Of a stretch of 31,926 nucleotides of DNA, positions 1 through 31,926 are shown piece by piece. The stretch covers positions 1 to 31,926 of IMG/VR virus record IMGVR_UViG_3300030685_000066. One strand, written 5' to 3'. Made by a program: the position numbers and the translations under genes. Source of the stretch: a virus. Positions within the stretch are counted from its first letter, which is position 1, and each line of letters begins with the position of its first letter. The notes below the pieces were generated by a model that saw only the letters and a list, made by a program, of their open reading frames with translations, was not told the origin of the DNA and searched no databases.

Positions 1-117
1 TCCATTTAAACTTAGAACTTTAGAATCCTTTGATACATAGTTAAAAGTATAAATAATACTACCTATAATTACATTAGCTTCTGTAGTAGTAGTTTCATTT
101 GTTTTTGTAATTTCCAT
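1..117 (-). CDS. Unknown protein, N-terminal 39 codons (cut by window edge)
   Basis: An open minus-strand frame starts at the ATG at 117-115 (MEITKTNETTTTEANVI) and runs off the left edge. A host-type promoter lies just upstream at 151-182, which supports the start. The visible part is Thr-rich and then looks like beta strand (IIGSIIYTF). I do not recognise it. Being the next gene after the tail fibre, but with its own promoter, it could be another virion protein. Confidence 0.6.
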   Translation of the reverse strand, partial: MEITKTNETTTTEANVIIGSIIYTFNYVSKDSKVLSLNG

Positions 118-150
118 AATCTTTTTTTATTATTTTATTAAATTAATATA

Positions 151-182
151 CAAATATAAGAAAAATATTTTATATATACAAG
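151..182 (-). promoter_or_regulatory. Bacteroidetes-type promoter for the gene at 1-117
   Basis: On the minus strand CTTG lies exactly 20 nt upstream of TATATTTG, matching TTTG-N20-TANNTTTG. The -7 box is at 158-151, about 34 nt before the ATG. It is one of seven copies with the same 20-nt spacer in this window. Confidence 0.7.
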
Positions 183-237
183 CTATTTATTATTTTATTA
201 ATACTAAACTGAATATGTATATGTATTTATCACTATA

Positions 238-2943
238 TTAATATCCCATAGCTAACCAGTTACCAGTATTTGTCTTTCCATACTCATTAAAGTAGAAACT
301 AGATAGGGTTAAACTAGTTATAGAGAATGCTTCTGTATTATTGTTTGATATATTGCTACCACCTATATAGAATACTCTTGTAGTAAATGCAACTGGGAAA
401 TAAACTGTATTGTTTGCTGTTGCTTGTCCCCATTGTATTATGAATCCATTACTAAGTTTCTGATATCCATTTGTAACATAACTTGCTGCAGAACTTGCTA
501 AATAACCAGCTGATGTCCAAGGAGTACCAAATGCTGTTTGTAAACTAGCAATATTTCCACTATGAAATATCTGTTTCCAAGTACCTTGATTGCCATTTAT
601 ATCGCGACCTCTAAATGCAATCTCCTCTTGACCACTAGCACTATCATTACCAAAAGCAATTTGAGAGCCATAACTATTAGCATTAGTTGAATACCAATTA
701 AAATTCATAACAAATCCATCGAATGCAGCACTGTTAAATGTAGGTATACCAGTAGTCCCAACTCCATATTGGGCAAATTGGATTGAATTACCATTTGATG
801 TATAGAATGTGTTTAGGTTTGTTATAGCTGTACCTAGACTAATACCATTTGCACTTCCTGCATAACCTGCACTGCCTGCTGTAGATGCATAGTTTACTGA
901 TTGTGCACCAATAGAACTACTATCAATAACTGTTTTAGTTCCTAATTTTAAAGTTATATCGCTTGCCCCTTGAAATGCTTGTCCTGAAACTTGGTCAAAT
1001 TTTAAAATATGTCCATTTTCATTTCCAAAACCCCATATACCTGCACCTACCCAATTTCCTGTAAGTATAGCAACATTAGAGTAAGTTGCTGTTGTCATAT
1101 TAAGCCAATTAGAACCAGTTATATTTAGTGAACCACTTAATGAACCACCTGTTAAAGGTAAATAATTAGATGGTGAAAAATTTTTAGTTGTCCATGCTTT
1201 TGTTGTACAAGTTGCAGTAACATTTAAAAAAGATGTTGAAAATGATACTCCTATACTATTTTTCCAATTAGTAGTAGATGCTGCATAACCTAAAATAATA
1301 TCTCTTACTGATACTTGTGGGTAAGACCATGTTGTAGAAGTTTCACCTATATAAATCACAAAGTTAGTCCCATTATGACCTAATCTAACTGTATAATCAG
1401 CACCATATACTATAGCAAATGGACTATTAGCCCATGTATTCCCAGTATAGGTATATCCACCAACTTGAACAGAAAAGCTAGTATCAGCAGCATAGTTATA
1501 AACATCTATCCACATGCTTGTCATAGTAGCACCTATTGAAGCAGGTAGAGTTATAGTTATTGCTCCTGTAAAACCTCCATTAGATGTTATAAATAATCCC
1601 CCATTTGGAGATGACATATAATAGTCACTTTTAAATAAGCCACCAGTCCCTGTTACACTACCACTTACATTTATAGTAGCTGACTGTTGAGAGGTTTGAT
1701 TCCAAATATATGCATTGACTCCACTTGGTATATCAGCTGATTGTAAATATCTGAATGATGGATTACCTGCACTTCCATTAGGTGATGCATATACCATATT
1801 AGCAGTTTGACTACCTAGTGCATTTGTTATTTGTGAACTTGTTATGCTACTAATATAATTATTAGGATTGGTAGCATTATATGGAGTAAAACCTAAAGCT
1901 GTAGTAATTTGACTTGAGGTAATACTAGTTAGATATCCCCCATAGTTTCCTAAATTATTAGTAAATTGGGATAACTGTGTGGGGAAGTCTAATACTTGTG
2001 ATTTAGTTATACTAATTCCTGTAGACTTATTCCAAGCAGTAAATATGGGGTCAGTCTCGGTATATGAAGTAAGGTAACTTCCAACTGGTTGATATATTCC
2101 ACTATGGCTATGGTCACCATAAGCTGCTGTAACATGACTAGTACCAAATCCAGGAAATGTAACTTTAGCATTAAAAACTAAAAAGTCTGTATAAGTAAGT
2201 AATCCTGTTGTTGTACCATTAGCTGTATATTGTGCAGCTCTAGCCATTGTATCAGTATACTGAGTAGGAATAGTAGGAAAATTAACCCATTGTTTTAATC
2301 CATTAAAGTATTGATTACTATTACCTAATCCTATAATTCTTTCATAGTTACTATTAATATAACTAGAACTATAAGTTTTAGTTAAACTAACTTGAGTATC
2401 ATCTAATAATAATGTAGGGTCACCCGCAGGACCTTGTGCATATACACCAGTATCTGTAGTACCAATAAACCAATTACCATTAGTCCCAATATTAGGACTT
2501 ATACCTGCTATACCATTAGCAGAAATACCTGTATCTAATTGACTAATCCACCAATTACCATCTTGTATATAAGGAGTATTACCATCTCTTCCATCAAAAT
2601 AATCAACATTTTTAACTGGAGTATGTCCATCAAAATAGTCTTTACCTTTAATTGGAGTATAACCATCTACACCTCTACTACCATCAAAATAATCTACTTC
2701 TTTTATAGGAGTATATCCATCTTTTCCTTTTTGTGCTTTAGTAAAATCATCTAAAGAGCCAGTAAATCCTGCATCTTGAGAAAGTTCAAAAGCAGACTTA
2801 CCATCTCTACCAGCTGGTCCCCTTTCTCCTAAACTTTTCCATCTTATACTATTTGCTTGTATAACATAAGACCTTATGATATTTTTTACAACAACATTAT
2901 AGGATTGAGTAGTTTGGTTAACTATTATCCTGAAAGTTTGCAT
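238..2943 (-). CDS. Tail fibre / receptor-binding protein with collagen-like N-terminus
   Basis: This 901-residue protein is probably the host-recognition fibre or tailspike. Residues ~39-130 carry collagen-like Gly-X-Y triplets (GERGPAGRDG) and four to five copies of a DGYTPIKxxDYFDG-like module, common in phage fibres as trimer-forming shafts. The middle is Ser/Thr/Asn-rich beta repeat, including recurring SSQITxALG segments. Residues ~720-800 (ending GTWKQIFHSGN) look like a pyocin-knob domain. The last ~75 residues (GYQKLSNGFIIQWG ... GNWLAMGY) match the gp53-like tail-fibre C-terminal fold. Its ATG overlaps the stop of the preceding gene by 1 nt, so the two are translationally coupled. 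Such genes diversify quickly, so the receptor cannot be read from sequence. Confidence 0.88.
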   Translation of the reverse strand: MQTFRIIVNQTTQSYNVVVKNIIRSYVIQANSIRWKSLGERGPAGRDGKSAFELSQDAGFTGSLDDFTKAQKGKDGYTPIKEVDYFDGSRGVDGYTPIKGKDYFDGHTPVKNVDYFDGRDGNTPYIQDGNWWISQLDTGISANGIAGISPNIGTNGNWFIGTTDTGVYAQGPAGDPTLLLDDTQVSLTKTYSSSYINSNYERIIGLGNSNQYFNGLKQWVNFPTIPTQYTDTMARAAQYTANGTTTGLLTYTDFLVFNAKVTFPGFGTSHVTAAYGDHSHSGIYQPVGSYLTSYTETDPIFTAWNKSTGISITKSQVLDFPTQLSQFTNNLGNYGGYLTSITSSQITTALGFTPYNATNPNNYISSITSSQITNALGSQTANMVYASPNGSAGNPSFRYLQSADIPSGVNAYIWNQTSQQSATINVSGSVTGTGGLFKSDYYMSSPNGGLFITSNGGFTGAITITLPASIGATMTSMWIDVYNYAADTSFSVQVGGYTYTGNTWANSPFAIVYGADYTVRLGHNGTNFVIYIGETSTTWSYPQVSVRDIILGYAASTTNWKNSIGVSFSTSFLNVTATCTTKAWTTKNFSPSNYLPLTGGSLSGSLNITGSNWLNMTTATYSNVAILTGNWVGAGIWGFGNENGHILKFDQVSGQAFQGASDITLKLGTKTVIDSSSIGAQSVNYASTAGSAGYAGSANGISLGTAITNLNTFYTSNGNSIQFAQYGVGTTGIPTFNSAAFDGFVMNFNWYSTNANSYGSQIAFGNDSASGQEEIAFRGRDINGNQGTWKQIFHSGNIASLQTAFGTPWTSAGYLASSAASYVTNGYQKLSNGFIIQWGQATANNTVYFPVAFTTRVFYIGGSNISNNNTEAFSITSLTLSSFYFNEYGKTNTGNWLAMGY

Positions 2944-3344
2944 TATAATTTAGTTATAGGGTTAGTTATTTTCCATTGTCCTTTAGCAAATCCAGTGATT
3001 TTATCACCACTAGCTAAGGTAATATTAAAGTCAAAGTCATATGTACCATGAGTTAAAGTGGGTATATGTTCAGGCATAATTATCTTATGTGTAACACTTT
3101 GAGTAACACCATTAATTATTTCAGTAGTACCAATAACTAGTTTACCATTATCAGTAGAATATATAGCATGAACCATGTTAGATTTAACACAGTTCATAAT
3201 AATAGAAGCTCCTGTTAAATCAACAGGAATAAGAGTAGGGTCAACTGACCCTTCTACTGCTATTTCTTCATATACTTCTAATTCTACTCCTGGAAAAGTA
3301 CTACCCTCAGAAACTACATCAAATATTACTAATAAATCATCCAT
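2943..3344 (-). CDS. Tail/baseplate Ig-like protein (BppU N-terminal-like)
   Basis: The protein has 133 residues and is all-beta in character. The order of motifs (GSTFPGVELE, then PVDLTGASIIMNCVK, then TYDFDFNITLASGDKITGFAKGQWKI) follows the pattern of the BppU N-terminal-like adaptor domain, in which PVDLTGA is typical. In other phages this domain links a fibre to the tail or baseplate. It sits directly upstream of the fibre gene with a 1-nt stop/start overlap, which supports an adaptor role. The family assignment is by eye. Confidence 0.65.
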   Translation of the reverse strand: MDDLLVIFDVVSEGSTFPGVELEVYEEIAVEGSVDPTLIPVDLTGASIIMNCVKSNMVHAIYSTDNGKLVIGTTEIINGVTQSVTHKIIMPEHIPTLTHGTYDFDFNITLASGDKITGFAKGQWKITNPITKL

Positions 3345-3345
3345 A

Positions 3346-3699
3346 TTATTTTGCCTTAATATTTATTTTTTTATCACAAGTAAGAGCATTATTACAGGTC
3401 ATTTTCTCTACAGTATTTTCAAGAGCTTTAATCCTATCATCTAACCTATGAACAGTTTTAATTAATTCTTCATTTTGTATTAATAATCTTTTATTATGTT
3501 CAGTCATAGTTTTAGATAAAGTATCATAGAATTTTATTTCTTCTGTTCTTGTATCTAATTCTATCTTTTTAGTTTCAGCTGTACTTTTAGCAGTATCAGC
3601 ATCATTTTTTCTAACCTCTGAATCATTTTTTCTTATACCTACCACATATCCTAGGATAATTAGAAGTGCTGATATTAATCCTCCTATTAGTGTTGTCAT
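3346..3699 (-). CDS. Membrane-anchored coiled-coil protein, spanin-like candidate
   Basis: The 117-residue protein has one N-terminal transmembrane segment (residues ~4-21, LIGGLISALLIILGYVVGI). A charged, heptad-like coiled coil follows to residue ~100, and the C-terminus has two Cys (CNNALTC) and a basic end. This layout matches an inner-membrane spanin or a membrane-tethered virion accessory. The neighbour at 3710-4357 has a similar layout, so the two may be a lysis pair. I do not recognise a family and no lipoprotein partner is visible here. Confidence 0.45.
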   Translation of the reverse strand: MTTLIGGLISALLIILGYVVGIRKNDSEVRKNDADTAKSTAETKKIELDTRTEEIKFYDTLSKTMTEHNKRLLIQNEELIKTVHRLDDRIKALENTVEKMTCNNALTCDKKINIKAK

Positions 3700-3709
3700 G
3701 TATCTTTAT

Positions 3710-4357
3710 TTATTTAAATATTTGTATGAATCTATCTTGGTCTTTTATGATATAAGGATTACTATCTTTAATATTTACTATTATAACCTCTTGTTTCTTC
3801 TGAAACCATCTTAATAAAAAGAATTTTTTAGGAGGGTTAATAGTTTCTTTTTGTCTTGATATAAAAATCTGTTTAGTATTTACAATTGATATAGAGTCAG
3901 TTATGATATTAGGATATTGTAATCTTAAATTAAGAGTATAAAATTTATCTCCAATTATAGTATCTATATCTAAACCTTTAACAAAAGTAGTATCTCTTAA
4001 AATAGTAGTATCTTTCTTAGTAAAATGGTCTTTAATACTCTGCATAGCAATTAAATTTTTATCTTTAATTTTTAGAGCTTTCTTAGTATCATTCAAAGAA
4101 ACATTTAAAGAATCTTTGCTATCATTTAATTGGTCTATAGTTAATAAGAAAACTCTTGTATTATTCTTAAGAGTTGAGTTTTCATTACTATATGCCTTAT
4201 TATTAATAACAGAAGCATTTAAATCTTTCTCAAGTTTATTAATAGTAGACTTCATTATTACTATAGTTAATAAAGTTATTAATATACCTATAGTACTTAT
4301 TAAAACTTTCTTATGTTTTAATATAAAATCTTTAATTAAATTTAAAATTATAATCAT
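3710..4357 (-). CDS. Membrane-anchored protein of Bacteroidetes phages, spanin-like candidate
   Basis: The protein has 215 residues with one transmembrane segment at ~16-36, then a coiled coil (~37-105), then a mixed domain. That domain contains repeated DTT-rich strands (KDTTILRDTTF), LRLQYPNIITDS, a KKFFLLRWFQKK patch, and NPYIIKDQDRFIQIFK at the C-terminus. From memory, the RWFQKK...NPYI...RFI pattern recurs in proteins of unknown function (DUF6549/DUF6808-like) next to lysis or tail genes in Bacteroides phages. A periplasmic, envelope-spanning or lysis role is my inference. It lies between portal and tail genes in one minus-strand run. Confidence 0.5.
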   Translation of the reverse strand: MIIILNLIKDFILKHKKVLISTIGILITLLTIVIMKSTINKLEKDLNASVINNKAYSNENSTLKNNTRVFLLTIDQLNDSKDSLNVSLNDTKKALKIKDKNLIAMQSIKDHFTKKDTTILRDTTFVKGLDIDTIIGDKFYTLNLRLQYPNIITDSISIVNTKQIFISRQKETINPPKKFFLLRWFQKKQEVIIVNIKDSNPYIIKDQDRFIQIFK

Positions 4358-4365
4358 TATATTTA

Positions 4366-6780
4366 TTATTTAGTAGTTTTCTTATTAGCATTCTGTCTCT
4401 TAATAGCAATGTCTTGCTTTTTAATATCCATATTATCAGCATGAACTTTCTTCTTAAATTGTAAATCATCAATTTTTAATCCATGTTCTAAACTAAATTG
4501 TTTCATATCTTCAAACAATTTAGCTTGTGCAACTGGGTCATATTCTTGAGTATCTTCCTCTTGGGTTTGTTGTTGTTGACTCTTAGCATTAGCAGTTATA
4601 GTAGCAACTGTTATTTTAGTTTCATTATCTCTTTGATTCATTGAATCTAATAATTGATTACTATTAATAATATTTTGTTGCTTCATTTGCTCAATAGATT
4701 GTTCATGTTGTTGTTGAGCTTGCTCAGATTTTTGTTTATTTTCTTGCATAGCTTGTTCATTCTTTTCTACAATTCTTTGAGTCTCAGCTAATGAAGTAGT
4801 AGTATATATCTTCATAATAGTAGAGAAGTCAAGTGTTTGATTCTGTAATGCTGCTTGAGCTAATGTATCTAACTTAGAAGCTAATTCAGCTGTACCATTA
4901 GAATTATCTATAACACAACCATAATCACATTCAGCAAATTCATCACCATCAATATCCATTAATCTATAAGAAGCATCAGGTAAGATATATTGAAATTTCT
5001 TACTTCTACCTTTCATAGCTACTTTAGCTGTTTCTATAAAACACTCTAAACTTCTTTTTTTAGTATTATCATGTTGTAAGAATAACCATTCAGTTATGTG
5101 TGATGATTGTAAATTAGACCTTTCAACTCCTCCAACTGTTTCTCTATTACTTATTTGTCCCTCTCTTTGTTTAGAAATACCTGCTACTTCAGCCATTTCC
5201 ATTTTAATAAACTCAAGTAGATTTATATGTTGTTGAATATAAGAACCTGTTTCAGCATCAATTACTCCCTTAGAAGCATTATTCATTGACCCTGCTAACT
5301 TACCTGTAGCTATTCCAATATTACCCTCTTTAAAACTATCTTTAATAGCTATATGATTAATTTTAGCATAGTATAACCATTTCTCAACATCCCATCCTTT
5401 AGGAACTAATGCTAAATCTAACTCAAGTATTTTACCCCAGTTAGAAGCAATTGCTTTATTTAATCTATCATGAGTAGCATCATACATATAATTATAAGGT
5501 TTCATCATATCAACCATTGAGAATGGTCTAGAATCATTTAAATTATATAATGTTCCTACTATTCCAAAGTGACATCTTGATGGATTACTTAATCTATTAT
5601 ACTGAACTAATCTAGGTCTCATATTCAAATAAATATGTTGTCCTATTTTAGTACCTTCCCAAGCTTCATTAATCCAATAAATACTTTCTTCTTCTCCTTT
5701 ATTTTTATCTATTGTATAAGTTTCAGGATAAAATTTAAAATCAGGTTCACCTGTTTCAGGGTCATAGAATTTTACTTTTTTAATTTTTCTTTTAGACTTC
5801 CAATATACTCTAAGTACTTTAATATTACCACTATTATCATAGTAATTATTAGTAGCTGATGGTCCTGTAAATAATGCATAACTATCAATTACTACACCTT
5901 CTTCTGTAGTACCACTTAAATCATTAACATTAATAAAGGCTCTTCTTTCATCTATATTACCCATTTGGTCTGCATAAGCAGCTTGAGGTAAATGTTCAAT
6001 ATAATCCATATCTGCTGGAGATAATGCATCATAATAATTATCAATAATTCTACCAGGACTCCAAAAATCTTCAAGCACAATAATATCAGCATCTTCTATT
6101 CTGTTAGAGAATCCTGACCTAAATATTCTTATTTTTAATGGATTAATTCTTTGAAAGGTTGGTTCTCCTGATACTATATCAGATTGATAAATTTCTTCAC
6201 CAACACTCATAGCGTCTACAAAACCTGCGTTAAATGTAGTAGGAATTTCTAATTCTTTAGTATAATGTTGTATTAAAGCATTAGCTCTAATCTCTCTAAT
6301 ATCTTGATACTCATAACTATAATAGTCATTTATTTTATCTAGTTCACCATTAAACTGGTCATCTGATAAGCCATTCTTAGATACTAACTTTTTTACATCA
6401 GCAAATAATAATTCTTTCTTTTTATCTTCTATCTCAGATATAGCATTTGGATTGGTTACTATCATTCTGAAATCAAATCTTCTTTTAGATTCTTCACCTC
6501 TAAGAACATTTAATTTAGCATTCATAATAGGATAATGAGTAATATGTTCAGGTATAAATCCTGCTTGTATAGAGTCAGGATTTAATACTTGATTCATATC
6601 ATCTACATTAAGTTTACCATTAAGTAAATCATAATTGATTCTTTTATGTATAACAGAGTTTCTTACTAAACTATCAGTAGCAAATGTTCTGTGGTCTGCC
6701 CAGTCTAAATGTTTCTTTCTCCATTCTTTATTTTTTCTTAAGAAGGATATTTGTTGTGGAGGTAAATTATTTTGAAACAT
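4366..6780 (-). CDS. Portal protein (crAss-like)
   Basis: This 804-residue protein would form the dodecameric portal at the capsid vertex through which DNA is packaged and ejected. Support comes from its size, its position next to the large terminase, and its portal-like make-up: an N-terminal alpha-rich region (INYDLLNGKLN...), a beta wing/stem section with aromatic DxxW motifs, a helical clip region (LLEFIKMEMAEVAGISKQREG), and a long Gln-rich coiled-coil tail (~665-795). The MAEVAGISKQREGQ segment resembles the conserved portal helix of crAss-like phages. A host-type promoter lies 22 nt upstream, so the portal starts its own transcript even though it is in the same direction as terminase. 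Confidence 0.85.
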   Translation of the reverse strand: MFQNNLPPQQISFLRKNKEWRKKHLDWADHRTFATDSLVRNSVIHKRINYDLLNGKLNVDDMNQVLNPDSIQAGFIPEHITHYPIMNAKLNVLRGEESKRRFDFRMIVTNPNAISEIEDKKKELLFADVKKLVSKNGLSDDQFNGELDKINDYYSYEYQDIREIRANALIQHYTKELEIPTTFNAGFVDAMSVGEEIYQSDIVSGEPTFQRINPLKIRIFRSGFSNRIEDADIIVLEDFWSPGRIIDNYYDALSPADMDYIEHLPQAAYADQMGNIDERRAFINVNDLSGTTEEGVVIDSYALFTGPSATNNYYDNSGNIKVLRVYWKSKRKIKKVKFYDPETGEPDFKFYPETYTIDKNKGEEESIYWINEAWEGTKIGQHIYLNMRPRLVQYNRLSNPSRCHFGIVGTLYNLNDSRPFSMVDMMKPYNYMYDATHDRLNKAIASNWGKILELDLALVPKGWDVEKWLYYAKINHIAIKDSFKEGNIGIATGKLAGSMNNASKGVIDAETGSYIQQHINLLEFIKMEMAEVAGISKQREGQISNRETVGGVERSNLQSSHITEWLFLQHDNTKKRSLECFIETAKVAMKGRSKKFQYILPDASYRLMDIDGDEFAECDYGCVIDNSNGTAELASKLDTLAQAALQNQTLDFSTIMKIYTTTSLAETQRIVEKNEQAMQENKQKSEQAQQQHEQSIEQMKQQNIINSNQLLDSMNQRDNETKITVATITANAKSQQQQTQEEDTQEYDPVAQAKLFEDMKQFSLEHGLKIDDLQFKKKVHADNMDIKKQDIAIKRQNANKKTTK

Positions 6781-6801
6781 ATTTTTTTAAATTTTAAAAT
6801 A

Positions 6802-6833
6802 CAAAGATATGTAAATTTTATGATATATACAAT
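6802..6833 (-). promoter_or_regulatory. Bacteroidetes-type promoter for portal and tail genes
   Basis: On the minus strand ATTG, then 20 nt, then TATCTTTG (6809-6802). It lies 22 nt upstream of the portal ATG in the ~100-nt gap after terminase. Confidence 0.75.
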
Positions 6834-6880
6834 AAGATAATTAAAAAACTAATGTATTTAGGTATAGTTTATTACTAAAT

Positions 6881-9250
6881 TTACTCTTGATTATTATCTA
6901 AATGTAGTCCTAATGCCTTGTAATTCTTAGTAAAAGTATCTTCTTTATAAGGTTTATAGTTATTTGTAAAAAATGGGTCATCTGCTAATTCACTTCCTCT
7001 CTCTTTACCTAAAGATTCTGAAGGAGTATTAGTACCAAATAACCTTAACTTATCTTCTCTTATTAACATAAGCATAGCTAAAGCATCATGTCTATCAAAG
7101 TTACCATCAGGATTCCATAGTATTAATTCCTTGATAAGTGCTCTTGAGTTAAGTTGAGTAAGAAAAGGTACTTTTACATCTACTTCTTCTTTATCAATAA
7201 CTTTAGTAACAGTATAAGGTTTTAATAACCATTCTTTAATTGCTCTCCTACCATAAGCTTTAATAGGAGCAGATGATATAGTACCTTTAGCTTTATTTCC
7301 ATAGTTTGCTTCAACCTTAGTAGAAGCTTTATCTTTTAAAAACTCAAGATTATCTGATAATAAGTAAGTACAATTATGAGTAGAAAAATAAGTAAATAAA
7401 CCTTTCTTATTATTTTCATAGTTACACTCAGCATTATACATTAATAAAGCTCTTCTACAAATCTCATAAAAATCATTAGCAAACATAGGTCTACCTGTAT
7501 ATTCAAATACAATTTTATCAGTATATAAATCTAAAATATATAAAGAACCTAAAGATAAAGTACCTGAAGCATCATCATCATAAGGGTCAATACCTGCAAT
7601 ATATCTACCTCTATAAACTTTATTATTAGAATCCATTACTGGTAATGCATGTATCTCAATACATCCTTCTAATTTATTATCTTTATGTGGGAATTCTCTA
7701 ATAGGTTTAACTTCACTACTAGGTTTAAATCTAACTACAGCATCCTTATCTAAAGAGATGAGTCCTACTAAGATATCATCATAACTTTTAGGATTAAAAT
7801 CTAATTCATTTAATCTATCTGTAAGGTCAGCTACTGGATAAATAGTTCCCTCTCTTTTCATTACAGCTTCTTGAATAGTAATAGCTTGCTCTGCTTTTTT
7901 TCTAGTTAAAGCCATTGAGTCACTACTATTATATTTAACTTTAAACCTAGCTTCAAACTCTCTAGTTAAAGCTAATATAACATCAGATACTCCATCCTTA
8001 TTATAACACCCTTTTCTATTTAGATAAGAACCAAAAAAGAATACAGTCTTTTGTTTACCTTGACTATTTTTATCATACACATTAGGTAAAGCATATACAC
8101 CATAACCAATAGGATTATAAATCATTTCTAAAGCTCCACTAAAATCTGAACCTTCAGAACCTCCTGTACCAAATCCTACAGCTTGACCAAATACAATATC
8201 ATCTTCCTGAACATTTGATTTATTAACTCCCCATGTATCAATAAATTTAGGGAAAGCTCCAAATTCTTCATAGATAAAAATATTAGACCTTTTACCCCTG
8301 GATTTATCAGTATTATCTTTTGCTGATATACCTAAAACTTCATTACCTGTACCCTTATTAGTATTAGTATCAGCATCTTTATATCCCATCATCCATGACA
8401 TATCTGCCAAAGAATCCTTTAATCTTTGAGAAGGAAATTGAGTATGTTCAGCATTAAAATCTATAATATCAATAAACTTATTAAGAATACCATCTTTAGT
8501 TAAATACTCTTTCTGATAAGCTGTAACAGCTCCTTTTACTGACTTACATGCTAACTCATTCTCTCCACATATAAATAGCTTGGCAAGTCTTGCAGCAGCA
8601 CTATAACTCTTACTAGCTCCACGTCTAGCTATCTGTATAGCATGTTCTGCTCCTTCCCAATTATTATATATACCTCCATTTCTAGCTTGGTCTTGATAAT
8701 GAAACCATAAGTAAATACCTTCCCATACCTCAGGGAAGTCAATAACTCTATCAGCTTGTTTAGTACCTTCTCTAATTTTAGATTGAATAATTGGAGTATA
8801 GTTTAAATAAAAATACATATCTCCTGTAATCCATTCACCATCACTAGGTCTAACCATTCCATACCAAATTCTTAACTTTTCTTGTCTTAACCATTTACCA
8901 AATTCACTACTAGGATTAGCATTAGGTCTTAAGTTAGTAAGTGTACCATGTTGTCTAAAATGATTACCTGTTGGTCTAAAATATTCCATATCTTCAAGTA
9001 TATGAGGATTAACTATATCTACTATAATTCTATTCTCAATTACTCTTGTATTAGTAGTAATATCAGTAACTATACTTACTGCTCTTCTATCTAAATCTTT
9101 AGCATATTTTCTATCAGGACTTATTAATCTTTTTATAAATTCAATATTAGTAATAGCATCTAATAAATCATCTTTTACTTCAGGATTTAGAGATTCTAAA
9201 TACTCTTCTGTAATAGGAGTTTGATACTTATTTAATATTATTTCTTCCAT
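6881..9250 (-). CDS. terL: Terminase large subunit
   Basis: The 789-residue packaging motor cuts concatemeric DNA and translocates it into the procapsid. The ATPase domain has a degenerate Walker A (IARRGASKSYS, ~207-217) and Walker B with catalytic acid (NIFIYEEFG, ~323-331). The RNase H-like nuclease has acidic sites at IAGIDPYDDD (D555, D558), an acidic pair near AECNYENN (~608-612), and FDRHDALAM (D719, D722). The long N-terminus with WLRQEKLRIWYG...SDGEWITGDMYFYLNY is typical of crAss-like terminases. The start overlaps the preceding 99-residue gene by 13 nt. No small terminase is identifiable beside it. Confidence 0.93.
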   Translation of the reverse strand: MEEIILNKYQTPITEEYLESLNPEVKDDLLDAITNIEFIKRLISPDRKYAKDLDRRAVSIVTDITTNTRVIENRIIVDIVNPHILEDMEYFRPTGNHFRQHGTLTNLRPNANPSSEFGKWLRQEKLRIWYGMVRPSDGEWITGDMYFYLNYTPIIQSKIREGTKQADRVIDFPEVWEGIYLWFHYQDQARNGGIYNNWEGAEHAIQIARRGASKSYSAAARLAKLFICGENELACKSVKGAVTAYQKEYLTKDGILNKFIDIIDFNAEHTQFPSQRLKDSLADMSWMMGYKDADTNTNKGTGNEVLGISAKDNTDKSRGKRSNIFIYEEFGAFPKFIDTWGVNKSNVQEDDIVFGQAVGFGTGGSEGSDFSGALEMIYNPIGYGVYALPNVYDKNSQGKQKTVFFFGSYLNRKGCYNKDGVSDVILALTREFEARFKVKYNSSDSMALTRKKAEQAITIQEAVMKREGTIYPVADLTDRLNELDFNPKSYDDILVGLISLDKDAVVRFKPSSEVKPIREFPHKDNKLEGCIEIHALPVMDSNNKVYRGRYIAGIDPYDDDASGTLSLGSLYILDLYTDKIVFEYTGRPMFANDFYEICRRALLMYNAECNYENNKKGLFTYFSTHNCTYLLSDNLEFLKDKASTKVEANYGNKAKGTISSAPIKAYGRRAIKEWLLKPYTVTKVIDKEEVDVKVPFLTQLNSRALIKELILWNPDGNFDRHDALAMLMLIREDKLRLFGTNTPSESLGKERGSELADDPFFTNNYKPYKEDTFTKNYKALGLHLDNNQE

Positions 9251-9537
9251 TTTATATAGTTTAATACTTCTTTTGTAAACTCAATACTTACTTCATTCCA
9301 GTTATTTAATTCTTCTACATCAGTAGTACATTTATTACTTCTAATACTTCTTAATACTGATACTATTTCTTTACCTATTTCTTTGTATAATAGTTCAATA
9401 GTAAAGATTTTAATAGCTCCAAAGAGTTCATTCTTTTCTATGTTTCTTTTAATAACATAAAGTCCTTTACTTCCAGTAAGATTATTTAAAGCTATTGCTA
9501 AATCCTCTACTCTTAATGTATATTTTATATTAGCCAT
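9238..9537 (-). CDS. Unknown protein upstream of terminase
   Basis: The 99-residue protein is mostly helical with a basic end (LNYIKWKK). I do not recognise it. It overlaps terL by 13 nt and shares its start base with the stop of the gene before it, so it is coupled within the packaging block. A small-terminase or structural accessory role is possible from position only. Confidence 0.7.
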   Translation of the reverse strand: MANIKYTLRVEDLAIALNNLTGSKGLYVIKRNIEKNELFGAIKIFTIELLYKEIGKEIVSVLRSIRSNKCTTDVEELNNWNEVSIEFTKEVLNYIKWKK

Positions 9538-10085
9538 TACATACCATCCTCACATATTTTCTTTTCTTTTTTACCTCTCATTCTACTATTCTCAGTAATT
9601 TCTTTAGATATTTCTTTTTCAGCAACAGTTAAGTCTTTAGCTAATTTAGGCATCTGATTAACAGCAGAAGTAATAGTATTAATAGTATACTTTGGTTTAC
9701 CTTTATCATCAGTAGCATCCATATCTAATTCTCTTAAAAACTTCCTAATTTTAGCTATAGCTCCTCTAGTATCTTCTAATAATAATGAACTAGTTGTATT
9801 AACTAATGGTAAATAATCTTTAATAGCTGCTAATATTAATTTATCAGGTTTCCAATTAGAAGGTAAACCTTCACTTTGTTTAATCTTTTCAAATCTTTCA
9901 TTTTCATCATCAAGATACATGTAGTCACTTCTTGGGTCATATTGAAAGTAAATAAATCCTAATTCTGATAAAGCTTTACTTTTATCTACTGATTTATCTC
10001 TATCCCATAGAGCTGCAAAAGACTTTATAAATAAAGCTTCTTCACTTATAGTAAGTTTATAATTCTCAAATTTTACTAGTTTCAT
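9537..10085 (-). CDS. Conserved helical phage protein of the packaging block
   Basis: The protein has 182 residues. Features are an aromatic/acidic N-terminal half (FIYFQYDPRSDYMYLDDENERFEKIKQ) and a C-terminal region of charged helices ending in a basic tail (RMRGKKEKK). From memory, genes with the GFIYFQYDPRSDY-type motif sit just upstream of terminase in many Bacteroidetes phages. The function is not known to me. A terminator at 10102-10131 separates it from the gene upstream, so its transcript may begin nearby, although I see no consensus promoter in the 58-nt gap. Confidence 0.7.
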   Translation of the reverse strand: MKLVKFENYKLTISEEALFIKSFAALWDRDKSVDKSKALSELGFIYFQYDPRSDYMYLDDENERFEKIKQSEGLPSNWKPDKLILAAIKDYLPLVNTTSSLLLEDTRGAIAKIRKFLRELDMDATDDKGKPKYTINTITSAVNQMPKLAKDLTVAEKEISKEITENSRMRGKKEKKICEDGM

Positions 10086-10101
10086 ATTTTAATTTATATA
10101 G

Positions 10102-10131
10102 AAAAAGCCTAACTGGTAAGAAAGGCTTTTT
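10102..10131 (-). terminator. Rho-independent terminator after the GroES-like gene
   Basis: A perfect 9-bp stem AAAAAGCCT/AGGCTTTTT with a 12-nt loop lies 13 nt past the stop at 10144 and has T runs on both strands. It therefore ends minus-strand transcription from the 10144-12208 genes and could work in either direction. Confidence 0.8.
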
Positions 10132-10143
10132 AATTGTTAAGTA

Positions 10144-10590
10144 TTATGGTAATATTAGATTGGTTGGTGGTAAAATTAAATTACTTTTCTCTTTAGGTGG
10201 TTCCATAACTGGGTCATCTACTTCTTCAAATTCATCTACTACATATTTGATGTCATCATCATATAATTGCAAACATAACTCATCATTAATCTCAATGAAA
10301 TTAAAATTATAACTAACAACTGTATTATAATTTTCAACCATAGCTTCTTTGGTGCTATCCTTACCATACTTTCTAACTTCATATCTTTTAGGATTTACAC
10401 AAATCATATCTCCTACTTTACAAGCTCTAACAGAACTACCAATTGATATTACAGTCTGATACTCTTTTAAAGCACCTTTCTTAGTTTTACCATCAATTAT
10501 ACCTGCTGCTGATACACTATCTTGCTCATATACATCAGCAGTGGTGATAATACCATTAAACATTGGTGTAATTTTCTTTAATTTAATCAT
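10144..10590 (-). CDS. GroES-like (Cpn10-fold) protein
   Basis: The 148-residue protein has a beta-barrel core like co-chaperonin 10. The order GIIDGKTKKGALKEYQTV, then ISIGSSVRACKVGDMICVNPKRY, follows the Cpn10 pattern VxAVGxG...VKVGDxVLF, with a mobile-loop-like insert before it. A C-terminal extension (LYDDDIKYVVDEFEEVDDP) and a Pro-rich tail with repeated LILPPTN/LILP are phage-specific. T4 gp31 shows that phages use such proteins to fold capsid proteins with host GroEL. The same role here is inference. It overlaps the gene upstream by 8 nt. Confidence 0.6.
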   Translation of the reverse strand: MIKLKKITPMFNGIITTADVYEQDSVSAAGIIDGKTKKGALKEYQTVISIGSSVRACKVGDMICVNPKRYEVRKYGKDSTKEAMVENYNTVVSYNFNFIEINDELCLQLYDDDIKYVVDEFEEVDDPVMEPPKEKSNLILPPTNLILP

Positions 10591-10870
10591 CTTTCTTCTC
10601 CCTTAAATTTTTAATATAGATTCTTCTCTTTTTTATTTTTTCTAATTTATCCCAAGTTACATATAGTTTACCTATACTAGGTATATTAAAGTTAGTTCTT
10701 AATTTATTAAACTCTTCTTCAGTTATACCTTCTTTTAGTTCTAATTCTTTTATAGTAGATTTTACAAACTCCCAATAAGACCTATAAGCTACTGTAATAA
10801 CTTCTTCAGGTAAATTATGTTTAACTGCTAATTCTTTAATAATTTTTTGAAATAACTTGTCATATATCAT
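10583..10870 (-). CDS. Small conserved phage protein
   Basis: The 95-residue protein is helical and basic. The segment NFNIPSIGKLYVTWDKLEKIKKRR, with a conserved-looking IPSIGKL, recurs in small proteins of Bacteroidetes phages as I remember them. Its placement between the helical gene at 10872 and the GroES-like gene suggests virion assembly. Function unknown. Confidence 0.7.
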   Translation of the reverse strand: MIYDKLFQKIIKELAVKHNLPEEVITVAYRSYWEFVKSTIKELELKEGITEEEFNKLRTNFNIPSIGKLYVTWDKLEKIKKRRIYIKNLREKKDD

Positions 10871-10871
10871 A

Positions 10872-11252
10872 TTACTTTAACTCAAAATGTAATATTAGTC
10901 TAAATTCTCCAGCATTTTCCTCAATATTAGGAATATACTTTTTATTTATTTTACCATCAATTATAAGTTTATTCTTTTTTAATTTACTCATAATCACTTG
11001 AAAATGAGAAAGAGTAATGTCACATTCTTCTCTAATTTTCTTTTTAGTATCTTCACTCATGACTACCTTATCTAAAATATCTTCATCTTGAATTACTTTA
11101 GATAATAAATACCTATGTTTAATAAAAGAGGTAATAACATCAATCTCTCTCCCAGTTAACTTGTGTACTGGTTCTAAAAATTCAAACCAATATCTAAAAA
11201 ACTTAGTATTTAATGAGGTAGGTATTCTAAGTATATTTATATTTTTAGCCAT
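10872..11252 (-). CDS. Helix-turn-helix / winged-helix-like protein
   Basis: The 126-residue protein contains LTGREIDVITSFIKHRY (~34-50), which resembles the first helix of a winged-helix fold. The segment DTKKKIREECDITLSHFQVIMSKLKKNKLI (~67-96) reads as the turn, recognition helix and wing entry, and a basic linker and beta end follow. This is the layout of small phage DNA-binding proteins (replication initiator or transcription switch). The target is unknown. It precedes the small conserved gene by 1 nt. Confidence 0.6.
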   Translation of the reverse strand: MAKNINILRIPTSLNTKFFRYWFEFLEPVHKLTGREIDVITSFIKHRYLLSKVIQDEDILDKVVMSEDTKKKIREECDITLSHFQVIMSKLKKNKLIIDGKINKKYIPNIEENAGEFRLILHFELK

Positions 11253-11264
11253 ACCTCTTAATAT

Positions 11265-11588
11265 TTATTTTTTTAAATCAGGAATAGTTATACTACCCTC
11301 AATTTCTTTTGCACATTTATTTACAAATGATGGTGGAAATGATTTATTAAACTGTACTACTTTAAATAAAAAGTCTAATCTAATATAGAATGATTCTTGT
11401 TGAAGTCTTTGTAACTCTTTTTGAAGCATTTCTGTTTGTTGAGTAGCTTGTATAGCAATTGTTTTCATTTGCTCATAAGATACTTCTTGATTAACCTCTT
11501 CTTGTTTAGATTGAACACTTTCTAATACTTCTTTGTCATCAGATATTGTTTCTTTTTCTACAATATGTAGTTTATTTCCTTTTTCCAT
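11265..11588 (-). CDS. Coiled-coil protein
   Basis: The 107-residue protein has an acidic N-terminus and a Gln/Glu-rich coiled coil (~33-68, QATQQTEMLQKELQRLQQ). It ends in a hydrophobic FYIRLDFLFKVV segment and a short basic end. It overlaps the zinc-ribbon gene upstream by 17 nt. A scaffold-like or virion-internal role would fit but is unproven. Confidence 0.7.
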   Translation of the reverse strand: MEKGNKLHIVEKETISDDKEVLESVQSKQEEVNQEVSYEQMKTIAIQATQQTEMLQKELQRLQQESFYIRLDFLFKVVQFNKSFPPSFVNKCAKEIEGSITIPDLKK

Positions 11589-11799
11589 CTTCTTCTTTTT
11601 TGTTTTTAACTAGTTGTAAATAATTATTTATATGAGTAGATTCTATTTCAGTACTACCACAATCATCACAGTAACTTATACTATTATCGTAATTCATTAT
11701 TTTTAATGAGAGACATTTACTACAATAATGTACAGGAATATTATTATATTCTTCAGTAGTAGTCTTATTCTCTACTGGCAACTTTTTTGTATTCTCCAT
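11572..11799 (-). CDS. Small zinc-ribbon protein
   Basis: I start this at MENTKKLPVENK (ATG at 11799) rather than 27 codons earlier, because the longer frame would overlap the upstream gene by 116 nt instead of 35. The 75-residue protein has a four-Cys zinc ribbon (HYCSKCLSL ... SYCDDCGSTE) and a Lys/Glu-rich tail. From memory, small ribbons of this form are conserved near structural genes of crAss-like phages. Nucleic-acid or protein binding is likely. The partner is unknown. Confidence 0.75.
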   Translation of the reverse strand: MENTKKLPVENKTTTEEYNNIPVHYCSKCLSLKIMNYDNSISYCDDCGSTEIESTHINNYLQLVKNKKEEDGKRK

Positions 11800-12208
11800 A
11801 AATGTCTTTTTTAATCTCATTAATTTTTTTATCTTTCCTATTATTAAAAGGTCTATTAGGAAACTCTTCTCCATTAACACTTGTATGACCTCTTCTCATA
11901 GCTCTCCATACAGATTTATGTTTTCTAGTACCATCAAAATAAACTAAATCATGAGGTTTTTCTAAGTCAATACCTTGATTCTTAAGATTATTAATCCTTC
12001 TATCCTCAAAACTTTCTCCTACTTCAAGAGCTTTTACTTGTACTGGTAATTCATCTACATCTTCTTTATAATCAGGAAACTTTTCTTTTACAGTATCTTG
12101 TACTTTTCTATTAAATGTCTCTTTTTCTTGTTTAGACATTTCTACTTTAAGAGCTTTGTTAAACTCTTTATAACCCTCTTGTCCTAATACTAAATCCTTT
12201 TCACTCAT
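11765..12208 (-). CDS. Unknown charged protein
   Basis: The 147-residue protein is highly charged and largely helical, with no Cys. A possible conserved segment is DGTRKHKSVWRAMRRGHTS (~91-109), which is basic with Trp and could contact nucleic acid. It is the first gene of the block that ends at the terminator at 10102. I do not recognise it. Confidence 0.7.
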   Translation of the reverse strand: MSEKDLVLGQEGYKEFNKALKVEMSKQEKETFNRKVQDTVKEKFPDYKEDVDELPVQVKALEVGESFEDRRINNLKNQGIDLEKPHDLVYFDGTRKHKSVWRAMRRGHTSVNGEEFPNRPFNNRKDKKINEIKKDIYGEYKKVASRE

Positions 12209-12235
12209 AAATATCCTCCCAAATATTTTTAATTA

Positions 12236-12379
12236 TTATTTAATTTCATCCCAATATAATAAATATAAAGCATCATCTTTAATAAAGATAGCAGCTATAT
12301 TAGTTTTTGTAATTCCATTAGCATTAACAAATTTACATAAGTCCCTACTAGTAGTAAAGTTAGTTGTTTTTAGTATCAT
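12236..12379 (-). CDS. Tiny ORF after the holin-like gene
   Basis: A 47-codon frame starts at 12379, overlaps the end of the holin-like gene by 20 nt and stops at 12236. The product begins MILKTTNFTTSRDLCKFVN and ends LYLLYWDEIK. It is compact, balanced and uses codons like its neighbours. It fills what would otherwise be a 150-nt gap. Function unknown. Confidence 0.5.
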   Translation of the reverse strand: MILKTTNFTTSRDLCKFVNANGITKTNIAAIFIKDDALYLLYWDEIK

Positions 12380-12605
12380 CTTCTTTTGTATTATCTTCTA
12401 CTTGAGCATAACAAGCAGTTGATACTGCACTAGTTATAAAAATAGCAGAAGCTATGTAAGTATTAAAATTAGTTGGTAATGTTAATCCTGTTGTATTAAC
12501 TCCTACAGTTCCTGCTATTAAAGCACCTGCAATCCATTTAAATGTTTTGCCCCACTTTTTATAAACTATAGGTGTTGGAGCTTTAAGTCTTTGAATTAGA
12601 TTCAT
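12360..12605 (-). CDS. Small two-helix membrane protein, holin-like
   Basis: The 81-residue protein has a basic N-terminus (NLIQRLKAPTPIVYKKWGK), two transmembrane helices (~22-42 and ~48-67) and a short acidic tail. This is the class II holin layout, and similar small proteins occur near lysis genes of Bacteroides phages. No endolysin is in the window to pair it with, so holin is inference. It lies just downstream of the tRNA-fMet gene. Confidence 0.55.
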   Translation of the reverse strand: MNLIQRLKAPTPIVYKKWGKTFKWIAGALIAGTVGVNTTGLTLPTNFNTYIASAIFITSAVSTACYAQVEDNTKEDDTKNN

Positions 12606-12628
12606 ATTTATATATTTAAAGTATTTAG

Positions 12629-12702
12629 TGGCGGGTACTGGATTTGAACCAGTGACCTACAGATTATGAGTCTGTTGAGCTACCTGACTGCTCTAACCCG
12701 CT
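12629..12702 (-). tRNA. Initiator tRNA-fMet (CAT)
   Basis: The gene aligns base for base with bacterial initiator tRNA. The D arm is GAGC AGTCAGGTA GCTC (with the A11-U24 pair), the anticodon loop CTCATAA, the variable region AGGTC and the T loop TTCAAAT. The acceptor is GCGGGT/ACCCGC with position 1:72 unpaired (A1 x C72), the initiator hallmark in mirror form (E. coli has C1 x A72). The anticodon stem is ACAGA/UCUGU, so the usual three G-C pairs at 29-31/39-41 are missing. CCA is not encoded. Confidence 0.88.
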
Positions 12703-12710
12703 ATTTTTTG

Positions 12711-12782
12711 AGCCAAATCTAGGACTCAAACCTAGTTAAACCACTTTACAAGAGTGGGCTTCATCATCAAAGTTTATTTGGC
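12711..12782 (-). tRNA. tRNA-Thr (TGT)
   Basis: The cloverleaf has a perfect 7-bp acceptor GCCAAAT/ATTTGGC, anticodon arm CCACT-CTTGTAA-AGTGG and T arm CTAGG-TTTGAGT-CCTAG. Discriminator U. CCA is not encoded. Confidence 0.92.
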
Positions 12783-12790
12783 ATTTTAAA

Positions 12791-12864
12791 AATTATTTAG
12801 TTGGAATATTACATGTCTCCACTTAATTCTAACTTCCATCCACTTTGTTAGAAACTAAATAATT
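12791..12864 (-). ncRNA. tRNA-sized structured RNA that is not a tRNA
   Basis: This 74-nt element occupies exactly one slot of the tRNA array, 8 nt from tRNA-Thr and 1 nt from tRNA-Leu. Its ends form a perfect 12-bp helix (AATTATTTAGTT/AACTAAATAATT). Inside are a 6-bp hairpin TCTAAC/GTTAGA and a weaker GGA/TCC hairpin, giving a three-way junction. There is no T-loop TTCRANT, no D-arm consensus and no 7-nt anticodon loop in the right place, so it is not a normal tRNA. Strand is assumed from its neighbours. It may be cut out by the same RNases as the tRNAs. Confidence 0.5.
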
Positions 12865-12865
12865 G

Positions 12866-12951
12866 TACCTTGAATGGGACTTGAACCCATACGAGCATTA
12901 CTGCTCACAGGATTTTAAGTCCTGCGTGTCTACCAATTCCACCATCAAGGC
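12866..12951 (-). tRNA. tRNA-Leu (TAA)
   Basis: This is a class II tRNA of 86 nt with a long variable arm (GAGCAGTAATGCTC). The anticodon arm is CAGGA-CTTAAAA-TCCTG and the T arm ATGGG-TTCAAGT-CCCAT. The acceptor GCCTTGA/TCAAGGT has a G1-U72 wobble. The stop codon of the gene upstream lies inside its acceptor stem. Confidence 0.93.
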
Positions 12952-13313
12952 ATTATTTCTTTTTTATAATCAGCAAATGTTTTAATAATATTACCTTTAG
13001 TATCAGTTATAGTATTATTAGTTTCTTTAGCAAATAATATTTGTCTTAATAATTCTTCTTCTAAGTTACTAGTCATAATCCATGCACTCTTATTAGCAAT
13101 ATTTTGGGTAGGATAAGTTACTTTAATTCTAAGAAAAACCTCATTAGTAGGTACATACATTACTACTCCTTCTACTGTAGAATTAGAATATATATAAATT
13201 TCAGAATGAAAAAATAATTTTTTATCTATAATTTTTCCATTATTAAAAATACCATTAAGATTTAAAATAAAATCTCTATCAGCATTCAAACTATTTAATA
13301 AAACTACACTCAT
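12945..13313 (-). CDS. Unknown protein ending inside tRNA-Leu
   Basis: The 122-residue protein has beta-strand-rich segments (KLFFHSEIYIYSNSTVEGVVMYVP, EVFLRIKVTYP) and then helices. I do not recognise it. It has its own promoter (13337-13368). The last codons (ATG CCT TGA) overlap the first 7 nt of tRNA-Leu, so cutting the tRNA from the transcript would remove this mRNA's stop codon. Confidence 0.65.
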   Translation of the reverse strand: MSVVLLNSLNADRDFILNLNGIFNNGKIIDKKLFFHSEIYIYSNSTVEGVVMYVPTNEVFLRIKVTYPTQNIANKSAWIMTSNLEEELLRQILFAKETNNTITDTKGNIIKTFADYKKEIMP

Positions 13314-13336
13314 ACTTTATTTTTTATTTGTTGATA

Positions 13337-13368
13337 CAAAGGTAAGTAAAATAAACTACATGACCTAA
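13337..13368 (-). promoter_or_regulatory. Bacteroidetes-type promoter for the 12945-13313 gene and tRNAs
   Basis: On the minus strand TACCTTTG (13344-13337) has TTAG 20 nt upstream. The -7 box is good and the -33 box weak. The ATG follows 24 nt downstream of the -7 box, and the TTTTACT run before the box is shared with the other copies. Confidence 0.65.
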
Positions 13369-13405
13369 TTATTATTGTTAAAGTTTTAAGTATTAACTAA
13401 TATTG

Positions 13406-13478
13406 TGGAAACAGAGAGACTCAAACTCCCTTAGCTAGTGCTTCAAACTAGTGCATACATCATGTCTGCCATATTTCC
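13406..13478 (-). tRNA. tRNA-Phe (GAA)
   Basis: The acceptor is GGAAATA/TGTTTCC, the anticodon arm CTAGT-TTGAAGC-ACTAG, and the T arm GGGAG-TTTGAGT-CTCTC with a few wobbles. Discriminator A. CCA is not encoded. Confidence 0.88.
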
Positions 13479-13484
13479 ATTAAG

Positions 13485-13556
13485 GGTGTAGTAGGGACTC
13501 GAACCCTCCCTCCAAATCCACAATTTGGCACTCTCACCATAAGAGCTTTCCACACA
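13485..13556 (-). tRNA. tRNA-His (GTG)
   Basis: The anticodon arm is CCAAA-TTGTGGA-TTTGG, the D arm GCTC/GAGT-like and the T loop TTCGAGT. The discriminator region is C-rich, as expected for tRNA-His with C73. The exact 5' end is uncertain by 1-2 nt. The encoded base opposite C73 is not a clear G, so the G-1 may be added after transcription. Confidence 0.82.
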
Positions 13557-13557
13557 G

Positions 13558-13630
13558 TGGACCATCCAAGGATTGAACTTGGGACTTACTGATTATGAGT
13601 CAGGTGCTCTACCAACTGAGCTACTGGTCC
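13558..13630 (-). tRNA. tRNA with CAT anticodon (elongator Met, or Ile2)
   Basis: The acceptor is GGACCA/TGGTCC, the D arm GCTCAGTTGGTAGAGC, the anticodon arm CTGA-CTCATAA-TCAG and the T loop TTCAATC. It lacks initiator features (paired 1:72, normal D arm). The sequence looks like elongator Met, but tRNA-Ile lysidinylated at C34 cannot be excluded. It ends about 1 nt from tRNA-His, so the two must be separated by precise processing. Confidence 0.88.
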
Positions 13631-13639
13631 TTAGACTAA

Positions 13640-14080
13640 TTACTTAGCAGCTATTCTAAATAAATATAAGAATTTTCCTACTATAGTCATAAATCCTTCT
13701 ACAGAATTTACTAAACCAATTAATTCAGGATTAGAATTAATACTTTTATGAAATGCTAATGTTTTATCTTTAAGAGTAGTTAAAGCTACTATTGGGTCAG
13801 TATAATTTAAGTGAGTAGTAACTATATCATTAGGTCCAAATTGGAATCCTATAATACCTTGCCCTGTCTCAGATAATTCATCTTGGAAGTCAGTTAACTC
13901 ATCTAAGAATTGGTCTACTCTTAAATGTAAAGTATCATTCATAGCTCCCCAATGTAAATTCTTAAATTTAGTTTTATAACTTTCAAGTTTACATATAAAA
14001 TCTTTAAAAGTACTAGTACCACTAGTATTACCACTACCACCCTTAGGTCTTAGACTTAAATCTAAATCAAAATTGTCCAT
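13640..14080 (-). CDS. Ferritin/Dps-like four-helix protein
   Basis: The 146-residue protein resembles the Dps/ferritin-like fold in FKDFICKLESYKTKFKNLHWGAMNDTLHLRVDQFLDELTDFQDELSETGQG. An NLHW...H...D...E spacing like the Dps HW...H...D..AE core lies at ~42-75. A Gly/Ser-rich linker follows a short N-terminus MDNFDLDLSLRP. Whether it binds iron is unclear. Its N-terminal DLDLSL also opens the vWA protein at 25893. It is flanked by tRNAs on the downstream side. Confidence 0.5.
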   Translation of the reverse strand: MDNFDLDLSLRPKGGSGNTSGTSTFKDFICKLESYKTKFKNLHWGAMNDTLHLRVDQFLDELTDFQDELSETGQGIIGFQFGPNDIVTTHLNYTDPIVALTTLKDKTLAFHKSINSNPELIGLVNSVEGFMTIVGKFLYLFRIAAK

Positions 14081-14098
14081 TTTATTAAGTTTTTAAGG

Positions 14099-14359
14099 TT
14101 AATAAGAATTCTTTAATAGTACTAATAATATCTTATAAAAAATTCTTTTATTTATTTCTTTAAATATTGATAATTTATTATCATCCAATTCAATATCTTC
14201 TATTCTAATATCTTCTATTTTACCATCCTCATCATTTGTAATCCAACTAATCTTAGTTCCTTTAAAGATATGAGTATCAATATTGTATTCAGTTAGTCTT
14301 ACTATGTATTTATCTTTAGATATATAAAGATTTGGATTAACTATAAAGTATCTATTCAT
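14099..14359 (-). CDS. Unknown small protein
   Basis: The 86-residue protein is beta-rich at the N-terminus (RYFIVNPNLYISKDKYIVRLTEYN) and has an acidic, Ile-rich repeat (EDIRIEDIELDDN) before a helical end. I do not recognise it. It has codon use and start context like its neighbours. Confidence 0.6.
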   Translation of the reverse strand: MNRYFIVNPNLYISKDKYIVRLTEYNIDTHIFKGTKISWITNDEDGKIEDIRIEDIELDDNKLSIFKEINKRIFYKILLVLLKNSY

Positions 14360-14393
14360 ACGCTTTAAAATTGAGTAGGAAGATAAAAATAAA

Positions 14394-14621
14394 CTATTTT
14401 AGTTTTATTACTAAATTATTAATAATATCTCTCTTAGTATTATCAACTATATAATCAGTAACTTCTTTAATTCTTTTATTACTACTAATATGATATAATC
14501 TATCAGGTTCACAAAATACTAATATATGATTAGGAGCATATAGTAAACAATAATTAGGACTATTAGGAGTGGTAATAATATTACCTTTCTCCATCTCTAA
14601 GTAAGCTTCTTCCCAAGTCAT
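14394..14621 (-). CDS. Unknown small protein (MTWEEAYLEMEKG start)
   Basis: The 75-residue protein has an opening (TWEEAYLEMEKGNIITTP) of the kind seen in many small phage proteins, including DUF2829-like ones: a helix followed by a GK/GN turn and strand. The rest does not match well enough to name it. It starts 1 nt after the stop of the gene at 14623, so the two are probably co-translated. Confidence 0.6.
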   Translation of the reverse strand: MTWEEAYLEMEKGNIITTPNSPNYCLLYAPNHILVFCEPDRLYHISSNKRIKEVTDYIVDNTKRDIINNLVIKLK

Positions 14622-14622
14622 A

Positions 14623-14925
14623 TTAATATACTTTTCCCTTTACATGCATAGTATCAGCATATTCAGGTTTATCAACTCCTTGTTTAATTTCAGTCTTATA
14701 AACAATATTAAAAAATTGAGATTGTTTATTAAATTTATATTCTCTTTCTTTTAAAGCTACTTCTAATTCTCTTACTATTTCTCTATATTTATATAGAGAT
14801 TCTTTAGTATCTAATAAATTTTTATAATCATATATGATAGTTTCTTTATAATCTTTTGATACTAAATCAGGATATAAAGGAATTACATCATCTATAATCT
14901 CTAACATTACTTCAATTTGTGCCAT
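14623..14925 (-). CDS. Unknown helical protein
   Basis: The 100-residue protein is predominantly charged helix (KNLLDTKESLYKYREIVRELEVALKERE) with a C-terminal TMHVKGKVY. It follows tRNA-Asn by about 24 nt. I do not recognise a family. Confidence 0.6.
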   Translation of the reverse strand: MAQIEVMLEIIDDVIPLYPDLVSKDYKETIIYDYKNLLDTKESLYKYREIVRELEVALKEREYKFNKQSQFFNIVYKTEIKQGVDKPEYADTMHVKGKVY

Positions 14926-14948
14926 TGTTTTTAATTAAATTAATACTG

Positions 14949-15022
14949 CGTTCTAAGTAGGACTTGAACCTACAACCCTTTGATTAACAGTCAAAAGCTC
15001 TAACCAATTGAGCTATTAGAAC
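14949..15022 (-). tRNA. tRNA-Asn (GTT)
   Basis: The acceptor GTTCTAA/TTAGAAC is perfect, with discriminator G as usual for Asn. The anticodon arm is TTTGA-CTGTTAA-TCAAA and the T arm GTAGG-TTCAAGT-CCTAC. Confidence 0.93.
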
Positions 15023-15027
15023 ATATG

Positions 15028-15101
15028 TGGAATCTGTGGGGATTGAACCCACTACCTATTGCTTGCAAAGCAATCGCTCTAGCCAATTGAGCTAAGACCC
15101 C
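15028..15101 (-). tRNA. tRNA-Ala (TGC)
   Basis: The acceptor GGGGTCT/AGATTCC contains the G3-U70 wobble that marks alanine tRNA. The anticodon arm is ATTGC-TTTGCAA-GCAAT and the T arm GTGGG-TTCAATC-CCCAC. Only 5 nt separate it from tRNA-Asn. Confidence 0.93.
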
Positions 15102-15104
15102 TTA

Positions 15105-15317
15105 TTAAAATCTATTTATTCTTTCCATTAAAACTTTATAATAACCAGTCATATACATAACCTGTAAGTCTATCATACTTTGTTCTGATTTAGATAAATT
15201 TTTATATACATCAGTTAATATAAATTTCTCTATCTTTCTTACTTTAAAATCAATATCTTTAAACTCATCAATAACTCTTAGTTGATAAGGTTCTAATGTT
15301 TTCTTTTCTTCTTCCAT
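15105..15317 (-). CDS. Small conserved helical phage protein
   Basis: The start is at MEEEKKTLEPYQ (ATG at 15317). The open frame extends 26 codons further upstream, but that part is the tRNA-Pro gene read through. The 70-residue product has the pattern YQxRVIDEF...KVRKIEKFI...L...E...IDLQ...M..YY..L..RI, a form I recall in many Bacteroidetes phage genomes. Function unknown. It ends 3 nt before tRNA-Ala. Confidence 0.75.
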   Translation of the reverse strand: MEEEKKTLEPYQLRVIDEFKDIDFKVRKIEKFILTDVYKNLSKSEQSMIDLQVMYMTGYYKVLMERINRF

Positions 15318-15337
15318 TTTAATTCTAAAATAAATTG

Positions 15338-15410
15338 TATAGATAAAGAGACTCCAACTCTTGACCTCTTGGTCCCAAACCAAGCATTCTAGCAACTGAA
15401 CTATATCTAT
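15338..15410 (-). tRNA. tRNA-Pro (TGG)
   Basis: The acceptor ATAGATA/TATCTAT is perfect and all-weak except one G-C pair. The anticodon arm is CTTGG-TTTGGGA-CCAAG and the T arm AAGAG-TTGGAGT-CTCTT, an unusual T loop (TTGGAGT instead of TTCRANT). Discriminator A. Confidence 0.88.
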
Positions 15411-15479
15411 ATTTTTGTGCTATCTCTATCTTCACAGACTAAGTATAGCTAAATCAACTTTATTAAAAACATTTATGAT

Positions 15480-15746
15480 TTAATTCAACAAACTACTTTG
15501 TTGTGTTTGTTGTATATCTTTTTCTAACTCTTGAGAACTAACTAATCCTAATACTTTGTAAAACTTATTCTTATCAGTATTACCTATTGCATCAATATTA
15601 TCATCAACCTCTTTTGTAATATCCTCAGTACTTTCAGTATTACTATCAACTACAAATAATCTAAGATATTCATCAGGATGTTTATCTATGTTATCATTAT
15701 ATTCTTTATAAGAACATTCTCTCAATACAGGAACTCTTTGTATCAT
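15480..15746 (-). CDS. Unknown small acidic protein
   Basis: The 88-residue protein begins MIQRVPVLRECSYKEYNDN and has a Glu/Asp/Asn/Thr-rich middle and a Gln/Ser-rich tail. I do not recognise it. It lies between tRNA-Arg and tRNA-Pro. The ~70-nt gap before tRNA-Pro holds a weak hairpin (GCTAT/ATAGC) of unclear meaning. Confidence 0.6.
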   Translation of the reverse strand: MIQRVPVLRECSYKEYNDNIDKHPDEYLRLFVVDSNTESTEDITKEVDDNIDAIGNTDKNKFYKVLGLVSSQELEKDIQQTQQSSLLN

Positions 15747-15761
15747 ATTTATTAATTATTG

Positions 15762-15833
15762 TACCCCTAATAGGATTCAAACCTATACTATAATCTTAGA
15801 AGAATCGTGTGCTATTCATTACACTATAAAGGC
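15762..15833 (-). tRNA. tRNA-Arg (TCT), minus-strand copy
   Basis: The anticodon loop is CTTCTAA with a weak, wobble-rich stem (CGATT/GATTA, one mismatch). The acceptor GCCTTTA/TAGGGGT is full of G-U pairs and the T arm is ATAGG-TTTGAAT-CCTAT. It reads AGA codons. The poor anticodon stem may mean lower activity than the plus-strand copy at 21339. Confidence 0.8.
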
Positions 15834-15842
15834 ATATTATTG

Positions 15843-15913
15843 TAGTCTCCTAAAGATTTGAACTTTAACTAAGAGGACCAAAGACTCTTGTGCTACCATT
15901 ACACTAGGAAACT
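15843..15913 (-). tRNA. tRNA-Gln (TTG)
   Basis: The acceptor is AGTTTCC/GGAGACT, the D arm GTGTAATGGTAGCAC (typical of Gln), the anticodon loop CTTTGGT in an AGAG/CTCT stem with a T31 x C39 mismatch, and the T arm TAAAG-TTCAAAT-CTTTA. The anticodon is UUG, not an amber-reading CUA. Confidence 0.85.
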
Positions 15914-15919
15914 ATTTTA

Positions 15920-16201
15920 TTAGTTATTATTCTTATAAATATTATAAGGACTTTTTAATCCATAAGAAGGTAATCTTTCATACTTATAGAGAGTTAAATC
16001 ACCTCTTACTTCTCCAGTAATATCATAAAATTTATCATCTATTTTAGTAATAACATGGTCCTCATCAAAATAAGGTTCAGCTGTAGGAAATACTTCTTTA
16101 AGTATTAAATAAAAATGATAACAACTACCTTCTGTATATACTTGTTGTGACCCTATAAAAGAATCTCTTACTACTGATATAAATCTTTCTACTTCATTCA
16201 T
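15920..16201 (-). CDS. Conserved small phage protein (FTxGSCYxF type)
   Basis: I start this at MNEVERFISVV (16201). The frame opens 8 codons earlier, but that ATG lies within the -7 promoter box at 16225-16232 and upstream of the expected transcript start. The 93-residue product has TEGSCYHFYLILKEVFPTAEPYFDEDHVITKIDDKFYDITGEV. The Cys/His spacing (GSCYHF ... DHVITKI ... YDITG) is reminiscent of papain-fold (NlpC/transglutaminase-like) pieces and recurs in Bacteroidetes phages. No activity should be assumed. Confidence 0.7.
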   Translation of the reverse strand: MNEVERFISVVRDSFIGSQQVYTEGSCYHFYLILKEVFPTAEPYFDEDHVITKIDDKFYDITGEVRGDLTLYKYERLPSYGLKSPYNIYKNNN

Positions 16202-16224
16202 TATCTTACCTTTAAAATTATACA

Positions 16225-16256
16225 CAAAGATAAGTATAATTACTTAATATACCAAA
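16225..16256 (-). promoter_or_regulatory. Bacteroidetes-type promoter for the gene at 15920
   Basis: On the minus strand TTTG, 20 nt, TATCTTTG (16232-16225): an exact match to the consensus. It decides the start of the downstream gene (16201, not 16225) and probably drives the tRNA-Gln and tRNA-Arg genes too. Confidence 0.82.
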
Positions 16257-16285
16257 TAAATATAGTTAAAACTTTATAAATTAAT

Positions 16286-16316
16286 AATAAAAAAGGGAAT
16301 AACTACTTATCCCCTT
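16286..16316 (-). terminator. Rho-independent terminator after the 15-codon gene
   Basis: On the minus strand AAGGGGATAA, a 4-nt loop GTAG, and TTATTCCCTT pair over 10 bp with one G-U. A TTTTTTATT run follows. Confidence 0.85.
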
Positions 16317-16329
16317 AATTACTAAATCT

Positions 16330-16377
16330 TTAGCATTTGCCACCACCCTTTTTAGGTGATTTCTTAGTTGTTTTCAT
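16330..16377 (-). CDS. 15-residue basic peptide MKTTKKSPKKGGGKC
   Basis: A complete mini-gene sits in its own transcription unit, with an exact consensus promoter 56 nt upstream (16433-16464) and a strong terminator 14 nt downstream. The product is Lys/Gly-rich with a C-terminal Cys. The unit would otherwise make a ~140-nt RNA with no product, so either the peptide or a small RNA is the point of it. The arrangement makes this more credible than an average tiny ORF. Confidence 0.5.
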   Translation of the reverse strand: MKTTKKSPKKGGGKC

Positions 16378-16432
16378 AGTAGGATATGAGTTTAAAAATT
16401 AATAATTATATAGACATCTCTTAAAGTCTATA

Positions 16433-16464
16433 CAAAGATATGTAAAATAATTGAGATTACCAAA
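16433..16464 (-). promoter_or_regulatory. Bacteroidetes-type promoter for the 15-codon gene
   Basis: On the minus strand TTTG, 20 nt, TATCTTTG (16440-16433), an exact consensus match. Expected transcript start is near 16426. Confidence 0.82.
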
Positions 16465-16574
16465 TCTTTTATAAAATTTCTAAGCATATAACTTGATTAA
16501 GAAGATAAAAATAAACTATATTTAATTTTTTCTATCTTCCTAGACCTTGATTCTTATGTATTTATCTCCTTCTC

Positions 16575-16697
16575 CTACAGTAAAAATAATAGATATAGTA
16601 ATGGCAACATAGCAATAATACTTGTAATAATATTATTATTATATTTAACCATAAACATATCTAGTTTAATCTTAAAGTTCATTACTTTTAATTTCAT
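16575..16697 (-). CDS. Possible 40-residue membrane peptide
   Basis: The frame begins MKLKVMNFKIKLDMFMVKYN and continues into a hydrophobic stretch (IITSIIAMLPLLYLLFLL) that would span a membrane. The A/T-rich leader resembles other starts here. It could be a small membrane toxin-like or host-modifying peptide, or a chance frame in A+T-rich DNA. Confidence 0.35.
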   Translation of the reverse strand: MKLKVMNFKIKLDMFMVKYNNNIITSIIAMLPLLYLLFLL

Positions 16698-16716
16698 ACT
16701 ATTAATATTTATTTAT

Positions 16717-16767
16717 TTACAAATTTATAAACTTTAATAAGGCTTTAAATGGAGTTTTCTTTGCCAT
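16717..16767 (-). CDS. Possible 16-residue basic peptide MAKKTPFKALLKFINL
   Basis: The frame is short and amphipathic-basic. It lies directly after the structured leader transcribed from the promoter at 17156 and 19 nt before the 40-codon ORF. The N-terminus (AKKTPFK) resembles the style of the 15-residue peptide at 16330. It is too short to judge by composition. Confidence 0.3.
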   Translation of the reverse strand: MAKKTPFKALLKFINL

Positions 16768-16779
16768 ACAACAATCCCC

Positions 16780-17148
16780 AATCCCCTATTAAGTTCTATT
16801 CCTTATTTGTTTTTAATATTTCTATTTATTTAATTATTGATATAAGAAGTCCTAGCCAAATTGTTAATGACTAAAAAACTTCTCATTGCTGAGAGTCCTT
16901 ATAAACTTATAACTTCATAAACCACGTCTTAAAGTATTTCTACTTTTATCCCTCAACAGACTTTACCTTTACCTTTTCTCAATTACTTGGGTGTCTGAAA
17001 TTTACTTATATATAAGTCATTTTTATCTGTATTGGGGACATCTCAATATACTATATTTGTATACTTACAACCCAACTTCTAATCCAATACTTACATTTCT
17101 TCTTATTTATATAAGATTGGATGATATTAGAAAGTAATACTCTAATCA
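16780..17148 (-). ncRNA. Structured non-coding leader or RNA (minus strand)
   Basis: No sizeable ORF covers this ~370 nt, but it is headed by a consensus promoter at 17156-17187. Read on the minus strand it has several good helices. ATCCAAT/ATTGGAT (~17123-17078) encloses CTTAT/ATAAG. There is an ACTTATATATAAGT palindrome near 17011. The AAAGTA-GAAA-TACTTT hairpin near 16945 sits inside GTCT/AGAC. The TCTCA-GCAA-TGAGA hairpin is near 16890. Two GNRA-type tetraloops (GAAA, GCAA) suggest a folded RNA. I cannot place it in a known family. Confidence 0.45.
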
Positions 17149-17155
17149 GATGCAA

Positions 17156-17187
17156 CAAAGATAAGTAAAATAATTGACATACACAAC
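17156..17187 (-). promoter_or_regulatory. Bacteroidetes-type promoter for the structured leader
   Basis: On the minus strand GTTG, 20 nt, TATCTTTG (17163-17156), with the shared TTATTTTACT run before the -7 box. It is the most upstream of the minus-strand promoters in the divergence zone. Confidence 0.75.
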
Positions 17188-17345
17188 ACAATAAAAGTTA
17201 ATAAGTTTTAATAAATATATCTATCTATATTTCAAGACTTTGAGTACACTCCTTTTTTACTTCTTCTTTCTATGTACCTATTATACTAACTAGTCTGAAT
17301 ATTCAAAATTTAAAAATTCTAATTTTTTTTTTGAAATAAAAAAAG

Positions 17346-17409
17346 TTTATGCAAGTGATGTATACTCTAAAATTTTGAAAATTATAAATTTTTATACAAG
17401 TGATATATA
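17346..17409. repeat. Two direct copies of a 19-bp motif upstream of the first rightward gene
   Basis: TTTATGCAAGTGATGTATA (17346-17364) and TTTATACAAGTGATATATA (17391-17409) differ at two positions and are spaced 45 bp start to start. They lie between the leftward promoters and the gene at 17530, in an A/T-tract-rich stretch. Paired sites for a phage regulator, or origin iterons, are possible uses. The rest of 17190-17520 shows A/T tracts only. Confidence 0.5.
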
Positions 17410-17529
17410 AACTATCCAGACTCTCCCCACCTCTTAGCCACTTGGGTATATCCCCCTCTGGGACATTCAAATTTGGCAAATTTCATTTAATCAACATTTA
17501 TTATTTACATTCTTTAAACAACATTCATT

Positions 17530-17835
17530 ATGACAGAACATGCAAATCCTCTAGTCTTTAATAAGACTATGAGTGTAGAAGACTTCAAAGCTTCTATTGG
17601 AACAAAAGTTATCAAAGTGAAAGAACTTAATGCAGGTTCTTTAAGTATGCTAAATGACCTTAACCAAGTAGTTGGTTCAGTCAGTATCAAAAAAGTTGGT
17701 ACATTAGCTGCAATGGACAAACCAGTTGTATCTGAAGTTACAGGTGACCCAACTGAAAGGAATCCAAGTGGTGTATTCTTTATGTTACACCAATTAGGTG
17801 AAAACACCAATGCTGCTGTATTGGCAGAATTCTAA
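17530..17835 (+). CDS. Unknown conserved early protein, own terminator
   Basis: The 101-residue protein has the pattern MSVEDFKASIGTKVIKVKELNAGSLSML ... GSVSIKKVGTLAAMDKPVVSEVTGDPTERNPSGVFFMLHQLG. From memory, small proteins of this form (SxExFKAxxG...K...KLF...) occur, often in several copies, in Bacteroidetes phages. No function is known to me. It is the first rightward gene, has relatively high-GC codons for this genome, and is followed at once by a strong terminator, which suggests a highly expressed monocistronic unit. Confidence 0.75.
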   Translation: MTEHANPLVFNKTMSVEDFKASIGTKVIKVKELNAGSLSMLNDLNQVVGSVSIKKVGTLAAMDKPVVSEVTGDPTERNPSGVFFMLHQLGENTNAAVLAEF

Positions 17836-17850
17836 GCAAATTCTAAACTA

Positions 17851-17884
17851 AGAGCAGGAGAGCAATCTCCTGTTCTTTTTTTTA
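17851..17884 (+). terminator. Rho-independent terminator after the 17530 gene
   Basis: The 11-bp stem AGAGCAGGAGA/TCTCCTGTTCT (one G-U) has a GCAA tetraloop and is followed by a run of eight T. Confidence 0.92.
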
Positions 17885-18191
17885 TTGTTAAGAGTAACAT
17901 TAAATCATTGATACATTAATACATTTCACATTGTTACATTGATAGAACTCACATTGTTAAAGTTATACATTACCCTTAATAATAAATCTCTAACATTGGT
18001 CATACCTACAGTATTACTTTAGATTTATGTAGCTAATGTGTTGATAATCTGATGTCTATAAACAACCCACTATTTATTGCCTGATAGCAACATATAGAAC
18101 AAATACATACATTTATTATTACTTAACAGTATTTACTGTTATAACTTAACATACAATAATCAATAATACATTAATAAACACATTAAACACA
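17885..18191 (+). other. Non-coding leader region before the early gene run
   Basis: No ORF of note occurs in these ~300 nt. The stretch repeats CACATTGTTA (17928 and 17952) and related CATTGATACATTA words. It also has a possible weak promoter (ATTG, ~21 nt, TAGATTTA near 18019) and a perfect palindrome at 18124-18141. It probably holds the promoter and control sites for the 18192-18878 genes. Confidence 0.4.
18124..18141. repeat. Perfect 8-bp inverted repeat, operator-like
   Basis: TAACAGTA-TT-TACTGTTA is an 18-bp palindrome in the leader, 50 bp before the first ATG. The size and symmetry suit a dimeric repressor site. As RNA, the 2-nt loop would be too tight for a full hairpin. Confidence 0.45.
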
Positions 18192-18263
18192 ATGAAAACA
18201 CGTATTAATAGTAATAGAATATGCATTGCATATCCTACTGGAGAAGTTAAATTCTTTAATTAA
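18192..18263 (+). CDS. Possible 23-residue peptide
   Basis: The frame begins MKTRINSNRICIAYPTG and ends in EVKFFN. It has the same ...aacacaATG start context as the lipoprotein gene 24 nt downstream. It reads like a small transcription-factor-like strand (ICIAYPTGEVKFF), but it is too short to assign. Confidence 0.4.
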   Translation: MKTRINSNRICIAYPTGEVKFFN

Positions 18264-18287
18264 TCAACAATTACACATACAAACACA

Positions 18288-18599
18288 ATGAAAAGAACTA
18301 TCTTATTTATTATTATTGTACTAAGTATAGTAATAACTTCATGTACTCCTGAGAATTACAAAAGAGATACTAGTATTAACACAAGTCCTGAATTAAAACT
18401 AATCAGTGATGCTCAATTTATTGAGAATCTTAATTCATTTAAAGATTCTGTGAGAATAATAGACCAAATATGTAATATAGATACAAGGTCTTACACTATT
18501 ATTGTAGAAAGTAATGATAGTATCTTTGCCTACTCAGGTAGAGGTACAATCATGAAACACTTCTTTACTGATTATAATGTTAATGAACTAATAAAGTAA
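18288..18599 (+). CDS. Small lipoprotein, unknown function
   Basis: The 103-residue protein has a signal peptide and lipobox (LSIVITSC, Cys19), so it is likely a membrane-anchored lipoprotein. The mature part is small and mixed (SVRIIDQICNIDTRSYTIIVESNDSIFAYSGRG). An early phage lipoprotein could act in superinfection exclusion, but nothing here shows that. Confidence 0.7.
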   Translation: MKRTILFIIIVLSIVITSCTPENYKRDTSINTSPELKLISDAQFIENLNSFKDSVRIIDQICNIDTRSYTIIVESNDSIFAYSGRGTIMKHFFTDYNVNELIK

Positions 18600-18604
18600 A
18601 TATT

Positions 18605-18772
18605 ATGACCATTCATAGAGTAAGTACAGTTAAACAGTCCAAACGTAAAAACAATAAAACTGATAAATTTGAAGATGTACTAGCACCTAATAAAAATAAA
18701 GGTGCTAGTAGGTCATTAGCTAGAGCAATTAAATTTGCCAATCAACAAAATTGTGATACAATAATATCTTAA
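18605..18772 (+). CDS. Small basic protein
   Basis: The 55-residue protein starts 5 nt after the lipoprotein gene. It is Lys/Asn-rich (VKQSKRKNNKTDKFEDVLAP) with a helical SRSLARAIKFANQQN segment. It is likely translated from the same mRNA. Function unknown; it was missed by length-based ORF lists. Confidence 0.6.
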   Translation: MTIHRVSTVKQSKRKNNKTDKFEDVLAPNKNKGASRSLARAIKFANQQNCDTIIS

Positions 18773-18782
18773 TTTAACCATT

Positions 18783-18878
18783 ATGGCTTATAGAAAAAGA
18801 GATTTAGATGACCTTGATGGTGATTTAGATGATTGTTCACAAGATTATGACTACCCAGGATTAGATGGTAGTGATTAA
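18783..18878 (+). CDS. Small acidic peptide of 31 residues
   Basis: The product begins MAYRKRDLDDLDGDLDDC and is Asp-rich with a repeated DLDD motif. It lies 10 nt after the preceding ORF with an ...accattATG start like its neighbours. Asp-rich mini-proteins can mimic DNA, but this one is very short. Function unknown. Confidence 0.5.
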   Translation: MAYRKRDLDDLDGDLDDCSQDYDYPGLDGSD

Positions 18879-18892
18879 GTAATAGTAAAAAA

Positions 18893-19390
18893 TATATTAG
18901 AGAGTATTCAGCTACAAACGAGTATTGTTTGGGTTTAAATAGCTCTTTATTATATTAAATAGCCAATGAAATATAACTAGAATACTCTCTAGATATAAAT
19001 CAACTATACAGCCATTTGAAAATAATAGTGGTAATAAGTGTAGTAAATTTTAAACAAGCAGGTGTCACATTACAGCCCTGAATATAATAAGTTTAATCCT
19101 ATTTAAAGGCAATGAATAATTGTATAAGACTTGCAGAACTTAACTATTGTTGAGATTGTAAAGAGCCTTGTTTATTTATATTACAATCCCTTAATCTTAA
19201 ATTATGGACTCTAAAAGCTGAGAAACGTCAGAGTTGATATTATGCAAGTAAAGCCTACGAGATAAAGAATGCATACAACCCATAGTTTAAGATTATTTTT
19301 TAACTCTCTGAAAGACAACAGAAAGCCCTATTAGGAATACTAGTTAATCTTTGATAACTTAGGATAGTCAGGTCAAGTAAGAGAGTTATT
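18893..19390 (+). ncRNA. Large unidentified structured RNA (about 500 nt)
   Basis: No coding frame spans the 548 nt between genes, but helices are dense. (A) 18898-18909 pairs perfectly over 12 bp with 18980-18991 and encloses AGCTA/TAGCT and CAAAC/GTTTG. (B) GATTGTAA/TTACAATC is at 19154-19188. (C) A 15-bp helix (one G-U) of 19193-19207 with 19280-19294 encloses hairpins ACTCT/AGAGT with CTGA/TCAG, and TATGCA/TGCATA, then a T6 run. (D) AACTCTC/GAGAGTT (19302-19387) encloses AGTTA/TAACT and is followed by a T-rich tail. It may be one ornate RNA or several adjacent ones. I see no RNase P or group I intron core. Confidence 0.6.
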
Positions 19391-19426
19391 TTATTTTTAA
19401 TCAACAATCAATAATCAATAGTCCTA

Positions 19427-19588
19427 ATGAAAACAATCAAAGTTATCCATGTAAAAGTAACTGGATTAATCATTGCTTTAGTAGTTATAATAGGATTTTT
19501 CTATTTATTTACTAAAGTATTAGATATCCAATTAACTCATCCTGCTAAGGTTTATTATGAACCTGATAAGCAAGAACAAACCAATTAA
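19427..19588 (+). CDS. Small single-pass membrane protein
   Basis: The 53-residue protein has a basic N-terminus (MKTIKVIHVKVTG), one transmembrane segment (~14-34) and a short polar tail with HPAKVYYEPDK. It begins right after the structured RNA and is missed by length cut-offs. Function unknown. Confidence 0.6.
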   Translation: MKTIKVIHVKVTGLIIALVVIIGFFYLFTKVLDIQLTHPAKVYYEPDKQEQTN

Positions 19589-19622
19589 AAATTATAAACA
19601 TCAGTTATTTGATAGTATAATT

Positions 19623-19690
19623 CTATAACTAAGTCTAAATAAAGATGTATTAACACACTCTATTGGACTAGTTATAGTTTATTTTTTATT
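19623..19690 (+). terminator. Terminator-like long hairpin after the 53-residue gene
   Basis: CTATAACTA(A)GTC pairs with GAC-TAGTTATAG (12 bp with one bulged A) around a ~30-nt loop. TTTATTTTTTATTT follows. The large loop makes it atypical. Confidence 0.5.
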
Positions 19691-19818
19691 TACCTGTCTA
19701 ATTCTTTTTTACTAATTATTCACTATAATTCAAGAAAAATGAAACATTATTATTAAACTATCTCAACTAATCTATATTAATAGTTGAGAATTAAACCATT
19801 AAAAAACTATTAATCAAG

Positions 19819-20148
19819 ATGAAAGTAAATACTTTAATTTTAATCAAAAAGGAAATAAGAGCTTTTCAAGCTATTGTACAAGACATTTCAAATCACTGGA
19901 AATCTGATAATTATGCTACTATTAGTGTATTATTACAGAATGCAGGATTTGATATGACTAGTAGTAAATCCTTTGACCTCAAACAAGCTGAGAAAGAATT
20001 GTATGATATATTAAGTATATTAAAGAAAATATCAGAATATAAGAAATCTCATTTTGAGAATTGGATATACTCTGAGGTAAATAATATAATTAATACTCAT
20101 GTAGCAGACGAAAATACTCTAGGGTATTTATTAAACCCAAAACAATAG
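19819..20148 (+). CDS. Unknown helical protein
   Basis: The 109-residue protein is all-helical in appearance (KKEIRAFQAIVQDISNHWK, KQAEKELYDILSILKKI) with no membrane segment. I do not recognise it. A short hairpin (CTCAACTA/TAGTTGAG) lies in its 5' leader at ~19766-19793. It opens the run of genes to 21278. Confidence 0.65.
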   Translation: MKVNTLILIKKEIRAFQAIVQDISNHWKSDNYATISVLLQNAGFDMTSSKSFDLKQAEKELYDILSILKKISEYKKSHFENWIYSEVNNIINTHVADENTLGYLLNPKQ

Positions 20149-20168
20149 TCATTATTAAATCTATTAAA

Positions 20169-20465
20169 ATGCAAAGAAAAACATTTTTTATTACTGTTTC
20201 TATCATAATAATAATTAGTATTATTATTGCTGTATTCTTGCCTGTTCCTGCTCATACTCATGATTCATTATTTATAGTGGATTATGAAGTATATTATAAA
20301 GACCATGATGATAGTACTTATCATTTAGGTGATTGTAATCAAGCCATTATTAAAGCTACAAGTAAAACTGAAGCTTATAAGAAGTTTAATGATTCAGTTC
20401 CATTAAACTATGATTGTGATTCTATTCATGCTCAAATTGATTATAAAATAGCTCTATTAAGATGA
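20169..20465 (+). CDS. Small single-pass membrane protein
   Basis: The 98-residue protein has an N-terminal transmembrane anchor (~7-26, Ile-rich) and an outside domain of ~70 residues with two Cys (HLGDCNQAII ... LNYDCDSIH). The soluble part (FIVDYEVYYKDHDDSTYH ... ATSKTEAYKKF) looks like a small alpha/beta fold. Its stop overlaps the next ATG (ATGA). Confidence 0.65.
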   Translation: MQRKTFFITVSIIIIISIIIAVFLPVPAHTHDSLFIVDYEVYYKDHDDSTYHLGDCNQAIIKATSKTEAYKKFNDSVPLNYDCDSIHAQIDYKIALLR

Positions 20466-20668
20466 CCATTAAACAAGCTCATTTATTAGAAAAAGGTAAC
20501 CAAGTTATTGTTAGTACAGGAGTCATAACACAAATTCTTACTGTTGATAGAGTAGTAGTAATACCTTTATCAGGAGTAAGAATTTATATTGAAGATACTG
20601 ACCCCAATAACAAGGATTTATATGTTGAACCTCATAATTGTGAATTATATGGACACACTAACAAGTGA
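20462..20668 (+). CDS. Small beta-rich protein
   Basis: The 68-residue protein has alternating strands (NQVIVSTGVITQILTVDRVVVIPLSGVRIYIEDTD), suggesting a small barrel such as an SH3- or KOW-like fold. It is translationally coupled to the gene before (ATGA) and overlaps the next start by 20 nt. Function unknown. Confidence 0.6.
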   Translation: MTIKQAHLLEKGNQVIVSTGVITQILTVDRVVVIPLSGVRIYIEDTDPNNKDLYVEPHNCELYGHTNK

Positions 20669-20783
20669 GGAAATAGATATGTTACTATTACTTTATAAAC
20701 AAGGTAAAGTAACTATAATTCCTTTTATTCAAACAGGAGTTTATATTCCTATTTTATTAAATATTAGTATTAAACATTTATAA
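20649..20783 (+). CDS. Small protein of 44 residues
   Basis: I start at MDTLTSEEIDMLL (20649) rather than 20 codons upstream, where the frame only shadows the previous gene. The product is helix then strand (MLLLLYKQGKVTIIPF), much like the end of a small winged-helix fold. Function unknown. Confidence 0.5.
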   Translation: MDTLTSEEIDMLLLLYKQGKVTIIPFIQTGVYIPILLNISIKHL

Positions 20784-20807
20784 ACAAAACACTCAAAATT
20801 ATTCATT

Positions 20808-21278
20808 ATGTTAAAAATTGCATTAATGTTATTAGCTAAAATTTGTAGCTTTAATTTCCTGATTACATTATTCTCTAAGTATTCTACTGAATATCTTAAA
20901 GAAGGTATTACTGAAGAAGATAAAGATAAATATCTTGCAGGATTACTTGCATTATGTTTATTACTTCCTGATAAAGGTTTAGATAAAATAGAATCTGATT
21001 CTATTGTCTCAGCTTTGGCTAGAATATCTGAAGAATTAAAGGCTTATAATCTTGAACATCCTGAACAAAGGGAAGAAATTAAGATTACTCCTGAGGATAT
21101 AATGAATAAAGATTTAATTGACCAAGCAAACTTATTAAGTAGAACTCATTCTCATGATTGTGACAATTGCCCAAATGCAGGTAGTTGTGATATTGAAGAT
21201 AGTATGAGGGAAATTAATGAGAGAGAAAAAGATGATTCTCCCATTCTTGCTCAAGAAGTAGAAAAAGCAGAAGCTTAA
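20808..21278 (+). CDS. Unknown protein with a Cys/His cluster
   Basis: The 156-residue protein has a hydrophobic N-terminus (LKIALMLLAKICSFNFLITLF), then helices. A metal-site-like motif HSHDCDNCPNAGSCDIED follows near residue 115-130 (H, C-x2-C-x5-C), and the tail is acidic. It could bind zinc or iron. No family is recognised. A terminator follows its stop directly. Confidence 0.65.
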   Translation: MLKIALMLLAKICSFNFLITLFSKYSTEYLKEGITEEDKDKYLAGLLALCLLLPDKGLDKIESDSIVSALARISEELKAYNLEHPEQREEIKITPEDIMNKDLIDQANLLSRTHSHDCDNCPNAGSCDIEDSMREINEREKDDSPILAQEVEKAEA

Positions 21279-21302
21279 AAAGAATAAATTAAATACCATA
21301 AT

Positions 21303-21335
21303 ATAAGTCTTAGCTAATAGTTAAGACTTATTTTA
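21303..21335 (+). terminator. Rho-independent terminator before tRNA-Arg
   Basis: A perfect 10-bp stem ATAAGTCTTA/TAAGACTTAT with a 9-nt loop is followed by TTTT. It lies 24 nt after the stop at 21278 and just before the tRNA gene. Confidence 0.8.
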
Positions 21336-21338
21336 AAC

Positions 21339-21412
21339 GGTTCAGTAGCTCAGCTGAATAGAGCACTACCCTTCTAAGGTAGGGGTCAAGGGTTTGAATC
21401 CCTTCTGAATCA
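21339..21412 (+). tRNA. tRNA-Arg (TCT), plus-strand copy
   Basis: The cloverleaf is clean: acceptor GGTTCAG/CTGAATC, D arm GCTCAGCTGAATAGAGC, anticodon arm CTACC-CTTCTAA-GGTAG, T arm AAGGG-TTTGAAT-CCCTT, discriminator A. It is the only plus-strand tRNA and has the same anticodon as the copy at 15762 but a quite different body. Confidence 0.93.
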
Positions 21413-21451
21413 CAATTAAATAAATTATTAATCTTAGTACTTAAGAACATT

Positions 21452-22084
21452 ATGTCACAGTTAAAAGAAATTAATAGTAAATATTATAAGAATTGTAAAG
21501 TAGTTATGCTTCCTACTAATGAAAAAGCACAAAGTATTATATACTTTGATTGTGATAGTAAATTATCAATTGGATTTAATATTTTTAGAACTTTACCTGA
21601 TATTTCTCAACATCTTTATATTACTTCTGATGAAGAAATAAAAGAAAATGATTGGAGTTATGACAGAATGATGCAAAGTATAGGACAACATAATAATGTA
21701 TATTCTTCTAAAATAATTGCAACGACTGATTTTAAAATATCACCTAATTCATTACAAGCAATTATACCTAAACTTTCTCAACAATTTATTGAAAAATATA
21801 TTGAAGAATATAATAAAGGTAATGTTATTACTGATGTTTTAGTTGAATATGATAAAGCTGATTATAATAAATGGATGGATAATGGTGCATCACCAGTATT
21901 TGATACTATTAAAATAAATCCTAAAAAAAATACTATCACTATTAAAGAAGTAAAAGAACTTTGGAATAGAAAAGAGATAAAAGAAATAGGATTAAATTTT
22001 CTTAAATTCTTAGCTCAAGACCATAATCATAGATTTAATACTGAAGATGAAATTTGGAAATATTGGATTAAAGAAAATCTTTAA
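21452..22084 (+). CDS. Unknown protein of 210 residues
   Basis: The protein has mixed alpha/beta segments at the N-terminus (NCKVVMLPTNEKAQSIIYFDCDSKLSIGFNIF) and a charged helical C-terminus with KFLAQDHNHRFNTEDEIWKYWIKENL. It has no transmembrane segment. I recognise no catalytic motif. It follows tRNA-Arg and begins the next plus-strand run. Confidence 0.65.
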   Translation: MSQLKEINSKYYKNCKVVMLPTNEKAQSIIYFDCDSKLSIGFNIFRTLPDISQHLYITSDEEIKENDWSYDRMMQSIGQHNNVYSSKIIATTDFKISPNSLQAIIPKLSQQFIEKYIEEYNKGNVITDVLVEYDKADYNKWMDNGASPVFDTIKINPKKNTITIKEVKELWNRKEIKEIGLNFLKFLAQDHNHRFNTEDEIWKYWIKENL

Positions 22085-22133
22085 ATTATATAAACAAATT
22101 ATTTATTAACTAATACAAAAACATTTACAAATC

Positions 22134-22451
22134 ATGAGTATTCCATTAATTATTATTATTGTAGGAAGTATTATAAGCCTAGTGTTACTTAAGAAACCTA
22201 AAAAAGTAATCCCAGTAGAAGTATCTGATGATACTAATGAAGAAATTCAAGAAACTAAAGTAGTAAATCCTAGTACTTTAGAGTCAAGAAAAGCTGCTAT
22301 ATTATGGTGGAGAGAATTAACCACTGATGAGAAAAGATTGTATAAATCTGATGCTTATTTTGAGGGTAAAACTATTCATCAGCTTAAAAGAGCAGAGATT
22401 GAACAGATTCATAATGTGTTTAAGGAAAATAATATTATTACTACTAAGTAA
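22134..22451 (+). CDS. Membrane-anchored small protein
   Basis: The 105-residue protein has an N-terminal transmembrane helix (~3-20), a Lys/Pro linker and an acidic stretch. A compact helical domain then follows with WWRELTTDEKRLYKSDAYFEGKTIHQLKRAEIEQI. From memory, the WWxxLTxxEKxxYKxxYF...RT..xLTGxEIExI pattern is common in small Bacteroides phage proteins of unknown role. It opens a series of small membrane proteins leading to the SPFH gene. Confidence 0.7.
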   Translation: MSIPLIIIIVGSIISLVLLKKPKKVIPVEVSDDTNEEIQETKVVNPSTLESRKAAILWWRELTTDEKRLYKSDAYFEGKTIHQLKRAEIEQIHNVFKENNIITTK

Positions 22452-22456
22452 TAAGT

Positions 22457-22520
22457 AAGAGTTATATCATATAGAAGCTAATAATAAAAGCTTACAAAGT
22501 ACTATATAGATATAACTCTT
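22457..22520 (+). other. Long intercistronic hairpin
   Basis: A perfect 12-bp helix AAGAGTTATATC/GATATAACTCTT has ATATAG/CTATAT continuing inside and an inner AAGCT/AGCTT hairpin. No T run follows, so it is not a standard terminator. It may be an RNase III-type processing or stability element between the genes. Confidence 0.6.
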
Positions 22521-22536
22521 CTAAAATTAAAATCAT

Positions 22537-22893
22537 ATGGATAATTCAATAACTGGAATAGATAATACTCTTATAGAAAGAGGAATAAAAACATTATTAA
22601 TACTATTAAGAGATGCTATAATATCAGATAAATATTCTGATAGTTTAGGATTATGTAATATGACACATTGTTTATTATTTGATGGTACACTTAATACATA
22701 TGAGTATATAACATTAAATAGGTTTTTATCAATAAACAGACCTAAAAAACCTTATAAAAATTATGATGAATTTCATAAGGAATATTGCATTAGTTTATAT
22801 TGGTGGAAACAAGGAGATTTTAAAGTAAGATTAAAATTTATAAATAAATTAATTAGAAAGTATGAGAAGAAGTGGTGGCAATTTTGGCTATAA
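22537..22893 (+). CDS. Conserved small phage protein (LCNxxxxLxxDG type)
   Basis: The 118-residue protein contains SDSLGLCNMTHCLLFDGTLNTYEYITLNRFLSINRP and YWWKQGDFKVRLKFINKLIRKYEKKWWQFWL. I recall this GLCN...L...F....RP....YWW..G....R..FI..LI pattern in many phages of Bacteroidetes, always uncharacterised. The Trp-rich end (KKWWQFWL) could touch the membrane. The next gene starts within its last 32 nt in another frame. Confidence 0.7.
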   Translation: MDNSITGIDNTLIERGIKTLLILLRDAIISDKYSDSLGLCNMTHCLLFDGTLNTYEYITLNRFLSINRPKKPYKNYDEFHKEYCISLYWWKQGDFKVRLKFINKLIRKYEKKWWQFWL

Positions 22894-23134
22894 TCATATA
22901 GCACAAGGTTCAGGATGTTTTACATTCATAGTAGTAATTTTCCTAATAATAGGATGGATTCAATGTATTGTAAAAGATATTAAATCTGATTGGGATATAA
23001 ATAATCTAGGTAAAAGAGAAGTTCTTTATACTGTAGGTATATTTATGCCCCCTATAGGTGGTGTAATTGGATGGTTTAATATACCTGAACATCCTACTAA
23101 AACAGTGAATAATAATGAGGTAAGTATAAAGTAA
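22862..23134 (+). CDS. Two-helix membrane protein
   Basis: The 90-residue protein has a first transmembrane segment at ~19-36 (FTFIVVIFLIIGWIQCIV) and a second, Gly/Pro-rich, at ~54-71 (VLYTVGIFMPPIGGVIGWF). It overlaps the preceding gene. Small, two-span and with short termini, it could be a holin-like or phage-membrane factor. No family recognised. Confidence 0.6.
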   Translation: MRRSGGNFGYNHIAQGSGCFTFIVVIFLIIGWIQCIVKDIKSDWDINNLGKREVLYTVGIFMPPIGGVIGWFNIPEHPTKTVNNNEVSIK

Positions 23135-23197
23135 TATATTTTATCTATCTTCTTAGACCTAGAATCTAATAAGTTTAAACTATTAAAAAAATATAAT

Positions 23198-23380
23198 ATG
23201 CATAATCATTATCCTTTTATTGTTAGTTTAATTCCTGGATTAGGACTTATATATTTATTATATAAGATAATACAAACTAACATTCTATTTATAAGAATTG
23301 ATACAATAAGAAGATTCTTTATATATCATTTATTCTTAATTATTATTATTGTAATTATAATTAAAGCTTTTATAGCATGA
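23198..23380 (+). CDS. Small two-helix membrane protein
   Basis: The 60-residue protein is almost entirely membrane: helices at ~7-26 and ~40-59 with a short basic loop (RIDTIRR). Its stop overlaps the next ATG (ATGA), so it is coupled to the following membrane gene. Confidence 0.6.
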   Translation: MHNHYPFIVSLIPGLGLIYLLYKIIQTNILFIRIDTIRRFFIYHLFLIIIIVIIIKAFIA

Positions 23381-23622
23381 GTTCTTATAAATTTAATTAC
23401 CTGCTATTAATACTAGGTAAATATGTTCTATGGATATTGATATATGTTATATTAATGTTCTTAGTGGTCCCTGCATTATTAAAATTAGAAATATTTCTTA
23501 CAACTATTATTGCTGTAGGTATTGAATTAGTTTTAATAGTGATAACATTTTTTAAATTAGCAAAATGGTTATCTAAACTAATAGATAATCATGAAGAAGT
23601 TCATAGTAAATATAAACATTAA
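23377..23622 (+). CDS. Two-helix membrane protein
   Basis: The 81-residue protein has helices at ~12-33 and ~39-62 and a basic/His tail (NHEEVHSKYKH). Its size and topology match the next gene (23623), which begins directly after the stop, so the two may be diverged duplicates. Confidence 0.6.
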   Translation: MSSYKFNYLLLILGKYVLWILIYVILMFLVVPALLKLEIFLTTIIAVGIELVLIVITFFKLAKWLSKLIDNHEEVHSKYKH

Positions 23623-23859
23623 ATGAAACAGTTTAATAAAATTACTTATACAACCTTTACTATTAAATTGCTTATATTTATAGCAATTTATTTTATAGCA
23701 TTTGCAATAGAAATACCTAGACTTATGAGTCAGGCAAGTACTATTGCATTTATTGGAGGTATAAGTATCTCAGCAATTTTAATACTATTTGCATTATATA
23801 AAATAATCAGATTTGGTATTTTCTTATATCAGGATTTAAATTCTCAAAATAATAATTAA
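23623..23859 (+). CDS. Two-helix membrane protein, probable paralogue of the previous one
   Basis: The 78-residue protein has helices at ~13-31 and ~40-62. It shares topology, a Pro at the same place between the helices (IPRLM against VPALL) and a similar charged tail with the product of 23377. It starts with zero spacing after that gene. They may form a hetero-oligomer. The SPFH gene follows 23 nt later. Confidence 0.6.
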   Translation: MKQFNKITYTTFTIKLLIFIAIYFIAFAIEIPRLMSQASTIAFIGGISISAILILFALYKIIRFGIFLYQDLNSQNNN

Positions 23860-23882
23860 AAACAAACAAAAAAAGTAAAAAG

Positions 23883-24737
23883 ATGAAAGGATTAAAGATT
23901 TTTTCTATGCTACTTATGGTAGCTTTGACTATGACTCTCACAAGTTGTATGCACAGAACTGAGATAGGCTCAGCTTCAGTTATTCTTGAAAAGTATGGTG
24001 ATAATAAAGGAGTACAACCTAAAGCAGTTGGACCAGGTAATTATTTTGAATCATGGGGTCAAAACTACTATGATTTCCCTACCTTTAAGGTTAATTATAC
24101 ATTTACTGCCAGTTCAACTGAAGGTTCTAAAGACAATGAAGAATTTACATTTCAAACAAAAGAAGGAATGGAATGTGCAGTTGATTTAGGAATAGCTATG
24201 CATTTTGATTTTGATAAATTACCTCATATGTATACTACCTATCATAAACAAGTTGAAGAAATAAGAAGTATAGTATTAAGGAATACAGTAAGAGATGCAT
24301 TGAATAGAATTAGTGGTAATATGCCTGTTGAATCAGTGTATGGTGCTGGTAAAGGATTATTAATTGATTCAGTTAAAAAGGTTGTAACAGCTAATCTTAA
24401 GAATGATGGTATATTAATTGATAATATATATCTAATTGGTTCAGTAAGAATACCTAAATCTATAAAAGATGCTTTAGATGCTAAAGTTGCAATGACTCAA
24501 GATGCTCAAAAGGAAGAGAATAAAGTTGCTCTTGCAACAGCTCATGCCAATATAGCTATAGCTGAAGCAAAAGGACGTGCAGATGCAAGAAAAATTGAAG
24601 CAGATGCAGAAGAATATTATAATCAGAAAGTATCAAAATCTTTAACTCCTGCTCTTGTAGAATTACAAAGATTAAAAGTATGGGATGGTAAATATCCTAC
24701 TACTTATGGAGTTAATGGTGGACTATTAATTAAGTAG
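23883..24737 (+). CDS. SPFH / prohibitin-family lipoprotein
   Basis: The 284-residue protein has a lipoprotein signal peptide with lipobox LTSC (Cys22), so it is membrane-anchored outside the cytoplasm. An SPFH (Band 7) domain follows at ~26-210: IGSASVILEKYG, VGPGNYFESW, TKEGMECAVDLGIAMHFDFD, then a helix EEIRSIVLRNTVRDAL. An Ala/Glu-rich helical region with the typical EAKGRADARKIEADAE ends the domain (~225-245). SPFH proteins oligomerise into membrane scaffolds that regulate proteases and membrane complexes. The small membrane proteins before and after it are likely partners. The phage role is inferred. Confidence 0.85.
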   Translation: MKGLKIFSMLLMVALTMTLTSCMHRTEIGSASVILEKYGDNKGVQPKAVGPGNYFESWGQNYYDFPTFKVNYTFTASSTEGSKDNEEFTFQTKEGMECAVDLGIAMHFDFDKLPHMYTTYHKQVEEIRSIVLRNTVRDALNRISGNMPVESVYGAGKGLLIDSVKKVVTANLKNDGILIDNIYLIGSVRIPKSIKDALDAKVAMTQDAQKEENKVALATAHANIAIAEAKGRADARKIEADAEEYYNQKVSKSLTPALVELQRLKVWDGKYPTTYGVNGGLLIK

Positions 24738-24741
24738 TACT

Positions 24742-25074
24742 ATGTGGATAGGATATATCATAGCTTTAATATTGTATATTCTATTATACAATATGCTAAA
24801 ACAATCTTATAGATATACTGAAGATTGTTTTAGAAAAAATACTGGATTTTACTCTAATAAATTAGAATTAATTGAAGATTCAGTAGCTACTGAAAGAGTA
24901 AAATATCCATTAATTGTATATATAGTAATGGGAATAACATTCTTTATTCCTTTTATTAATATTATTATGTCATTAGCTTTTATTATAAATCTAATAATTC
25001 AGTATTATACTGATGATAAGAATATTGTATATAAAGCAGGTAAAATTATTACATTTCTCACTAAAAAGATTTAA
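24742..25074 (+). CDS. Membrane protein next to SPFH
   Basis: The 110-residue protein has a transmembrane helix at ~2-17, a charged central part (SYRYTEDCFRKNTGFYSNKLELIEDSV), and a long hydrophobic hairpin at ~53-87. It ends in a short basic tail. The start lies 4 nt after the SPFH stop, so co-translation is likely. Topology suggests a membrane partner of the SPFH scaffold. No family is recognised. Confidence 0.6.
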   Translation: MWIGYIIALILYILLYNMLKQSYRYTEDCFRKNTGFYSNKLELIEDSVATERVKYPLIVYIVMGITFFIPFINIIMSLAFIINLIIQYYTDDKNIVYKAGKIITFLTKKI

Positions 25075-25098
25075 ATTCACTTATTAAATATTTACACA

Positions 25099-25887
25099 AT
25101 GTATAAAAAAATAGCTCTTTTAATTATAGATGCTCAATTTGACTTTTGTGACCCAAAAGGATCATTATTTGTAGATAATGCAGATAAAGACATGTTGAGA
25201 CTAGCTGAATTTATTACTAAAAATAAAAACAGCATTAATTACATTGGTATGACTATGGACAGTCACCAAGTATTAGATATTGCTCACCCAGGATTTTGGA
25301 CAGATAAAGATGGTAATTTCCCACCTATTTTTACAATCATAACATATCAAGATGTGTTAGATGGTAAATGGAGTCCAAGATTTGTGCCTAATGAAGCTAC
25401 TAAGTATATTGAGGAACTTGAGAAACAAGGAGAATTCCCTCATTGTATTTGGGCTGAGCATTGTGTTATTGGAACTAAAGGAGCTTCTTTTGTTGAGCCT
25501 ATTATGGATGCTGTTACAGCTTGGGCTAGAGAAACAAAATCTTTCTATCAAGTAGTAGCAAAAGGAACTTATCCCTTAACTGAACACTTTGGTGCATTCA
25601 GAGCAAATATTCCAGTAGCAGGACATCCTGAGACTCAATTGAATCAAGCTTTGTTACAAAAGCTGGAAACATTTGATGTTATTTACTTTGCAGGAGAAGC
25701 ACAATCTCATTGTGTGGCTAATACTCTTAAACAAGCCATGCAATTTCCTGAGTTAGCTAAGAAATTTATAATCTTAACTGACTGTATGAGTCCTGTAACA
25801 GGATTTGAACATATGGCTGATAGTATTTATGCAGATGCTCAAGCTATGGGAATTAAATTTGAAATATCAACCAATATTAAACTGTAA
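25099..25887 (+). CDS. pncA: Nicotinamidase (PncA-like, isochorismatase fold)
   Basis: The 262-residue enzyme is predicted to hydrolyse nicotinamide to nicotinic acid and ammonia, the first step of NAD salvage by the Preiss-Handler route. The catalytic triad is complete: D11 (ALLIIDAQ), K155 (VVAKGTY) and C205 (AQSHCVANT). The metal ligands D54, H56 and H63 are present (TMDSHQVLDIAHP), as is the nicotinamidase signature W118-A-E-HCVIGTKGA. It is somewhat longer than E. coli PncA (~213). It lies 6 nt before the vWA gene, in line with the triad that follows. A role in keeping NAD available during infection, or against NAD-depleting defences, is inference. Confidence 0.9.
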   Translation: MYKKIALLIIDAQFDFCDPKGSLFVDNADKDMLRLAEFITKNKNSINYIGMTMDSHQVLDIAHPGFWTDKDGNFPPIFTIITYQDVLDGKWSPRFVPNEATKYIEELEKQGEFPHCIWAEHCVIGTKGASFVEPIMDAVTAWARETKSFYQVVAKGTYPLTEHFGAFRANIPVAGHPETQLNQALLQKLETFDVIYFAGEAQSHCVANTLKQAMQFPELAKKFIILTDCMSPVTGFEHMADSIYADAQAMGIKFEISTNIKL

Positions 25888-25892
25888 CTATC

Positions 25893-26576
25893 ATGGATTT
25901 TAATGATTTAGACTTATCTCTGGATTTTAATAATTTTGACCCAGAGCAAATTCAAGTAGAAGAAACTATTAATGCTGTATTCATTGTGGATATTTCTCCA
26001 TCAATATACCCATATTCTAGTGACTTGAATAATGCCTTCAATGATTTTATTCAAACTATGCAACAAAGTCATATTCATGATAGATTATTTGTTTCTATTG
26101 TAGAATTCCATGATAAAGTTAAAGTAAGAAGTGGATTCCAACCTATTATTGGAGTACCAACTATTCAATTTACTCCATCAGGTCATGGTACAGCTTTATA
26201 TGATGCAGTGGCTCAAGGTATTAAAAATGCTATTGAGTACAGAGAGAACCTTGAAAATACTGGTATTAATGTTAAAACATTAGTATTTGTAATTACTGAT
26301 GGTGAAGATAATTCATCACAGAGAGGTGCAGCTGATGCTGTTAAAACTACTCTTGATGATATTGCTAAAAATGAAGCAAGTGCCTTTTCTTTTACTTCAA
26401 TCTTATTTGGAGTAGGAGATGATTCTTCTTTTGAGAGAGCTCAAAAGTTAATGGGTATTCAACATTTGGCTAAAGTAGGTAATACTGGTGCTGAGATAAG
26501 AAAAATGATTAATTTCATTTCTTCTTCTATCTCTAAATCAAGTAGTGGTGCTAATCCTTTAGATGTAACTTTCTAA
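25893..26576 (+). CDS. vWA-domain protein (TerY-like)
   Basis: The 227-residue protein is a single von Willebrand A domain with a full metal-ion-dependent adhesion site: D33-I-S-P-S37 (DxSxS), T100 (GHGTALYD) and ITDGEDN (D136). Its length and layout match cytoplasmic TerY-type vWA proteins, which act with a PP2C phosphatase and a kinase in the TerY-P triad. Its last base is the first base of the phosphatase ATG, so the genes are coupled. The N-terminus MDFNDLDLSLDF shares DLDLSL with the Dps-like protein at 13640. The binding partner is probably one of the next two gene products. Confidence 0.88.
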   Translation: MDFNDLDLSLDFNNFDPEQIQVEETINAVFIVDISPSIYPYSSDLNNAFNDFIQTMQQSHIHDRLFVSIVEFHDKVKVRSGFQPIIGVPTIQFTPSGHGTALYDAVAQGIKNAIEYRENLENTGINVKTLVFVITDGEDNSSQRGAADAVKTTLDDIAKNEASAFSFTSILFGVGDDSSFERAQKLMGIQHLAKVGNTGAEIRKMINFISSSISKSSSGANPLDVTF

Positions 26577-27307
26577 TGGAAGTTAGAACTCTTGTTAAAA
26601 AAGGAGATGACCATCTCACTTATTGTGAGGATTCCTTATTCTTTAGAGTTCAAGATGCAAAAGAACCTTTATACATTGGAGCAATCTTTGATGGTTGCTC
26701 CACCGGTATGGATTCTCATTTTGCTTCTTCTCTATTAGTTAAAGTATTAAAACATTCCTGTAATAATTTTAAGAATGTAGCTGATTTAAATCTTCATTTT
26801 ATTATGAATATACTATTTCATGATATATTTGATGGATTTAAAGAAGTACAACATTTATTAGATTTAAAAGAATTAGAATTAGTATCAACTATGATAATTT
26901 GTATTATTAGAGGTGATGAAGTTTTAATTCTTAGCTCAGGTGATGGAGTAATAAAAGTGGATGATGAATTAATAATTCTTGAATCTAAAGATAATGCTCC
27001 TGATTATATGGCTTACTACTTAGATAAGAATCCTACACTAGTAATGGCTAAACATACTAATCTACATTCATTTACATTTAAAAAAGATGTAAGTATCTGT
27101 AGTGATGGTATCTGTTCATTTAGAAATGCACTTAAAGAAGATGCTACAGCATTAGCAATTGATACATTCTTAAATGATAGAAGTTTAATAGGGTCAGATG
27201 CTATGTTATCAAGAAAGTATAACATTTTTAGAAAAAAAGGTTATATTAATTTTGATGATATTAGTATTGTTAGATTCATAAAAGAGCCAACTGATGAAAG
27301 TATTTGA
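26576..27307 (+). CDS. PP2C-family protein phosphatase
   Basis: The 243-residue enzyme is predicted to remove phosphate from Ser/Thr in a metal-dependent way. PP2C motifs appear in order: C17-ED19-S, GAIFDGC (D39, G40), STMIICIIRGDEVLILSSGDG (G122-D123-G124), ICSDGI (D177) and FDDISIV (D227/D228). All metal-binding acids look present. It lacks a membrane segment. It lies between the vWA and kinase genes with 1-nt and 14-nt overlaps. The natural substrate is likely the kinase or a target of the kinase. Confidence 0.88.
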   Translation: MEVRTLVKKGDDHLTYCEDSLFFRVQDAKEPLYIGAIFDGCSTGMDSHFASSLLVKVLKHSCNNFKNVADLNLHFIMNILFHDIFDGFKEVQHLLDLKELELVSTMIICIIRGDEVLILSSGDGVIKVDDELIILESKDNAPDYMAYYLDKNPTLVMAKHTNLHSFTFKKDVSICSDGICSFRNALKEDATALAIDTFLNDRSLIGSDAMLSRKYNIFRKKGYINFDDISIVRFIKEPTDESI

Positions 27308-28961
27308 TAAGAATGGTCAACTACTTTATGATATTAATGAATCTAAAGAGATTGCAAGAGGTGGAGAAGGAAGAGTCCTTGATTTGGATGCTAACCATGT
27401 GGTTAAATTGTATCTTCCCAATGTTAAACCTATTGCTGAAAGTAAATTTCTAGAATTACACAAATTAGATAATCCCATGTTTATCAAGCCTGAATCATTA
27501 CTTTATGATGCTAATAAACATGTTCTTGGATTCTCAATGAGGAAAATTCCTAGTGATTTCTTTCCTTTAGTTTCATTATTAAATAAAGTGTTTTGTAATA
27601 GAGAATCAATTACTTTAGATACAAAGAAAAAAGTAATTGAAGCTTTAATACAAGGTGTTAAATATGCTCATAGCAATCAGGTAGTTATAGGAGATTTAAA
27701 TCCTTATAATATCTTAATTAATAGAGATGGAATTGTGTATTTTATAGATACTGATTCCTTTCAGACCCCTGGATTTAAACATTCAGGTGTGTTATTAGAA
27801 GATGTTAGGGACTTTTTATTTAATGGAGATGTATCTATTAATTCTGATTATTTTGCCTTGTCTATTTTGGTATTTAATATGCTTACTTATGTACACCCAT
27901 TCAAAGGTATGCATAAAAAGATACCTAAGATAGCAGATAGAATGATTAAGAAGGAATCAATATTGTCTAATTCTCCTGATATTATAATTCCTAAGTGCTA
28001 TGAGCCTATTTCTGATAATATGTTACTCAATCAATTTAATAGAGTATTTAATAATGGAGAAAGATTTATTATAAGTCTTAATACTATGATTATTAATACT
28101 GTAATTAAACAACCTGTAAATATACAATCAGCTAATATGACTGTAAGAACAATGTTTGGAGGAGTAGGTACTCAGATTATTCAATCAACTGCTAGTAAGG
28201 ATTTGTTATTATTGTATACAGTTAGAGGTGAGTATTTTATATATGATACCTCACTTAAAGGTACTGCTACTCTTGTAAAAAGTGACAAAATAACTGCTAA
28301 AAATCCTAAGTTTTTTGTATATGAAAAAGCTATTTATTGTCTCAATAGTAATGGTAACTTACTTCAACTCTATCCTAAATTAGAACATATAGCTAGTGTT
28401 CCTAGTACTATTAAAATCAAAGCTGATTTATATGGTTCTAATCTTGTATTAGTAACAGAAGATAAACTGTATAATTTTGATTTAAGTAAAAGTTTATTAG
28501 GATTATCTTATACTATAACTTCTGTATATGGTAGAGGATTTACTCAGATAGATAGTATTTATCAGAGTGTATCAGGTAAAACTGTATTGATGTATTGTGA
28601 AAAGAATAGTTTAAACTATGTAATGGCTGATATAGCAATTAAGAATATAATTCAAAGAGGAAACTTAGTTTTACTTGAAGAAATAGCTAATGAGAAGGTA
28701 ACTTATCAATATGCTAGTATCTCAAATCTAAAACTTACTTATTTAGCTTCTGAGACCGAATTAAAATACTTTGATGTGCTTAATAATGATTTAGCAGTAA
28801 TACCTTATGATAATAAAATACAATTTGCTAGATTATTAGATATGAATCCAATACTTGAATTTGATTGTTCTGTAGCTTCAGCTAACTCAATTATTCATTG
28901 TACTAATGCAGGTATTGTGATTGTAAATAATGATGCATGTTACCTAACTAATAAGAGGTAA
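27294..28961 (+). CDS. Ser/Thr protein kinase with C-terminal beta-propeller-like region
   Basis: The 555-residue protein has a kinase domain at ~1-270. The Gly-rich loop is ARGGEGRV (21-28), the ATP-binding Lys K38 (VVKLY), the catalytic loop IGDLNPYNIL (D134, N139) and the metal site IDTD (D152-T-D154, in place of DFG). The GDLNPxNIL form is usual for kinases of the TerY-P/PP2C-linked group, where HRD is replaced. The rest (~285-555) is beta-rich with repeated units of ~40-50 residues (LLLLYTVRGEYFIYDTS..., AIYCLNSNGNLLQLYP), like a beta-propeller. The family often has a zinc ribbon there instead. It overlaps the phosphatase by 14 nt. Confidence 0.85.
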   Translation: MKVFDKNGQLLYDINESKEIARGGEGRVLDLDANHVVKLYLPNVKPIAESKFLELHKLDNPMFIKPESLLYDANKHVLGFSMRKIPSDFFPLVSLLNKVFCNRESITLDTKKKVIEALIQGVKYAHSNQVVIGDLNPYNILINRDGIVYFIDTDSFQTPGFKHSGVLLEDVRDFLFNGDVSINSDYFALSILVFNMLTYVHPFKGMHKKIPKIADRMIKKESILSNSPDIIIPKCYEPISDNMLLNQFNRVFNNGERFIISLNTMIINTVIKQPVNIQSANMTVRTMFGGVGTQIIQSTASKDLLLLYTVRGEYFIYDTSLKGTATLVKSDKITAKNPKFFVYEKAIYCLNSNGNLLQLYPKLEHIASVPSTIKIKADLYGSNLVLVTEDKLYNFDLSKSLLGLSYTITSVYGRGFTQIDSIYQSVSGKTVLMYCEKNSLNYVMADIAIKNIIQRGNLVLLEEIANEKVTYQYASISNLKLTYLASETELKYFDVLNNDLAVIPYDNKIQFARLLDMNPILEFDCSVASANSIIHCTNAGIVIVNNDACYLTNKR

Positions 28962-29453
28962 TTATTGAATTAAATGATGTGTTTCTCTATGACAATTTGC
29001 ACAAAGAAGTACACATTTATCCAATTCTATTTTTAGAGTAGGAGTTAATCCTGCTCTCATATTAAAGTAATCTTTATCTTTTTCTGTTGGATTTAAATGA
29101 TGAAATTCTAAAGCTGCAATAGATTTATTGTAACCACATATAGAACATTTTCCTCCTTTATATTCAACAGCTAAAGATTTAGTATCTCTTTGTCTTTCTA
29201 AATTAGATTCAACAATACAAGATTTACAATAAGAACTACTTTTCTTATATTGATAAAATTCAGATTTTAACTTAGATGTATTACATTTAGGGCATAATTT
29301 TAATTCATTCTCTTTATTAATAGTTCTAATAGTTTGTAAATCATACTTTTTAAGCCAATATCTTACATTAGCTTGAGTAGTATTAGATTGTTCAGCAATC
29401 TGCCAAGTGCTTAAATTCTGATTAATCAGATTAATTAAAGTTTCTTTATTCAT
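28962..29453 (-). CDS. HNH endonuclease (homing type)
   Basis: I start at MNKETLINLINQ (29453). The 30 codons upstream overlap the promoter at 29473-29504. The 163-residue protein has an N-terminal helix-turn-helix (TWQIAEQSNTTQANVRYWLKKY), a four-Cys zinc ribbon (LCPKCNTSK ... YCKSCIV), and a C-terminal HNH nuclease (CSICGYNKSIAALEFHHLNP ... LCANCHRETHH). The layout is typical of free-standing phage homing endonucleases. Its stop abuts the kinase stop on the other strand with no gap. It is the only minus-strand gene in the right half, which suggests separate arrival. Confidence 0.88.
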   Translation of the reverse strand: MNKETLINLINQNLSTWQIAEQSNTTQANVRYWLKKYDLQTIRTINKENELKLCPKCNTSKLKSEFYQYKKSSSYCKSCIVESNLERQRDTKSLAVEYKGGKCSICGYNKSIAALEFHHLNPTEKDKDYFNMRAGLTPTLKIELDKCVLLCANCHRETHHLIQ

Positions 29454-29472
29454 AATTTTAAATCTTAAAATA

Positions 29473-29504
29473 CAAATATAAGTAAAATATCTCATATTAC
29501 CAAA
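29473..29504 (-). promoter_or_regulatory. Bacteroidetes-type promoter for the HNH gene
   Basis: On the minus strand TTTG, 20 nt, TATATTTG (29480-29473), exact to consensus. It sets the HNH start at 29453. Confidence 0.8.
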
Positions 29505-29551
29505 TCTATTGATTATTATTTTGAGAAATAGTGGACTAAACATTGAAAACC

Positions 29552-29770
29552 ACTTAAATAATTGGATATCAGATGAGAGTCTGAATGTGTTGTTCCTTTG
29601 AGAAAGGAAAGGTGTAGGGAATATATCCTAAGTAGTATATCAACACAAATGAGTTCTCAGCAAATTATAGCATTGGGCTACTAACCTGAGATTGTTATAA
29701 TGTGACCCTACCTTAAATGCGTGGAATAAATCTTAGTGAGTCTAAGGAGGAGGGTGCTAATAAATACTTT
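29552..29770 (+). ncRNA. Unidentified structured RNA before the broken gene
   Basis: CACTTA...GGATAT pairs with ATATCC-TAAGTAG (~29555-29635) and encloses hairpins CAGA/TCTG and TTCCTTT/AAAGGAA. The unpaired TGTGTTG in that domain can pair with CAACACA just after it, a possible pseudoknot. Downstream are CTCAG/CTGAG with an inner TAGC/GCTA, and ACCCT/AGGGT enclosing CTTAG-TGAGT-CTAAG. The region has no ORF. Strand is inferred from the gene downstream. No known family recognised. Confidence 0.45.
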
Positions 29771-29797
29771 TAGATTATAAATCAAAACATTAAATAA

Positions 29798-30266
29798 ATG
29801 AAAGAATTAAATCAATTAATGCAAGCACAATTTGATAAAATGTGCGAGAGAGGTAAGCTATTTAGAAGTAGTATTACTGGACAACAAGCTTGGGATTTAT
29901 ATTTAGAATCCTTTTCACCTATAGATGACCCTATTTTTAGAGACCCTAAATCATCAGTACACAATTGTAATCTCTGTAACAACTTTAAAAATCACTATTA
30001 AAGCTATTAAGAAATCTCTTAAAGCTAGTGATGATGATGAACTTGACTTTTTAGAAGAATCTGAAAGTAAAGTTGATAAGTTAATTGAATTATCTTTTAA
30101 TATCTTAAAAGATATTTACATTACTAAAAAGGATGCAGCTAAAACTCTTAGAGATGCTGCTGCTATTAAAGAAAATAATCAGAAAATTCTTGTTGAAATA
30201 GCAAGAAGAAAAGAGTTGAAAATTACTCAAATTTCTGATGAAGAGTTAGAAGCTATGCTAAAATAA
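29798..30266 (+). pseudogene. Broken or frameshifted gene (FRDPxSSxHNCN N-terminus)
   Basis: The first frame (29798-30001, 67 codons) has MCERGKLFRSS, AWDLYLESF and DDPIFRDPKSSVHNCNLCNNF, then loses its way (KNHY, stop). From memory, that motif opens a much longer protein family (several hundred residues) of Bacteroidetes phages. A second frame, +1 relative to the first, carries good coding sequence from about 29980 to 30266 (acidic/helical, ending KELKITQISDEELEAMLK) but has no convincing start of its own. The simplest reading is an internal deletion joining the start of one gene to the end of another, or a frameshift. Programmed frameshifting near AACTTTAAAAATC is less likely but possible. 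Confidence 0.5.
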
Positions 30267-30269
30267 AAA

Positions 30270-30576
30270 TAGATTAGTAATAATCTAGGCTGGTTAGACC
30301 CATACCTTACATATTATATAATATAATATGAAGTTAAGGAGATTTAAGTGAGATTCTTAAATCAAGCAGGGTAAGTGTCTCCCCATATACTGTTTGGTAT
30401 ATAAAACTTGTAGACAACAATAATCTAAATACTCCTCTTTGAATGAGATAATGCTCTCATCAGTGAAACACTATAGCATGAATCTGAAAGACTAAATTAT
30501 ATTAAATTAATTGAATGAAATACATAGAGGATTTGAAAAAATAACTGAAGGCTTAAGAGGTGATAGAATTATTTTT
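30270..30576 (+). ncRNA. Unidentified structured RNA after the broken gene
   Basis: The stretch is non-coding and ends in a terminator. Clear helices are TAGATTA-GTAA-TAATCTA (30270-30287, GNRA-type loop), a long CCTTA..TAAGG hairpin with an ATATTAT/ATAATAT core (~30313-30347), GATTTAAG/CTTAAATC (~30341-30363), ATATAC/GTATAT inside GTCT/AGAC, GAGA/TCTC and AGTG/CACT. I looked for RNase P and group I intron core motifs and did not find them. It may be a stand-alone small RNA or a 3' UTR. Confidence 0.45.
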
Positions 30577-30617
30577 AAATAGCATGGCTTTAATAGTCAT
30601 GCTATTTACTTTTTAAT
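30577..30617 (+). terminator. Rho-independent terminator
   Basis: A perfect 10-bp stem AAATAGCATG/CATGCTATTT with an 11-nt loop is followed by ACTTTTTAATT. Confidence 0.8.
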
Positions 30618-30649
30618 TCTATTAAAGTAAAAATATAAAATATTAAACA

Positions 30650-30681
30650 TTTGATAACGGTTTTATTTATGTGTATTGTGT
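30650..30681 (+). promoter_or_regulatory. Possible promoter for the small RNA before tmRNA
   Basis: TTTG, 20 nt, TATTGTGT keeps the exact spacing of the other promoters here but matches the -7 box (TANNTTTG) only partly. Confidence 0.45.
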
Positions 30682-30689
30682 ATTATAAG

Positions 30690-30800
30690 TATTAAATTTC
30701 TTATTAAAATAGAAAATTTAACACTGAAAATTAGCAGACTGTGAAGTTAGTTAATTTATTAAGGGTATAACATAGGTAACTATGTTATACTCTTATTTTT
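30690..30800 (+). ncRNA. Probable small RNA between promoter and terminator
   Basis: There is no ORF in these ~110 nt. A hairpin AAATTTCT/AGAAAATTT (one bulge) near 30691-30720 and a strong 3' terminator define a likely short transcript. It lies just upstream of tmRNA and could also be the 5' part of the tmRNA precursor. Confidence 0.4.
30761..30800 (+). terminator. Strong hairpin with T tract directly before tmRNA
   Basis: A 15-bp stem (one G-U) closes on a GTAA loop: AAGGGTATAACATAG pairs with CTATGTTATACTCTT. ATTTTT follows. It leaves only 12 nt before the tmRNA 5' end. Confidence 0.82.
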
Positions 30801-30812
30801 AAATAAAAAACT

Positions 30813-31223
30813 GGGGCTAGTTGGTTTAGACTATCTCAAGAAAAGTAGTAATTTATGCATGGAGGAGTCCTTTAAATACTCAAAGAAGAATAACAGGCAA
30901 AACTATTGTTTTTGTTCCTGCTGCAAAGCTTGCTTTAGTAGCGTAAGAGAACTGGGGTGACAACAACCTTATCAAATAAAGTTGTAAAAAGTTTAAACTT
31001 TCTTAAAAAGTCTTGAGATATATTGCCTCCTTACTGAGGAATATTAAGTATTGCAATCTCATTGCATGGTGGTGTCTGTTTGTGTCCCAAACAGTCCTAG
31101 AGTTTTCAATATTTCACTCTATTACTAGAAATAGCTGAAAAAGTACAGTAAATACTAAGCATATATAAGATTATTAGTAAGTATTAAGATAACACGAGGG
31201 TTCGACTCCCTCTAGCTCCACCA
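30813..31223 (+). ncRNA. ssrA: tmRNA (transfer-messenger RNA)
   Basis: This 411-nt RNA would rescue ribosomes stalled on broken mRNA and tag the product for proteolysis. The tRNA-like ends are clear. The acceptor GGGGCTA (30813-30819) pairs with TAGCTCC (31213-31219), including the G3-U70 wobble read by alanyl-tRNA synthetase. The discriminator is A, CCA is encoded (31221-31223), and the T arm is GAGGG-TTCGACT-CCCTC (31196-31212). TATCT/AGATA (30832-30836 with 31187-31191) starts helix 2. The tag frame begins at GGC 30896 and encodes GKTIVFVPAAKLALVA, then TAA (30944-30946). It starts with Gly, as I recall for Bacteroidetes tags (GETNYALAA-like). Several hairpins follow in the pseudoknot region. 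Permuted or split forms are excluded because the ends are in normal order. Confidence 0.95.
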
Positions 31224-31294
31224 AAGTGTTGATAATCAATACATTAATCAATACATTAATCAATTATTTTAATAACTTAAAAACAAATCACATT

Positions 31295-31495
31295 ATGGCA
31301 GGCAAAAAATTAAACAAAGTATTAGGATTTGTCTATATCTTATTAGCAACTATTGGATTTATAACTATCTGTATGCATGTACAAATTGATTTAATATCTA
31401 GTACTAAATATAACTTTATAGGTAAATGGTTTTTAATTATTTGTATAATGTTTACTCAAGGGTTTATTATTTATCATAATAGTAAAAAATTATGA
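31295..31495 (+). CDS. Small two-helix membrane protein
   Basis: I start at MAGKKLNKVLGFV (31295). The frame is open 23 codons further up, but that part reads through the tmRNA end and a tandem AATCAATACATT repeat. The 66-residue product has two transmembrane helices (~8-27 and ~42-60). Its stop overlaps the next ATG (ATGA). Function unknown. Confidence 0.65.
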   Translation: MAGKKLNKVLGFVYILLATIGFITICMHVQIDLISSTKYNFIGKWFLIICIMFTQGFIIYHNSKKL

Positions 31496-31737
31496 GAAAA
31501 AGATTTAATGATAAAGAGTATGATTTAGTATTTAGTACTCAAGAGAGAAAAGGTCTTTTACTCATGGCTATAAGAAGATTAGATGTAGCTTATACAGCAA
31601 AGAGAAGGAAAAGATTCATAAACAAAGATTTAATTAGAAGAAACACTTTAAGTACAGATTTACAAAAATTTGACTTAGGTATTACTATGTTAATGAAAGG
31701 TTTTAAAAAGAAACAGAGAGAGAGAGAAAGAATTTAG
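31492..31737 (+). CDS. Small strongly basic protein
   Basis: The 81-residue protein is rich in Arg/Lys (AKRRKRFINKDLIRRN, FKKKQRERERI) and mostly helical. It is coupled to the membrane gene before it. Nucleic-acid binding is plausible from charge. No family recognised. Confidence 0.6.
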   Translation: MRKRFNDKEYDLVFSTQERKGLLLMAIRRLDVAYTAKRRKRFINKDLIRRNTLSTDLQKFDLGITMLMKGFKKKQRERERI

Positions 31738-31757
31738 TATTAATTAAATAATAAAGT

Positions 31758-31926
31758 ATGAGAGAGAAAGTAGTAATTATTATGTTAGTGGTGTTAAATA
31801 TTATATCTTCTTGTAGTCCTAGAGTTGTTAGAACTGAGTATATAGATAGTAGACCTCATATAGGCATTTTATTGCCTGAGATAAGACCTAACTTCTTAAA
31901 TTCAGATTCTATAAGTATTGTAGAAC
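31758..31926 (+). CDS. Lipoprotein, cut by window edge
   Basis: The frame begins at the ATG at 31758 and runs off the right end (56 codons visible). A signal peptide with lipobox (NIISSC) gives a membrane lipoprotein, and the mature part starts SPRVVRTEYIDSRPH. It is unrelated in sequence to the lipoprotein at 18288 apart from the lipobox. Function unknown. Confidence 0.7.
   Translation, partial: MREKVVIIMLVVLNIISSCSPRVVRTEYIDSRPHIGILLPEIRPNFLNSDSISIVE

Follow-up and report, generated by a model that had tools for sequence, protein, structure and literature searches.

Identification of a complete tmRNA gene

The window analyzed here, a virus record of 31,926 bases, contains a complete one-piece tmRNA gene (ssrA) of 411 nt at positions 30813–31223 of the plus strand. 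A tmRNA releases stalled ribosomes and marks incomplete proteins for degradation. ARAGORN called a one-piece tmRNA with the tag GKTIVFVPAAKLALVA at these positions. An Rfam search of an 801-base stretch aligned the tmRNA model RF00023 to the same interval over its full length (model positions 1–374 of 374) with 46.2 bits and an E value of 4.7e-17. The initial annotation described an intact, phage-borne tmRNA with a tag frame, and the identical ends given by both programs, together with the G3•U pair, T arm, and CCA, bear this out. Its appeal to an Rfam covariance match fared less simply. The full model does match across the gene, but the score is 0.8 bit below the RF00023 gathering score of 47, and the gene is missed in a default Rfam scan for this reason. 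Alignment confidence is high at the two tRNA-like ends and near the conserved ACUAAGCAU and low in the central part. The same tmRNA in an 84-kb contig of the same phage matches RF00023 with an E value of 1.2e-18. A permuted tmRNA (RF04321) was ruled out for the window gene by its standard gene order and a weak RF04321 match (21 bits), and RF04321 had no match at E 0.001 in the 84-kb contig.

The 5′ tRNA-like part (30813–30839, plus strand) consists of the acceptor strand GGGGCUA, a stemless D loop of the tmRNA type, and the start of P2 in the ARAGORN structure. The 3′ tRNA-like part (31184–31223, plus strand), where the Rfam posterior is at or near its maximum, contains the P2 3′ strand, the T arm, the acceptor strand UAGCUCC, and ACCA. 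The acceptor strands (30813–30819 and 31213–31219) form a 7-bp stem with the alanine signal G3•U at 30815 and 31217. The T arm, GAGGG-UUCGACU-CCCUC, occupies 31196–31212, and the gene ends with the discriminator A and an encoded CCA (31220–31223, with CCA at 31221–31223). The P2 strands at 30831–30839 and 31184–31192 pair, and P2 replaces the anticodon arm.

A simple stem search of the window gene did not find a PK1 with two stems of at least 4 pairs. It returned one candidate pseudoknot after the tag (30953–30985, plus strand; UGGGGU/ACCUUA with ACAAC/GUUGU) and one before the P2 3′ strand (31098–31133, plus strand; UAGAGU/ACUCUA with UAUUUC/GAAAUA), and shuffled sequence gives equally good knots. 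The gene copies to hand are identical, and the knots of the mRNA domain were judged from one sequence. Our claim is restricted to the tRNA-like domain and the tag, and the pseudoknots are candidates only.

The tag and its resume site

The tag reading frame (30896–30946, plus strand) encodes GKTIVFVPAAKLALVA in 16 codons closed by a stop. ARAGORN places the resume codon GGC directly after AAUAACA, a context like that of Bacteroidota ssrA: many of these genes have AAUAANNGGC at the same place and share the GGC codon. The tag has 16 residues compared to 9–10 in 14 distinct Bacteroidota tags, and its body has nothing obvious in common with them, which casts doubt on whether any host adaptor that binds the tag body would recognize it. 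The mean length of 25 distinct one-piece phage tags that we tabulated is 22.6. The final residue is Ala in 25 of the 25 and the last two are AA in 19, a regularity that may partly stem from the tag choice made by ARAGORN. In the E. coli tag, ClpX reads the terminal hydrophobic residue and Ala, and an LVA variant is degraded too. The window tag ends in ALVA (KLALVA), a hydrophobic-Ala end of the ClpXP signal type. Because ALVA keeps the usual type of signal, the destination of tagged chains is probably the same protease that receives host-tagged chains. The suggestion that the phage re-tags proteins with a different degradation signal thus holds for the length and body of the tag and not for its end.

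Genomic context

The window TerL is 54% identical to the TerL of cr108_1 (Steigviridae, Asinivirinae), and the terminase and portal fall in matching PHROGs of crAss type. These protein matches place the genome among the crAss-like phages (Crassvirales), with the Steigviridae as the nearest family. The record IMGVR_UViG_3300037280_000040 (84,378 bases) is the same phage, with 99.8% identity over 19 kb. It was assembled separately, and its tmRNA region is identical to that of the window over 1,365 bases (100%). The tmRNA is followed in the 84-kb contig by two small ORFs, a glucosaminidase-type lysin, a YqeY-like ORF (score below the Pfam cut-off), a helicase, a DnaB-like helicase, and an AAA ATPase. 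The tmRNA gene points rightward, lies upstream of the replication genes and co-directional with them, and stands at the head of this module. No SmpB was recognizable in the 84-kb contig or in 34 other crAss-related records, and ten of the control genomes, all bacteria, did match.

A pattern scan located a terminator-like hairpin (16 pairs and a T run) at 30760–30795 of the plus strand that ends 17 nt before the tmRNA 5′ end. The scan gave 3 such sites compared to 0.5 expected in shuffles. No clear promoter was found upstream of the window tmRNA. Since the hairpin sits upstream, we propose that the tmRNA is transcribed either from an unrecognized promoter that overlaps the hairpin or by read-through. 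A second strong terminator-like hairpin is located at 30576–30608 in the non-coding stretch before the tmRNA, and in cr10_1 a hairpin (L165, about 5917–5938) likewise precedes the permuted tmRNA. A group I intron near the upstream HNH gene (28900–30812) was considered and ruled out by the lack of an Rfam match.

Other features of the window were recorded. It has eleven tRNA genes, ten of them clustered at 12628–15913 on the minus strand, and a tRNA-Arg(tct) gene at 21339–21413 (plus strand) repeats the anticodon of a cluster tRNA. A VWA protein, a PP2C-type phosphatase, and a protein kinase are encoded consecutively at 25893–28961 (plus strand) and adjoin a weak isochorismatase match and a Band 7 protein. 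We take this row to resemble the triads of TerY-type gene clusters.

Distribution among relatives and Bacteroidota

RF00023 detected no tmRNA above the cut-off in eight Steigviridae-like genomes, among which cr111_1 gave two weak matches of 11–12 bits. The tmRNA copy is new to its phage group by comparison with these eight genomes. A search for further one-piece relatives through the neighboring genes found only contigs of the same phage, and at the DNA level the tmRNA resembled phage records only in short pieces, mostly of the T arm.

An attempt to find the host from the exact 3′-end pattern in bacterial genomes gave a single match, a Paramuribaculum MAG, which is too weak to name a host and served only as an entry to the Bacteroidota. 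A standard ssrA is present in 232 of the 247 Bacteroidota genomes sampled. One of the 247 has a permuted tmRNA match (L271, G273:C1:986035-986308) besides its standard ssrA, and the permuted tag GKVIQMNNAPVRLAA resembles ANIFAINNAPVRLAA of a crAss-related contig (L186). From this resemblance and the presence of the standard gene, the permuted copy probably belongs to a resident phage.

Permuted, intron-split, and coding-less tmRNAs

Permuted tmRNAs were found in other crAss-like phages. RF04321 matched the Suoliviridae genomes cr10_1 (49.6 bits), cr125_1 (46.3 bits), and cr60_1 (40.3 bits), and ARAGORN called permuted genes in cr50_1 and cr114_1, also Suoliviridae. A common tag pattern around (F/Y)V.DYT is kept across four Suoliviridae genera, as expected if the tag is used. 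The permuted Suoliviridae tags (L165, L167, L168, L260, L261) include GNNFVTDYTQLAVA, GNNFVTDYTAIGA, GNTSYVMDYTRLAA, and GNFYVTDYTRIAA; Bacteroidota bacteria use the standard form. A cultured phage, Chryseobacterium phage MA9V-3 (L259), also has a permuted tmRNA of its own.

In Culoivirus cr55_1 (MT774376; L265:3408-4355), an insert of about 700 nt splits the T loop of the permuted tmRNA, and the same interruption occurs in cr1_1 (MT774380; L266:3167-4117). The insert holds a group I intron (RF00028, with a score of 58.7 bits in cr55_1) and, on the opposite strand, an HNH endonuclease ORF. No tmRNA is annotated at either locus, and the combination of permutation and intron is absent from the tmRNA gene forms tabulated in PMC11915505.

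Coding-less tmRNAs of 81–88 nt occur in 21 IMG/VR contigs (L189–L193, L195–L210) and in one crAss-like contig (L093, contig positions 8696–8776, minus strand). They are built from an acceptor with G3•U, a tmRNA D loop, a 7-bp P2 hairpin with strong covariation, and a T arm. ARAGORN called no tRNA at these sites and a doubtful longer tmRNA in L193 and L203. Phage DS6A, the one natural phage case of a coding-less tmRNA named in the cited literature, has a molecule that consists of the tRNA-like domain only, and a DS6A-like molecule strongly inhibits tmRNA (PMC4131195). By analogy, the short forms may inhibit host tmRNA, a role already proposed for the DS6A molecule. The intron-split permuted tmRNA and the coding-less tmRNAs look more novel than the window gene.

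Proposed function and alternatives

We propose, with a probability of roughly 0.62, that the window gene makes a working tmRNA that carries out trans-translation with host factors and supplies extra ribosome rescue and a phage-specific tag during infection. Maturation of the transcript would rely on host RNase P and 3′ nucleases, and its charging on the host alanyl-tRNA synthetase. Host SmpB and EF-Tu would bind the charged RNA, which would enter ribosomes stalled on broken mRNA and add A-GKTIVFVPAAKLALVA to the unfinished chain. With its hydrophobic-Ala end, the tagged chain would be handed to proteases of the ClpXP type, and the ribosome would be freed for phage translation. The phage would benefit from additional rescue capacity early in infection, as the position at the head of the replication-gene module suggests, and its tag need not depend on host adaptor proteins. 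As no SmpB was recognizable in the phage, the system would have to draw on SmpB of the host, and the replacement of host rescue that the initial annotation raised is unlikely as an outright takeover.

This proposal draws on a complete gene with exact ends and universal tmRNA features, the identical gene in the separate 84-kb contig, the Bacteroidota-type resume context, the ALVA tag end alongside the Ala ends of the tabulated phage tags, the tag pattern kept in the Suoliviridae, and the rightward orientation upstream of the replication genes. The low Rfam score, knots at chance level, the upstream terminator-like hairpin, and the missing clear promoter count against it.

The gene could instead be a passenger, an ssrA captured intact from a bacterium with little effect beside the host copy. 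The frequency of ssrA in the sampled Bacteroidota (232/247) is in keeping with this idea, and the absence of a convincing RF00023 match in 8 of 8 Steigviridae-like genomes indicates that the group does not need the gene. However, the window gene is far diverged (46 bits compared to 138–205) yet keeps its acceptor stem, P2, T arm, CCA, resume site, and open tag, which a useless copy would lose; we consider the passenger explanation unlikely. It is less probable still that the RNA is a decoy that titrates SmpB or otherwise blocks host trans-translation in the manner of the DS6A molecule. The strong inhibition of tmRNA by a DS6A-like molecule (PMC4131195) and the similar short forms in other virus contigs and one crAss-like contig lend this idea some weight, but the window gene keeps a full mRNA domain, an open tag frame, and a protease-type end that a decoy would not need. 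A stable RNA with another role, such as a packaged or regulatory RNA or an attachment-site remnant, is very improbable. Integration commonly targets bacterial ssrA genes (PMC11915505), but this gene is complete at both ends rather than an att fragment, and no annotated neighbor gene points to integration. A chance match, or a tRNA mistaken for a tmRNA, has the subthreshold Rfam score in its favor and is dismissed on the ARAGORN call with independently identical ends, the RF00023 matches in both contigs with a full-model E of 4.7e-17 in the window, the tmRNA-type D loop, and the absence of a tRNA call at the site.

A broader and speculative idea is that tmRNA genes were acquired or rearranged several times within Crassvirales and are used by these phages to seize control of ribosome rescue, their phage-specific tags sending unfinished proteins along a different route from that of the host tag. 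It rests on the one-piece gene of the window, the permuted genes of Suoliviridae, the permuted gene with a group I intron in Culoivirus, and the coding-less form in a distant relative, and we regard it as rather unlikely.

The crAss-like phages rank among the most abundant human gut viruses. Should their tmRNAs be active, ribosome rescue would be a task that phages manage themselves. The tag offers a direct handle on use through peptides ending in KLALVA, and comparison of the one-piece form with the permuted, intron-split, and coding-less phage forms could separate rescue, re-tagging, and inhibition.

Comparison with known tmRNAs

The initial annotation called tmRNA genes uncommon in phages, a fair description given that 402 of 18,146 phage genomes (about 2%) have one, with 133 unique structures of which 53 were suggested to be two-piece (PMC9004378). 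Ten phages with tmRNA are listed in PMC4131195 and 79 unique phage tmRNA sequences in PMC11915505. Phage tmRNAs, both one-piece and permuted, are already known in the literature; our search of open-access full texts, which was not exhaustive, surfaced no paper devoted to tmRNA in crAss-like phages.

The window gene resembles Bacteroidota ssrA in gene order, G3•U acceptor, T arm, CCA, P2, the AAUAA..GGC resume context, and the hydrophobic-Ala tag end. It differs in its 411-nt length, a tag of 16 rather than 9–10 residues, an LVA rather than LAA or MAA end, and its RF00023 score of 46.2 bits compared to 138–205 bits among the listed Bacteroidota genes. The Suoliviridae tmRNAs (cr10_1, cr50_1, cr60_1, cr114_1, and cr125_1), annotated SsrA in GenBank, belong to the same phage order. 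They are circularly permuted, with the T arm/CCA-side half preceding the tag half, whereas the window gene has the standard order. Mycobacterium phages Bxz1, Catera, and Wildcat, Bacillus phage G, and many IMG/VR contigs likewise have a tailed-phage one-piece tmRNA with its own tag. In contrast to those of the named phages, the window gene belongs to another lineage, Steigviridae-like Crassvirales, and encodes a different tag.
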